A stretch of DNA of 64,000 bases, taken from Dysidea avara. Its lineage: Eukaryota; Porifera; Demospongiae; Dictyoceratida; Dysideidae. Under the pieces are notes generated by a model. That model searched no databases and was not told where the DNA came from. It worked only from the letters and a program-made list of their open reading frames with translations. The DNA lies in NCBI RefSeq assembly GCF_963678975.1, contig NC_089272.1, forward strand, positions 2,414,359-2,478,358, given 5' to 3'. The position numbers and the translations under genes are program-made. Below, one piece after another: positions 1-64,000 of this stretch; the stretch's first letter is position 1; every line of letters begins with the position of its first letter.

Positions 1-829
1 TTCAATGGGAGAAAACACTCTAGTATGTCTTAGCAAAACATATTTTGTCAACATTAAGTTACATTTGCCATTTCTCAGTCCATTTAATAATGGTATTTAG
101 GTCTCTTTAAAGGAACACTGAATCTTGCTGTGAATTAATCACTCGGTACACCACTCAATCATCAGCATAGAGTTGTATACCGTGGAGGATATTATTCTCT
201 TTAATTTCATTAGAAAACATTACAGGTCCAAATACTGTATTATTCCAGTGGTTGTCATTTTATTAACTTCTGCATTTAATGTCATCTGCAGTGAAAGATA
301 AACTCCTCATCCAAAACTGCCAATTTCTTCCCTTTACACCAAATAAGCATACGGCAATAATTGAAGGAGAGAAGCTCATTGGACTTCACTTCGCTCGACT
401 GATCCTACAGTACATCACTGGATCAGTTTTTAGCCTTCCAAATTTCATTTTGACAAGCAGCCATAGTATAGACTAAATTAAAACATGGATGAAAAAGTTA
501 AGGTGCAAAAGAACAACAAGTTAGCCCATAGCCAGCCGAAGCTGCCAAACTTGGCATATCATTTCAAAACATGCAACAACTCAGCTGCAATAATTATAAT
601 TGCTTGTGATGAGTGCAATAATGCTAAACTGTGAAAGCAGCAACACTATGTCCAAGACCAGTATACCTTAGCAAGCTCCATATTTTAGTATAATATCTAA
701 TATTACTGATAGCATGAATCGAATTCACCTAGTTGTTGTTTATATCAAAAAAGTTTAGCAGATACCTGTGGTTATTACAGCACTAAACTAAGTACAGTGT
801 ACTATTCAGTTCAAAGATCCCTGACAATG
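1..829. other. Non-coding stretch, nothing recognised
   Basis: AT-rich sequence with only short reading frames that resemble no family I know. I see no convincing splice-framed exon, RNA gene or repeat end here. Confidence 0.5.
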
Positions 830-837
830 AAGGTTTG

Positions 838-1297
838 TAGGGACACGCCGATTATGCTGGCATAATTTTGAGCATAATAGATACCTAAAAGCATTGAGCA
901 TAATGCCAGCATAATAGGTTAAATATTTGTACGATAGTGTAAATTCTTGCTGGAAAAATGACAATTGCAAAATAAGATCGATATATTCTAATAGAGCAGT
1001 CAGTAACTCTAATAGAACAATCATCAAACTGACTGTTCTATTAGAGTATATCGATCTTTTCTCTTACATGCAGGCATGCAGCAAGAATTTATTATTTGTG
1101 TTCCAGCCACTCATTTTTTCTTTCTAAACAGTGTTAAACTAGTAACAAAGCATATGAACTAAGGCATGAACATTGAGCATAATCGAGCATAATAGGTAAA
1201 TATTGAGCATTAATTTAAGCATAATAGGTGAATTATTGAACAGTGCAGCATAGCATAGCTAATAGGTAAAAGTATGAGCATAATCGGCGGGTCCCTA
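838..1297. mobile_element. Short non-autonomous hAT-type element, TIR TAGGGACCCGCCGATTATGC
   Basis: A 460-bp element with no coding capacity. Its ends read TAGGGACACGCCGATTATGC and, on the other strand, TAGGGACCCGCCGATTATGC. It is flanked by an exact 8-bp target duplication, AAGGTTTG, at 830-837 and 1298-1305. An 8-bp duplication and TAGGG ends are typical of the hAT superfamily. The interior repeats GCATAATAGG in both orientations and has a central inverted repeat (about 974-1060) built from TCTAATAGAGCAGTCA. A close copy lies inverted at 25034-25478 and a diverged relative at 7169-7595. Confidence 0.9.
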
Positions 1298-1305
1298 AAG
1301 GTTTG

Positions 1306-3000
1306 TCCACAAATCAGCCTCAATTTTCATAGGTCAGGGTACAGCACTTCTTTATGCAGGTTGACCAGTTATTTATGTGATGTATATAGATACACTGTTA
1401 ATAATGTGCAAAGAAAGTGAACATGTCAGCAATCAACATACTATAAACCAGTTATTCTGCACAAAAGCAACAAACTTCCCTGTTAGCTTGTTTTCTTCAT
1501 CATACATGCAAAGTGACAAGTTAGGTTTATATAATCCATGGAAACCAAAACCACTTACACTACAAAAAAGGAATTGATTTTCTTACCTTTAAGAGACTGT
1601 GGAAAGGTATGGAAATGTCAGATTTCCACAAATATTATCTTACCTTCCCTTTCATCAGGAATGATCACATTTCCACAACTTTCCTGAAAAGATTTAGCCG
1701 TCTTTTTGATATCTCCTTACCACTGAAAGGCTAGGAAAGGTCGTTTTTCCCAACAGTAAATGTGAGGAAATGTCACATTTTTTACCCTCGTCCCACTCCT
1801 ATATTCTGTATTAATTGGTTTAAATACTTCCAATTTTAAATCAACAAAAGGTCATCCATCCATACACAAAAATGCAACATAGTCAATGTACAAAAAATGT
1901 TCTGTCTTGGGTGTTCATCAATGGCAGACTCCTTGCCCGAACATTTTCTGTGTACTGTAAATAGAAAAAAAATAGATGTAATGCCAAAACATTGTACAGT
2001 ACGATTAAATACCTGTTAGTATTGTATCTTTTTCCAAACAACGTTCCACTTCTTATAGTCGTATCCTTCTACTAGTCATATCTAACAAAAAAATATATTA
2101 CTCTATTATAGAATTATCCTTCAAGAAACTCACCAGAAATAATCGATCTAGAGGCCAAAACAGCTTGTCCTGGCAGCGATCAATACCTGAACAATCATGC
2201 TGAATGGTCCGATGCAGAGAATGCTATTGAAAAGAAGATATGCATGTGAACTATGGCTGGTAATAGAAAAACACATCACAATACCAGTACAAAATATTTT
2301 ACAGCTATACGAAGTGATGAATTAGGAGTCCTTGTATTTTGATAGTATGTTGTTATAGCAATACCTCACTACCATAATCAACCTAGTAAATGCAACCATC
2401 TTCATGAAAACCTACCTAGTTTGCACAATTTCTAAAGTTCTTTTGGTTTTCTCAGGATTAAAAATTTTAATAAAACATAAACTGAGTATGAATACACAAG
2501 CTATAGAACTGCATACAGTAGTACTATACAAAAGCAGCCTAAATTACCTGCCTCTTTAACACTGGACCACAGTAGCGCTACGTTTTTACATAGGCTAATG
2601 GCAACAGGGATACACTTATCTGATGTGTAGTAAACAATGATGTGCATGCAAAGGCTCAGATTTTAAGCCACCTTGCGAATGTTTTGTTGGATTATAATAT
2701 AGATAGCTGCTATTTTCATGTCATTGTACCCACAAGAAATCAAGCCGGATGTCACAGCACGGTGAATACTACGCAAAACTATACATAAGCATCAGAAATG
2801 TCAAACAATTCTGCTGTCCTAAACTTCTAATAATTTCAAGGTCAAATACACTATATTTCTATAAAATACTCTAGTTGGTCGTAAGGACCTCATACAAGCT
2901 CTACCTTCTGTGTTCACCCTCCTAACCAGTAAAGTTGATAATATACTTGAGCCATGGGTATGTGTCATTACATGTATTATTACATGGGTATGTGTTATTA
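1306..3000. other. Non-coding stretch, nothing recognised
   Basis: No gene or bounded mobile element could be supported. Around 1590-1780 the motif GGAAA(G/T)GTC recurs in both orientations, which may be a decayed repeat, but I found no ends or target duplication. Confidence 0.4.
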
Positions 3001-3211
3001 CAGGTTTTTGATGAAGAATTGGATTACAAGATACAGATACACAAAGTACCATATCATTTACACTTAGAGGAGACACACATTCCACACTAACATCCAATAC
3101 AGGTTTTTGGATCAAGAATTGGAATAGAGGATACAGAGACACAAAGTGCCATACCACTTACACTTAGAGGAGACACACTTCTTTACATACAATCCACACT
3201 AACAACCAATA
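3001..3211. repeat. Two-copy tandem duplication, about 100-110 bp units
   Basis: The segment starting CAGGTTTTTGATGAAGAATTGG (first bases at 3001) is repeated from about 3100, sharing ATACACAAAGTACCATA-like and CTTAGAGGAGACACAC blocks. The second unit has about 12 extra bases near its end. It has no recognisable coding meaning. Confidence 0.75.
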
Positions 3212-3398
3212 ATCACATTAATCATAACCACTAACCTGAAACTTTAAAAGTTCTCATGTGATTAGCTCATTCTTGGTCTTAAATTGTATCTCATCCCTAA
3301 AAGAAATGCAAAGGAGTACGTGTATCTCATACACACAACTTACCTCAAACATAACCCTCAGTCGTTCGCTAAAACTGCGGTTAATTCCTAGTTCATAA

Positions 3399-3872
3399 TA
3401 GTGATGTGCGATATATCGAAAAAATATCGATTTCGCGATAATTTTGTCGATATCGTTATCGTATCGATTTTCGATACTGCTTTAGCAGATTTCGATATTT
3501 ATCGAAAAGGTAATATTTTGCGATAATTATCGAAATATCGAAGAATATTGCGATAATTATCGAAATATCGAAGAATATTTCGATAAATCTACAGCATTTA
3601 GTGTGATTGCGTAATCACGCTAGAAATGAAGGTTGGTTCTGTACTATCTAGCCACTTTAAAAACTTGTCTGCCAGTTTTCTAGGCTTATTAGTTTCATGC
3701 AATAGTTTGTGTGCAAATTGTATTTCAAGCATGTTTATAAATATCGGCTGTCCACGCAATTACACCGCCCACACAATTAAAAATTATCGAAAATCGTTTA
3801 GAAATATCGATATTTACCCAATATCGTATCGATATAATATCGAAATAAAAATCCTGATATCGCACAGCACTA
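3399..3872. mobile_element. Non-autonomous hAT-type element rich in ATCGATAT motifs
   Basis: A 474-bp element with ends TAGTGATGTGCGATAT and, inverted, TAGTGCTGTGCGATAT (one mismatch). An exact 8-bp target duplication GTTCATAA lies at 3391-3398 and 3873-3880. Both subterminal zones are packed with TATCGAAA/TTTCGATA words, which in hAT elements often act as transposase binding sites (inference). It has no coding capacity. Confidence 0.9.
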
Positions 3873-3880
3873 GTTCATAA

Positions 3881-4293
3881 GTCTCGCGATCCGTGTTGCT
3901 CGAGGTGTTGCTACAGTAAAATCAACTACAACAAACACAGGCAAATTACTGCTTGCCTCTATTGTACTTGGTGTCAAAAGGCGGCACAGCGGTACAGAAA
4001 GTCAGGAAACAGAGGTGACAGCGGCGCCACAATAGTCTGAAGGCCACGGCAGGATTTCGGGTCCGGGCATTCGGGTCGGCAAGCTGCAATCTTTCTCCTC
4101 CATTCGTGCGCCACCATCACGCTACTTCAGCGTTAAACCTGAGCGTTTATTGCTCTAGCTGTAGACGTAGACCGCTGTCACCGTCATCCACTTCTTTGCT
4201 AAGTTACAACTTTTTTTTTTTAGTAATTAAATTTTTTTAATTCCGGCCCTAATGGCACTCCCATCCTCCCCGATCTCTAGATAGAAGTTAAAC
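3881..4293. other. Non-coding stretch, nothing recognised
   Basis: Locally more GC-rich than its surroundings (about 3990-4110), followed by a poly-T run at 4209-4220. No gene or element end could be supported. Confidence 0.35.
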
Positions 4294-4770
4294 CTAATTT
4301 AATTTATAAATGACAAAAAGCAGAAGAAAGAAAAAGCAGCTAAACCTACAGAGCCTACACAGGCCTACAAAAACACCGCATGGACCGCCAGCATACACAC
4401 AGCAAAACCCCCGGACAGATGTCCGGGCATTGTGGCGCCACAGACAAACAGAGAGTTGCTCTAGCAGATGGCGGTATGCTAGGCCACGAGAAATGCCACT
4501 CCTGGTGGTTGTCCTCAAAGCAATATCCTGCAAGACAGGACGACTAGCAGCAGACCACAAACCCAAGGACTCAACCACCAGGGGGACAAAAACACCTCCA
4601 GCAGCCTGTACAAGCTCATCATGGTGAGCATCCTTATCTTCTTCTCCCTTAGCAGCAGCCACACCTGCTGAAACTGCAGACCGACCCAGCAGAGATTCTT
4701 GTAATGGACAACGCACAGTAACATCGAAGTACGCAGGCTTCCTATGCACAAAGTCAGGGTGAAACTATAA
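4294..4770 (-). pseudogene. C-terminal fragment of a retroelement polyprotein (nuclease-like)
   Basis: The minus-strand frame contains HPDF, then FDVTV about 15 residues on, then VFVPLVVESLGLW, and near the end LSVCLW...NAR. This order matches the C-terminal region that follows the reverse transcriptase in a widespread group of animal retroelements; the PD...D-x-(T/K) layout is what a PD-(D/E)xK-type nuclease core looks like. Only this end is present, with no RT upstream. The frame is preceded by TTATTATAG at about 4770, which resembles a splice acceptor, so a host exon derived from such an element is the alternative. Family placement is from recalled motif order, not from a search. Confidence 0.5.
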
Positions 4771-5642
4771 TAAAAGAACATTTCCAAGAAGTATTAGCGC
4801 AATAATGCGCTATTGCAAGTGCGGATATTATAAAGCTACTCTGCCACGTACTCTGCAATAGTGATAACGACTTCAACTAGACTACCTGGTGATAATAGCC
4901 AAATAGGTAGACTAGATCTAAGTCACAGTGGCCATGCAGAATGTCCTGTTCCAGTACTAGTAATCGCTGGCATGGCAGCTTGACGTCTAGCAGTCTAGCT
5001 CGCGAGTTGTATAGCCATAGTCAGCCTCATTCAGTGGTGCACACATTCACCAGTATTAAATTCTTAGCTAAATAACTTCCACTGCATACATTTAAAAACT
5101 TAACAACCTTAATTATGTTTACTGTGCAATGTAAATATATGGAAAGTTAGAGGGCTTTGATAGATCATCTTTCCATGAGTTTCCTGAAACAAGGAAATAT
5201 ACGTAAATCCGATCCGTTTTTGTAGTGTTATTTTACAGTAATTACCCAAGCCATTAAGTGTATTGATTTGTAGTATGATACAAGTCACTACCACATGTGT
5301 AATGACTATTCCAAGAATATTATATCAGTATGAGTAATACATTATAAACAGCTGGTTAGAGCTTGCATAGAAACTGATAGAGCTGTGCAATTTGTAGCAA
5401 GAGGAGAGGATCCTAGTCATCCTACAATTATTTCAGTGTTGAAATACTGCATCACCTCTAACTGTGTGCTTGGGGTAGAGATGACTGTACAATAGTTATT
5501 CCTATTTGTCACTTATTCCCTTTATATAAGAGGGACATAAAACTCAGTTTCTTAATTATAATAATGATCATCTACTAGAAGTATACAGAAATTCATTCCA
5601 CCAATAAACTATACAATTCATTTAAGTATATAATCAGTATAC
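4771..5642. other. Non-coding stretch, nothing recognised
   Basis: AT-rich, no supported exon or repeat boundary. Confidence 0.4.
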
Positions 5643-6260
5643 TGTGACCTGATCTTGGAAAACCTACCTTTTTGGCACATTGGTCAATTTTCTATTTTAT
5701 AGCTTAAATGAAGTACTGGGTACTCATCTATCTTGTGTCAAAATTTCAGCTTAATATCTTTAAGCATTCCTGAGATATGGCCAATTTTCTCTCCTGTACA
5801 TTACTTTTATGGTAATGTATTGAGTTCTGTGAGTGATTAAGGGTGACAAATGGTGACAAATCACTTTGTTTACCAATAATTCAATTTTTACCATCTAGAA
5901 TACTTTAAAAGACATTTCTGATAGTTTAATGAAATATTCTTGGTACATTTCTGCAATTAAATCCCATGTATTATTGTCTAAGACTAAGTTTTAGCCATTC
6001 CAGCACCTGAACAAATCACCCAATTTGTAAGTTAATTGTTGTCCCACGCATGTGAAATTACTACATGGTCTGATATAATCATCCATATCTCCTAAGAAAA
6101 AGAAGCTATGGGTGTGAAACTTCACAGCAAGATGGTTTAATACTTGCTTCATCCAAATGTGTAAAAAAATTAATATTGAAAAAATGTTGAAATTTTCAAT
6201 TGAGTTTTACCAAAAAGTTTGCTTGTGCCCAAAAGATAGGTTTTCCAATATCCGGTCACA
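5643..6260. mobile_element. TIR element with TGTGACC ends, 618 bp
   Basis: Left end TGTGACCTGATCTTGG followed by AAAACCTACCTTTTTGGCAC; right end, inverted, TGTGACCGGATATTGG followed by AAAACCTATCTTTTGGGCAC. No coding capacity. The other TGTGACC elements in the window are flanked by TA, but here the flanks (AC and GG) no longer show it. See 10491-10741 and 28596-28846. Confidence 0.75.
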
Positions 6261-6487
6261 GGATTCATTGAGGTGGTTGTCATATGGGGTGGGTAGCTTC
6301 AGTAGTAATGGTACGGTGCAAAATGTCTGTTAGGCTTAGATCTAAGTCTTCAAAGGCAATTACATCTGAAAACCTTGTCAGAACACGATAAAGCTTACGT
6401 AGCTGCTCTAAGCTTAATTATAACTAACTTTCTCTACAGTGCATATCAACCATGCCATAATCCTAAATTTAATAAACTCTCTGCAGT
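6261..6487. other. Spacer, nothing recognised
   Basis: No supported feature. Confidence 0.4.
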
Positions 6488-6495
6488 GCCTACAG

Positions 6496-6894
6496 TAGGG
6501 CTGGGCGGTTTCTCGGTATTATAGTAATACCGCGGTATTGCAATGAAACGATATCTGTATCGCGTATATTTCGGTGAAACGATAATATCACGATATCGAT
6601 ATTATTACGATTTTTAGTGTTTGTGACAGCTAATTAAGCCCTTAAGGTTGTTATAATGCACCTCAAATAATCACGTGATACTACTGCAAACAACGACCTA
6701 GTACTAGCTAGTCAATTTTTTTACGAAGATCGAGATACTCTAATAGAACAGTCAGCTAGGATCGAGATATCCTAATAAAGCAGTCAGCTACTCTAATATA
6801 GCAGTCATCTTTAATAACCGCGATAAATAGTAATATCGTGATATATTTCTGCACGATATATCGTGAAGCGAAACTCCAATACCTCCCAGCCCTA
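6496..6894. mobile_element. Non-autonomous hAT-type element, TIR TAGGGCTGGG
   Basis: A 399-bp element. Ends TAGGGCTGGGCGGT and, inverted, TAGGGCTGGGAGGT, with an exact 8-bp duplication GCCTACAG at 6488-6495 and 6895-6902. Subterminal zones repeat CGATAT and ATATCG words. The middle (about 6725-6810) carries three copies of the CTCTAATAGAGCAGTCA-type motif. No coding capacity. Confidence 0.92.
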
Positions 6895-7168
6895 GCCTAC
6901 AGCAAAAATAAGTAATGATTCGGCCTCTTGAGATGTCTTCAAATACAACTTAACATTGCTTTACTTAGTTAATATTTAACAAAGTACTATTTGTAATTTA
7001 GATCCTGAATAAGTGTAAGTTAGTCAGTACACATTCTTCATTTCTAAAAATTTTGCATCATAGAATAACTGCCACTGTGTTAACCAGATTATAATTAATA
7101 CCGAAACGTGCATTTGTATACTTACTTAATTGCAAGATTTGCTTTATTATAGCAAGGGAGCACACAAT

Positions 7169-7595
7169 TAGGGATGCGGCGATTATGCCGGCATAATTTC
7201 GGGCATAATAGGTATGCGTGGGAATCAGGAATTATGCTAGCATTTTCAAGTGATTATAAAGCTTTAACAGTAGGAAAATCTGCAGATTGCACAATTCCGT
7301 TAAAAAAGATCGAGATACTCTAATAGAGCAGTCAGAAACTCTAATAGAACAGTCACTGAATATTATTTACTATCATAAAGCAATCGCATTGAAACGAAAT
7401 ACTCTAATACAGCAACCAGCAAGACTATTGGAAGCTTAAACATCAATAAAAATGGTCCGGTACAGAAGTAAACTGGCATTATGGTAGCATAATTTTGGGA
7501 ATAATGGGCAATTCTCAAAAGCATAATAGGTGATTTTCTGAGCACTGCTCAAAAGCATAATGCTCAATTTTTGGAGCATAATAGCCTTATTCCTA
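7169..7595. mobile_element. Diverged hAT-type element related to the one at 838
   Basis: A 427-bp element with left end TAGGGATGCGGCGATTATGC. The right end is degenerate, keeping only TAGGAATAAGG..TATTATGCTCC when inverted. An exact 8-bp duplication CACACAAT sits at 7161-7168 and 7596-7603, which fixes the boundaries despite the decayed right end. Internal GCATAATAGG words and the CTCTAATAGAGCAGTCA motif (about 7306-7353) link it to the 838 family. Confidence 0.85.
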
Positions 7596-7603
7596 CACAC
7601 AAT

Positions 7604-8477
7604 GAATGTGTTAACCACACCTTTTGAGACCAAAATAATAATTTGTCCTATAACATGTCAATGATTCAGAGTTTGTACATTTGTTCACTTTTCCAACAGT
7701 GTTTTGCCTCGGAATATCTATTAAATTTTAATGATTTCAAGTTTTAAACAACTAGTTTGTATGTCTCTATCATCCATACTAAATTTAATGTACCTGCTAT
7801 TATTTTAGCTCACGTTGCTCACATTAACGTGCTTTTGATATTGATAAACAGTTCTCAGATGGTTAAAAGACTGGTCAATGCTACTACTAGAAGTGTTAGC
7901 AAAAATGCTAAGGCTCAGGTAAATGAAAACTGACTATTATAGTGGAACTTTAATAGTCACAGTTTATTACTATTACACTGCTTGTTTGGTTGCCATACTT
8001 TCATCACAGGGTAAAATTTATCAGCAATAGTGTGGCACTAGTTACTTAATCATATAACCAACTTGCAAGCCAACAATAATCCAAATGTTATACAGTTTTA
8101 ATAAGCCATGCGGTCAGTCACCTATAGATCAGAATTGTTTGACAGTTAACTGTATTAGCTAGTAAAACTATGTGTGCCACATGAAAATATTACACATTTT
8201 AATCACATTACGCAGTGAAGCGAAGTTCAAAATCAAATTAATCAACTAAACCTATACACCATTCGGTCCGCCTGTTCATGCAGTGTAAGAAAATTAATTT
8301 TTGCAACAGAGTTATGGGTGCTCATATAGCTACAATGCAGCACAAATAGAGTTTATCATGATCATTCCTTTGATAAAGTGGCCTTCTTCTTGGAGGTATA
8401 TAAACAAACTACCACTTTCACTGTAAAATAATTTTTCGTATGCACTCAGCCATGATTTTTATCCACACAAAATTAGT
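7604..8477. other. Non-coding stretch, nothing recognised
   Basis: AT-rich intergenic or downstream sequence; no supported feature. Confidence 0.4.
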
Positions 8478-9189
8478 AATTTGCTTTGTTTAAAATAGTT
8501 CAAGGGAAACCACAGCTGCTCAAAACTTTAAACTGTAGTTTAATCAATTTCGCCCATACACATTATATTATACACAAAATGGTAATGAAGTAAATACAAA
8601 GTGCGTGGCTTATACTAAATAACAGTGCAATATGTAGTAAACAGACACAGTCTGTATTAAGGAAATCAAGTGCTACAAATACGTATGTGTATGCATGTAC
8701 ATATTCTTAATTAATAGCAGACTCTAAGTAAAAATGTGTACATATTATGTGTGCATTATACTATAATGTTAGCCCTTAACAACTAAACAGGTTCTTTTAG
8801 CAGCACCTCAAGGACAGGATCACAATTAATATCTAACTCCTGTAATGCTGTCATGAATGTCCTCCATGTCTTTGGCTCTCTTCCATGAGTGGACCTAATC
8901 CAAGTTTTCATCACCTTTGTGCAGGCTGATTTCATGTCCCCAGTTTTTGATACACTTTCTTCGATAACATCCATGTCTTCATCTCCCAGTCTCAAGCAAT
9001 ATCCAATAATTTCCCAATCTGTAGCCACCTTAGGGACAATTTTCACTGCCATATTCATGGTCATGTGTTGATCTGTAAAAAAAAATTATCAGTTGAGATA
9101 TTAATTTTAGCAATCAGATATGCAATATTGCCTTATATGGGCATAAAAACTGTGTTGAACACAATAATTGTGACTGTCTCTTGGATAAT
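8478..9189. repeat. Duplicated segment, copy 1 (partner at 43008-43830)
   Basis: This stretch and 43008-43830 align through the death-domain exon and on both sides of it. Shared flank words include CAGCTGCTCAAAACTTTAA, AACAGTGCAATATGTAG, AAATCAAGTGCTACAAATA and GTGACTGTCTCTTGG. The duplication therefore covers the 3' end of a gene, its downstream sequence and part of the last intron. On the right it stops where the TA-flanked element at 9190 begins. Confidence 0.85.
8783..9072 (-). CDS. Death-domain protein, terminal exon (rest of gene not found)
   Basis: A 290-bp minus-strand exon opening after a polypyrimidine tract and CAG acceptor (9073-9075). It enters in phase 1 and ends at a stop at 8783. 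The roughly 93 residues form a death domain: a W-x-I-x-Y-C-L-x-L core (WEIIGYCLRL), an acidic D-E-D turn, then ACTKVMKTWI and GREPKTWRTFMTALQEL, which correspond to helices 2 to 6 of the fold. Death domains mediate homotypic assembly in apoptosis and innate-immune signalling; the partner here is unknown. It is about 80-90 % identical by eye to the exon at 43413-43702. No upstream exon was found before the transposon at 9190, so this copy may be a truncated duplicate. Confidence 0.75.
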
Positions 9190-10016
9190 TACCGTAGATT
9201 CCCTAAAAATTTGGCAGAAATAAATTAATTCCGTTTGTGTCTGGCCGAACAATTAGGATAAAAATGTACCAACCCAGTGCTATTGTCAAATTTTTAGGGA
9301 TCTACCCCTAATACAGTCTGCGCACTTCATGGCTATGTTATTTGTGATCCGTTTACTGCTTACTTTCTGGATTTATTTCTACAGGGACCAACAGGAACGC
9401 CTTGAGGCGGAGCTGACAATACCACAACACTCACTTGGCCGCAGCACTATATACTATGATTGCCTACATTATCCAAAAGAGATGGTCAATTCATTACATC
9501 ACTTTTGAATACAATCACCCAGACGTAATATTAAGGACTGATTTCAACACTAGAGGTAATAAAAAATAGAAACCACAAACAATAGCTAATATTATTAAAC
9601 TATCTCATGATAAATCTCGCTACCAGATGCTGCATGAAGTGCTACATGGCTTAACAAAGCGTTATCTGAGGGTGTATTATGTTACAAGGAGATGTGGGGC
9701 CAGGAGAGTTATGAAACGAATATCGTTTTGCAGTACTAAGTTGGCGTGATGTCACACGATGATATCGTTGGGTATGTTCCCTGAACAATTTCACACTTGG
9801 TGCTTCATCCAGCATCGAGGTAGCATATTGTGTGAGGTCACTGGGAATCCTCAGTGCTCAAGAGACCTTTGTCAACTAGTACTCCAAGTGCCGAAAAATT
9901 AGTGCGCTTATATTTAGAAACTTTCCTGCGCTTGCCGAAATTTAGAGCACATTGCGTTCAAAGCACAGGGAGTGCCGAATATTTAGAGATGCCGAAATTT
10001 TAGGGAATCTGCGGTA
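9190..10016. mobile_element. TA-flanked TIR element, ends CCGYAGATTCCCTAAAA
   Basis: Left end CCGTAGATTCCCTAAAA and inverted right end CCGCAGATTCCCTAAAA, each next to TA (9190-9191 and 10015-10016), as in Tc1/mariner-type insertion. The TIR continues as WTTYGGC. Inside, GCCGAA-ATTTAG words recur near the right end (about 9890-10000). I see no transposase; the interior looks non-coding. Confidence 0.75.
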
Positions 10017-10141
10017 GTCTTATTGTGTATTTGCAAGTATGAAGAAATGCTCATTGAGTTTCAAAAAAGCAGTTGGTTTGACAGTGAAATTAATTTGATA
10101 GTGTACCTATAGAGATTCACATATTTGGGGGTGTTTCCATT

Positions 10142-10191
10142 CACTGGACTGGACTCCTGGACTAGATTACTGGACTGGACTACTGGACTCA
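10142..10191. repeat. Short CTGGACT tandem repeat
   Basis: About 50 bp of imperfect copies of CTGGACT/CTGGACTGGACT. Confidence 0.8.
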
Positions 10192-10490
10192 CATAAAGTT
10201 TGCTCAAATACCTTTTCCAACCACTAAAAGTGATTAGCCATAATTATGATCATTACTTTGTATACCACACACTCAGGATTCTCAGTGTCTTGTCTTATAT
10301 TTAGAGCCACATACAGCTAATTGTAACTGTAGTCTAGTTTTAGTGGTCTAATGGTATGATAAACTTGTAATCAATGTAGGTTGAATTCTTCTTAAAAATT
10401 TACTATTATGCAGCTACACTGCATAATATACTATTATGCAGTGTAGCTGTAGGACTATAGCCAGTGAAACAACTCTACAACACCTTTATA

Positions 10491-10741
10491 TGTGACCGGA
10501 TTTGCAAAAAGGTACCTTTTTCACACACAAAATTTGACCCATTTTTTAAACTTAAAAGCTTCATAACTTTTTGATCATGGTGTATAATAGCTTGAAAGTT
10601 TCAATGAATGTAGCTACAGCATCTGGCTACATGTTGATACTAAGAGCAAGTTAATGAGTATAAGGAGTCAAGTGTTACATCATTATGTTTGCTGGTGTGT
10701 CAAATGTGTGGAAAAGGTACCTTTTCGCAAATCCGGTCACA
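10491..10741. mobile_element. Palindromic TGTGACCGG element, 251 bp
   Basis: TIR about 33 bp: TGTGACCGGATTTGCAAAAA then GGTACCTTTT on the left, and TGTGACCGGATTTGCGAAAA then GGTACCTTTT inverted on the right. Flanked by TA at 10489-10490 and 10742-10743. Non-coding. Confidence 0.88.
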
Positions 10742-10743
10742 TA

Positions 10744-12269
10744 TATGAATGTATAGGGTAAGTTGCAGTAACCCAATCAATGGGACCCTGCCTGTTGTGT
10801 GCATACATGAGTGTCAATTAGTTAGTGGTTAATCAGTGATGGTGAACTTAGGCCCCCACACTCCAAAACTTATTCCTATGCTACTGATCAGGTGACTGTT
10901 AACACAACTTGGCTGCATTAAAACTAGCTTAAAACAATTATAAAAACTGTCACATGTTCATGGTTGGCAAACAGCCAATGTTTGCACATGACTATAACAT
11001 GAAATGGACTGAGAAAATGGACTTGCTGTTGACTGGCTAATAGAAGCCTAAAACATGGATTTTCCAGTGTAGCTTACAGTGTAGCTTACAGTATAGCACC
11101 CCAAAAACAATACAAAGCACAACAAATATCTTTTCAAGCCTTGGAGTGTAACAAAGCATGCTCGAGTCGATACTAAGACCCTGCCACACACTTCTTAATG
11201 CAAGTGATAAGCAAACTTGTCATTATTAGTGGTGTAAACAAGGTTAAAACTAAGAAACAACATAACACAAATCTATTGTAGTAGCCACCCTTTTGTCAGC
11301 CAATGAACTACATCGTGGAGAGACCTCAAAGCCTGCCCATCACCACCCATCACCTGTTAAACTGAAAAGCAGTGATGAAACTAATTGCTGCAACAGACGA
11401 TATGCAAACTTAAGTATTCAAAAGAAAAATGATCAGTTAAGTGTAGATGGCACCAAGTCTTATTGATGATCGAAAATCGAAAATTCCATAAAAGTATGGG
11501 CAACAATATGGCTCAGACAATAACGCACCACTAGAGCCATTGGCTCAGCTTCTCACTTGCAACACTTTACTTTCTAGTTAGAATAATTTGTTGCCCTCAA
11601 AGAAGCACCAGTATCTGGTCTACTGTAGACACAATGAAGTGAATTGCACTTTACCTCCATACATCACAATGTATTTGGTCACCATTGTGATGCATTAAAG
11701 AATCACGTGTTTATTAGAACAATTACAGTATGCACATTGCCTATTAACCTGAACACAAGCATCTCTTCAATACGTCTCAAAGCTTGTATCTTGTCTTGTT
11801 TATAACAAGGTTAACAGTCTGGCATAATGCTAAAAGTGCATGCACTTTAGTCAAGCATAAAAAGAATAGAATCCAGAAAAGTCTGTATCTGAAAATATCA
11901 GTATTATTTAACTACCCTAATAGAACAGTCACTACTTTAATAGTGCAGTTCAGTTGACCGAGGATCTGGAAGACTGGTTTTAAGTGCACAGCTTACTATT
12001 GGCTCAAGCAAACTTTGAGATGATCTTTAAAGGTTTATACATTGTCACTGTAGAGTTAGATGTGGATGATTGTGGCAAATAGTTGTTTTAAGGCAAGCTT
12101 CGTCCAGTCCATTTCTCCAATCTATTCTGTATTTCAATCATGTCCAAAACAATTAAACATATCAGTGTAAAAAAGCAGTTTGCATTATGTGGTGTTGATT
12201 TAATTGAACACATGATTTGAGTTGTATAGCCATTTTGCACTATATCGTTTGCTAGCTACATAAGTATAT
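10744..12269. other. Non-coding stretch with one CTCTAATAGA-type motif
   Basis: No exon or bounded element could be supported. A degenerate pair of the recurring motif (CCTAATAGAACAGTCA and TTTAATAGTGCAGTTCA) lies at about 11918-11950 outside any element I can delimit. Confidence 0.35.
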
Positions 12270-13145
12270 ATATCAAGACACACGATAGTGTGTCGTGCGG
12301 CCCAAGAAGCCGGCGCGCCACACCGTGAGTATATTAACAGGAAGAAAGAAAACGAAATTTTCACACCTATGTAGCTCTGTGATCCCTTATCCGATTGAAA
12401 CCAAATTTGCTAGAGACGTGCCGCCCAGTTAGGGGAGTCTACATACCAAATTTGAAGAAAATCGCTCCAGCCATTTCCGAGATACGAGCGAACAAAATTT
12501 CGTTTTAATTTCTTCGTTTTTTCTTCTTCTTCTTCATTTCGCACACTTCGCAAAATTCGCCATAAAACACGAATGCGTGCTCGGATTGGGCTGAAATTTG
12601 GCACACTTAAAGGGCTCATTAAGGCGGATCTCCGTACCAACTTTGGTAGGAATCCGATGAACATCCACGGAGTTATGACCGATTTTTTGCGTAAAATAAG
12701 GTCGAAGGTCTGTCACGCCTACAGGGTAAACCCCTTGGAGGAATCAGTTAAAAATTGATATGTAGATGGAGCAACCATCGTAGGAGTGCCTTTTTGTGGT
12801 TTGAAAGGAATCGGGATAAAGACCATGGAGATATGACACAAAACCCAACCTGTGTCAAAATTACGCGATCGATTTTTATGAATAAAAAAACTATTAGTTT
12901 TCGTGTCTACCAGGCAAACCGCTTAGAGCAACGAGCTAAAAATCAGTATGTAGCTGGAATAATCATCATAGAAAGTTCTTGCAGTAGTACAGAAGAATCG
13001 GATTACAAATCACTGAGTTATGATTCGAAAGGCAACTACGTGCAGCAAATGCGAGATCGAGATACTCTAATAGAACAGTCACCCTAATAAAGCATTCAGC
13101 TGCATTTAAAATTTACTCAGTTATATTACATTGCAAGTTATTCTG

Positions 13146-16100
13146 TAGGGAATTCAGCTACAAACAAGTCACCCTGTAGTCAGATTAGCTAGAAGAAGAT
13201 ACCTATTAGAGAGTTCAGCTACAAAGAAGCCATCATGTAGAGAGTTCAGCTCAAATAAATCACCCTGTAGAGAATTCAGCTACGAACAAATTACCTTGTA
13301 GAGAGATCAGCTAGAAGAAGTTACCTTGTAGAGAGTTCAGTTACAAAGAAACAATCGTAAGAGTTTAGCTGCAAACAAATCACCCAGTAGAAAGTTCCGC
13401 TATGAACAGATCACACTGTAGAGAGAAACAAGTCATCCTGTAGATAGATCAGCTAGAAGAAGTCACTTAGTAGAGAGTTCAGCTACAAAGAAACTATCAT
13501 GTAGAGAGTTCAGCTACAAACAAATCACCCTGTAGAGAGCTCAGCTAGAAACAAGTCACCCTGTAGAGAGATCAGCTAGAAACAAATCACCCTGTAGTGG
13601 GTTCAGCTACAAACAAATCACCCTGTAGAAAGATCAGCTAGAAGAAGTTACCTTGTAGAGAGTTCAGCTACAAACAAATCACCCTGTAGAGGGTTCAGCT
13701 ACAAACAAGTCACCCTGCAGAGAGTTCAGCTAGAAGAAGTTACATTGTAGAGAGTTCAGCTACAAATAAACTACCATGTACAGAATTCAGCAGCAAACAA
13801 ATCGCCCTGTAGAGAATTCAGCTACAAACAAATCACCTTGTAGAAAGATCAGCTAGAAGAAGTTACCTTGTAGAGAGTTCAGCTACAAACAAATCACCCT
13901 GTAGAGGGCTCAGCTACAAACAAGTCACCCTGCAGAGAGTTCAGCTAGAAGAAGTTACATTGTAGAGAGTTCAGCTACAAAGAAACTACCATGTAGAGAG
14001 TTCAGCTGCAAACAAATTGCCCTGTAGAGAGTTCAGCTAGAAACAAGTCACCCTGTAGAGAGTTCAGCTAGAAGAAGTCACATTGTAGAGAGTTCAGCTA
14101 CAAAGAAACTACTACGTAGAGAGTTCAGCTGCAAACAAATTTCCCTGTAGAGAATTCAGCTACAAACAAATCACCCTGTAGAAAGATCAGCTAGAAGAAG
14201 TTACCTTGTAGAGAATTCAGCTACAAACAAATCACCCTGTAGAGAGTTCAGCTAGAAACAAGTTACACTGTAGAGAGATCAGCTAGAAACAAGTCACCCT
14301 GTAGAGAGTTCAGCTAGAAGAAGTCACATTGTAGAGAGTTCAGCTACAAAGAAACTACCATGTAGAGAGTTCAGCTGCAAACAAATTGCCCTGTAGAGAA
14401 TTCAGCTACAAACAAATCACCCTGTAGAAAGATCAGCTAGAAGAAGTTACCTTGTAGAGAATTCAGCTACAAACAAATCACCCTGTAGAGAGTTCAGCTA
14501 GAAACAAGTTACACTGTAGAGAGATCAGCTAGAAACAAGTCACCCTGTAGAGAGTTCAGCTAGAAGAAGTCACATTGTAGAGAGTTCAGCTACAAAGAAA
14601 CTACCATGTAGAGAGTTCAGCTGCAAACAAATTGCCCTGTAGAGAATTCAGCTACAAACAAATCACCCTGTAGAAAGATCAGTTAGAAGAAGTTACCTTG
14701 TAGAGAATTCAGCTACAAACAAATCACCCTGTAGAGAGTTCAGCTAGAAACAAGTTACACTGTAGAGAGATCAGCTAGAAACAAGTCACCCTGTAGAGAG
14801 TTCAGCTAGAAGAAGTTACATTGTAGAGAGTTCAGCTACAAAGAAACTACCATGTAGAGAGTTCAGCTGCAAACAAATTGTCCTGTAGAGAGTTCAGCTA
14901 GAAACAAGTCACCCTGTAGAGAGTTCAGCTAGAAGAAGTTACATTGTAGAGAGTTCAGCTACAAAGAAACTACCATGTAGAGAGTTCAGCTGCAAAAAAT
15001 TGCCCTGTAGAGAGTTCAGCTAGAAACAAGTCACCCTGTAGAGAGTTCAGCTAGAAGAAGTTACATTGTAGAGAGTTCAGCTACAAAGAAACTACCATGT
15101 AGAGAGTTCAGCTGCAAACAAATTGCCCTGCAGAGAATTCAGCTACAAACAAATCACCCTGTAGAAAGATCAGCTAGAAGAAGTTACCTTGTAGAGAATT
15201 CAGCTACAAACAAACCACCCTGTAGAGAGTTCAGCTAGAAACAAGTTACACTGTAGAGAGATCAGCTAGAAACAAGTCACCCTGTAGAGAGATCAGCTAG
15301 AAGAAGTCACATTGTAGAGAGTTCAGCTACAAAGAAACTACCATGTAGAGAGTTCAGCTGCAAACAAATTTCCCTGTAGAGAATTCAGCTACAAACAAAT
15401 CACCCTGTAGAAAGATCAGCTAGAAGAAGTTACCTTGTAGAGAATTCAGCTACAAACAAATCACCCTGTAGAGAGTTCAGCTAGAAACAAGTTACACTGT
15501 AGAGAGATCAGCTAGAAACAAGTCACCCTGTAGAGAGTTCAGCTAGAAGAAGTTACATTGTAGAGAGTTCAGTTACACAAAAAACTACCATGTAGAGAGT
15601 TCAGCTGCAAACAAATTGCCCTGTAGAGAATTCAGCTACAAACAAATCACCCTGTAGAAAGATCAGCTAGAAGAGGTTACCTTGTAGAGAATTCAGCTAC
15701 AAACAAATCACCCTGTAGAGAGTTCAGCTAGAAACAAGTTACACTGTAGAGAGATCAGCTAGAAACAAGTCACCCTGTAGAGAGTTCAGCTAGAAGAAGT
15801 CACATTGTAGAGAGTTCAGCTACAAAGAAACTACCATGTAGAGAGTTCAGCTGCAAACAAATTGCCCTGTAGAGAATTCAGCTACAAACAACTCACCCTG
15901 TAGAGAGTTCAGCTAGAAGAAGTCACATTGTAGAGAGTTCAGCTACAAAGAAACTACCATGTATAGAGAGTTCAGCTGCAAACAAATTGCCCTGTAGAGA
16001 ATTCAGCTACAAACAAATCACCCTGTAGAAAGATCAGCTAGAAGAAGTTACCTTGTAGAGAGTTCAGCTGGAAACAGGTCGCCCTGTAGAGAGATCAGCT

Positions 16101-16560
16101 AGAAAGAAGCCACCCGTAGAGAGTTCAGCTAGAAGAAGTTACATTGTAGAGAGTTCAGCAGTTTAGCTGCAAACAAATCGCCCTGTAGAGAATTCAGCTA
16201 CAAACAAATCACCCTGTAGAAAGATCAGCTAGAAGAAGTTACCTTGTAGAGAGTTCAGCTGGAAACAGGTCGCCCTGTAGAGAGGTCAGCTAGAAAGAAG
16301 CCACCCGTAGAGAGTTCAGCTAGAAGAAGTTACATTGTAGAGAGTTCAGCAGTTTAGCTGCAAACAAATCGCCCTGTAGAGAATTCAGCTACAAACAAAT
16401 CACCCTGTAGAAAGATCAGCTAGAAGAAGTTACCTTGTAGAGAGTTCGGCTACAAACAAATCACCCTGTAGAGAGTTCAGCTACAAACAAGTCATCCGGT
16501 AGAGAGATCAGCTAGAAGGATAACCTTGCAGAGAGGTCAGCTACAAAGAAATCACCCTGC
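13146..16560. repeat. Minisatellite, 30/31-bp monomer, 246-bp higher-order repeat
   Basis: About 110 monomers of conserved GTAGAGAGTTCAGCTA plus a 13-15 bp part that comes in a few recurring types (CAAACAAATCACCCT, GAAGAAGTTACCTT, CAAAGAAACTACCAT, GAAACAAGTCACCCT). Eight monomers in fixed order make a higher-order unit. Landmark GTAGAAAGATCAG occurs at 14178, 14424, 14670, 15161, 15407 and 15654, i.e. spacings of 246, 246, 491 (two units), 246 and 247. The edges of the array carry more diverged monomers, as expected for expansion by unequal exchange in the centre. Confidence 0.95.
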
Positions 16561-16665
16561 TTCATCTTTTCTTCTTCCTGTAGTAAAGAAAAAATGACAG
16601 GTTAAAAAGTCCTAAAGCCAGCCATAGGCCTGCTTTGGGGTATACAAATACAAAAAGAAGTGAAA

Positions 16666-16991
16666 TCTAATCCAAAACAGCCAAGCTGTAAAAAAAGTGT
16701 GCGGCCCTGAGAAAGGCTATGGTGAAAAAAGATATGAAATCCAAGGTGGCGGCCAAGAAATGGCTGTGATGGTAGGTTAATGGTAAAAATTTTAATAACA
16801 ACAATTCAGGTGAATTTGGTGCCGCTTGGTCTTGGCACAAAATTCACCTGAATTGTCGTTATTAACATTTTTACCATTAACCTACCATCACAGCCATTTC
16901 TTGGCCGCCACCTTGGATTTCATATCTTTTTTCACCATAGCCTTTCTCAGGGCCGCACACTTTTTTTACAGCTTGGCTGTTTTGGATTAGA
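16666..16991. repeat. 326-bp near-perfect palindrome
   Basis: Left arm starts TCTAATCCAAAACAGCCAAG; right arm ends CTTGGCTGTTTTGGATTAGA. Arms of about 155 bp run to a centre near 16825 and differ at few positions (for example AACAACAATTCAGG against AACGACAATTCAGG inverted). The same palindrome is in the second composite repeat (54411 onwards), where it has been split by insertions. Confidence 0.93.
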
Positions 16992-17003
16992 TATATATAT
17001 ACA

Positions 17004-17370
17004 CAGTGTTGGGAGTAACACGTTACTTATGTAACGCGTTACGTAATATTATTACTTTTGTGGTAACAAAGTAATATAACAAAATACGCTATAAAAACAG
17101 GTAATATAACGCAAGCTACTTTACTTACAAATGTAACGCGTTACGTAAGTAATATAGTTACTGTAACGAGTGTAATATTACGTAATATTATTACTACAAG
17201 TAACGAAGTTACTAATCTCGTTTGTTATCCCTGAGTAATGCCTAGCCACAAAAAAGTAACGAAGCCTACTGAATGAAGCTTATTTACCAGCTTCTTACTT
17301 ATAACCAAAATTTGCATATTGTCCAACAACGCAATCATGTCACGTGATAAGGTAGTGGTTTCATACGTCA
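17004..17370 (-). mobile_element. Truncated hAT-type element, CAGTGTTGGG family
   Basis: Begins CAGTGTTGGGAGTAAC and continues with GTAACGCGTTACGTAA words. It matches the right half of the complete element at 25632-26153 in reverse orientation. It breaks off after TACGTCACAGCTTA, so one end is missing and no target duplication can be tested. Confidence 0.75.
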
Positions 17371-18212
17371 CAGCTTATTAATCAGATGCTCATTGATGAT
17401 CAAATTCTGCTAGATTAAGGAGGTTGTTGGATTATAAGTCATTGCTGTAATCTGACATTGTACAATATTTTAGAAATAATTTATATCAAATCATGCAATA
17501 CGTATATTAGAGGTAAGAACATCATAGTGTAAGGTAGTATACTGTAAATTAGGGACTACAAATGTTTGAATTTTCTAGCAAAACAATTCTAACCAGACAG
17601 TCACAGTAGCCTCACACCACTTTCACAGCACCTTGGCAATATTGATGAGAGAAAGCCCAAAATTGCCTACAATGCAAGCAGAAGCATCTCCAATAAAATG
17701 CTTAGAAAGATTAAACATTCAATTTAGCAGAATCTTCTGCTGGGCAACTGATGGACTGGCTACTTCACTTAATTTTGCATACTTACTAATTTACTATAGT
17801 GCCTTCAAACAAACGTGACTGGATTGATAACAGAGGTGTTTCTTGTAACTGTACAATGTGTATAATGCGTTGAACATTCATTGTAGCTGAAAACAAAGCA
17901 TAATGGCCACTTCATGTTTCAGTATTAATTTTGATGGTTGGGGACACACATTCAGCAACAGAATTTTATGAAATGTGTAGCTAGCTCCACCCTTTTTGAT
18001 GCAGTATGCCCAGAGTAAACCATACATGCAGATATGATCAGTGATCACAGAAATAAAAAGTAATGAAATAAAAGAGGTTGCCTAATAGTAGTGGACATTG
18101 ATTGAAATAGGAATTAAAATTAATGTACTATAGTATATACGAAGTGGATATTTAGCCGGTCACCGGTCACGGTTCAAATATTTATTTAGCCGGTCGTTTG
18201 TTGGACAGCCTA
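17371..18212. other. Non-coding stretch, nothing recognised
   Basis: A 61-codon plus-strand frame at 17633-17818 resembles nothing I know. Near 18152-18195 the word TTTAGCCGGTC occurs twice about 35 bp apart. Confidence 0.35.
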
Positions 18213-18220
18213 GTATATAT

Positions 18221-19979
18221 TAGTGATGCACCCGATACGACTTATTCACTACCAATTCGATACCCGATACAAGGGGGTGTCGTGTCGGCTCACGCTGTAG
18301 GTAGATCTGCGACCGCGGTCAAAGTCTTGACCGGAGAAAATTTCACCTTGACCCTTGACTTGCAGCGTTTATCGTCTTTGACCTGTGACTTTAGCGTTTC
18401 TTGTCGAACTTTTGACCTACACTTATTTCTCTATTTTCCTATACGCACCTGCGCTTGTAACCTAGTATAATATTTTCTTAGTGCGTGCTACCAGCAGCTG
18501 GGAGAGAAAAATCATTATAATTACGCCGAAATGCACTGTTGGAGCTTTAAAACATCTTCTTGGAGATCCTTACTTCTTGTGAGTTACGTATAATCCCGTA
18601 AACTTGATAATAGCTACGTATAGTTTTCGATTGTGGGTTTCGAACCTTTCCGTATCGTCTTGACCCTTGACCCACTGTAAGAGCTATTTAGTGGCCTTGA
18701 CCGTTGACTTAGAGTTTGACCGCGGTCGCAGATCTACCTACAGCAAGAGCCTGAGTGACACCCCCTTGCGATACATTTGAGGTTGGAAATGGCCGATACC
18801 GATACTTTTCCCCACACAAGAAACAGCTAGTGATTTAGCTTACTAAACTCATTTGCTAATCTCATCAACTGCAGTTTGCTGGTTTTGTGGCTATCAACAG
18901 TTACGTGCCCCTGAAGATAATAGTTTATGGCTTCAATGAATCTTACTTCGTGGCTCACGTCAGTTTCCACTGTACTAATAATGTTAGTAGCTGGCTTCTT
19001 TTAAGGAATTCATGACTTGTATCAGCTTTTGCTCAACTCCGTTCGATGTACTATGAGCTCTCAGCTCTCACGCAGAATGCGTGAGTCTCACGCATTGAAG
19101 CAAAATCTCACTCTCTCACTCACAACACCTCTAAACTCACGCATTAATATCTCTAACTCACAGTAATGTTAATCTCGAACCAAAGCAGCGTTTCTTAGCA
19201 TCACGTGATCACTCGTAGCTTGCAGCTTGTGTTCAGGGTACAGCTTGCATTCATGAGTGCAACCACCAACCATCAACAGAAGCCATATAAACAGAAAGTC
19301 TCCCATAGCCATTATTAAACTCATTGCACATGCATCTTATAGCTAACTAATACACTGACTTCACATTATTTTTTAACATGCAATTATTGTAATTATATAC
19401 TAACTCATTTCCATGCTGTATAGTTATTGCATGTATTCAGGTCATTATCTATTATAATCAAAACAGACTTTTGTCATAAATGTAGTCCTGCAGCAGCAGC
19501 AGTACTCAAATCTGCAAAGAAAGCAACATCAGAATATAACAGGGCACACAGCAGCAAACAATGAATTATATAATAGCTATGTATACATTATGCAATATAG
19601 TCCTGTGATGATTTTTATCCAAACATTATGAATTTTTGATCAAAATTGCATCTGAGAATTAGCTAAAGTCTTAAGTTCCAAACTTTTCCCATGCCCAGAC
19701 TCCCCTAGAGGCAAAATCCTTTGCATTTAGGACTATAATTTACACACCGCATGTGAGTCTCCTGCCCGCTACATAATCTCACTCATTTTCATACCAATCT
19801 CACTTATTTTCACTTATGTTCTCACTCAAAGTGATTTCCACCAGTTGAGAGCTCTGTAAATGGTGTAATTTAAAGTATCGGTTGGTATAGGGAATTTATA
19901 GCTGTACCGATACAAGTCCGATACCACAAAATAGAGCTGATAGGATACCGATACTAGTATCAATATCGGTGCATCACTA
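18221..19979. mobile_element. hAT-type element, TIR TAGTGATGCACC, with nested insertions
   Basis: Ends TAGTGATGCACCCGATAC and, inverted, TAGTGATGCACCGATATT. Exact 8-bp duplication GTATATAT at 18213-18220 and 19980-19987. The terminal parts repeat CGATAC/GTATCG words. The body is enlarged by the element at 18270-18768 and probably a second insertion at about 19055-19855, whose edges carry the inverted words GAGCTCTCA and TGAGAGCTC around a block rich in TCTCACTC. No transposase seen. Confidence 0.88.
18270..18768. mobile_element. TIR element CAAGGGGGTGTC inside the hAT element
   Basis: A 12-bp perfect terminal repeat, CAAGGGGGTGTC...GACACCCCCTTG, extended inward by an almost exact block with TGTAGGTAGATCTGCGACCG. 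Flanked by CGATA at 18265-18269 and 18769-18773, a 5-bp duplication. The interior repeats TTGACC words. The 5-bp duplication is like that of the CAG(G/T)GGCGGATC elements in this window. Confidence 0.82.
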
Positions 19980-19987
19980 GTATATAT

Positions 19988-20747
19988 GTATATCTGCAGG
20001 TGTAGATGACTTCCCTTACTTCAATACTTTTGTTACTATGGCATATTACAGGATTTAAATGTCCATGTGTTGGCAACCTCCCTTGTTTCATTACCTTTAT
20101 ATATAATTATTATGATCCCATGTAACCATAAAATTTCTGTTTCACTTTTGTTATTTAAAATAATTTATTTGCAGTACTATACATATTTTTTAAACCAGGT
20201 GCATGCCCACAGCCAGCCATAGTGCCTGAAATTGTTTGCCCAGAAATATGTGTGTGTTTGCATGCACATAATATGTATATATATTTGTTTGTCTTACTGT
20301 ACCCATGTGAGTAAAGTAGCTTATGCTAAAAGCAGCCTGTATGTGAGAAGTAAAGGATGCACAGAACCAGCATAAACCTTCCTGGTATATAAGTAAGGTT
20401 TCACTTTAAGGTAGTTTATTCATGCCCAGGTGAAGTGAGCTCCTGAAGACATTATGAATGCCCTTCACAATGGGCTATGTGGGTGTAATACAACTGAAAA
20501 CAACATATCTGGTTTCGTAGACTACCAAAAATAACGAATTCCTTTGGAGAGAAGGGGGGTATGTCCCATACTTATGCGAATGAAAATGAAGGGCAGCCTC
20601 AAGGCATTCCCTAAATAATCTGCATGAGAAAACATGATAGATACACCACTGTATAAAACAGCTAAGAATATACTTTGTGCATAATTTGCGGTTTAAAGTG
20701 GTTTGTTAGAGTTACGCTCCTTAGCAGTGCATAGCATCCAATGAGCA
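19988..20747. other. Non-coding stretch, nothing recognised
   Basis: AT-rich sequence upstream of the retroelement at 20748; its 5' end may extend into this stretch but I cannot place it. Confidence 0.35.
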
Positions 20748-22417
20748 ACGTGTAGTGCAGGATACTAACACAGTTGTTAAACTTGTAGAGTCTGAGTTTG
20801 GTCGTAAAGACATTCAAATCCAGAAAGTTGCTCAATTCGGAGCCCGCAAACAAAATACATCAAAGTCTCGTTTGTTATTAGTGGAATTTTACGACATTAC
20901 TACAAAGAGATTGGTTTTAAAACAAGCGACTACACTGCGCAAATGCTCCAATTGGTCCAACATGTTTATATCTCCAGATTTAACTCCAAAGGAAAGATCC
21001 CAAAACAAAACCTTCAGGGATGAACTGAAAGAAAAAAGATCAGCTGGAGAGAAAGACATGTATACTATATTAAATGTGGCAAAATTGTTTGCAGAGATGC
21101 TGATGCTGAGTCATCAGCTTCTCCACCTCAGTGAAAACCTCATGCCCCCACTACTGCGTTAAGTCCTATTAAAGTTAAAAATAAAAAGCCCTTACCCTTT
21201 ACTGAAGACAAGGTTAAATACCTCCATGCGTTATACACAAACTGCGACCAATTGTTGAACAAATTTGATGAGCTGTTAACTATTGTTGAGAGTTCCAGAC
21301 CTGATCTAATTTTAGTTATCCAAAAGCCCAGATACTACCAATTGGTTTGCCAAGAATATCCATTCCTGGATATCATCTTTTTGCAAATTTTGACCCAGAT
21401 CTTTTCGATTTGGGAAAGAGTTGCTAGAGAAGGAATTGTAATTTACATTTCTGATCACTTGCAGTGCATGCAGGTATCATTTCAAAATACATTCAGTGAA
21501 CAGTTATAGATCAGTATTTCTCTGAACAGGAATGAAAAGAATTACTTATTGGTAATATCTTCTGGAGTCCATCTTTGGACTAGTACAAATGAGCTCTGTG
21601 AGCTATTAAACCTTGTAAATGTCACCAAACCATCTTATCTCCTAATTGCTGGAGACTTCAACTACACCAACATCGACTGGGATAATGGTTGTGTAATTAG
21701 ATCAGATTTGAGTGAGCAACTGTTTCTTGATACCATCCAAGATTGTGTGTTTTGTCCCAGTTTGTTACTCAACCTACTAGATTTAGGGTAGACCATGAAC
21801 CACACATGTTAGATTTGATTTTAACTAATGAAGAAGACATGGTTCACAATATAAGTTATTCTGCAGGCTTGAGCAGTAGTGACCATGTATGTATTCAATT
21901 TAATTTGACCTGTTCTCCAAGTACAATGTCCAGAACCTGTATTCATTATAATTACTACAAGGCTGACTTGGATAAATTAAGAACCACACTTGATGAGACA
22001 GACTGGGATATGCAATTACAAGGCCTCGATGTCTATGTAACATGAAATATGATTTCTGGGATTTTGGAAAATGCTATTGAGGCATGTATTCCTAAGACCC
22101 ACCACTCTTCTAAGAAAAAACATCAATATCTAAACAACAAAGCTTTAAAATTAAGATATCTGAAAGAAGCTGCTTGGAGAAAGTATAAAGCTACTGGAAA
22201 TCATATTGACTATCTCAGTTTAACTCAAAAACGAAACTCATTAAGAAGTTTAACTAGGTCAATTATGAACAGAATCTAGCAAAATCCTTGAAAAGTACCC
22301 CAAGTGTTTTTGGAGCTATATTAATTCCAAGATTAAAGTCAAGCCTGGTATTCCAACATTAGTAGCACTAAATGGTAACAAAGCTACTTCTCCTCTTCAA
22401 AAAGTTGAAATGCTGAA
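20748..22417 (+). pseudogene. APE-type non-LTR retroelement A: ORF1 end, endonuclease, linker
   Basis: Degenerate plus-strand coding sequence of a CR1/L2-like retroelement. At 20755-21160 is an ORF1-type C-terminal region (LRKCSNWSNMFISPDLTPKE, then a basic Glu/Lys-rich helix). From about 21215 comes the apurinic-type endonuclease: NKFDELLTIVESSRPDLIL, then LLIAGDFNYTNIDW near 21640 and SDHVCIQFNL near 21880, the expected DFN and SDH motifs. A linker (KYPKCFW...) follows at 22300. Several frameshifts and stops break it. The RT resumes at 23539 after insertion of another retroelement; the shared 10-bp duplication AAATGCTGAA proves the two halves belong together. Confidence 0.85.
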
Positions 22418-23528
22418 GTGTAAAGGATTCTAACTCATATTCTAGCTGGGGACTGGTGAGAGGTGGTGTTCCTCAGGGCGGTGCCCTGGGTCCACTGATA
22501 AATTGGTATACGTCAATGAAATGTCATCTCAAGTTATCCATGGTAAGCTGTTGCAATATGCCGATGACACTGCGCTGATTTGTACTGGCCCATCCCTTGA
22601 AATAGTGCGTGAGTACCTGTCTCAGGATTTGTCTCACCTTCTTTCATGGATTAAGCAGAGTAAGATGCAATTTAACACCAAGAAATCTAGTGTTATGTGG
22701 TTTCAACCTCATGCACTGTCAAACACTTTGCCACCTGAAGTTAAGATTGATGATGTTCCCTTGTCCACAGTCGCCTCTCAAAAGTATCTGGGAATAACAT
22801 TTGATAATAAACTGGATTGGTCAACTCATGTAGCTGCTATTTGTAAGACGATGTCTTTTTTTTATTTTGGATTAACTCCCATAGGAAGACTTCACCAACT
22901 GAAGTCATTAAGATGTTAGTTGATTCCCTTGTGCTATCTCGCCTGATTTATGCTTTACCGGTCTGGGGTCTTTTGTTGTCTCAGTCAAACACTCATCGCT
23001 TACAACGTTTGCATAATTGGGGTGTGCGTATTACTGCTTCATTGTACAAATTTGACCATGTGTCAGAACATCGTGTCAATTTTAACTGGCTGTCAGTTTC
23101 ATCTTTAAGTACCGCTGCTTGTGTGCCTTACACAAGATTTATATGGGTGATGGTACTATGCTGGATCCTCCAGTAGTATTTGGAACTAATCATAAATATC
23201 ACACTAGATCTCAGAAATTTATTCAGCCAGCATTTTGTAGACTATCCTCTACTAAGAAACTGTTTAGACATTCTGCTGTGCACTGGTGGAATGATCTGCC
23301 TGATGAAGTTGCTCTGTCCTCCACTTTTCCTTCCTCAGTGTATAATTTACTATTGTGTAATGATGTGTAATTTGTATGTGTATTTTTTTGTTTACTTATT
23401 GCTTATTGCTTTTGTACCTGTGTGTTTATTGTAGTTGTAAATTGTTTTCTGTATTTGTTGTTTGTACGCTCTTGTATGGAAGAACGGCTATGCCGAATAT
23501 TTGAGCTTAAATAAAAAATCAATCAATC
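22418..23528 (+). pseudogene. 5'-truncated non-LTR retroelement B inserted in A
   Basis: Starts inside an RT just upstream of GVPQG (about 22468). It continues with an intact YADDT catalytic motif (about 22557), then KYLGITFDNKLDWSTH, and a C-terminal end with WWNDLPDEV before the stop near 23370. The 3' UTR ends in (TCAA)n at 23515-23528. Target duplication AAATGCTGAA at 22408-22417 and 23529-23538. Frames shift at about 22500 and 23120. The (TCAA)n tail and 5' truncation are typical of target-primed insertion by CR1/L2-like elements. Its 3' tail differs from A's, so it is another family. Confidence 0.88.
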
Positions 23529-23538
23529 AAATGCTGAA

Positions 23539-25013
23539 TTATATTATTTTAGCAGTGTATTCACATCTGAAAATTTGTAGACATTGCCAAAAATAGATGA
23601 CTACCATTATAACCAACCATTGAATAGTATAGATGCTACACAGGACATTGTGTACAACAAACTAAGCAATTTGAGGCCTATCAAATCACCTGGACCAGAT
23701 GGTTTCCATCCAAGGGTTCTTAAAGAAGCTGCAGCTCCATTATGCTCCCCATTCACTGTTTTATTTCAACGGTCATTAGATGAGGGTGTAAAGTGATTCC
23801 TATTTTTAAAAAGAGAGAAACATCTGACCCAGGAAAATACCATCCGATAAGTTTAACATCTGTAGTATGTAAAGTTTTTGAGTCAATTGTAAAAGAAGAA
23901 ATCATTAAACATATATCAGCCAACAATCTTCTCTCAAATACACAACATAGCTTTCTACCTAAGAGATCGTGTATGTCTCAACTTTTGGAATTCTGGAATC
24001 TGGACAGATGAAATTCAGAAAGGCAATTCAGTTTATGTGATTTATTTCGACTTTTAAAAAGGCTTTTGACAAAGTACCCCATGAGACACTTCTTATTAAG
24101 TTAAAAGCATAAGGAAAGCTATTAAAATGGATACTATCATTTATTAAGCACCGGAAACAACAAGTGTCAGGAAATGGTGTTGAATCTGAATGGTCGGATG
24201 TTATGTCTGGAGTCCCACAGGGATCAGTTTTAGGTCCAATTTTCTTTATCATGCATATGATATGCCTAGTGTTCTATCAAACCCTTGTTTATTTTTCACT
24301 GATGGCACCAGAGTGTACAGTCACATTAAGAATGATAATGATATTAGAAGACAAGATATTGATAATTTAGTGAAGTGGTCAGAGGTATGACAGATGCCAT
24401 TAAACACCTCAAAATGTAAGTCACTGCACTTGGGATATTCTAACCCAAATCATATTTATTCTATGGGTGGCAAATGCATTGAACAAACTAGTGGAGAAAA
24501 GGATTTGGGCATTGTAGTTGACCATCAGCTCAATTAAGCTTCATAGCCATGTATCTCCAGTATCTGCCATAACAAGCACAGCTAGGAGACTCCTGGGGCT
24601 CATAGGAGAAAGTCGTTCATTAACTTACATGTTCAAACACTCCCCTACTTGTATAAGGCTATTGTAAGACCAACTCTTGAGTATGGAAATATTATTAGGG
24701 GGACCATTTTATAAATATATGTGATGAGAATCTAGTTGAACAAGTTCAAAGAAGGCTGGATACATCTGTTAGTCATCTTTGATATGAGGAAAGGTTCAGG
24801 TATCTCATCCTACCAATACCATCCTTAAAGTATAGACGATACCATGGTGATATGATTACAAATTTACATCTTGATCAATCCTTGTTCTTTACAAGAAATT
24901 GGACAAACACAAGAGGACATCTTTACAAGTTATTCAAACCTTTTTCCACCAATACAGTTAGACAACATTTTTATTCTCAACGAATTATAAATGACTAGAA
25001 TGCACTTCCTTTC
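23539..25013 (+). pseudogene. Retroelement A, reverse transcriptase part
   Basis: Continues A after the B insertion: FSSVFTSENL at about 23550, IKSPGPDGFHPRVLKE at 23690, IPIFKKRE and KYHPISLTS at 23795-23860, SFLPKRSCMSQL at 23950, KAFDKVPHETLL near 24060, and SGVPQGSVLGPI at 24207. The catalytic box reads FTDG instead of (F/Y)ADD at about 24298, so the second catalytic Asp is lost and the enzyme would be dead. Several frameshifts occur. Its last exon-like part (RIIND-NALP) is cut at 25013 by the element at 25014-27050 and resumes at 27056. Confidence 0.85.
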
Positions 25014-25033
25014 CAGTGGCGGATCTAGAGGGG

Positions 25034-25478
25034 TAGGGACCCGCCGATTATGCTCATAATTTTACCTATTATGCTATGCTACACTGCTAAAAAATTCACC
25101 TATTATGCTTAAATTAATGCTCAATATTTACCTATTATGCTCGATTATGCTCAATGTTCATGCCTTAGTTCATATGCTTTGCTACTAGTTTAACACTGTA
25201 TAGAAAAAAATGAGTGGCTGGAGCATAAATAATAAATTCTTGCTGCATATAAGAGAAAAGATCGATATACTCTAATAGAACAGTCGGTTTGATGATTATT
25301 CTATTAGAGTTACTGACTGCTCTATTAGAGTATATCGATCTTATTTTGCAATTGTCATTTTTCCAGCAAGAATTTATACTATTGTACAAATGTTTAACCT
25401 ATTATGCTGGCATTATGTTCAATGCTTTTAGGTACCTATTATGCTCAAAATTATGCCAGCATAATCGGCGGGTCCCTA
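25034..25478. mobile_element. hAT-type element TAGGGACCCGCCGATTATGC, inverted copy
   Basis: Close relative of 838-1297 in reverse orientation, 445 bp, with the same ends and the same central CTCTAATAGA inverted repeat (about 25258-25345). Exact 8-bp duplication TAGAGGGG at 25026-25033 and 25479-25486. It is inserted 20 bp inside the end of the CAGTGGCGGATC element. Confidence 0.93.
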
Positions 25479-25631
25479 TAGAGGGGTTTCTGGGGTTTCG
25501 ACAGAAACCCCCTTTTAAATTTAGCTCAGTTGCAGTTTAAATATATAAACATTGTTGCACTGACAATTTGTCATAGCAAACAACTATATACCACTGTATT
25601 TCAGTAGCATGCATGTAGTTGCACTTAACTG

Positions 25632-26153
25632 CAGTGTTGGGCAAGTTACTTTTTAAAAGTAACTAGTTACATATTACATATTACTTGCAGCTGAACTATT
25701 TAGTTACAGTTACATATTACCCATAAAATAAAGTAACTGTAATAATATTACATATTATATTACTTTGTGTCCATAGCCTTAAGCTGTCACGTGTGAAACT
25801 ACCACCTTATCATGTGACACGATTGCGTTGTTGGACAATGTGCAAGTCTTGATATAAGTAAGTAGCTGGTGAATAAGCCTCACTTAGTAGGCTTCGTTAC
25901 TTCGTTGTGGCTAGGCGTTACTCAGTGGGTTACTAACGAGATTAGTAACTTCGTTACTTTTAGTAATATTATTACGTAATATTAGATTCGTTACAGTAAC
26001 TATATTACTTAGGTAACGCGTTACATTTGCAAGTAAAGTACCTTGAGTTATATTACCTGTTTTTATATCGTATTTCGTTATATTACTTTGTTACCACAAA
26101 AGTAATAATATTACGTAACGCGTTAAATAAGTAGCGCGTTACTCCCAACACTG
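25632..26153. mobile_element. Complete hAT-type element CAGTGTTGGG
   Basis: Ends CAGTGTTGGGCAAGTTAC and, inverted, CAGTGTTGGGAGTAAC. Exact 8-bp duplication CTTAACTG at 25624-25631 and 26154-26161. The interior is dominated by GTTAC/GTAAC words. Non-coding. Other copies: 17004-17370 (truncated) and 48533-50575 (interrupted). Confidence 0.93.
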
Positions 26154-26337
26154 CTTAACTGACACCCTTTATAGCTATTAAACCCTCAGTAACACTTCAC
26201 TTTTCATCTCTTACTGCATTAAAAACGATCGAGATAATCTAATAGAGCAGTCATGTAATTACTCTAATAGAGCAGTCAAGTAACTACTCTAATAGAGCAA
26301 TCAAAGCTACAGCTTGTAGTCACCATCTTTTCCCTTA

Positions 26338-26862
26338 GTCTCGTGCCCAGCCGGGCTCGCGCTAATGCGCAAACACCGTCTGGTGACAATGCTCGAGTTT
26401 CTTGGGCCCGGAAGTGCGATCCAGCCATAATATTGGCTGGCCAATCAGAATCTAGGAGTTGCGTAATCGGTTTAAAACAGTGAAAAACCATTCGAAAATG
26501 GCTAGGAATAAAGTAAAACTCAGAATAGGGCGTTTTCTAGATGCGATCTCTTCATTTATCGTATTAGTAGAGGGTAGCGTTTCATTTTTGGTGAAACGTC
26601 GAGTCACGATTCATAAGGTGAGATCAGAGAAAACAACTTGACAACAAACATTTTGAACAACCTTGGTGAGTAACTTCTGATAAATGGCTTTAAATCATCT
26701 CCTTTTTCGTCTGCTTCCAATACATTCATGCGATTATGCAACTCGTCGATTCTGATTGGCCAGCCAATATTTTGGCTGGATAGCACTTCCGGGCCCAAGA
26801 AACTCGAGCATTGTCACCAGACGGTGTTTGCGCATTAGCGCTAGCCCGGCTGGGCACGAGAC
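26338..26862. mobile_element. TA-flanked element with 115-bp inverted ends, GTCTCGTGCCCAGCC
   Basis: A 525-bp element whose first and last about 115 bp are nearly perfect inverted copies (GTCTCGTGCCCAGCCGGGCT... with GCTCGAGTTTCTTGGGCCCG inside). Flanked by TA at 26336-26337 and 26863-26864. The arms are far more GC-rich than the surroundings. No transposase. Confidence 0.88.
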
Positions 26863-27055
26863 TACTTTGCCCTATATAGTTAGCTATATAGCATTTATTT
26901 AAAGCATTGGATTTATTACAATTGGTAACTAAAAATAGCCTAAAATCCAATCTCAGAATTTCTAAAGTCTCAAAATTTTCCCGAGAAATGCCTTATTCAG
27001 CTACACCAACTTTCAGAAACCCCCTTTTAAAAATCCTAGATCCGCCACTGCTTTC

Positions 27056-27240
27056 AGTGTTGTGGGGCAACATCAACCAATGAATTTAAAGCAACCCTCA
27101 ATGACAAGCACAACAAAGACAACTTATTTTTATACTGAACTGAATATATAGTTAGAAGTGTTGATGAGCTTTAAGATCAGGACTTACAGGCTTTTGCCTT
27201 TCAAATAATCCTGTATTAATATTATATATAATACATGGTT
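27056..27240 (+). pseudogene. Retroelement A, 3' end
   Basis: The reading frame broken at 25013 resumes here (TSTNEFKATLND) and stops near 27138. A 3' UTR with ACAGGCTTTTGCC follows, ending in an AT-rich tail near 27230. A similar 3' UTR word (ACAGGCTTTGCC) closes the retroelement tail at 58850-59057. Confidence 0.75.
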
Positions 27241-28366
27241 GATTAATTACCTATTTAGTTAGAATGGGAATGTATTAACTTCATCAATGCCTGGTTTTGG
27301 AAGTAGCATAACATCAACTTGTTGCAAATATTGTATATAGCTGTTTTGTTTAATGTAGTATCTGGTAATAAAATTAAGTTAATTAAGTACTGCATTAATT
27401 GCTTTAAAAAAATTCTGTATAATAATTATGCCTTTGATGCTGCTATTGGTAAATTTGCATAACAACGTATTCCAAGTCCAAGGCATTAAGCTTTGATTCA
27501 GAATACAGAGCACAAAGTGTAAGATTAACTTTTTTGTTTTCTAAGCAAAGTTACAACTCGGTTGGATTAGAGAGCTCAAGGATTCTAGATTATGCAGGGG
27601 TTAGATTAGAAAGGTTTTAATAGTTGTATTGCTAATTATGCAAACTCCTCCACACCTTACATATTCATACATATTCAAGCTACTCCACTGTTATATTCAA
27701 TGATGTTTAACAAAGAGGTATGGTCATAAAAATGTGCCACGTGCACAAATAACCAACCATTTTGTTGTAAGGAAAACAAATGCAATGTCAACTGCAAGTC
27801 CCACAGGGACATGACAGGTGTGGAATTACTTTTTAACACTAAAAGTAAGATGATAATTTTTGTGGAGAATATAGTTTTGTATGATTTACATGATTGACTG
27901 CTCTATAAGAGTAGTTCAATCGTATGTAAAATTTTTGTGTAAGAAGTTTTTGTAACAAAATACAGTAATAAATTCAACAGTGACATTTCAGGTACATTTC
28001 CACGCTGGCTTTTATCCGTAAATGTCACTTTTTCCCTGTGTTAAGGACACAATAAAAAGCCTTCATTATAAGGAAAAAGAACATTCAAGCCTAGGTCTGG
28101 CTCCATTTTTACCTCAAAAAGAGGAAATTAGATGTCTTAATTACAGCAAAAATGGACTAAAATTAAATTTTCTTGATCTCAAAGTGCCCGTGATGGAAGG
28201 AGTATGGAAAATCCAGTATGTCAGAACAACCTGGATCAGCCGAAACATTGACAGTGCTATTTTGCAATTGGAATCATAATTATGTAAGCTCTAGCATGCA
28301 ACAGACATGAATTAGCAATGACTTGATCGTTTCAGAATCATTTATAGTAATATTCACTCATTATTC
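27241..28366. other. Non-coding stretch with one unexplained frame
   Basis: An 85-codon plus-strand frame at 28022-28279 (starts MSLFPCVKD, ends AILQLES) has no domain I recognise; it could be a terminal exon or chance. A variant of the CTCTAATAGA motif (GACTGCTCTATAAGAGTA) is at about 27896-27912. Confidence 0.3.
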
Positions 28367-28595
28367 AGTCACTGTGAAAAAAGAGGTGTGAAAAAAGAGG
28401 GATATAAGATGGTATTTCCAGTGGCTTATTGAATACAAAAAAGCTTGGTATAACCTGTATTATACTAACAATCTCTTGTAAGACTTCAGTTAATGTATTA
28501 CATATACTGAAACCATATATGCGATGGTATAGTGTGTACATTATATTAGATATAAGCTATTTCAGGTAATGTGATAAGTAAACTGAAACCATATA

Positions 28596-28846
28596 TGTGA
28601 CCGGGCCTGCGATAATAGGGCATGTGGGCACATGATTTTTGCCTCCTTATTCAAACTTTCATCACCCATAACGTTTTGTACCATCATGTTATGGCAATGC
28701 AATTATCAACTCTTAGTAAGCATTTAATTGTCTTTATGATGCAAGTTACAGAATGCAAATATTCTGTTCCAGTACTGAAATATTACCTGTAGAGTGACGG
28801 GGTGTAGTTTGTGCCCACATGCCCTGTTTTCGCAGGCCCGGTCACA
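28596..28846. mobile_element. Palindromic TGTGACCGGGCC element, TA TSD
   Basis: TIR TGTGACCGGGCCTGCG... with GGGCATGTGGGCAC farther in, inverted at the right. Comparison with the uninterrupted short CACTG element shows that exactly TA was duplicated (28594-28595, 28847-28848). That settles the target duplication for the whole TGTGACC group. Confidence 0.9.
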
Positions 28847-28864
28847 TATGCAATAGTATAGTAT

Positions 28865-29215
28865 TATAGTCAGGGTTGTAAGCCTTTAAAAAAGGCCTTT
28901 TTGTGCACTTTTGGATAAAAGCATGAAACTTGGCAAAAAGTTTGTGTGTATGACAAAGATTATTTTTTGATAGGGAGCCATCTCAAATTTGACCTTTGGT
29001 GACCTTTACAGGCAATTTAGTGTTCAAAAACTATCAGTTTTGTCTCTCTTTTATGTTTGTGTAATCAAAAATCCACAAGCTTGGTGTCAAATTGATGCTT
29101 TTTTACCCTAAAGAATAAGTTGGTTTTTACAGAAAGTCTATAGCTTACTCTGTTCTAAAATTACAATGATTTTTGTGGTAAAATATGCCACTATTATCTC
29201 CCGCTCATGAAATAT
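28865..29215 (+). repeat. Left inverted end of the 12.7-kb unit
   Basis: Pairs with 41216-41553. Best-conserved blocks are within the first 170 bp (GTGCACTTTTGGATAAAAGC, TTATTTTTTGATAGGGAGCC, TTTGACCTTTGGTGACCTTT); beyond that only patches such as TGGTGTCAAATT and TCTATAGCTT still match. Confidence 0.85.
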
Positions 29216-30453
29216 GTAAGGTTTACTTTATTAATACTCTGCTGTTGTTTTTTTATCAAGGCTTTTTAGCACAAGTGCTGAAGGTCTGTACACTGTTAAA
29301 ACTGAAGTGTTGAAATAACACCAAAACCACATGTAATTTGTGGGTACCAAATATAACACCATCTTCAAGTGTAATACTAACTAACACAAGAGATGTGTTA
29401 AAATAGCACTAATATTAAGCGTTAAATTTGCACTACTCTTGTTATATTGTCATTACTAGTAATGTCATTTCAACAATAGTACATGATGTTACAACAATCA
29501 AAATTAAATTCCACTGTTGTTAGGTTCAGTTACATTGTTTATCTTTCTGTTGCTTTTATGTTCTTTGCAGCTGTATTCATCAGGATGTTAGATTCTGTAT
29601 AGGAATTACAACAGATAACATTGTCCTGTACATTGAAGTTTTATACATACCAAATTCTGTATGTAGATTCATTTCTCTCACAAACAGGCTTAATTCACAG
29701 TCCCCCATTGGATGATAAAGAATTCATTTGTTTTGCATCTTGTACAGTGTATCTAGTTCATGATGCTTGTTGATGAAACCCTGCCAGTTCCGTGTACAGC
29801 TGTGGAATGCTATATGTAAGTATATAACCAGTACACATATTATTTTCATTCTTGTTTATTCAAGTTCTAGATCTACCTTTGGTTAGCTGTGGATGCAATG
29901 TCTCCAAGGCAATATAGCAGTATCCTCTTCAAGTTCTGGTACAGCCTTTCCATTGTTGTGAGAATTGACAATAGTATTAATGTACTACTTCCTTCATGCT
30001 TGGAATGATCTACTGTAACCAAAGATATGTCATGAAAATTTAGATTTAATTACCTTGAAACATGTATGATGGATTTTCAGCAGCTACATGAAATAAAGAA
30101 AATTGCCATATAAAGTACGTCATGCAAGCATTTACTGTACATGATTATATGTTACTTACACTTAAGTGATATGTTGATCTGAAATCAAAATTGAAACTTT
30201 ACATTTCTATTATTGATACATAATTATCTCTTGACCTAACTTTACTTACCTGCTCATAATTCAGTGATGAATGGTGACGGCTACATGTACGACATACATA
30301 CCCAACTACACTTGTAGAATCGTCCTCATGCATGCATGAAAGTTCATCAGCATGAAAGTTCTACTGTTACATGATTATTAACAGACACTTGCCACATATA
30401 TACCTGTTATTAAATGTGTAAACTGCATATACAGTATGAAGTCACTATTCCTA
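29216..30453. other. Downstream flank of the SAMD3-like gene, non-coding
   Basis: No exon recognised. The word AGCACAAGTGCTGAAGGTCT at about 29269 recurs in the same orientation as CAGCACAAGTGCAGAAGGTC near 39775, on the other side of the two genes. Confidence 0.4.
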
Positions 30454-32767
30454 TTACAAAACTATGTTCTCAATGTCTGATACAAAACCTAACTGGGTTT
30501 TACTAAAGTTTGGCCCACTTTTAATTCCAAATAATTTTTTTTCTAAAAAGAGAAGACTTGTCTTCCAAGCTGATGGATATGCAATATTGAACGCATAGTA
30601 GCAAGCTATCAGTGCAGCTATTCCTTTCATTATAGAATCAACTCTTGTAATTTCTTCTTTTTCGACAATAAGTAACCACTCCCGGGTTCTTGGAGAACCT
30701 GCCTGCAAAATGTATGGCTCTGAAGTATCAACTCTTTCTATTTTGTCATCTGGATCATCACCATCCTATAATGAGAACAACCACAATGCTAAACAATAGT
30801 TACAATGCACAAAGAAACTTCTAATTATGTTTGGTTACTTTGCATGTTAACCATTGTACAACCTACTTTATTTGCACCAATTTAAAAATCCACACCTTAT
30901 TTAACACTTGCAAGCTAGTAAACTGCACTCACACACTCATTAAAAGTTTACATACCTCTAGCACAACTAAAATTTCTTCTGACTGTTTTGACATCTTGCT
31001 GTTAACTAATCTCCTTAAAAGTAGCAAAATGATGGATGCATTTGGATCTGTAAAAAAAAAACAAATAGAAAAAGTTGTCGTTACTATGCACATTACCTCA
31101 CCATTGCAAAGGTCTGCAGTAGACTTGCTACCCAACTCTGACATCACTGGTATAAGCTCTTTGTAAGTTTTCTTATTAGCTTGGGCTTCCAATTTTGCTT
31201 TGTAAAAAATTTTCGGTGCCCAAATCTGCCACTTCTCTTCAACCACTTTTTTAGGATCTTCGATCCCTGTGATCATTGAAAACTCAACCATCAGCTATAG
31301 TATAATTGGATGTATTGAGTAAGAATAATAGTTACACGACATGTATCTTACTATTTCAAACTCTTTGAGGGGTGGAAACTTTGACAAAATTTCTTTGATT
31401 GAAGGTTTGTCATCAAGAATCCATGTATGTCGATTTGCTGAGGTTAGCTGCATCAAGGAAATGATTCCATCTTTGCATTTAGATTTCTTTTCGAGTTGTT
31501 TATGCAGTTGTTCTAAATGCCCAGTATAGTTGTCCAATGAATACTTTTGTGCTGCTAAAGATGGGGTAGCTGCATGATTGGCTAAGGACTTTTCTTTCTT
31601 CAGCTTTTTTGGCGGGGTAGTAAAAGTCAAGCCAGAATTGTAACACCTGGGCTTGCGTCTAATATTTTTAAAGCGATTTTGTAATCCTTCAGTCCAAGAT
31701 CCCTAACGCAACAATAAAGTATGATAGAATTGAAAGAAATAGCTACCATGCAGTAACTCACATATCCACACCCAAGTGTATCTCCCTTTCCTTTCAAAAC
31801 ATGCTTAAAAATTTTTCTTGCAACTTCTTCATATTGTTCTAGAGTAGGGTATTTGCAATGTCCCAACATTTTTGCTACTGTCATCTGGATTATTTCTGTC
31901 CTGGCAGATTTAGTCATGTTTCCAGAATGCAGTGTGGCCATTGTTCGCTCGGAAAATTGTGTTGGAACAACAAAATCTTCTTCCCAACCCAACATGATGT
32001 CAGGCACAGTAGATTTGATGTTGCTGTCTTCACAATTAGCAGCTGAAGCAGTATTTTCCTGTATATCATAAACAAATAGTAGTGGTATTTATTATTATTA
32101 TAGAGAACATAAGTACTATTTAGCTATATAAACTAGCTAAAACATTTTATCAATGCACTTTACAGCATACTGTAGCTGACCTACTCTATAACTATATACA
32201 GTATATAGCTACCTTGAAATGGTCAGCATTGTTGTAGGTGGCAGCTTTGTCCTCAGGCGTCTTAGTCTCTAGGTGTTCTTCCAATACCTGCATGCATACA
32301 CGCATGTACAATAGCAAACAATCATAGTTATATTATATGCGTACACATATGACTACGGTAGGTGTACCTACATTGTCATTAGAAAACAAATCGGAGTCTT
32401 GATGTGGATATGGTGTGGAGGAACTGCATTGTGAACCTGGTGAAGAGGTTGTAAAAAGTGCTGTTCGTGGTAGATCGAAATCTCCAAACCGACTAAGCGT
32501 TTCATCAGCCGGATCATAGGATGACGAACACTGATGGAGTGACGGCTCGGGTGTAAGCAGCTGTGTCTCCCTTCCTGAGGCTTTAAGCCTTAAAATCATC
32601 TTTTGTAGTTTCTTTCTATCTCCAAGAGCAACTATTCCCAGTTCACTCATATCATCACGGTCCAGTTCAAGTAGCACTACACGGTCTATCTTGTTTGAGC
32701 GGAATACTTCCACGACGCTGTCGTCAAAGCCAGCCTTTACCAGCATTTCACACACTTCTTCCCCCAT
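30454..32767 (-). CDS. SAM-domain protein, SAMD3-like family, 571 aa, 7 exons
   Basis: Exons (minus strand): 32767-32372, 32287-32213, 32058-31762, 31702-31352, 31294-31102, 31047-30956, 30765-30454. All introns are GT-AG, phases agree, and the frame is open to a stop at 30454. The start is the ATG at 32767, directly before the fold. Residues 1-66 form a sterile alpha motif (GEEVCEMLVKAGF, VVLLELDRDDMSELGI, GDRKKLQKMILRL), a helical interaction domain. A Ser/Pro-rich linker follows, then a conserved body (SWTEGLQNRFKNIRRK at about residue 270) and a C-terminal helical region (ALIACYYAFNIAYPSAWK). This layout is that of animal SAMD3-like proteins, many of which are multicopy. Function is unknown; partnership with the neighbouring transposase-like protein is inference from the divergent arrangement. 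Confidence 0.85.
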
Positions 32768-32900
32768 GTAGCTGTAGCAATACACACACCTTTGCACAGT
32801 AGCTTTTAGCAATATGTCTTATTGACCGCAGGATCTATCCGCTATCATCAAGCACTAGCCACGTGATCTACATCGCACGTGACTCATCCAATACCGGACG
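32768..32900. promoter_or_regulatory. Shared 133-bp divergent promoter region
   Basis: The two start codons (32767 minus, 32901 plus) are separated by only 133 bp, so both genes must be driven from this interval, unless there are undetected 5' non-coding exons. It contains CACGTGATCTACATCGCACGTGA (two ACGTGA boxes, about 32860-32882, first 20 of 23 bases: CACGTGATCTACATCGCACG). No clear TATA box. Confidence 0.6.
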
Positions 32901-35900
32901 ATGAATAATTGTCCACTGTGTGCTGATTTTTCTTCTCCTACGACTCAGCTATTATTGCGGCACATTGGAAAAGTACATGCAAATACCCCAGAATTTCACA
33001 TACAATGTAAGTGTGCCGTCACCTTTACCAATTTTCACGCGTACAAAAGGCATCTCAGGAAGAAGCATCGGGAAATTTATGGAAATGATGGGAACAGAGA
33101 ACAGGTGCGTGGCTAATGGTAAAGCATGTAAAATTAACGCTAACAGAAGTCTATCAGGCAATCCACCAAGATGTTTTGTATATCAACTACTAGCTAGCTA
33201 GCTATACATACTGTAGCTAACTCAGTACATTTTGGTATATATGTTGCTAAAGATGATGATAACTTTATAATACATGCTGAAAGTGAAAGTGTGCTTTAGA
33301 AATAATATTTTAATAGGTGGAGCACAATGGCTTAGATCCTGAATCAAATATGGATACAGGTAATAGTGGGGCAGAGTCATCCGATAATGCTGTTCCCAAT
33401 GCCCAGTCTGAGTCATTAGAAAAGCAAATAGCTATGTGGATATTGAAGCTGAAAGAAGGAAGAAAACTAACACAATCTGCCACCGATGAAATATTGTCAG
33501 ATGTTACAGAACTTTGCTCTACTGTTGTTAGTAATCTGGGAAATGACTTACGTCAACGATTGGAGTCGGCCAGCATAAATCCAAATGATATTCCTGGCTT
33601 TGATGCTATGTTTAATGAAGCATCACCCTATGCAAATCCTTTCAAAAACCTGAAAACACAGTATCTACAGCAATCATTTTACCAGTCAAATTTCAACCTA
33701 GTTGTGAGTAGCTACACTATTATACCAAGTCTGACAAAATCAGTCTTATATAGCTGGAAAATACATGTGTTTACAAATGATTGTGTATCTCCAATTCTGT
33801 GCAATCTATAACAATTCTGCAGGTTTCAGGAAAATCTCCATAAATTGCTACAATAGTGGTGAAAATGTTACATAGTTATGATGTCCAAAGAAAAAGTTAT
33901 TGAATTTAATTTTGAAATTATGGTCAAAATTTGATGGGCTATAAGACTGATTTTATAAGACCAGCTAGATTACATATTTACATTGTAAGCCCTTTTTAAT
34001 TGATACATGAAGGGACAAAATCTGTACATATATATTCATTGATATTAATAATTATTAGTGGCCAAGCAAAGGGATATCAACTTAGCTTTCTAATCAACTG
34101 ACAATTCTCAAATGAAACTTTTACACCGTAAAACCATTCAAATGTGTTGGCTCAACATTTTTTTAATTTTACGTGCAGGCTTATGCACAACTAGGTAACA
34201 ATGTTAAAGTTGTTATTGTACTACATAATGGACATAGACCATTCACTACGGTTACACACATACTTTCATGGTTCATGACTATGGGACTTAAATTAAAATC
34301 ATTGTTTTATGAAGGAACCAATTCAAGTTACGATTGGAACGGAGCTAGTTTGGAGTGGTGAAAGTCCATCACGTCGAGTAAAGGAAGTTTCTGAGAAATA
34401 CACATATGTCCCAATTTTACAAGTGTTGGAGAGCATGCTGATGTGCCCCTCTATATTTGAAGAGGTAACAAAGATAACACTAATGGGATAGAATGTATAG
34501 CACAAAATTTCTGCTGCTTTGCTAATTACAATGAAACATTAAGATAATTTTTATTTCTGTAGACAGTGAAAGGTCACCAACGTTCTGATAACATAATGGA
34601 AGATTTCTGTGACTCCCCAAAAGCAAAAAACCACCCTTTGCTTAGCACTGACACAAATGCTATTCAAATAATGCTTTACTTTGATGAGTGTGAGCTGTGC
34701 AATCCATTAGGGTCTTTCCGTAAGAAACACAAACTTGGTAAGGAAATAGTGCACTTGCATGCCTTAAACCACTCATAGGGCACTCAACTGTTCCAATTCT
34801 TCTTGCACATTTTATTTGTCAGTGATAAATTCCAATCTTATTGACATTCTCTCTTATACTTGACATTTGCTATCAGAGTTACAATTGTATTACATAAGTA
34901 ATAAAACTTATTGCAGGGTGTTACTATTACACAATTGGAAATGTTCATCCTTCATTTCGGTCTACACTGAATGCAATCCAACTACTGTGTTTAGTAGAAG
35001 CACCGTTACTAGAGAAGTACGGACATGACAAAATACTACAGCCTGCTGTTGATGATATTGCACAACTTGAAAAGGTCAGTGTAATGGATGGAGCCTTGGG
35101 TATCTACCGTATAAGTACAAATTTTGTGAGGGACGTAATTTTAGTGGATTTCATGTTTTTTTTTGCCTTTCCCACGAATATCAGGATTGGTTCTATGCTG
35201 TACAATAGATACTCCAAGTGAAAACAAGTGATCCTCAAAAATAAAACCACAGGAATCCTGAAATTTGCTAATGCGCAAAAAAAAATTAAGTTCCTCAAAA
35301 ATTTGTACGAATACTGTAACAGTATTGATTTATGTGGCATAAATCATTAACACTATGAATCTTTTTTAAGCTTGTCAATTGTTTAATACAGGGGGTCATT
35401 CTTCAAACTTTTGAAGGACAGAGAAAGATATTTGGAACTGTAGTTTGTGTCAGTGGTGATAATCCTGGAAGTTCTGCTATAGCTGGATTTAAAGAAAGTT
35501 CAGCAGCATATCGATTTTGTCGCCAGTGCATGTCTACTAACAATGAATTCCAATATCAGGTACTACATAATCAAATAACAACTTATATTATGGTGATCTA
35601 CATGTTCTCAATAGTTTCATGAAAGTAAATTCGTTTTACGCTCCCCTGATGAGCATAGGAGTCTTGTAAAACTGCTGCAAATCCCTTCACTTCGTGATTA
35701 TTATTCAGTAACATTCGGAATTAACAGAGACTCAATACTGAACTCATTAGATTACTTTAGTGTTGCTGATGAGACTATGCCCCCTGATGTAATGCATGAC
35801 CTGTTAGAAGGATACTTACCATACACGACTAAGCTAATGCTGAGTTATTTCTTCAGGTTGGGCATTAAAATTAATGCTGTATAACCTTTAGTGTATGTCC

Positions 35901-38434
35901 AAAGCAATCATGTAAATTTAAAATTTCCTTGTGAGCATGACTGCATGTATAAATAATGATTTCTGCATGCGTATGACAACAGAGCTGTAATATTAATGTT
36001 TTGTTATTACCACTGTAGCAATGGAATATGTGGCATTGGTGATCTAAACAGCATTATGGCGAACTTTGATTTTGGCACAGAATCATCATCCATACCTTCA
36101 CCTATAACTACAAACCACATCCATTCAACTGATAAAACTCGGCTAGGACAGACAGGTACAGTGATGCACATTCACAAATGCCCACAATTATCGTATTATG
36201 TAAAAGTAAGCGGTGAAATTTGTGGCAAAACAGCAAACATCATTGCAAACTATAGTGACTGTCACTAAGATAAGTTGCATCACTTTTCTAGTCATTATTT
36301 TGCTACAGATTGCACCACTTATTTTTTACAGTATAAAGTCACATTTTTTGCAGCTAGCCAAATGTGGACTTTAGGTAGAATGCTTCCGGTTATGATTGGT
36401 CATCTCATCCCAGAAGATAATGAAAATTGGAGTCATTTTCTTCAGCTGTTAGATATTATCGACCACATCTTTTCACCTACTGTTAGACCTGAGACTCCAG
36501 GATACCTGGAAGTTGTGATAGAAGAAAATCTGCAGGACTTTGTGGATATCTATGAAATGTCTGTTCTTCCTAAAATGCACTTCCTTACTCATGCAGCAAG
36601 ATTTCTGGCAAGGTATGTGTATATTTCGTACCTGGATGCATGTTTTTCAAGTCATAATTATTATTTGGCAGAATGGGACCATTAGTGAGGTACTGGAGCA
36701 TGCGGTTTGAAGCTAAGCATCAGTACTTCAAATCGCTTGCAACACGAATGGGAAATTACATTAACATTACATATTCCTTGGCATCAAGACACCAAACATA
36801 CCAGTGCTATATTTTAAATTCTGATACAGGGTACTGCTCTACCAAGTGGACAATTGGAAATGGTAAATCATAACTTTCTATTGCACATTTATTAACAATA
36901 TTCACATAGGAGAGCACGTAAAGGTGCACTCTTCTGAATTTAGGGTAAATTTATTATACTATATGTTGGAAGAAGATGACTTGGTTTTTAGGTAAGTACT
37001 CACAATTGATGGTTTTGTTTAATTGTTGAGCTAGACCATTAAAATATTTTCCTATATAGTATTTAGACACCCAAAATTATAGTGAAAATTAATTTCCTTC
37101 TTAGTATATAGTATAATAGTATTGGTTATATTATTTTAATCACCAAAATAATTTTTGTTAGATAATAGACAATTTGGCAACAAAATAATTTGGGACTGGT
37201 AGCAATTTGCTATTCTTTTTTTCTGCCAAAGGAAAATAGAGTGGAGTCACCCTATTAAATACTATAGAGGATTTTACAACTGTGTTCTTCTTAAGTTAGA
37301 AAGTTTGGAGTGTCAAAATAGTTAATAAGCAACCCATTCAATTGCAAATATTGTTATTTAAGATTACTACGTATGTGGTACGTATATATGCATGTACCAC
37401 ATATATCTGTATTACAGCAAGGCCAAAACACACGCCTTGGCTCAAATAAATTCCTTATCCCAAACAAATTCCTTATACACACCTAACTGTGTTTGTTTCA
37501 ATGCCAGGATGCTGGAGCTAATTCCAGCAATGCTGGAGCTAATTCCAGCAATGCTGAAGCACAAGAGTTTACAAGATTCCAAACCTTTAAGTCTATTAGC
37601 TACACTGTATATTAAGCACTCCCAGCATTGTGCACAATCACTCTTCACCTTGTGTGCTCTAGCGGGTCAAAACTCATGTATAAGAAATACATTCCAGGGC
37701 TTTATATAAATATGATGTGTAGTATATACTTCAGAACAATGCCTGTCAATTCGTTATGCATTTTTTGTACTTGTGGTTCACACTTCATGAATAAAAATAC
37801 ACAATGCATATCAAGTATCTGGAATACTGCCATTAAAATTTGTAATATAAATTTTCTAAAAGGTAACACTTCTTTATCTTTGCTTCAGATATAATAAATC
37901 TTGAATGTAATGTAAAATATGGCATATAAGGATTCAATTTACATGTTGCTTGAAAATAAGGATATAAATTGGTACTAATTAATTTATAAACCATTAGAGG
38001 ATGTCTTAAACAATGAATGCATTGTGTAGGTCAATGCCTTTGTTGTAAGCAATGATTGTGTGGTGACTGTTGTTATGAAAATGATGTTTACAAATATTTC
38101 CTTCTTTACGTATAGTCCTGATACTGCTGTGATACATGGAATGAAATTGAAGCCTGGTGTTGTGGTAGTCACATCTGTAGAGGACAAAACCAACCCCCAG
38201 TTTTGCCAAATTCGCAGACTATTCATTGTGAACAACAAGTTACGTTTGGGTGTTAGCAAACTCATTGTCATAGACTACTTGGCCCATTATCACTCATGGA
38301 TGGTCAAAAAGCAAGATGATCAGTTGCAAATATTGGATTCAAAGAATGTACCCAGTCGACAAGTACTAACACTTCGTACAATGCGGGGTTCTTACTCTCT
38401 TAATTTTTTGCTTACTTTAAAGCATGCATTGTAA
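32901..38434 (+). CDS. C2H2 zinc-finger / CMC-type DDE transposase-like protein, 823 aa, 12 exons
   Basis: Exons: 32901-33104, 33317-33703, 34315-34464, 34563-34737, 34917-35074, 35392-35559, 35615-35856, 36019-36155, 36354-36612, 36672-36862, 36910-36991, 38116-38434. All junctions are GT-AG and phases agree, giving one open frame. The N-terminus has two C2H2-like fingers (CPLC...H-x4-H; CKC...H-x4-H). The core shows LYFDECELCNPLG (Asp288), SGDNPGSSAIAGF (Asp381), CRQC (401-404), MPPDVMHDLLEG (His475) and MRFEAKH (Glu640). These match the DDE triad, C-x2-C and H motifs described for CACTA/Mirage/Chapaev (CMC) transposases. A separate C-terminal domain fills the last exon. Intact and interrupted by many introns, so either an intron-rich active transposase or a domesticated gene. 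Intron 11 (1.1 kb) holds a 22-bp tandem repeat near 37505-37555. Confidence 0.85.
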
Positions 38435-41215
38435 TAAAGTTTTTAACAATTATCACTGTACAAACAGAATATTATAGTTATGTGTACAAGCGATGTGAAA
38501 TTATTTCACTATTGTATTTACTTACAATAATTGTTTATTGAATATTTTCAGTGTCATGAAAATGGTTGGATATAAGTTCACAAGAAGCACTGCAAAGGGG
38601 ACACATCCACAGCATGTTGTACGGTAGTATGAGGTCCAAAGAAACAAATGCAATGGTAGCTATCCAATAGATATCCCTACCTCTTGAAATTTGTTGATTC
38701 AGAATGAGATGTACAACATTCTGTTCTTGCATATCTTTTTGTCTGGATACAAGGTGTGGTTACCACAGGTGTCTACAGAAATCCTAAAATGGTAATATAT
38801 ACAAATAAATACAGGGAATGTCAAATAATCAATCTCTGCAGTCACAGTCAAGGACAACTGAGAATTGAACGTGTATGATTGGCCAAAATTATGGCTGCCT
38901 ATGTGACCCAAATCCTTCTGAATCACATTTTTATCTCTGTAGATTGGACCTTGACTGCAATTCACTGCAAATCTACTAGCAAGTGCTTTGTGTCACCATT
39001 TGCACATATAGGGCAAATTGTAATAACTATTATTCTATCTATACATATATGATAATATGAACACTAGCTAATGCTCTCTACTCCCTGTTCTATACTCCAA
39101 AATGTTACTGTAAACTACTACATGGTGAGATATGGGAATAGTTATTGCACCAAGTTAAAAAGATAAGTTACAGGATCTTATTACTCATTGGCGCATACAG
39201 CTAGTTTTAACTACAATGCTTAGAAACCTACCCTACATGGCTATGTGTAACACTGGAAAGATCAGGTAAGTTTAAACTACAAGTGGTCACAATTTTTTTA
39301 TTGTGGTTATCAGTGGTTAGTATAGAAACAACAATGTTGAGCTTGTTAAAGAAACCCACTTCATGAAGCAATAGCACAAAGGCTGGTGTTGATTTTACAG
39401 TGAGTGTGTTAATTAAATGTCTTGGTGTAATGTTAACAATGGGATAGTAATTGCAACACTTGACAGTCTTTGTTAAATTTGCACAGAGCGTGTTAAAATA
39501 ACTACCCATTTTTAACAGTGTAGGGAACCTGGTCCTACAGCCTGTTGAAAGTTGTTACATAAGTGTATTTGAAAAGGTGGGAAAAGGTGAAAAAATTCAT
39601 GACTGGTGTGACAGCCTCAAACCTGCAGCCATCCGATTAATGCTCAAATGCTTACAGGAGTCTGCCAGGCAGAAATTTCATGTAGTATCCTAGGAACTCT
39701 ACAGAGTGACTTATTATCTCAAAGTACCCCATATGGAACCTAATGACATTAGTTTATTATTGTTAAGGCTTTACAGCACAAGTGCAGAAGGTCTGTAGGA
39801 CATCTGGTCCTACACACTGTTTAAAGTTGTTGCATAAAGTGTACTTATTCTGCATAACAATTTGCCATGTTAAATAGGCATGATACTTACTGCCATGGGT
39901 TACATGCCCATGCAGGAGGTCATTATTCTGAATGGTGGGTTTGTGTACGAGGAACAATTTGTGTGAATTTTGTGATTCACTAAATTTTAGCTGCATGTTT
40001 TTGTACAAATATATACACATATTTCAACTAAGCTTTCTGGATTCTACTTTTGTTGAATTGTCGTAGTGAAGACAATTGCTTGTGCTATGTAGTTTGCGAT
40101 TGCTGAAATTTCTGCTGTAGACTACGTATTTAGATTTTATGTGAACTCGCAAATGTATAGTATCACTAATGTTTAGTATCTATCACTGAAGAATATTTGA
40201 AACCACCTTATACAATAGCAACTCAGTATATTAGTGCATATCATACTATATATAAGCATTGTTCTTATTATATTTTTAAAGCTATTACTGTGAAACCTCT
40301 CTAATTCAACACCTGTATCTAATTCTGTAATCTGACACCATTTGCTGCACCAATTAAATAAGCCTTTGTCTGTTTGATATTGCTTGATAGTCCAACATCC
40401 TCACACAGCTTTTTGAGCAATATAATGGGTGACAACTAAATTATAACCCAGTATATAATACGAAAATTCTACACAGGCAACTAAACTAGGTAAAATTGAT
40501 TTACATACCATATAATTATAAGTATTGGTCATTGTGCAGGTTTTAAAATCAAAACATTTGTCCAAAATTAAGTAGTATGACTTAGTTGTTATGTTGTACA
40601 TTTTGAAACAACTGTCTGGAATGTAGTAAGCAGTTTTCTTGATTCTTATTTGTAATTATTGTACAGTTTACTGTGTAATGTCAATAGGGTTGCAATAAGA
40701 TAGTAAAGGAATTGGCAGTTTATATTATTTACAATAACAGCATAATTACCACTAGCCAAACAGCATTATAATATTGATCACCAGGTTAATAAGCACTGCT
40801 TAATGCTAGTTCCTTGTACTACCAATCACAACACACCAACGTAATGCTTGATATACTGTATATACAGCAATTAAGGATACACATGCAATGGGCATTGTTA
40901 CAGGGTGACAACTAAAATATACTGCATGCTTAAGTGTAGCTACTGGCTATCTTATATTCCATAGACATTAACACCATTTTAGCCAAGTGCTCTCTATCTT
41001 ATGTAGACAAGTATGTAGTGCATTTTACTGTACAATGTACGTACGTTCTATGTCTTGAAGTTAACTTTTATACAGATTTGGTCTCTTAACACAGGTGGCC
41101 ACTATAAGACAGATTCCATCTTACAATTGTACATGATACTACCTATCTAACTCAGCATCTAATAATTATGTTTGAAAGACAAATCTGTACTGTGTATAAG
41201 TATCATTATTGCATG
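38435..41215. other. Right flank of the cassette, non-coding
   Basis: No convincing exon on either strand. Two related words, CCTGGTCCTACAGCCTGTTGAAAG-like (about 39529) and TCTGGTCCTACACACTGTTT (about 39804), mark an old internal duplication. Confidence 0.4.
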
Positions 41216-41553
41216 ATGTGCGTGGGCGGAGGAAAATATGACTACTTTTTGCTCTTATAAATGGCTATAACTTTGGAATAGTAGAAGCTATAGAATTTCT
41301 TTAAATTTTAGTGTACGCGTCAGAGAAAGAGCATTAATTTGACACCAGGTTTGTGAATTTTGAACCATTTATAGGTGAGAAAGATGAAAAACTGACCATT
41401 TTAAAGCATTAAATTGGATGTAAAGGTCACCAAAGGTCAAATCTGAGGTGGCTCCCTATCAAAAAATAACCTTTATGATACATACAAACTATGTGGAAAG
41501 TTTCATGCTTTTATCCAAAAGTGCACAAAAAAGGCCTTAGCACCCTAACTATA
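41216..41553 (-). repeat. Right inverted end of the 12.7-kb unit
   Basis: Inverted partner of 28865-29215; see that entry for the shared blocks. Its outer edge joins directly to the right part of the CACTG element (GGATTATACTACAG). Confidence 0.85.
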
Positions 41554-41734
41554 TGGATTATACTACAGTAATTAGTATAATACAGGATTTATATTAAGGC
41601 TTATTTGTATTCAATAAGCCACTGGAAATACCATCTTATATCCCACTTTTTGCACAGTGAGTGTCTATGTATTATTAATGATATGCACATGTCAGTCATA
41701 ATAATAAAGTTTACGTTGTATATACCATAATTTG

Positions 41735-42054
41735 CACTGTGAAAAAAGAGGGATATAAGATGGTATTTCCAGTGGCTTATTGAATACAAAAAAGATTGAT
41801 ATAACCTGTATTATACTAACAATCCCACATAAGGCTTTAGTTAATGTGTTAAACATACTGAAACCATATATGTGATAGTATAGTGTGGGCATTATATCAG
41901 ATATAAGCTATTTCAAGTATTGTGGTAATTAAACTGAAACCATACATGCAATAGTATAGTATGCATTATACTAAAGTATAAGATGAGTATAATACAGGAT
42001 TTATATTAAGGCTTATTTGTATTCAATAAGCCACTGGAAATACCATCTTATATC
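41735..42054. mobile_element. Second CACTG element, right tip missing
   Basis: Begins CACTGTGAAAAAAGAGGGAT and follows the short element at 56900 throughout, but stops at CCATCTTATATC. The last about 20 bp, including CAGTG, are gone, so no target duplication can be seen. It lies only 75 bp after the large CACTG element, in the same orientation. Confidence 0.85.
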
Positions 42055-43007
42055 AGTTAATCAGCGATGGTACCCAAAAGGGGGTTGTGTGTGTTAATTG
42101 GCAGCTAACCTGGTAAAAGCGGGCAGTACATGGAAGTGGCACTACAGTTAGGAAGTTACCCAGTGTCTGCAACAGCCATGAAGAAAAGTGGGGTGGCCAC
42201 ACATCAAGGGGAAACCTTAATTGGAATAAGAGTGTTGCACATGTGTTACTAAAAGGTGACCACATCTCAATGGGTGGACATTAATAGGAAAACAACTGGT
42301 TGCGAATGCATGATCAGAAGGCACGCAGTGGAGTGTGAAAAATGTGGAGAGCTTGTTCCCTCCCAGATTCCCACCCTCTCTGGACAGTTGTATTTGCAAG
42401 TGTCTATACTTACGGGTAGGGTAATGGAATTATATAATGGAGCATGGTCTGGATCAGCTCATTCCAAAAGGTTGGAGTAATAAGTATGCACCACAGGCAG
42501 TCTCAGGGGGAAGACTACTTAGGAAATTCCCTGTTTATCTATCTTGAGGTTAGCTCAGGGTGTGAAAATTCAGGTGTTTCACCTATAGGAGCCCATATGG
42601 CCTGTTGAATTCTTGTGGCTTCCACAGAATGCTAGAACCCTCAAGTATTCCGACCTCCAAGCCATCTTAGCTAAACATGCAGTAATTAAAGTAGGGAGTA
42701 GTCAAAAAAGAAGGGAATTGACAATGCATGGAGCTGTACTAAGGCTCATAGGAGAACCTGTGAAACCCTGCACACCTTACCACCATCAGCAGACGGTAGT
42801 GATGGGCCTAGGGGGTGTTATAAGGGGGATGGTTACATCGTGAAGGAGTGGTATTAACAAGAGTTATTAACAAAAGAATGAAGGCTCATGCAGGTGAACA
42901 TGGAAACAGTAATACTGCAACTTGTATATTATGAGCCAAAGTCACATAAGCTTGCCTACTTTCAACATTGATTACTCACAACACTCAGTCATACTATTTA
43001 TTACCCA
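42055..43007. other. Non-coding stretch, unexplained frames
   Basis: Two plus-strand frames (42256-42480 and 42613-42843) have no recognisable domain; the region is slightly more GC-rich than its surroundings and may be an old degraded coding repeat. Confidence 0.3.
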
Positions 43008-43830
43008 AACTTGGCTTTGTATAAATCATTGGAAGGGAAACTTCAGCTGCTCAAAACTTTAAGCTACAGTTACATACATGTTCTAAAAATGCCAGGTTTT
43101 CACAGGTTAGGTAACATATTCACCCTTTACCTTAATCACTTTTTCCCACACACATTCGATGGTAATAAATTAAAATACAAACAAAGAGTGTATCTTACAC
43201 AAAAGAGTGTGGCTTACACTAGATAACAGTGCAATATGTAGAAAACGGACACTGTCTATGCTAAGGAAATCAAGTGCTACAAATATAGTAATTAACTGTT
43301 TTACGTGTGCATGTGTACGTATGTACATTTTAATCTTAATAGCAGAATTCTAAGTGAAAAAAGTGTACATATGTATATGCATGCATTACACTGTACTGTT
43401 AGCCCTTAACAACTAAACAAGTTCTTTTTGCAGCACCTCAAGAACAGGATCACAATCAATATCTAACTCCTGTAATGCTGTCATGAATGTCCTCCATGTC
43501 TTTGGTTCTCTCCCATGAGTAGATTTAATCCATGCTTTTATCACCTTTGTGCAAGCTGATTTCATGTCACTAGTTCTTGATACACTTTCTTCGATGGTAT
43601 CCATGTCTTCGTCTTCCAGTCCCAAGCAATATCCAATAATTTCCCAATTTGTAGCCACCTTCGGGACTAGTTTTACTACCATATTCATGGTTACACGCTT
43701 ATCTATAAAAAAAATAATTAGTTGAGATCATTAACTTTATAATTATAACTAAAACAATCACAATTGCAATTCTGCCTTATAAGGGCATACAAGCTGTGTT
43801 GGACACATGTGACTGTCTCTTGGAAAACTG
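43008..43830. repeat. Duplicated segment, copy 2 (partner at 8478-9189)
   Basis: See copy 1. This copy has about 80 extra bases around 43090-43190 relative to the first. Confidence 0.85.
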
Positions 43831-46800
43831 GTCTTATTGCCAATTTGCAAGTATTAAAAAATGCTGGTATTATTATATTTAATATTCAGTGTAAATGACA
43901 GTGTTGCAGTCCAATGATTGAGGTTATGTGTCATATGTTTACAATGATTTCTTAGTTTTCTATAAGCACCCACTATAAGTATCTACAACCACAAATCTTC
44001 TGTCCTTGTGAAATTGACTTTGTAAGATGAGCTCCAATAGTGATGGGATACCGTTTTCAACATGAAAGGAAAAATAAAATTAAGCTTGTACTAAAGGCTC
44101 AAAACTGATAGAACGGTTAGAGTGCAGGCCTTTGCTTAACACTGCACAGCTGCATAGTCACATCTCAGGTTTGCCAAAGCTCTTAGCTCTGGCCATTAAG
44201 TTAAAAAAGCAGATCACTCTACTAGTTGGCTTCGACAAATAAATTTCATAGTGTACCTAAAGCATTCTACAGCGTAAAATCAAACCTGTTCTCATCTCAT
44301 AAGACTGACCCAATCACAATTGTATACTACCATGATCATAATTATTATTATGCATGTAGTTAATATAAGACACACACTGTACCTAGTATAGGTAGATTTG
44401 GGATACTAGTATAATTAGTTGTGGTAGCCAACTCCACTCCTCCAAATGATTCATCTGATGCTGAATGAACAACATAAAACAATAATCACACCAAACATTT
44501 GTGAATAGATAAAGTAACTTGATGATGGTACAATTATGACCATTATTAATTAACCCATTGATGGCCAAATTCTCAGGGACCACTGACTAAATTTCCAAAT
44601 CGCATCATACTAACCATCCAGCATACAGAAATACATTATATAAACACTTGCAAGAGGTAGGGCTGAAACAATCGTGGTTTTTTAGTGTTTGAGTACTCTC
44701 TAGTGTTAATGATCGAGTACTCACGAATACTAGTTGCATGTAGTCATACGCATTTGACATGTTTTGTACCAACCTTAAACAGTCTACAGCTTTTCAGGTA
44801 CCAACATACCAACAATGATACACACACTGTATTAAAGAACTGATGTTAGTGTCCCTGACAAAAGAATTATGCCTTCATTGCGTCACTCCCTGATGACAAA
44901 TACATCATGTGAACTGGGTCACATGATCTTAATGAGTACTCTAGTACCAATTTTACTATCCGAGTACCAAATCCTTAACGAGTACTCGTAGAGTATTAGT
45001 ATTTGTTTCAGCCCTACTGCTGACTATGTTGTTATTGTTTGCATAACAGTAATTGCAATAAAGATATCAAACAACAAAGTCTAAATTTTGGTTAAAATTC
45101 AGCCCAAACATACAATGGAATCCCAACTAATAACTATCTACAAAAGTGTCTGACACTACAAAGAACTATTCTATACAGTTTACTCACAGCAGGCTGCTTA
45201 GTGGGTTTTAAAGACTGCATTACAGTATCTTCTAAAGATTGAAGCATACTGTGCATACCATTATCCAAAAGTTTGCAAAGCTGTACAGTTAATTATGGTC
45301 TATGGTAATTTGTTCCACAATTTAATTTCATCTGGATAAAAGGAATACATATTCACATAAGTTGACTCTTGTATGAATCTAGTACAAGAAGTCAGTTAAG
45401 TAATAGTTATATCCCGTTATGAGGGTGATATCATTGTTATTACACGAGTCCGAGGCGGAGCCGAGGACGAGTGTAATAACAACTATATCATCTGAGTACA
45501 CAAGATATAACTATTTTATATCCCAGTGCGCGGGAGTGCACAGAAGTTTACAGATAGTAAATTAAGTTCCGGTTTGAGTTCCTGTCACTGTGCTCAAGAT
45601 TTCGCCTGAATTGTCAACTTAGCTACAAGAGAAACCCTGCATACTGCCTATACACTGTAGCAAAGGGCGATGTTACAAAGTAGCAGTTCCAGGTATGATT
45701 CGCCTTCATCAGAAGTTTGTATGGTGGTGTCGTGTAGCGTGCAAGAGAAAAAAAAGACCAACAAGTGGCTATCATAGTCCAAGATAGAAAGATGAAGCTA
45801 GAGGCTATCGAAAGAAGTTAGTTCTTCACCATAGTGGCCATTGGGACTGATTGCTAGAGCAACAATTGACACAGACTATTCTTGACATTTGTTAAACTAT
45901 TAATTGGTAACTTGTAGTGATACTGTGTAAAGGACTAACTGTTTTCTTGTAAGATTTAGTAGCTTTAAGTGCTGTACTGCTATGTTTTGTATTAATATTT
46001 CCTTATTTAGCTCTTTGTTCCATTGGTAAACAATGCCATTCGTGGTTATTATGATGTCACGAACACGACTGAGTGGCTCTGCAACAGGGTGATAAGTTAG
46101 TTATCACTGGGTGATAATTAATATATCGAACAGTAGCAGCCCACTCTGTCTAGCTGTATGGTAGTTATAACCCAGCACAGCGCTTTGACACTCCCACGCA
46201 CTAGGATTTAAATCAACAAATAGACGTCAACGACAATAATAAGTAGAACACCGGGTAGTGAAAAATGCTGTTTTGCATGATAACAACTGTACTTGTTTAC
46301 ACACTATGATAGCAACATTGCTATTGACCACTCCTTCACCGCCCCTTCATCTTCTCATTCTATTACTTGCCCCACAATAAATCCACTCTCATTCACAATA
46401 TCTTCCCACCACTTCATTATTACTAACTCCCCTTTAGCATTAAAACGGTCCTCCCTCTCCAAAATGTTTTGCATCTTGGAAATAATAAATTCTTCACAAT
46501 GTATGCTTGCAGAATCTTAAGCACTGATGGCAACTCAGCATGGCTACTGATTTCTTACTGCAGACTGTTTGGTGACTTTCCATTATACATCAGGACACTA
46601 TAAACACTTTTGTTTCAATTTTACCATACACATCTTTATCACTGTACATCATTTTAGATTATATAAGCAGGTATTTTCATGGAGTAAAAGAACTTCCTTG
46701 TATGCTTATGTGAACTCTCCTAGGGCATAACTATAATTGTCTACAATTTTTTTTTCAAAGGGTTGCTGTTACTGCTTTGTAGGGTGGTACATATTTACTC

Positions 46801-47862
46801 TCCACTAAAATACAGGAGTCCTAAATCCTTCCTACACTGGAAACTTCCCTACAGGGGAGTAATGGTTACTTATTTTATTAACAGTGCTATATAGTTGGGA
46901 AAGAAATAGAACACAAAGGAGGATAAAGGTAGCACTCAGTGTATAGCTGCTAAGGCACTCAACCAACAGTGAGCAGTGCATGAAGACATCAAGCTCGTAA
47001 TGTTAAGTACATTTTGTTAAAGAAATCAGTAAGTCACAGTATTTAGTCACTTACTCAATGGAGGCTACCCAGTACCACAATGGGTCATTACACCCTCTAA
47101 AACATTTCTTTCAAACATTTTCATTCAGTGATTATTGTTGTTAAAATGCTATAATACAAGCTGTGCCGGGTTTAGCAATAGAATTGCATAAAATAATTAT
47201 GTATTGGAAACCAATCTGCTTTTGCATCTAGCTTGAATATCTCTTCATAAAACTTCTTTGTAACGGAGTTATCCAAGGACTGCACCTCCCATAAAACTTT
47301 CACAAAGAACCAACAAAGCATCATAAAGTTAAAGACAAAATCACACTTTGTGCCAATAATTGGTCAATCACAGAAGTACAATTGTCGATAATTGGGTAAT
47401 GATAGGGATTGCGATATTCCTTATAACAAGACGTTTACTCTCGTGAGATAATTAAAATTTGGTGTGCTAAGAGACGAAGGACCATCTGTTAAAAGTTTCA
47501 AACCAGAAGTTCATACATCATTGAATTATGGAATTACAATTGCATGACGAAATGGTGCTGATAATTGGCGACTTGCGCTAAAATTTCATCGCAATTAAAA
47601 CATGTTTAAAGTATTCCCAGTCACTCTGAACGCATCATTAGCTTGATTATACTTAACCAACACTGACAAGGAATAGCACACCTTCACAATCCCTATTCTA
47701 TAGTATTCAGAATAAAACACATACAGTGTAGTAATGCAGCAATACGTAATCTGAGATGGATAATCAGTTCTGTATAATATTATACTTTGATACCTGGAAT
47801 ACTTGGCTTTGTTGTAGTAGCTTGTTCCTGTCCAGTGTTTGTATCAGACAACTCCTCAAATT
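43413..47862 (-). CDS. Death-domain protein, three 3' exons found (5' part missing)
   Basis: Exons (minus strand): 47862-47794 (69 bp), 44454-44383 (72 bp), 43702-43413 (290 bp, stop at 43413). Each enters and leaves in phase 1 with GT-AG borders, so they join cleanly. The first two are short linker exons with related text (GQEQATTTKPSIP; GVELATTTNYTSIP), as if one was duplicated from the other. The last encodes a death domain (WEIIGYCLGL; ACTKVIKAWI; GREPKTWRTFMTALQEL). Death domains recruit signalling partners through like domains. Exons further upstream, beyond 47862, were not found; several transposons lie there. The 3.3-kb intron holds a hAT element and a retroelement tail. Confidence 0.7.
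44658..45016. mobile_element. hAT-like element TAGGGCTGAAACAA in the intron
   Basis: Ends TAGGGCTGAAACAATCG and, inverted, TAGGGCTGAAACAAATAC. Interior rich in GAGTACTC words. The 8-bp flanks (GCAAGAGG and CTGCTGAC) do not match, so the duplication has decayed or one end has been replaced. Confidence 0.75.
45199..45385 (-). pseudogene. Tail of a non-LTR retroelement
   Basis: Minus-strand frame with MYSFYPDEIKLWNKLP followed by a short C-terminal piece and two internal stops, ending near 45199. The W-N-x-L-P motif closes CR1/L2-like RT proteins. Intronic and dead. Confidence 0.65.
45436..45480. repeat. Short hairpin around a GAGGCGGAGCCGAGG core
   Basis: Perfect 10-bp arms GTTATTACAC / GTGTAATAAC around a GC-rich core; probably part of a decayed element extending to either side, whose ends I cannot place. 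Confidence 0.6.
45481..47793. other. Intron remainder, nothing recognised
   Basis: No exon in frame with the death-domain gene was found. Near 46165 a GC-richer block (CCCAGCACAGCGCTTTGACA) loosely mirrors 45524-45550. Confidence 0.35.
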
Positions 47863-48524
47863 CTGACAAAACAAACAGAAAGATATGCTAAAGGGTACAT
47901 ACAATACAGAGATTTTTACTGATATATGTTTCATTTAATAACAAGTAAACCTGATGTTTTTAAGCTCATTTACATGTATTAAATTTTCATGCTACACTGA
48001 GCTAAATATGTACACATTGGTAAGAAACTGTTAAGGATGTGGGCAGGATCTTGTAACACGTGTAGCAGTGTATAGTCTTCACAGAATAAAACAGGTTGCT
48101 ATGTTTGCTACTTGTATAGTGACAATACTACGTGATCAATAAGTAATAGTTCTAACATGAGCAGAAGTGATTGACTGATACTCATGCACGACTGTAGGGC
48201 TTGCAAGCCTGAGGGTAATTTGCACACCCTTTCTGCATGCCTGTGTCAATGCACTTACATCTTCAATAAATGTCCTCAGTGACTCTTTGTCATTATTGTT
48301 GTTGGCTATACCAGAACAAAATTCACCTGGCCTCCTGTAACTATATTCCTGACAATGTTAGCATTGCTATATGATATTTATCTTTTCTTTGAAATAAGGT
48401 GTGAAAGTGGTACATGCTGGTTTGTAGCTAAGTAATTTTGAAAGTGTACACCTTTCAAAATGAACATTTTACATCAAAAAATTGGACAGTGCTAAATAAC
48501 TGTATAATATACCTACAACTTGTG
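47863..48524. other. Upstream of the last recognised death-gene exon, nothing found
   Basis: No further exon in phase 1 could be supported before the hAT element at 48533. Confidence 0.35.
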
Positions 48525-48532
48525 TTAACAAC

Positions 48533-50575
48533 CAGTGTTGGGACAGTTACTTTTTATAAGTAACTAGTTACATATTACTTACAACAAAACTATTTAGTTA
48601 CAGTTATAGAACTTTGCGTGGGCAAGATCAAAAGAAAAAGTGTACTTTAAATTTCATAAAGTGCACTCTCAGCCGGCCAACAGTGCTTCATGACCACAAA
48701 GAGTGCACACCACAAAGAGTGCTTTATTCGCAATAAAGCACTCTTTGCGGTGCAATAAAGCACTCTTTGTGGGCAATAAAGCACAGTTGCCCACGTGCCT
48801 TAGTGCAGGCTAATAGCCTGAGGGGCTCATGCCGGTATGACTAATCACCCATGCCGGTGAAGGCTGATAGCCTCGCTGCGCTGAGTCATCATTCACCCCA
48901 GCCAATACCAGTTTTACCACTGGATTGTCTTTATAGACATACCTAAATGCTTCGATGATGGGTGGGAGAAGGTAACGTTGCTGTTACGTTTTTTAATGTA
49001 AACGGACAAGTCCTGGAGATATCACAGAATTATTTCACTGTGACTCACAATAGAATCGATTGTGGGTTGCGAGCAAAACCTGCCAAAATACGCAATGAAC
49101 ATCTACCATGCCAAACTATGGTGAAATACATGTGAGTTACTTTGTTAAACTAGTTCGTGTGTGTTCAGGCTGCTAATAGTTCGTGCAACGCGTGTTAATT
49201 ACGAGTCCTAGTGTATGGTGAGGCTACACGACTAGAAAGTTCCATAAATCATTTAAAGCATAGCTTTGCTTATGCTATATGAAAAATAAAGTACTCGTCG
49301 CTTGGCCTCGATGCTAATAAAGCACTCAACTTCAACTCGTGCTTTATTAGCATCTCGGCCGCACGCCTTGTACTTTATTTTTCATATAGCACTCGTAGCT
49401 ATGCTTTAACATAATCTTATAGAACTTTGCGTGGGCGAGATCAAAGGAAATTGTGTACTTTAAATTTCATAAAGTACACTCTCAGCCGGCCAACTGCTTC
49501 ATCGACCACAAAGAGTGCTTTATTGAATGAATAAAGAACTCTTTGCGGTGCAATAAAGCACCCTTTGTGGGCAATAAAGTACAGTTTCCCACGTGCCTTA
49601 GTGTAGGCTAATGGCCTACAGGGCTCGTGCCAGTACGACTAATCACCCAAGCCAGTGAGGGCTGATAGCCTCGCCGCGCTGAGTGATCAATCACTCCAGC
49701 CAATACAAGTTGTACCACTGGATTGCTTTTATAGACATACCTGAATGCTTCGATGATGGGTGGGAGAAGGTAACGTTGCTGTTACGTTTGTTAATGTAAA
49801 TGGACAAGTCCTGGAGATATCACAGAAATACTTCACTATGTGACTCACAATAGAATCGATTGTGGGTTGCGAGCAAAACCTGCCAAAAGACACAATGAAC
49901 GTCTACCATGCCAAACTATGGTGAACTACGCATGAGTTACTTTGTTAAACTGATTTGTGTGTGTTCAGGCTGCTAATAGTTCATGCAATGCGTGTTAATT
50001 ACTAGTTCTAGTGTATGTGAAGCTACATGAGTAGAAAGTTCCATAAATCATTTAAAGCATAGCCTTGCTCATGCTATACGAAAAATAAAGTACTCGGCCG
50101 CGCGCCTCGTACTTTATTTTTCATATAGCACTCACGGCTATGCTTTAACATATACTTACATATTACCCAAAAATAAAGTAACTATAATAATATTACATAT
50201 TATTAATACTTTGTGTCCACAGCCTTAAGCTTTCATGTGTGAAACTACCACCTTATTGACATCATTGTGTTGATGGGCAATGTGCAAATCTTGGTTATAA
50301 GTAAGAAACTGGTGAATAAGCTTCATTCAGTAGGCTTCATTACTTCATTGTGGCTAGGCGTTACACAGTGGATTACTAATGAGATTAGTAACTTCGTTAC
50401 TTGTAGTGGTAATATTAGACTTGTTACAGTAACTATATTACTTAGGTAACGTTTTACATTAGTAGGTAAAGTAACTTGAGTTATATTACCCATTTTTATA
50501 GCATATTTTGTTATATTATTTAGTTACCGTAAAAGTAATGATATTACGTAATGTGTTATTATGTAACACGTACTG
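48533..50575. mobile_element. hAT-type CAGTGTTGGG element, interrupted
   Basis: Left end CAGTGTTGGGACAGTTAC; the right end reads GTAACACGTACTG, i.e. the CCCAACAC part has been deleted. An 8-bp duplication TTAACAAC (48525-48532 and 50576-50583) fixes both limits. The element matches 25632-26153 on both sides of a foreign block at 48607-50158. Confidence 0.85.
48607..50158. repeat. Inserted block: two tandem copies of a 0.75-0.8-kb unit
   Basis: Unit 1 (48607-49419) and unit 2 (49420-50158) both begin TAGAACTTTGCGTGGGC and end with GCTATGCTTTAACATA. Each carries several copies of AATAAAGCACTCTTTG and ends in a long hairpin of AAGCATAG...CTATGCTTT with AAAAATAAAGTAC in its arms (about 49255-49412 in unit 1). 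The host element is restored if one TTA is taken as a target duplication. No reading frame is conserved between units. Confidence 0.8.
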
Positions 50576-50583
50576 TTAACAAC

Positions 50584-51659
50584 CACAGACTATTTATAAC
50601 ATTATTTTAATTCCAGATGTAGCTAAGTAATATGCATTTTGAAATGCTCAGATATGACATTCACAGCTCCTCAGGTTCACAAACACAGTTAAAAATACTT
50701 CCTTTGCACAACAGTCCTAGTATCCAAACTCATAGAGCCACTGTAGCATTTAAATTGGACATGAAGGTATTGGTAGAAAGCAGACAATCCTTGTACATAT
50801 TGCTCACAAAGAAATTCTTAGTTCATTCAGTAATTATACTACGAAAGAAAGCTGTATGTGAACATATGAAGACACACATGTTGCCATACCATTAGTCTCA
50901 TGCCGCTAATGCTACAGTATCTGATCTATGACACTAAAACAATTATTTTAACTTGTTATAGCTGTTATTCCCTTGTTTCACTACTTTATATTCTTTGATC
51001 TCTAATCACACCTTAAAATTTCAATTTTTTTTCTTTAACCTATTTGTTTAGCTTATAACATAAATCTGATTAATGAATCTGTCACATACTGCATCAAAAG
51101 GAAGAATGAGGCCAGGCATGCTGTTGGATTAATTTTACATCTGAACTTACACCCTAATTACTAGTATTATTTTAAAGTGAAGTGCCATAACACTTTGTTT
51201 TCAGCTATATTCAACCCTTACAAATGAAGAATATTATCAGAAGTACCTTTGCAATCAATTCAGCCCCAACAGACTTGGATGATTCCCATTACAAACGTAG
51301 GGAACTTATCATGCAGAACTACTGACAACTGAGTCTATTGACACCTTGCTCTGTCAGCAAATATAAATTTTGGCACAAAGGAGGACACAGGTAAGTCCAA
51401 GAAGTGTGCATTGTACTGTATGTACTGCAGTATGCCAAAAAGCACCAGTACATCAGAACATCAACTAGTGAAAAAATCAGGCCCATAGCCTTAGTGGTGA
51501 TTGCGTTGTACTTGTCTGAAGACATCAGGCAGTTAGTTAGTCAGTCAGTCAGTCAGTGTGCTAAATGAAAGTTTTAAACACTTGCTTGAAGCATCCTTAG
51601 CCACTCTGTTATTGGGGTTTACCAATGCTGCCAAAATGCCACAAGTGTGGTTTTTGGAT
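50584..51659. other. Non-coding stretch with an (AGTC)n microsatellite
   Basis: No supported gene. A (TTAG)(TCAG)n simple repeat is at 51531-51558. Confidence 0.4.
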
Positions 51660-52509
51660 GATATCAAGACACACGGTAGTGTGTCGTGCGGCCCAAGAAG
51701 ACGGCGCGTAACACCCGTGAGTATATTGACAGGAAGAAAGAAAACGCAATTTTCGCACATCCGTAGCTCTGTGCTTCCTTGATGAAACAAGACGATTTTT
51801 GCTGTGGACATGCCCTCCAACTTCAGCACTCCACATTCACAATTTGAGCGAAATCGCTTCACGCGTTCCCGAGATATGCGACTTCAAAAATTGGCTTAGT
51901 TTCTTCGTTTTTTTTCTTATTTTTCTTCCACTTGTCGCACACTTACAAAAACTGCTATAAAACGCGAACGCCATATCCGATTACCTTGAAAGTTGGCACA
52001 CAAAAGGGGGATATAAAGGCGAATCTCAGCACCAACTTTGGCTGGAATACGATAAACAGGCAAAGAGTTATGAGCGATTATACACGACAAATAACACCAA
52101 TATGTTGTCACGCCTACAGGGTAAACTGCGTATGAGAAGAAGCTGAAAATCGGTGGGTGAATAGGTCAACTATTGAATCTCAAACCTTTTGTGGTTTGAA
52201 AGAAATCGAGCTTAAAACCAGGAAGATACAACGAAAAAACCAACAGTGTGTAACAATTACGGAATCGACATTAGCTAATAAAAAAACGACTGCTTGCCAC
52301 GCCTACCAGATAAACTGCTTGGGGCAATGCTTTGAAAATCGTTGTAAAGATGGAGTAATCATCTTAGAAAGGCTCATCAATGGTGTACAAGAATCAGACT
52401 TAAAGCCACGGAGTTATAACACGAACTCCAACTTGGTGCAGCAAGAGCGAGATAGAGATACTCTAATAGAGCAATCATCCTAATAGAGCAGTCATCTTAA
52501 TAGAGCAGT

Positions 52510-54230
52510 CACCCTGAAGAGAATGCAAGAAATCAGCTAGAAACAAGAAACCTGTATAGAGATCAGCTACATATAAGTCACCCTGTAGAGAGATCAGCTA
52601 GAAGAAGTTACCTTGTAGGGAGTTCATGCAACTATGCAAAGAGATAGTTCAGCTAGAAGAAATCACCTTGTAGAGTTCTGCTACAAAGAAACCACCATGT
52701 AGAGAGTTCAGCTACAAACAAATCGCCCTGTAGAGAGATCAATAGAAGAAGTTACCTTGCAGAGAGTTCAGCGACAAAGAAACCATCATGTAGAGAGTTC
52801 AGCTACAAACAAATCTCCCTGTAGAGAGATTAGCTAGAAGAAGTTACCTTGTAGAGAGATAAGCTACAAAGAAACCATAATGTAGAGAGTTCAGCTACAA
52901 ACAAATCTCCCTGTAGAGAGATCAGCTAGAAGAAGTTACCTTGTAGAGAGTTCAGCTTCAAACAAATCACCCTGTAGAAAGATCAGCCAGAAGAAGTCAC
53001 CTTGTAGAGAGTTCAGTTACAAAGAAACCACCATGTAGAGAGCTCAGCTACAAACTAGTGACCTTGTAGAGACATCAGCTAGAAGAAGTTACCTTGTAGA
53101 GAATTCAGCTACAAAGAAACCATTCTTTAAAGAGCTCAGCTGCAAGTAAATCACCTGTACAGAATTCAGCTACAAACAAATCACCCTGTAGAAAGATCAG
53201 CTAGAAGAAGTTACCTTGTAGAGAGTTCAGTTACAAAGAAACCACCTTGTAGATAGTTCAGCTACAAACAAATCACCCTGTAGAGAGATCAGCTAGAAGA
53301 AGTTAACTTGTAGAGAGTTCCGCTACAAAGAAACCATCATTTAGAGAATTCAGCTTCAAACAAATCACCTGTAGAGAGTTCAGCTACAAACAAATCACCC
53401 TGTAGAAAGATCAGCTAGAAGAAGTCACCTTGTAGAAAGTTCAGTTACAAAGAAACCACCATGTAGAGAGTTCAGCTACAAACTAGTGACCTTGTAGAGA
53501 CATCAGCTAGAAAAGTTACCTTGTAGAGAGTTCAGCTACAAAGAAACCATTCTGTAAAGAGTTCAGCTGCAAACAAATCACCTGTACAGAATTCAGCTAC
53601 AAACAAATCACCCTGTAGAGAGATCAGTTAGAATAAATTACCTTGTAGATAGTTCAGCTACAAACAAACCACCCTGTAGAAAGATCAGTTAGAAGAAGTT
53701 ACCTTGTAGAGAGTTCAGCTACAAAGAAACCATTTTGTAAAGAGCTCAGCTGCAAACAAATCACCTGTACAGAATTCAGCTATGAAAAAATCATCCTGTA
53801 GAGAGATTAGCTAAAAGAAGTTACCTTGTAGATAGTTCAGCTACAAACAAATCTTCCTGTAGAGAGATCAGCTAGAAGAAATTACCTTGTAGAGAGTTCA
53901 GCTACAAAGAAACCACCATGTAGAGAGTTCAGCTGCAAAGAAATCACCCTGTAGAAAATTCAGCCAAAAACAATTGTCCTGTAGAAAGATCAGTTAGAAG
54001 AAATTACCTTGTAGAGAGTTCAGCTACAAAGAAACCATTCTGTAAAGAGCTCAGCTGTAAACAAATCACCTATACAGAATTCAGCTACAAACAAATCACC
54101 CTGTAGAGAGATCAGCTAGAAGAAGTTACCTTGTAGATAGTTCAGCTACAAACAATTCACCCTGTCGAGAGAGCATCTAGAAGACATCACCTTGTAGAAT
54201 GTTCAGTTACAAAGAAACCACCATGGAGAT
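52510..54230. repeat. Minisatellite, same 30/31-bp monomer, no clear higher order
   Basis: About 55 monomers with the same GTAGAGAGTTCAGCTA core and the same variable parts as 13146-16560, but more diverged and less regularly ordered. This array has not been homogenised as the first has. Confidence 0.9.
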
Positions 54231-55099
54231 TTCTGCAATCAATATATGTATTATATATATGTATAATTTGTACATTTACTGATAAAATATTTAAAGTACA
54301 TCTACTTCATCTTTTCTTCTTCCTGTGGTAAAGAAAAAAGATAGGTTAAAAAAGTCCCAAAGCTGGCCATAGTCCGGCTTTGGGGTATACAAATACAAAA
54401 AGAAATGAAATCTAATCAAAAACAGCCAAGCTGTAAAAAAAAGTGTGCGGCCCTCAAAAATGCTATGGTGATAAAAGATGTGAAATCCAAGGTGGCGGCC
54501 AAGAAATGGCTGTGATGGCAGGTTAATAATAAAAATTTTAATAACGACAATTCAGGTGAATTTTGTGTCAATTGACCAAGCGGCACTAAAATTCACCTGA
54601 ATTGTCGTTATTAAAATTTTTTACCATTAACCTACCATCACAGCCATTTCTTGGCCGCTGTCACAGTGATATATGTTTCCCCGGGTAACGTGTTTCCCGA
54701 ACACATATCCCTAGGGATCTGTGTTTCCCCGCACACATATCACTAGGGATCCGTGTTTCCCACCAAAAGCTGTCAGTGATATGTGTTTCCCGTAGCGATT
54801 TTAAAAATATTTTACCGCACACACACATCCCTAGGGATTCGTGTTTCCCCGCACATATATCACCAGGGATCTGTGTTTCCCACTAAGATATAGCCATCAT
54901 GCAGTAACTCCAAGATCCTATGGCTAGTTGTAAACAGTACGCGATCCAATCATTCAGTAGATATATTGGTATATCTAGCTAATAGACACCCATGCATATT
55001 GCATGTATATAGCTATAGTTAGCTAACTAGCTATATAGCTACTATATAAGCTAATACAATAATTATAATAGCTAGCTATACTAATAATTAGAACTATAG

Positions 55100-56600
55100 T
55101 TATTTAAAATAAACTTTGTTGCTCTTCTCTGGACCTGCTCAATAAGTGTGATGTCCTTGACAGGGGCGGATCTAGGATTTATAAAGGATGGGGGCTATAA
55201 CTCAAGGTACTAATCTCTTGGGTAGAGTTGTGCAAGGCACACTTCCCAGCAAAAGCATGCTGGAACTAGAGGGGCCTGGGGGCATGCCCCCCCCCCCCCC
55301 CCCCAGAAAATTTAGAAAAAAAATACTGCAATTTGGAGACATTCCCACATAAAATTCATAATATTTTCTGCCTGTAGATTATATATACTGCCTTTAGATT
55401 ATAGGTATGGCTCTCTGAAGCATTTTGCTAATGGTAAAGTTTGGGTAGGTACAGACAAACAAGTACATGATGCACCCTCTCACAATTGCACAACACTGAA
55501 TAGGTGCATATTAGAATAATAATGTTGAAAGTGGAAAATTTTGAAATTTGAACAATACAAGATTGAATCTGAGAGTATATTCAATGGAAATTGTGTACCT
55601 GAATTAAGTATTGTCATACATATTAACTACACAAGTGGATGAATGAAGCCCTTTAAACAGACCAATACACTTCATTGTATGTATAGGTGTAGGCAGATTG
55701 GGAAAAATTTCATAACAGAACCAACTACATGTTTCCAGTGAATGTTCTATTAGAGTAGTTAGCTGACTGCTCTATTAGAGTATCTCGATCTTGTACACCT
55801 CCAATGCTGATCCAGGTCCTTGTTGCATAAACTTTAGCATAAATCCACTGATAATACCTTGGAAAGATGTTTATAAGGTGGTTTTATGAGTATTTGTATT
55901 ATTAGTGATCATATAATTATGCTAAGACAAAATTTCATTATAATTCTCAGCATATTGATCAAGTAAAGCCTAAATATGAAGAGGGCTTCAGCCCCCAAAG
56001 CCCCCCCCCCTCCCCCCCTGCAGCTGGATCCGCCCCTGCTTGATATGGTTAGGTTTCCAAATCACTGAACCGTATAATAACTTGCGATCTCACTAAGGAA
56101 ATATACAAAGTTCTCTTGGCTGTCAATGTTTGATGCTTGCTAAAGCTGCGATGGAGCAGTCCTAGCATTCTGTAGGTCTTAGGGATTATGTTTTTGTAGT
56201 GTTGATCCCAAGATAGGTCTGATGATATTATAATTCCGAGATTTTTATGTGAACTATTTGTTAAAACCTGTGTGTCAGCTATTTTGTAATTAGTGATGAC
56301 TTTTGCATTAATATAAGTGGACACTCTTTATTGGATTAAAGGACATATTATATCTCGTACTCCACAAAGTTGCTGAGTCTAAATCATTTTGAAACAGTGA
56401 AATATCTCCAGGACTACAAACAGTATTATAAATCTTGGTGTCGTTAATGAATAGTAAAGTTTTACTGATGGTAAATTATTCATATAAATAATGAAGAGTA
56501 GGGGTCCCAAAATATTCCCTTGGGGAACCCCAGATAGAACTGGCAAGGGGGTAGATAATGACTGACTGCATGCCAAAGCTGTAGCCACATTGATTAGTTA
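55100..56600 (-). pseudogene. Non-LTR retroelement RT fragment, split by a transposon
   Basis: Minus strand: SGVPQGNILGPLLFIIYM (about 56500-56545), then after a deletion HKNLGIIISSDLSWDQHYKN and YRMLGLLHRSF (56080-56250), then, beyond the insertion at 55161-56038, KDITLIEQVQRRATKF at about 55112-55160. This is the order expected of a CR1/L2-like RT C-terminal half. The catalytic box is damaged or deleted. Confidence 0.8.
55161..56038. mobile_element. CAGGGGCGGATC transposon, 878 bp, 5-bp TSD
   Basis: Ends CAGGGGCGGATCTAGG and, inverted, CAGGGGCGGATCCAGC. Flanked by CTTGA at 55156-55160 and 56039-56043. It carries long poly-C runs near both ends and the recurring motif inverted at about 55745-55793. 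The element at 60376-61247 is the same family in opposite orientation. Confidence 0.9.
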
Positions 56601-56899
56601 TACATAGCTGCAATCACATGATTTACTCTATATAGCTAGAGATAGTATTTTATTGTATATACATGTACTTGTAGCTACTGTTTTATTAAACTGATGCTAT
56701 AGCTACGTAGCCAAATCACAGCATAGTTTAGCAGTTATAGTTGAATGCCAGTGAATGGCTTGATTTCCTCCATCAACATGTATAATTATAGTATTAGTTG
56801 TATAGGTATGGCTAGCTATGATTATTAACAGTGCATGCGCGCCTATATGCTATAACACTATGTACATTGCACATGACTTTATAAAGGGGAAACATATTA

Positions 56900-57236
56900 C
56901 ACTGTGAAAAATGAGGGATATAAGATGGTATTTCCAGTGGCTTATTGAATACAAAAAAGCTTGGTATAACCTGTAGTATACTAACAATCTCATGTAAGGC
57001 TTTAGTTAATGTGTTAAACATACTGAAACCACATATGTGATAGTATAGTGTAGGCATTATATTAGATATAAGCTATTTCAGGTATTGTGGTAAATAAACT
57101 GAAACCATATATGCAATAGTATAGTATGGATTATACTAAAGTATAAGATGAGTATAATACAGGATTTATATTAAGGCTCATTTGTATTCAATAAGCCACT
57201 GGAAATACCATATTATATCCCACCTTTTTTACAGTG
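56900..57236. mobile_element. Complete short CACTG (CACTA/EnSpm-type) element, 337 bp
   Basis: Ends CACTGTGAAAAATGAGGGAT and, inverted, CACTGTAAAAAAGGTGGGAT, with TIR similarity of about 55 bp. 3-bp duplication TTA at 56897-56899 and 57237-57239. Non-coding. It shows the continuous sequence that is split by 12.7 kb in the element at 28370-41659. Confidence 0.92.
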
Positions 57237-57407
57237 TTATCCGGGGAAACACATATCACTGTGACTTGTAGGTCGCTAGCGAGTTAGTGATATGTGTGCG
57301 GGGAAACACGGATCCCTAGGGATATGTGTGCGGGAAACACGTTACCCGGGGAAACATATATATATCACTGTGACACCGCCACCTTGGATTTCACATCTTA
57401 AGATTTA

Positions 57408-57495
57408 AGATTAGGTACTGGGCAGTCAGCTCAGCTGGTTTGCCCAGGGGGTGAAAACCCCAAATGGTACAATCAAATACATACATACATACATG
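57408..57495 (+). mobile_element. Possible tRNA-derived SINE
   Basis: GCAGTCAGCTCAGCTGGTTT resembles a tRNA A box and GGTGAAAACCCC a weak B box 10 bp later, followed by an (ATAC)n tail at 57475-57493. It lies in the right arm of the composite-repeat palindrome, where the other copy has no such sequence. Boxes are closer together than in a normal tRNA. Confidence 0.4.
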
Positions 57496-57926
57496 CAATT
57501 TGATAATTAATTACAGTAGTGAAGGTTAAGTACGTAAATAAATTCATCCAAATTTCTTGATTCTATTATTTTCACCATAACCTTTTTGAGGGCTGCACAC
57601 TTTTTTTGCAGCTTGGCTGTTCAGTTTGGATTAGATATCTTTATGGCCAAAAAAGCCCAAACTGTCAATCCATAATATGTGACTGGATTTTGGAAAAACG
57701 ATCCAAATCGCACATTAGAAGTTTCGAGATAAACGGTTTTAAAGAATTGAACCCAGCATAACTCTCCAAGGATAGCAAGCACGCGTATGAAATTTACACA
57801 AAAGATGTATCAATCTGTTACCTTTCAAGCCACTTCCAGTACTTGTAGCTGCTTGTACAGTTTCTCGCCAAATAAGATAGAAAATCTGAGCAGTTGGACG
57901 AGCGTAGTATCACGAGTGCTCACAAA

Positions 57927-57980
57927 GGGGTGGAGGCTGGGGGGTGGAGGCTGGGGGGTGGAAACTGGGGGGTGGCGGGG
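57927..57980 (+). repeat. G-rich tandem repeat
   Basis: Three to four copies of GGGGTGGAGGCTGG with many runs of three to six G, able in principle to form a G-quadruplex on the plus strand. Confidence 0.7.
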
Positions 57981-58849
57981 AGGGCAAGCGATAGACCTCA
58001 AAATGGAGGCAGACCACGATTGGAGTCCAGACACGAGATTACAGGGCTGTACATGTGCTGGCTCCTTAGTGGCTGAAATGTAGCAAAATCAACAGAGAAC
58101 ACGTCTGGCCATCATTATAAGGCTGTCCACCAGTAAACCACTGATTCTTGCCAAGCCAGGTCCTTCACAAGGCGTGAAACCGCCATTTGAGCAAGACGTA
58201 TGTAAAAACCAGCCTCGTGTAGTTTGAGTAGTGCTGAGGGTCAAAACTTGTAGTACGATGGAGTTGATAATTCTCACGTGATTTCGAGTGATTGGCTCTC
58301 CAGTGCCTCCTGTCTTGCCGCGTCTTGCGAGCTACTAGGCACTCTGTTCGACTGCCTTCACCGACGCACGGTGTTACGAAAGGTTGGCCAATGCTTTGTT
58401 ACCGCGTGGTTTCTCGTTTGTCGCTTTTCTGCAGGGTTGTAGGAGGCATTAATTGGAAATGCGTCGTTCGTCACGAAGTAAAGCTGCTGTGGCTGCTGCT
58501 GCGGAGGTGAACAACGCTCCAGACAAGCTGTGGTGTTCTTGCCAACAACCAGAGAACAATCGTTTTATGATTTCGTGTGATATCCGTAGTGAGGCTTGTA
58601 AGATTTGGTACCATGGAGACTGTGTAGGAATTACCAAGGCTCAAGGGAGGCGAATAGTGCGAAATGGTGAGCAATATATCTGTCCAATTTGTTTGCCGTT
58701 CTTTTCTGCCACCTCTGAGGTAGCAGAGGAGGGAGTGGAGCCTGTCCCCTCCGTGGCGGCCCAGCTGCCTCAGTTTTTAAGTATGTCCTCTCCCTCCTTT
58801 GAGTGGAATGAAACCACACGCTACCTGCTTGCCACGCCGTCACTTTTTT

Positions 58850-59057
58850 TCAGTAAGAATTATAAATGATTGTAATGGACTCCCATATGACTCAGTTAAT
58901 GTTCATTCAACCAATTTGTTTAAGACACACCTAGATAGATTTTATTATGATTACCAGTATGATATTATATAGTTATTTTTGTAGTAGTTTGATTGTATAG
59001 ATCAGGTTTTTACAGGCTTTGCCTCCTTACCTGTACCCCCAATAATAATAATAATAA
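58850..59057 (+). mobile_element. Inserted 5'-truncated CR1/L2-like tail
   Basis: Encodes FSVRIINDCNGLP and a stop near 58972, then a 3' UTR with ACAGGCTTTGCC and an (AAT)n end at 59042-59057. The same closing motifs occur in retroelement A. It separates the PHD part from the rest of the host retrotransposon; by chance it leaves the frame unchanged. No clear target duplication. Confidence 0.75.
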
Positions 59058-60375
59058 TGGTGAGGTTTTTGTGCAGGAGATTTCATCCGCATACAATATA
59101 TTAGTGCACTGGCGCTGTAACCTGTTTGTGGTCCCATTTGGGAGGGTTGGCAAAGCCTTTGTTCCGGAATTGGCCAGATTATATGCTGCGTATGGGGAGG
59201 GTAGTTCTCTTGAGTGTATTGCTATTAAGGCTGCTATGGTAATGTGTGCTCTTTTACTGCAGAAACCACATCGATCTGCTAAGTCAAAGGATTTTATTGC
59301 TTGTTTGGAACGTCGTCTTGATTTGTGGAAGCAGGGCCAGATTGCAGAGTTGCTGAATGAAGGAACAGTTATACAGCAACGTCTTTGTGCACAATCTAAG
59401 AACTCTACAGATAACACTGAACATTTGTGCCGTCGATTTGCTAACCACATGTTGCGTGGCAATGTGAAGGCTGCTATCAATCTCATTGATTCCACCGAGC
59501 GTTCCGGCGCTCCGATGAAACTAGATACACCTCTGGATCCAGACTCTCCTTCTTGGACCGTTTATAATGAACTTTTGAAGAAACATCCTCAGTGTCAGCC
59601 TGCTCACCCTGATATCCTCGAGCCATTGTCAAATAATGATGAAAATTTCATCCAGTGATCGTTTTTGATGCCCTGGATGGGACTGTGATTCGTCGTGCTG
59701 CCCTTCGAACTCAGGGCTCTGCAGGCCCATCTGGACTGGATGCCTATGGATGGAGACGCCTTTGTACCTCATTCCAGCGGGCATCTGATGATTTGTGTAA
59801 CTCTCTGGCACTGGTTGCTCGCCGTTTGTGCGTCTCCTGTGTTGATCCTGGTGGTATCGATGCTTTGGTGGCATGTCGTCTCATTGCCCTCAACAAATGT
59901 CCCGGAGTACGTCCAATTGGAATAGGCGAAGTGGTGAGACGGATCATTGCCAAGGCTGTTTTGCTGATCATTAAGCTGGACATTTTGGAGGCAGCTGGGT
60001 CACTTCAGCTGTGTGCGGGGCAGGATGCGAGCTGTGAGGCAGCTGTCCATGCCATGAGATCCATCTATTCTGATCCATCAATAGAAGGGGTGTTGTTAGT
60101 GGATGCTTCAAATACATTCAATTGTCTTAATCGTCTGGTGTCACTCCATAATATGCAGTCATTGTGCCCTCCTCTTGCCAACATTCTCATTAACACTTAC
60201 CGGAAAGACATCCCCCTGTTCATTGATGGTCGCCATATACTTTCTTCTGAGGGAACCACACAAGGCGATCCTTTAGCCATGGCTATGTACTCCATCAGCG
60301 TTACACCATTAATTGCCTCACTGCAGGATCCCCATGTGGCACAAGTCTGGTTTGCCGATGATGCGACGACTGGGG

Positions 60376-61247
60376 CAGGGGCGGATCCAGGGGGGGGGGG
60401 GGGGCTTTGGGGGCTGAAGCCCCCCTTCATATTTAGGCTTTACTTGATCAATATGCTGAGTATTATAATGAAATTTTGTCTTAGCATAATTATATGATCA
60501 CTAACAATACAAATACTCATAAAACCACCTTATAAACGTCTTTCCAAGGTATTATCAGTGGATTTATGCTAAAATTTATGCAACAAGGACCCGAATCAGC
60601 ATTGGAGGTTTACAAGATCGAGATACTCTAATAGAGCAGTCAGCTAACTACTCTAATAGAACATTCACTGGAAACATGTAGTTGGTTCTGTTATGGAATT
60701 TTTCCAAATCTGCCTGCACCTATACATGCAATGAAATGAATTGGTCTGTTTAAAGGGCTTCATTCATCTACTTGTGTATGACAATACTTAATTCAGGTTC
60801 ACAATTTCCATTGAAAATGCTCTCAGATTCAATCTTGTATTGTTCAAATTTCAAAATTTTCCACTTTCAACATAATTATTCTAACATGCATCTATTCAGT
60901 GTTGTGCAATTGTGAGAGGGGTGCATCATGTACTTGGTTGTCTGTACCTAGTACTACCTACCCAAACTTTTCCATTAGCAAAATGCTTCAGAGAGCCATA
61001 CCTATAATCTAAAGGCAGTATATAAAATATCTACAGGCAGAAAATATTATGAATTTTATGTGGAAATGTCTCCAAATTGCAGTGTTTTAGCATCTATTTT
61101 TCAAAATTTTCCTGGGGGGGGCATGCCCCCCCCAGGAAAATTTTGAAAAATAGATGCTAAAACACTGCAAGTGTGCTTCGCTACCTCTACCCAAGAGATT
61201 AGTACCTTGAGTTAGCCCCCCTTTTATAAATCCTAGATCCGCCCCTG
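60376..61247. mobile_element. CAGGGGCGGATC transposon inserted in the RT core
   Basis: An 872-bp copy of the family at 55161-56038, opposite orientation. Ends CAGGGGCGGATCCAGG and, inverted, CAGGGGCGGATCTAGG; 5-bp duplication TGGGG (60371-60375, 61248-61252). It lands just after the RT's FADD codons. Contains the recurring motif at 60614-60668 and an inverted pair of ATTTTTCAAAATTTTCCT around 61095-61160 not seen in the other copy. Confidence 0.93.
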
Positions 61248-62856
61248 TGGGGGCACTCTGCGGGGCCTGCATGACTGGTGGTGCAAGCTCAAGGACCTTG
61301 GCTTCATGTATGGGTATTTTCCTAATGCTGCGAAGACATGGTTGATTGTTAAACCAGAACGTTTAGATGAAGCCAAACAACAGTTTGCTGGCACGGGAGT
61401 GAGCATCACTGTAGAGGGTAAACGTCATCTTGGGGCTGCTCTTGGTTCCCGCGCCTTTACTGAGGCTTACATTACTGAGAACTGAAGTCGAGTCATGGTC
61501 CCGTTGTGTTCGCCGGCTGGTTAATATTGCAAAAACTCACCCTCATGCTGCGTATGCTGCATTTACGCATGGCTTGTGTAGCAAGTGGACCTATTTTGTG
61601 CGTACCATCCCAGCAATCTCCTCCCTTCTCGAACCACTGGAAGACATCATCTCTCTTCAACTTTTGCCCGCACTGACTGGGAGATCTATTAGTGATGTGG
61701 AGAGGGCTCTTTTTTCCTTACCTGTTAGACTGGGTGGTCTTGGTATCTGTGATCCCAAATCTCATTCTGATGCTGAGTTTGATTCTTCTGTGAAGATTAC
61801 CTCTGCGCTTGTTGCTTTGATTGTTCAGCAGGAGCTAACATTTAGCATTGACACCTTGGAGGCCCAACGCTCGGCTAAGTGTGAAGTTGTGCGAATGAAG
61901 CATCGAGCGCATGATGAGGTTGCTGCCACTTTGTGTCAATCATTACCAGTTGGTCTGAAGAGGATTGTGGCACTGTCTAGCGAGAAAGGGGCCTCCTCTT
62001 GGCTTTCCGCTTTGCCTGTAGAGGAGCATGGTTTTGCTCTGCATAAGGGTGCCTTCCGTGATGCTCTCTGCTTACGCTATGGGTGGCTCCCATCTGGATT
62101 GCCAACCCAGTGTGTTTGTGGTCAAGGATTCTCTGTGGACCACTCCATGAACTACCCTACAGGTGGCTACCCCACCCTTCGGCACAACGAACTTAGGGAT
62201 TTTACTGCTGCCATCCTGTCAGAAGTCTGTACTGATGTGTGTGTTGAGCCCCCTTTACAGTCTCTCTCTGGTGAAACACTCACATACGCTACTGCAAATC
62301 GTGAGGATGGAGCACGATTGGATGTTTCAGCTGTTGGGTTCTGGGGTGGTCACCACCAACGGGCTTTCTTTGATGTTAAGGTGTTTAATCCAACTGCTTC
62401 GTCATACCGTGCTACACCAGTGGCTTCATTGTATCGGAGATTTGAAAAGGAGAAACGTAGGAAATATGAGCAGAGGATTAGGGAGGTTGAGATGGGTTCA
62501 TTTACCCCATTAGTCTTTTCAACGTTTGGTGGAATCGGTGGATGTACCAGCATCTTTTACAAACGTTTAGCCTACTTACTGTCCCTGAAGAGAGAAGTTC
62601 CCTACAGCAGCGCGATGTCTTGGCTACGTTGTCGCATCAGCTTCTCGTGGCTCCGCTCAGCGATTGCGTGCCTTAGGGGGCGCGCTCCCACAGTGGTTGT
62701 CCCATCAGCCATAGGGCACTTGACCTTGCACTATCATAGGGTAGGGTGCCTTCCCCCTAATTATTTCAATTGCTCCCTTTAATCTCAGTCCAATTTTTGT
62801 CTAGCACTTCAACATCTAGTGCTAGGGGTGGTGGCAAGGGGTGCTGGTTACTCCGG

Positions 62857-62887
62857 GAAAAAAATATATTAAATTAAAAAAAAAAAA
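62857..62887 (+). other. A-rich tail of the retrotransposon
   Basis: Adenine-rich run about 75 bp after the stop, consistent with the 3' end of the PHD/RT element; the following sequence returns to the TGTGAC element. Confidence 0.55.
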
Positions 62888-62962
62888 TCTATCCACTAGT
62901 GGTGTTAGTTTGATTTTGCCTGATGTTCGATTTGGATCGGTTCTGTAAAATCTGGTCACATA

Positions 62963-63310
62963 TACACATACAGTATTATCATAATGCATGATAAAATGTG
63001 TGTACATGCATAGAACACCGCACTGCAGTAAAAATATAAACATATAGCTATGGTACCGTTCAAATGCAACGTCATCTCGCGAGAGTGCAAGTGATTAAAA
63101 TTTGCTAATTAACCCTAGCTTAAACCCATATAGAACGTTTGGGGAATGTGCATTTACACGTTACAAACATATATGACAGTTTTAATTGGGGTAACTTGAC
63201 TACAACAGCCTAGAATTAAACATTGGTTGAAACTCTGTTTCGGTGACTATAGGCTAGTTTAAATGAACGCCGTAACTACAAAGACTTACTTGTTATGAAG
63301 CATTGAAACC
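62963..63310. other. Non-coding stretch, nothing recognised
   Basis: No supported feature. Confidence 0.35.
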
Positions 63311-63480
63311 GGGGCGGATCCAGAGTTTGGAAAGAGGGGGGGCTGTCACGCTGCAGATGGTCCCCCGCCGCGAGTGGTCCGGCCGGACCAACTACCGCGC
63401 CTCAAGTAGTCCGGCCGGACCATGTAAGGTTGCTGCAGATGGTCCGCCCTGCTGCAGCTAGTCCCCCCCAATGAAATCTC
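63311..63480. repeat. GGGGCGGATCCAG end and GC-rich TCCGGCCGGACCA repeats
   Basis: GGGGCGGATCCAG at 63311 resembles one end of the CAGGGGCGGATC family; the other end was not found. It is followed by GC-rich repeats with the palindromic words GGTCCGGCCGGACC and TAGTCCGGCCGGACCA, unlike the rest of the window. Confidence 0.55.
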
Positions 63481-64000
63481 CACTATCAGCTTCCCAGTCA
63501 GTACTAGCTCAACGTCTTGATCAAAACGCACCGCCCTCCACGAAATACGAGTCCTGAAGCAGTGAAGCGAAATTCGAGTAGCTAATGCTTAAACATTATA
63601 TATAGCTAGCTATAATTATAAACATTGCATTGTTTTGCATTTGCACGTGGTTTTTAATTCGTGTACGCGTTGTGGGCACCATGTCCCTTTCAAAAATACT
63701 AACAAAACATAGCTACTCTAATGGAGCAGTCATTCAAATACTTTAATGGAACAGTCACTACTATGACATGCCATGGCATGGCTTAGTGTCATGTAGTCAT
63801 CCACGTGACAGTTGCCAGCAGTATGTGACAGGATAACACTAAGATGCATCTCCGAAAGAGGCTACAAATAAAGCTTCTGGGAACCTTCATCACTTCGGTG
63901 TATCTTGTAATGCTCAATTTGCCATCTCCACTTACCACACTGTTAAAACAGGGGAGTAGCTAGCTAACAGCAACTAGCTAGCTATGGGAGTAAAATATTT
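63481..64000. other. Non-coding stretch with one recurring motif
   Basis: A degenerate pair of the CTCTAATAGAGCAGTCA motif is at about 63712-63750. Nothing else recognised up to the end. Confidence 0.4.

Follow-up and report, generated by a model that had tools for sequence, protein, structure and literature searches.

A two-gene transposon of the sponge Dysidea avara pairs a putative CMC transposase with a divergently transcribed SAM-domain protein gene

Results

The gene pair lies in an element with CACTG...CAGTG ends

In a 64,000-nucleotide stretch of the Dysidea avara genome (contig NC_089272.1, positions 2,414,359 to 2,478,358; hereafter the window), a transposase gene and a gene for a SAM-domain protein are enclosed by a single 10,230-bp element. 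We are highly confident that it is a two-gene transposon and that the transposase-SAM pairing is a genuine feature of it. The element runs from CACTG to CAGTG (window 29291-39520), carries TA on both sides and is nested within an unrelated high-copy repeat (Table 1).

Five copies could be read at both ends (the window element and copies B, C15, C11 and C4), and each begins with CACTG and ends with CAGTG. Exact 2-bp target duplications flank four of them, while the duplications around the C15 copy do not match. The third flanking base differs in all four duplication-matching copies, indicating a duplication of 2 bp rather than 3; besides TA, TG and AG duplications also occur among copies in this genome. 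Beyond the CACTG ends the flanks differ between independent copies, and inter-copy likeness stops at these ends. An unbiased 7-mer test for subterminal repeats revealed no strong array in the window element (p 0.78 and 0.99), with values of 0.07 and 0.36 for B and of 0.17 and 0.046 for C. The sequence GTGTTA/TAACAC, a motif picked after being seen, occurs four and three times in the outermost 300 bp, compared with an average of 0.29 further inside. As the 7-mer test was weak or negative, no TnpA-like binding target is demonstrated of the kind bound, in EnSpm/CACTA elements, by the second protein.

The initial annotation had placed the pair inside inverted repeats of about 340 bp. These repeats are real and do flank both genes (28892-29163 and 41268-41538; 77% identity over 273 bp), but they are not the ends of the pair's element and belong to another repeat, a high-copy sequence of ~2.5 kb with 3-bp duplications. 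The target site is uninterrupted in 16 of 20 retrieved copies of that repeat, representing empty sites from which the genes are absent. The pair is also not bounded by the same inverted repeats at independent loci: a CACTG/CAGTG boundary was found at all seven other copies of the pair or of the SAM gene with at least one end read (C5:22.13M, C14:7.93M, C15:1.14M, C1:31.18M, C11:11.89M, C4:48.87M and C12:7.44M). Another reading has an element of 12.7 kb that ends in the ~340-bp inverted repeats and regards the short copies as its internal deletion derivatives. It would account for the position of these repeats around the pair and for the two ends that the short copies have in common. However, the CACTG/CAGTG ends and the TA duplication sit exactly at the supposed deletion junction, copies of the pair at other loci end in CACTG next to unrelated sequence, and target sites are uninterrupted. 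These findings speak against such an element, to which we assign a negligible probability. The failure of the shared-inverted-repeat test removes the boundary claim only, not the association between transposase and SAM protein.

Table 1 Features of the two-gene element and its target repeat, in window positions
Feature	Positions	Strand	Basis or remarks
Two-gene transposon, 5'-CACTG...CAGTG-3', enclosing both genes	29291..39520		Termini are the points where inter-copy homology stops; uninterrupted sites in target repeat
TA, left copy, 2-bp target duplication	29289..29290		GTCTGTA/CACTG junction; short repeat copies read GTCTGTAGGACACC
TA, right copy, 2-bp target duplication	39521..39522		CAGTG/TAGGG junction
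Left terminal inverted repeat (CACTGTTAAAA...), imperfect, ~33 bp	29291..29323	+	Inverted-repeat pair; first 12 bases match at 11/12
Right terminal inverted repeat (...TTTTAACAGTG), imperfect, ~33 bp	39488..39520	-	Inverted-repeat pair with left end
SAM-domain protein gene, 571 aa, 7 exons	30454..32767	-	Conceptual splice model; relatives in genome
SAM-gene exons	32372-32767, 32213-32287, 31762-32058, 31352-31702, 31102-31294, 30956-31047, 30454-30765	-
SAM domain, residues 3-62	32582..32761	-	Pfam SAM_2 2.1e-7, SAM_1 1.1e-6, both over Pfam cut-off
SAM-protein exon 3, stretch after SAM domain with counterpart in diverged subfamily	31762..32058	-	Profile match L065 0.003; L064 only 0.23
Space between start codons, 133 bp; putative shared promoter	32768..32900		Gene models
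Transposase gene, 823 aa, 12 exons	32901..38434	+	Conceptual splice model; relatives in genome
Transposase exons	32901-33104, 33317-33703, 34315-34464, 34563-34737, 34917-35074, 35392-35559, 35615-35856, 36019-36155, 36354-36612, 36672-36862, 36910-36991, 38116-38434	+
Transposase exon 1, two C2H2-like fingers (CPLC...H...H; C.C...H...H)	32901..33104	+	Read from translation
First acidic residue (YFD-E), presumed catalytic by comparison only	34683..34685	+	Stretch kept in L064, L065, B
Second acidic residue (SGDN), presumed catalytic by comparison only	35458..35460	+	Stretch kept in L064, L065, B
C(2)C motif CRQC	35518..35529	+	CRTC in L065, CRSC in L064, CRQC in B
MH of PPDVMHDLLEG	35792..35797	+	Read from translation
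H(3)H motif HFLTH	36578..36592	+	HFLVH in L064 and L065, HFLIH in B
Glutamate of RFEAKH, presumed catalytic E	36709..36711	+	RHEAK in L064 and L065, RYEAKH in B
Left part of target repeat, outside element; contains left inverted repeat of initial annotation	28867..29288		Repeat copies compared
Right part of target repeat, outside element; contains right inverted repeat of initial annotation	39523..41552		Repeat copies compared

The element encodes a putative D-D-E transposase and a SAM-domain protein

The gene models agree with the two intact, divergent multi-exon genes described initially: 12 and 7 exons, with start codons at 32901 (+) and 32767 (-). In these conceptual models the introns of both genes are bounded by GT/AG and no internal stop is present. 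The D, D, C-x2-C, H and E motifs attributed to the plus-strand protein were all recovered in that order on reading the translation (YFDE, SGDN, C-x2-C, MHD, H-x3-H, FEAKH). No transposase family was matched by the window transposase in a Pfam search; an ORF of its relative L065 matched Transposase_21, the tnp2 domain characteristic of EnSpm/CACTA elements, at 4.5e-4 (19.9 bits, against a Pfam cut-off of 28.6), and the exons of L064 and L065 that correspond to the finger-encoding exon matched zf-Di19 at 2.4e-5 and 3.8e-5, under the Pfam cut-off. None of the solved structures searched with the transposase matched. Scans of viral contigs with the transposase and with the SAM protein returned no pattern match, and a scan of prokaryote contigs with the transposase gave 11 pattern matches, 0 of which were confirmed.

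The partner proteins of the relatives also match SAM_1, at 2.8e-5 in L065 and at 1.6e-4, just under the cut-off, in L064, and the profile matches to the SAM protein in the diverged subfamily fall on the expected strand. Among solved SAM domains, SAMHD1 comes closest (1.2e-4). A structure predicted for the isolated SAM exon 3 was uninformative (pLDDT 43.7) and was not used. The SAM protein presumably resembles the animal SAMD3 and SAMD3-like proteins, in which a SAM domain at the N terminus precedes a long stretch without known function.

Transposase and SAM genes are linked across the genome

A divergent SAM-protein match was present within 10 kb of 23 of the 37 transposase clusters, compared with a random mean of 0.07 and a maximum of 2 in 1000, and accompanied every one of the best 14 transposase rows; the other 14 clusters had no such match within this distance. 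By another count in the same genome, 16 SAM clusters adjoin a transposase, 14 of them divergently. This layout is kept in three subfamilies, down to ~35% transposase identity. Both genes show dN/dS below 1 (SAM 0.21 to 0.60, transposase 0.40 to 0.54), and stops are present in several copies. Subfamily C copies at separate sites are 98-99% alike, which suggests recent movement. Some weak SAM matches cover the SAM domain only (e.g. C11:9199977 and C9:16889920) and may be ordinary host genes.

Linkage, the common CACTG ends enclosing both genes and the dN/dS values support the core proposal of the initial annotation, namely that the SAM protein may be a transposon-encoded accessory factor; its boundaries do not stand. 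Most likely, the SAM protein belongs to the transposon and helps its movement.

Discussion

We propose that a two-gene CMC transposon inserted into an unrelated high-copy repeat, making the TA duplication. The N-terminal zinc fingers of the transposase would recognise the element ends and its D-D-E core would cut the DNA. The SAM protein would act as a partner that oligomerises via its SAM domain, while its conserved later part may contact element DNA or the transposase; in this way it could bring the element ends together or control how active the transposase is, much as TnpA does in maize En/Spm. The short stretch that separates the start codons probably acts as a promoter for both genes. 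As a whole, a two-gene CMC transposon with an oligomerising SAM partner is the explanation we consider probable. For end pairing as the specific role of the SAM protein, which is argued by analogy, the chances appear evenly balanced.

Linkage and selection would fit equally well if the SAM gene served the transposon without handling its ends, by countering host silencing or regulating element transcription. SAM domains are general interaction modules, the closest solved examples belong to SAMHD1, and no convincing subterminal repeat array is present, all of which favour such a role; nothing speaks directly against it, but, by analogy only, the second protein of plant CACTA elements is described as required for transposition in the excerpted text of PMC2613891. 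We regard this role as possible but rather unlikely. Acquisition of a host gene, or of passive cargo, in one or several events would be in keeping with the 36 of 60 SAM loci that lack a transposase match within 10 kb, and with the SAM-domain-only matches, yet the same divergent layout in three subfamilies, down to ~35% transposase identity, argues against it. Passive cargo would drift and disappear, so dN/dS values of 0.21-0.27 at dS 0.29-0.54 also count against this origin, which we judge very improbable.

With the SAM protein as a transposon partner, a SAM-domain family without clear function would gain a testable home, namely a CMC transposon in which it forms the second gene, and animals would have a counterpart of the En/Spm system, in which plants use two proteins. 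Caution in annotation is called for, since some genes that bear the name SAMD3-like may belong to transposons. More tentatively, animal CMC transposons of this kind might have an ancient standing SAM partner, with vertebrate SAMD3 and the multicopy SAMD3-like genes annotated across many animals as its domesticated or live copies; SAMD3 as a domesticated transposon gene thereby becomes directly testable. The recent movement suggested by subfamily C makes an activity assay realistic. Among the listed titles and opening lines of abstracts from open-licence papers, which do not include Repbase Reports, so that an earlier description is possible, nothing relevant was found on SAM-domain or SAMD3 proteins with transposons; nor did open-licence papers yield anything relevant on CACTA elements in sponges.

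Mirage elements make a 2-bp target duplication. The duplication of the present element is similar to theirs and to that of ESTA, for which an excerpt of PMC12730594 gives TA, but TG and AG are also used here. The same excerpt describes the CMC/CMCT clade by a C(2)C and an H(3-4)H motif lying after the second D and before the last E, by ends that are mostly CA..TG and by 2-5 bp duplications. In the window transposase CRQC and HFLTH lie between SGDN and RFEAKH, an order also seen by eye in L064, L065 and B; the five copies read at both ends have 5'-CA..TG-3' termini, and the four matching duplications are of 2 bp. These sequence features make the element a probable member of the CMC (CACTA/Mirage/Chapaev) group, as a cut-and-paste transposon with two genes. 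EnSpm/CACTA in the strict sense has CACTA...TAGTG ends, as stated in the excerpted part of PMC4158355, whereas the present element has CACTG...CAGTG ends and a 2-bp rather than 3-bp duplication. The 2-bp duplication also excludes Chapaev, with 3-4 bp (PMC4079192), and KDZ (Kyakuja-Dileera-Zisupton), with 7-8 bp in the excerpt of PMC12730594.

TnpA of maize arises by alternative splicing and is related to the transcript unit of the transposase. Excerpts of PMC2613891 and PMC4158355 describe the CACTA elements of plants (En/Spm of maize, with TnpD and TnpA; generally a transposase and ORF2) as cut-and-paste transposons. Their inverted ends are short and of the CACT type, and they encode a second protein besides a D-D-E transposase; the present element is like them in each of these respects. 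It differs in its CACTG rather than CACTA ends, in its 2-bp rather than 3-bp duplication and in its second protein, which contains a SAM domain and is encoded by a divergent gene of its own. A role resembling that of the En/Spm second protein would fit this anatomy. An extra gene next to the transposase is likewise found in the TET/JBP-carrying fungal transposons, DNA transposons of which some belong to the CMCT clade (PMC12730594, in excerpt). There the extra gene is an enzyme gained by several unrelated transposon groups, whereas here it encodes a SAM-domain protein in one fixed divergent layout.

The transposase and SAM genes lie within a nested element

The window corresponds to G000:C1:2414359-2478358 of a 550.8-Mb genome in 108 contigs, and the locus has an animal-like gene structure. 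Conceptual splice models comprise a plus-strand transposase gene of 12 exons (823 aa) and a minus-strand gene of 7 exons encoding a SAM-domain protein (571 aa). All introns are GT/AG, internal stops are absent from both models and the two ATGs are 133 bp apart, in agreement with the two intact divergent genes of the initial annotation. The SAM protein matches Pfam SAM_2 (2.1e-7) and SAM_1 (1.1e-6), and a Pfam search of the 823-aa protein gave no useful family. The transposase motifs previously listed were recognized by eye in the order given (YFDE, SGDN, CRQC, MHD, HFLTH and FEAKH).

The inverted repeats reported around the pair do exist (273 bp aligned, 77% identity), but they are not its ends, which are CACTG and CAGTG at 29291 and 39520. 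Copies of the surrounding target repeat pass directly from the equivalent of window position 29290 to 39519-39522; reading these short copies as internal deletions is made very unlikely by the element boundaries in other copies of the pair or of the SAM gene. A truncated SAM gene at C5:22.13M, 96% alike, ends at window position 29289, beyond which its flank is unrelated, and second-subfamily copies (B, at C14:7.93M; C15:1.14-1.16M; C1:31.18M) lose likeness no more than about 12 bp from the corresponding position. At that boundary all five copies have CACTGTTAAAA, each after a different flank; the expectation that the same ~340-bp repeats would bound other pair or SAM-gene copies failed for B, C15, C1:31.18M and C5:22.13M alike. 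The window junctions read GTCTGTA/CACTG...CAGTG/TAGGG (slashes marking the junctions) where short target-repeat copies have GTCTGTAGGACACC, and a pattern search found the uninterrupted junction in 16/20 fetched copies; several of these differ by single changes, and L009 has a short loss next to the junction. In a scan for inverted CAC/GTG pairs, 29291/39520 ranked top in the window, tied with one pair that draws on a repeat lying beyond the element; in B the top pair was 4862/13111. Together, these observations establish 29291-39520 as the gene-bearing element, nested in another repeat.

Features of the window and of related loci
Feature	Position	Description
Gene-bearing element	window 29291-39520	
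Target repeat	window 28867-29288 + 39523-41552; L009-L031	~2.5 kb, high copy; ~270-bp inverted ends, start TAGTCAGG, end CCTAACTA; 3-bp duplications
Best-conserved part of inverted ends	window ~28985-29010, ~41425-41450	TGACCT twice, four bases apart, left and right consensus
43-60-bp repeat	window 28387-28444, 41599-41656, 41735-41794, 42012-42054	four copies just outside target repeat, both orientations
Related stretch	window near 28370	begins CACTGTGAAAAAAGAGG; may mark a small CACTG-ended element
134-bp inverted repeat	window 26336-26469 / 26731-26864	96% complementary, 261 bp apart; MITE-like or foldback
Open frame	window 43413-43727 (-)	Death domain (Pfam 1.8e-5, above cut-off); probably a host-gene exon
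~21-bp repeats	L064 8921-9871	GCAATTGAATTCGTC..., direct and inverted, past SAM gene of a subfamily member; possibly a subterminal repeat array
Second transposase-SAM pair	G000:C14 7927351-7941530	more diverged, few kb from B
Close relative of window element	G000:C14 9460652-9512053	both genes, each broken by long insertions

The target repeat is a separate unit

At least 43 matches to the left inverted repeat were obtained (40 of 1182 first-look candidates scored), and 20 places fetched from these, plus three more, formed the sample. Exact 3-bp target duplications flanked 7/11 copies with both ends read, compared with 5/110 mismatched pairings; the four copies lacking a matching duplication include the one in the window. 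Within the fetched stretches (28 loci, then 3), past which some copies extend, the transposase gene gave no match, the SAM gene gave nothing better than E 0.25 except in the window itself, and no gene of the repeat's own was found. The paired TGACCT motifs are reminiscent of nuclear-receptor half-sites.

The divergent pair recurs across subfamilies

Genome searches returned at least 78 matches for the SAM protein (76/169 candidates scored), at least 82 for the transposase (55/411) and 34 for the SAM exon of subfamily C, a diverged group with copies at C11, C4 and C12 (59/59); given this coverage of candidates, the counts are lower bounds. Rows were collapsed to 37 transposase clusters (by hand) and 60 SAM loci (by script), and extra exon rows of counted loci were dropped. 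A divergent SAM locus lay within 10 kb of 23/37 transposase clusters in this genome (26/37 in any orientation), and 24/60 SAM loci were linked to a transposase; 1000 random placements averaged 0.07 and never exceeded 2 (sizes of C7 and C12 guessed). The best 14 transposase rows all had a divergent SAM partner. Cluster C14:7936768 was scored convergent because merging fused two SAM loci, yet it is divergent relative to its own partner.

With the window SAM protein as sole query, 16/39 SAM clusters were found no more than 12.2 kb from a transposase, 14 in divergent orientation, and some of these clusters are two halves of a single split locus. This count reflects the divergence of the subfamily C partner, which tblastn cannot reach. 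A profile built on seven SAM sequences matched 4/403 open segments at E < 0.01 in two diverged relatives, on the expected strand: the SAM half in both, together with L064 exon 4 and L065 exon 3 (L064 exon 3 reached only 0.23). Wherever SAM exon 1 was present among fetched places, the window included, the transposase N-terminus adjoined it divergently (6/6).

B spans 8,250 bp with TA at both flanks. The C15 copy is 99% like B but has other flanks, reading TA at one end and CA at the opposite end; ~13 kb interrupts it. Subfamily C has ends CACTGTAAAAACTG and a transposase ~35% identical to the window's, its core within one exon; the C11 element measures 9,940 bp. Between C11 and C4, likeness on the SAM side is 98.6% and extends one chance base past the end; at the opposite side, C11, C4 and C12 share 99% likeness as far as the end, the C4 comparison running a few chance bases further. 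The SAM-side stretch, as fetched, is not shared by C12. C11 carries a TG target duplication and C4 an AG one; of the five element copies read at both ends, four show exact 2-bp duplications. The pair thus belongs to a mobile element with both genes between its ends, and has been retained across deep divergence.

dN/dS in both genes

Nei-Gojobori dN/dS for the SAM gene was 0.21 between B and C1:31.18M (405 codons, dS 0.29), 0.18 over 56 codons of the same copy and 0.27 between the window and C5:3.19M (254 codons, dS 0.54). Values were 0.41 and 0.60 for two parts of C14:9.46M, 0.42 for C5:22.13M and 0.29, on two changes, for the first part of B versus C15 (second part undefined). Transposase values were 0.40 (186 codons, dS 0.19), 0.44 (195 codons, dS 0.04) and 0.54 on six changes (365 codons). 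Values from few changes carry little weight, and several copies contain a stop.

Proposed working and classification

The transposase zinc fingers would bind DNA and its D-D-E centre would cut, and the SAM protein would oligomerise and contact the element ends or the transposase. In plants, as described in PMC2613891, transposition needs both TnpD and TnpA, and TnpA binds subterminal repeats; a complete CACTA element comprises a transposase and ORF2 (PMC4158355). An end motif, picked after inspection, occurs 4 and 3 times in 300 bp at the two ends; inner stretches average 0.29 and reach no more than 2. In an unbiased 7-mer test for a subterminal repeat array, the window element was negative and any signal in B and subfamily C was weak at best, so the SAM protein may instead have a regulatory or anti-silencing role.

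Among the titles and abstract openings listed from open-licence papers, no relevant report linked a SAM-domain or SAMD3 protein with transposons. We file the window element as a two-gene CMC transposon, at clade level only: it has the motifs, CA..TG ends and duplication length of the CMC definition in PMC12730594. It lacks the CACTA ends and 3-bp duplication of strict CACTA elements and the 3-4-bp duplication of Chapaev (PMC4079192), and would work in a CACTA-like manner without being placed among strict CACTA elements. The passage from 12 exons in the window to a one-exon core in subfamily C resembles the loss of introns that PMC4158355 describes in CACTA transposases of plants.
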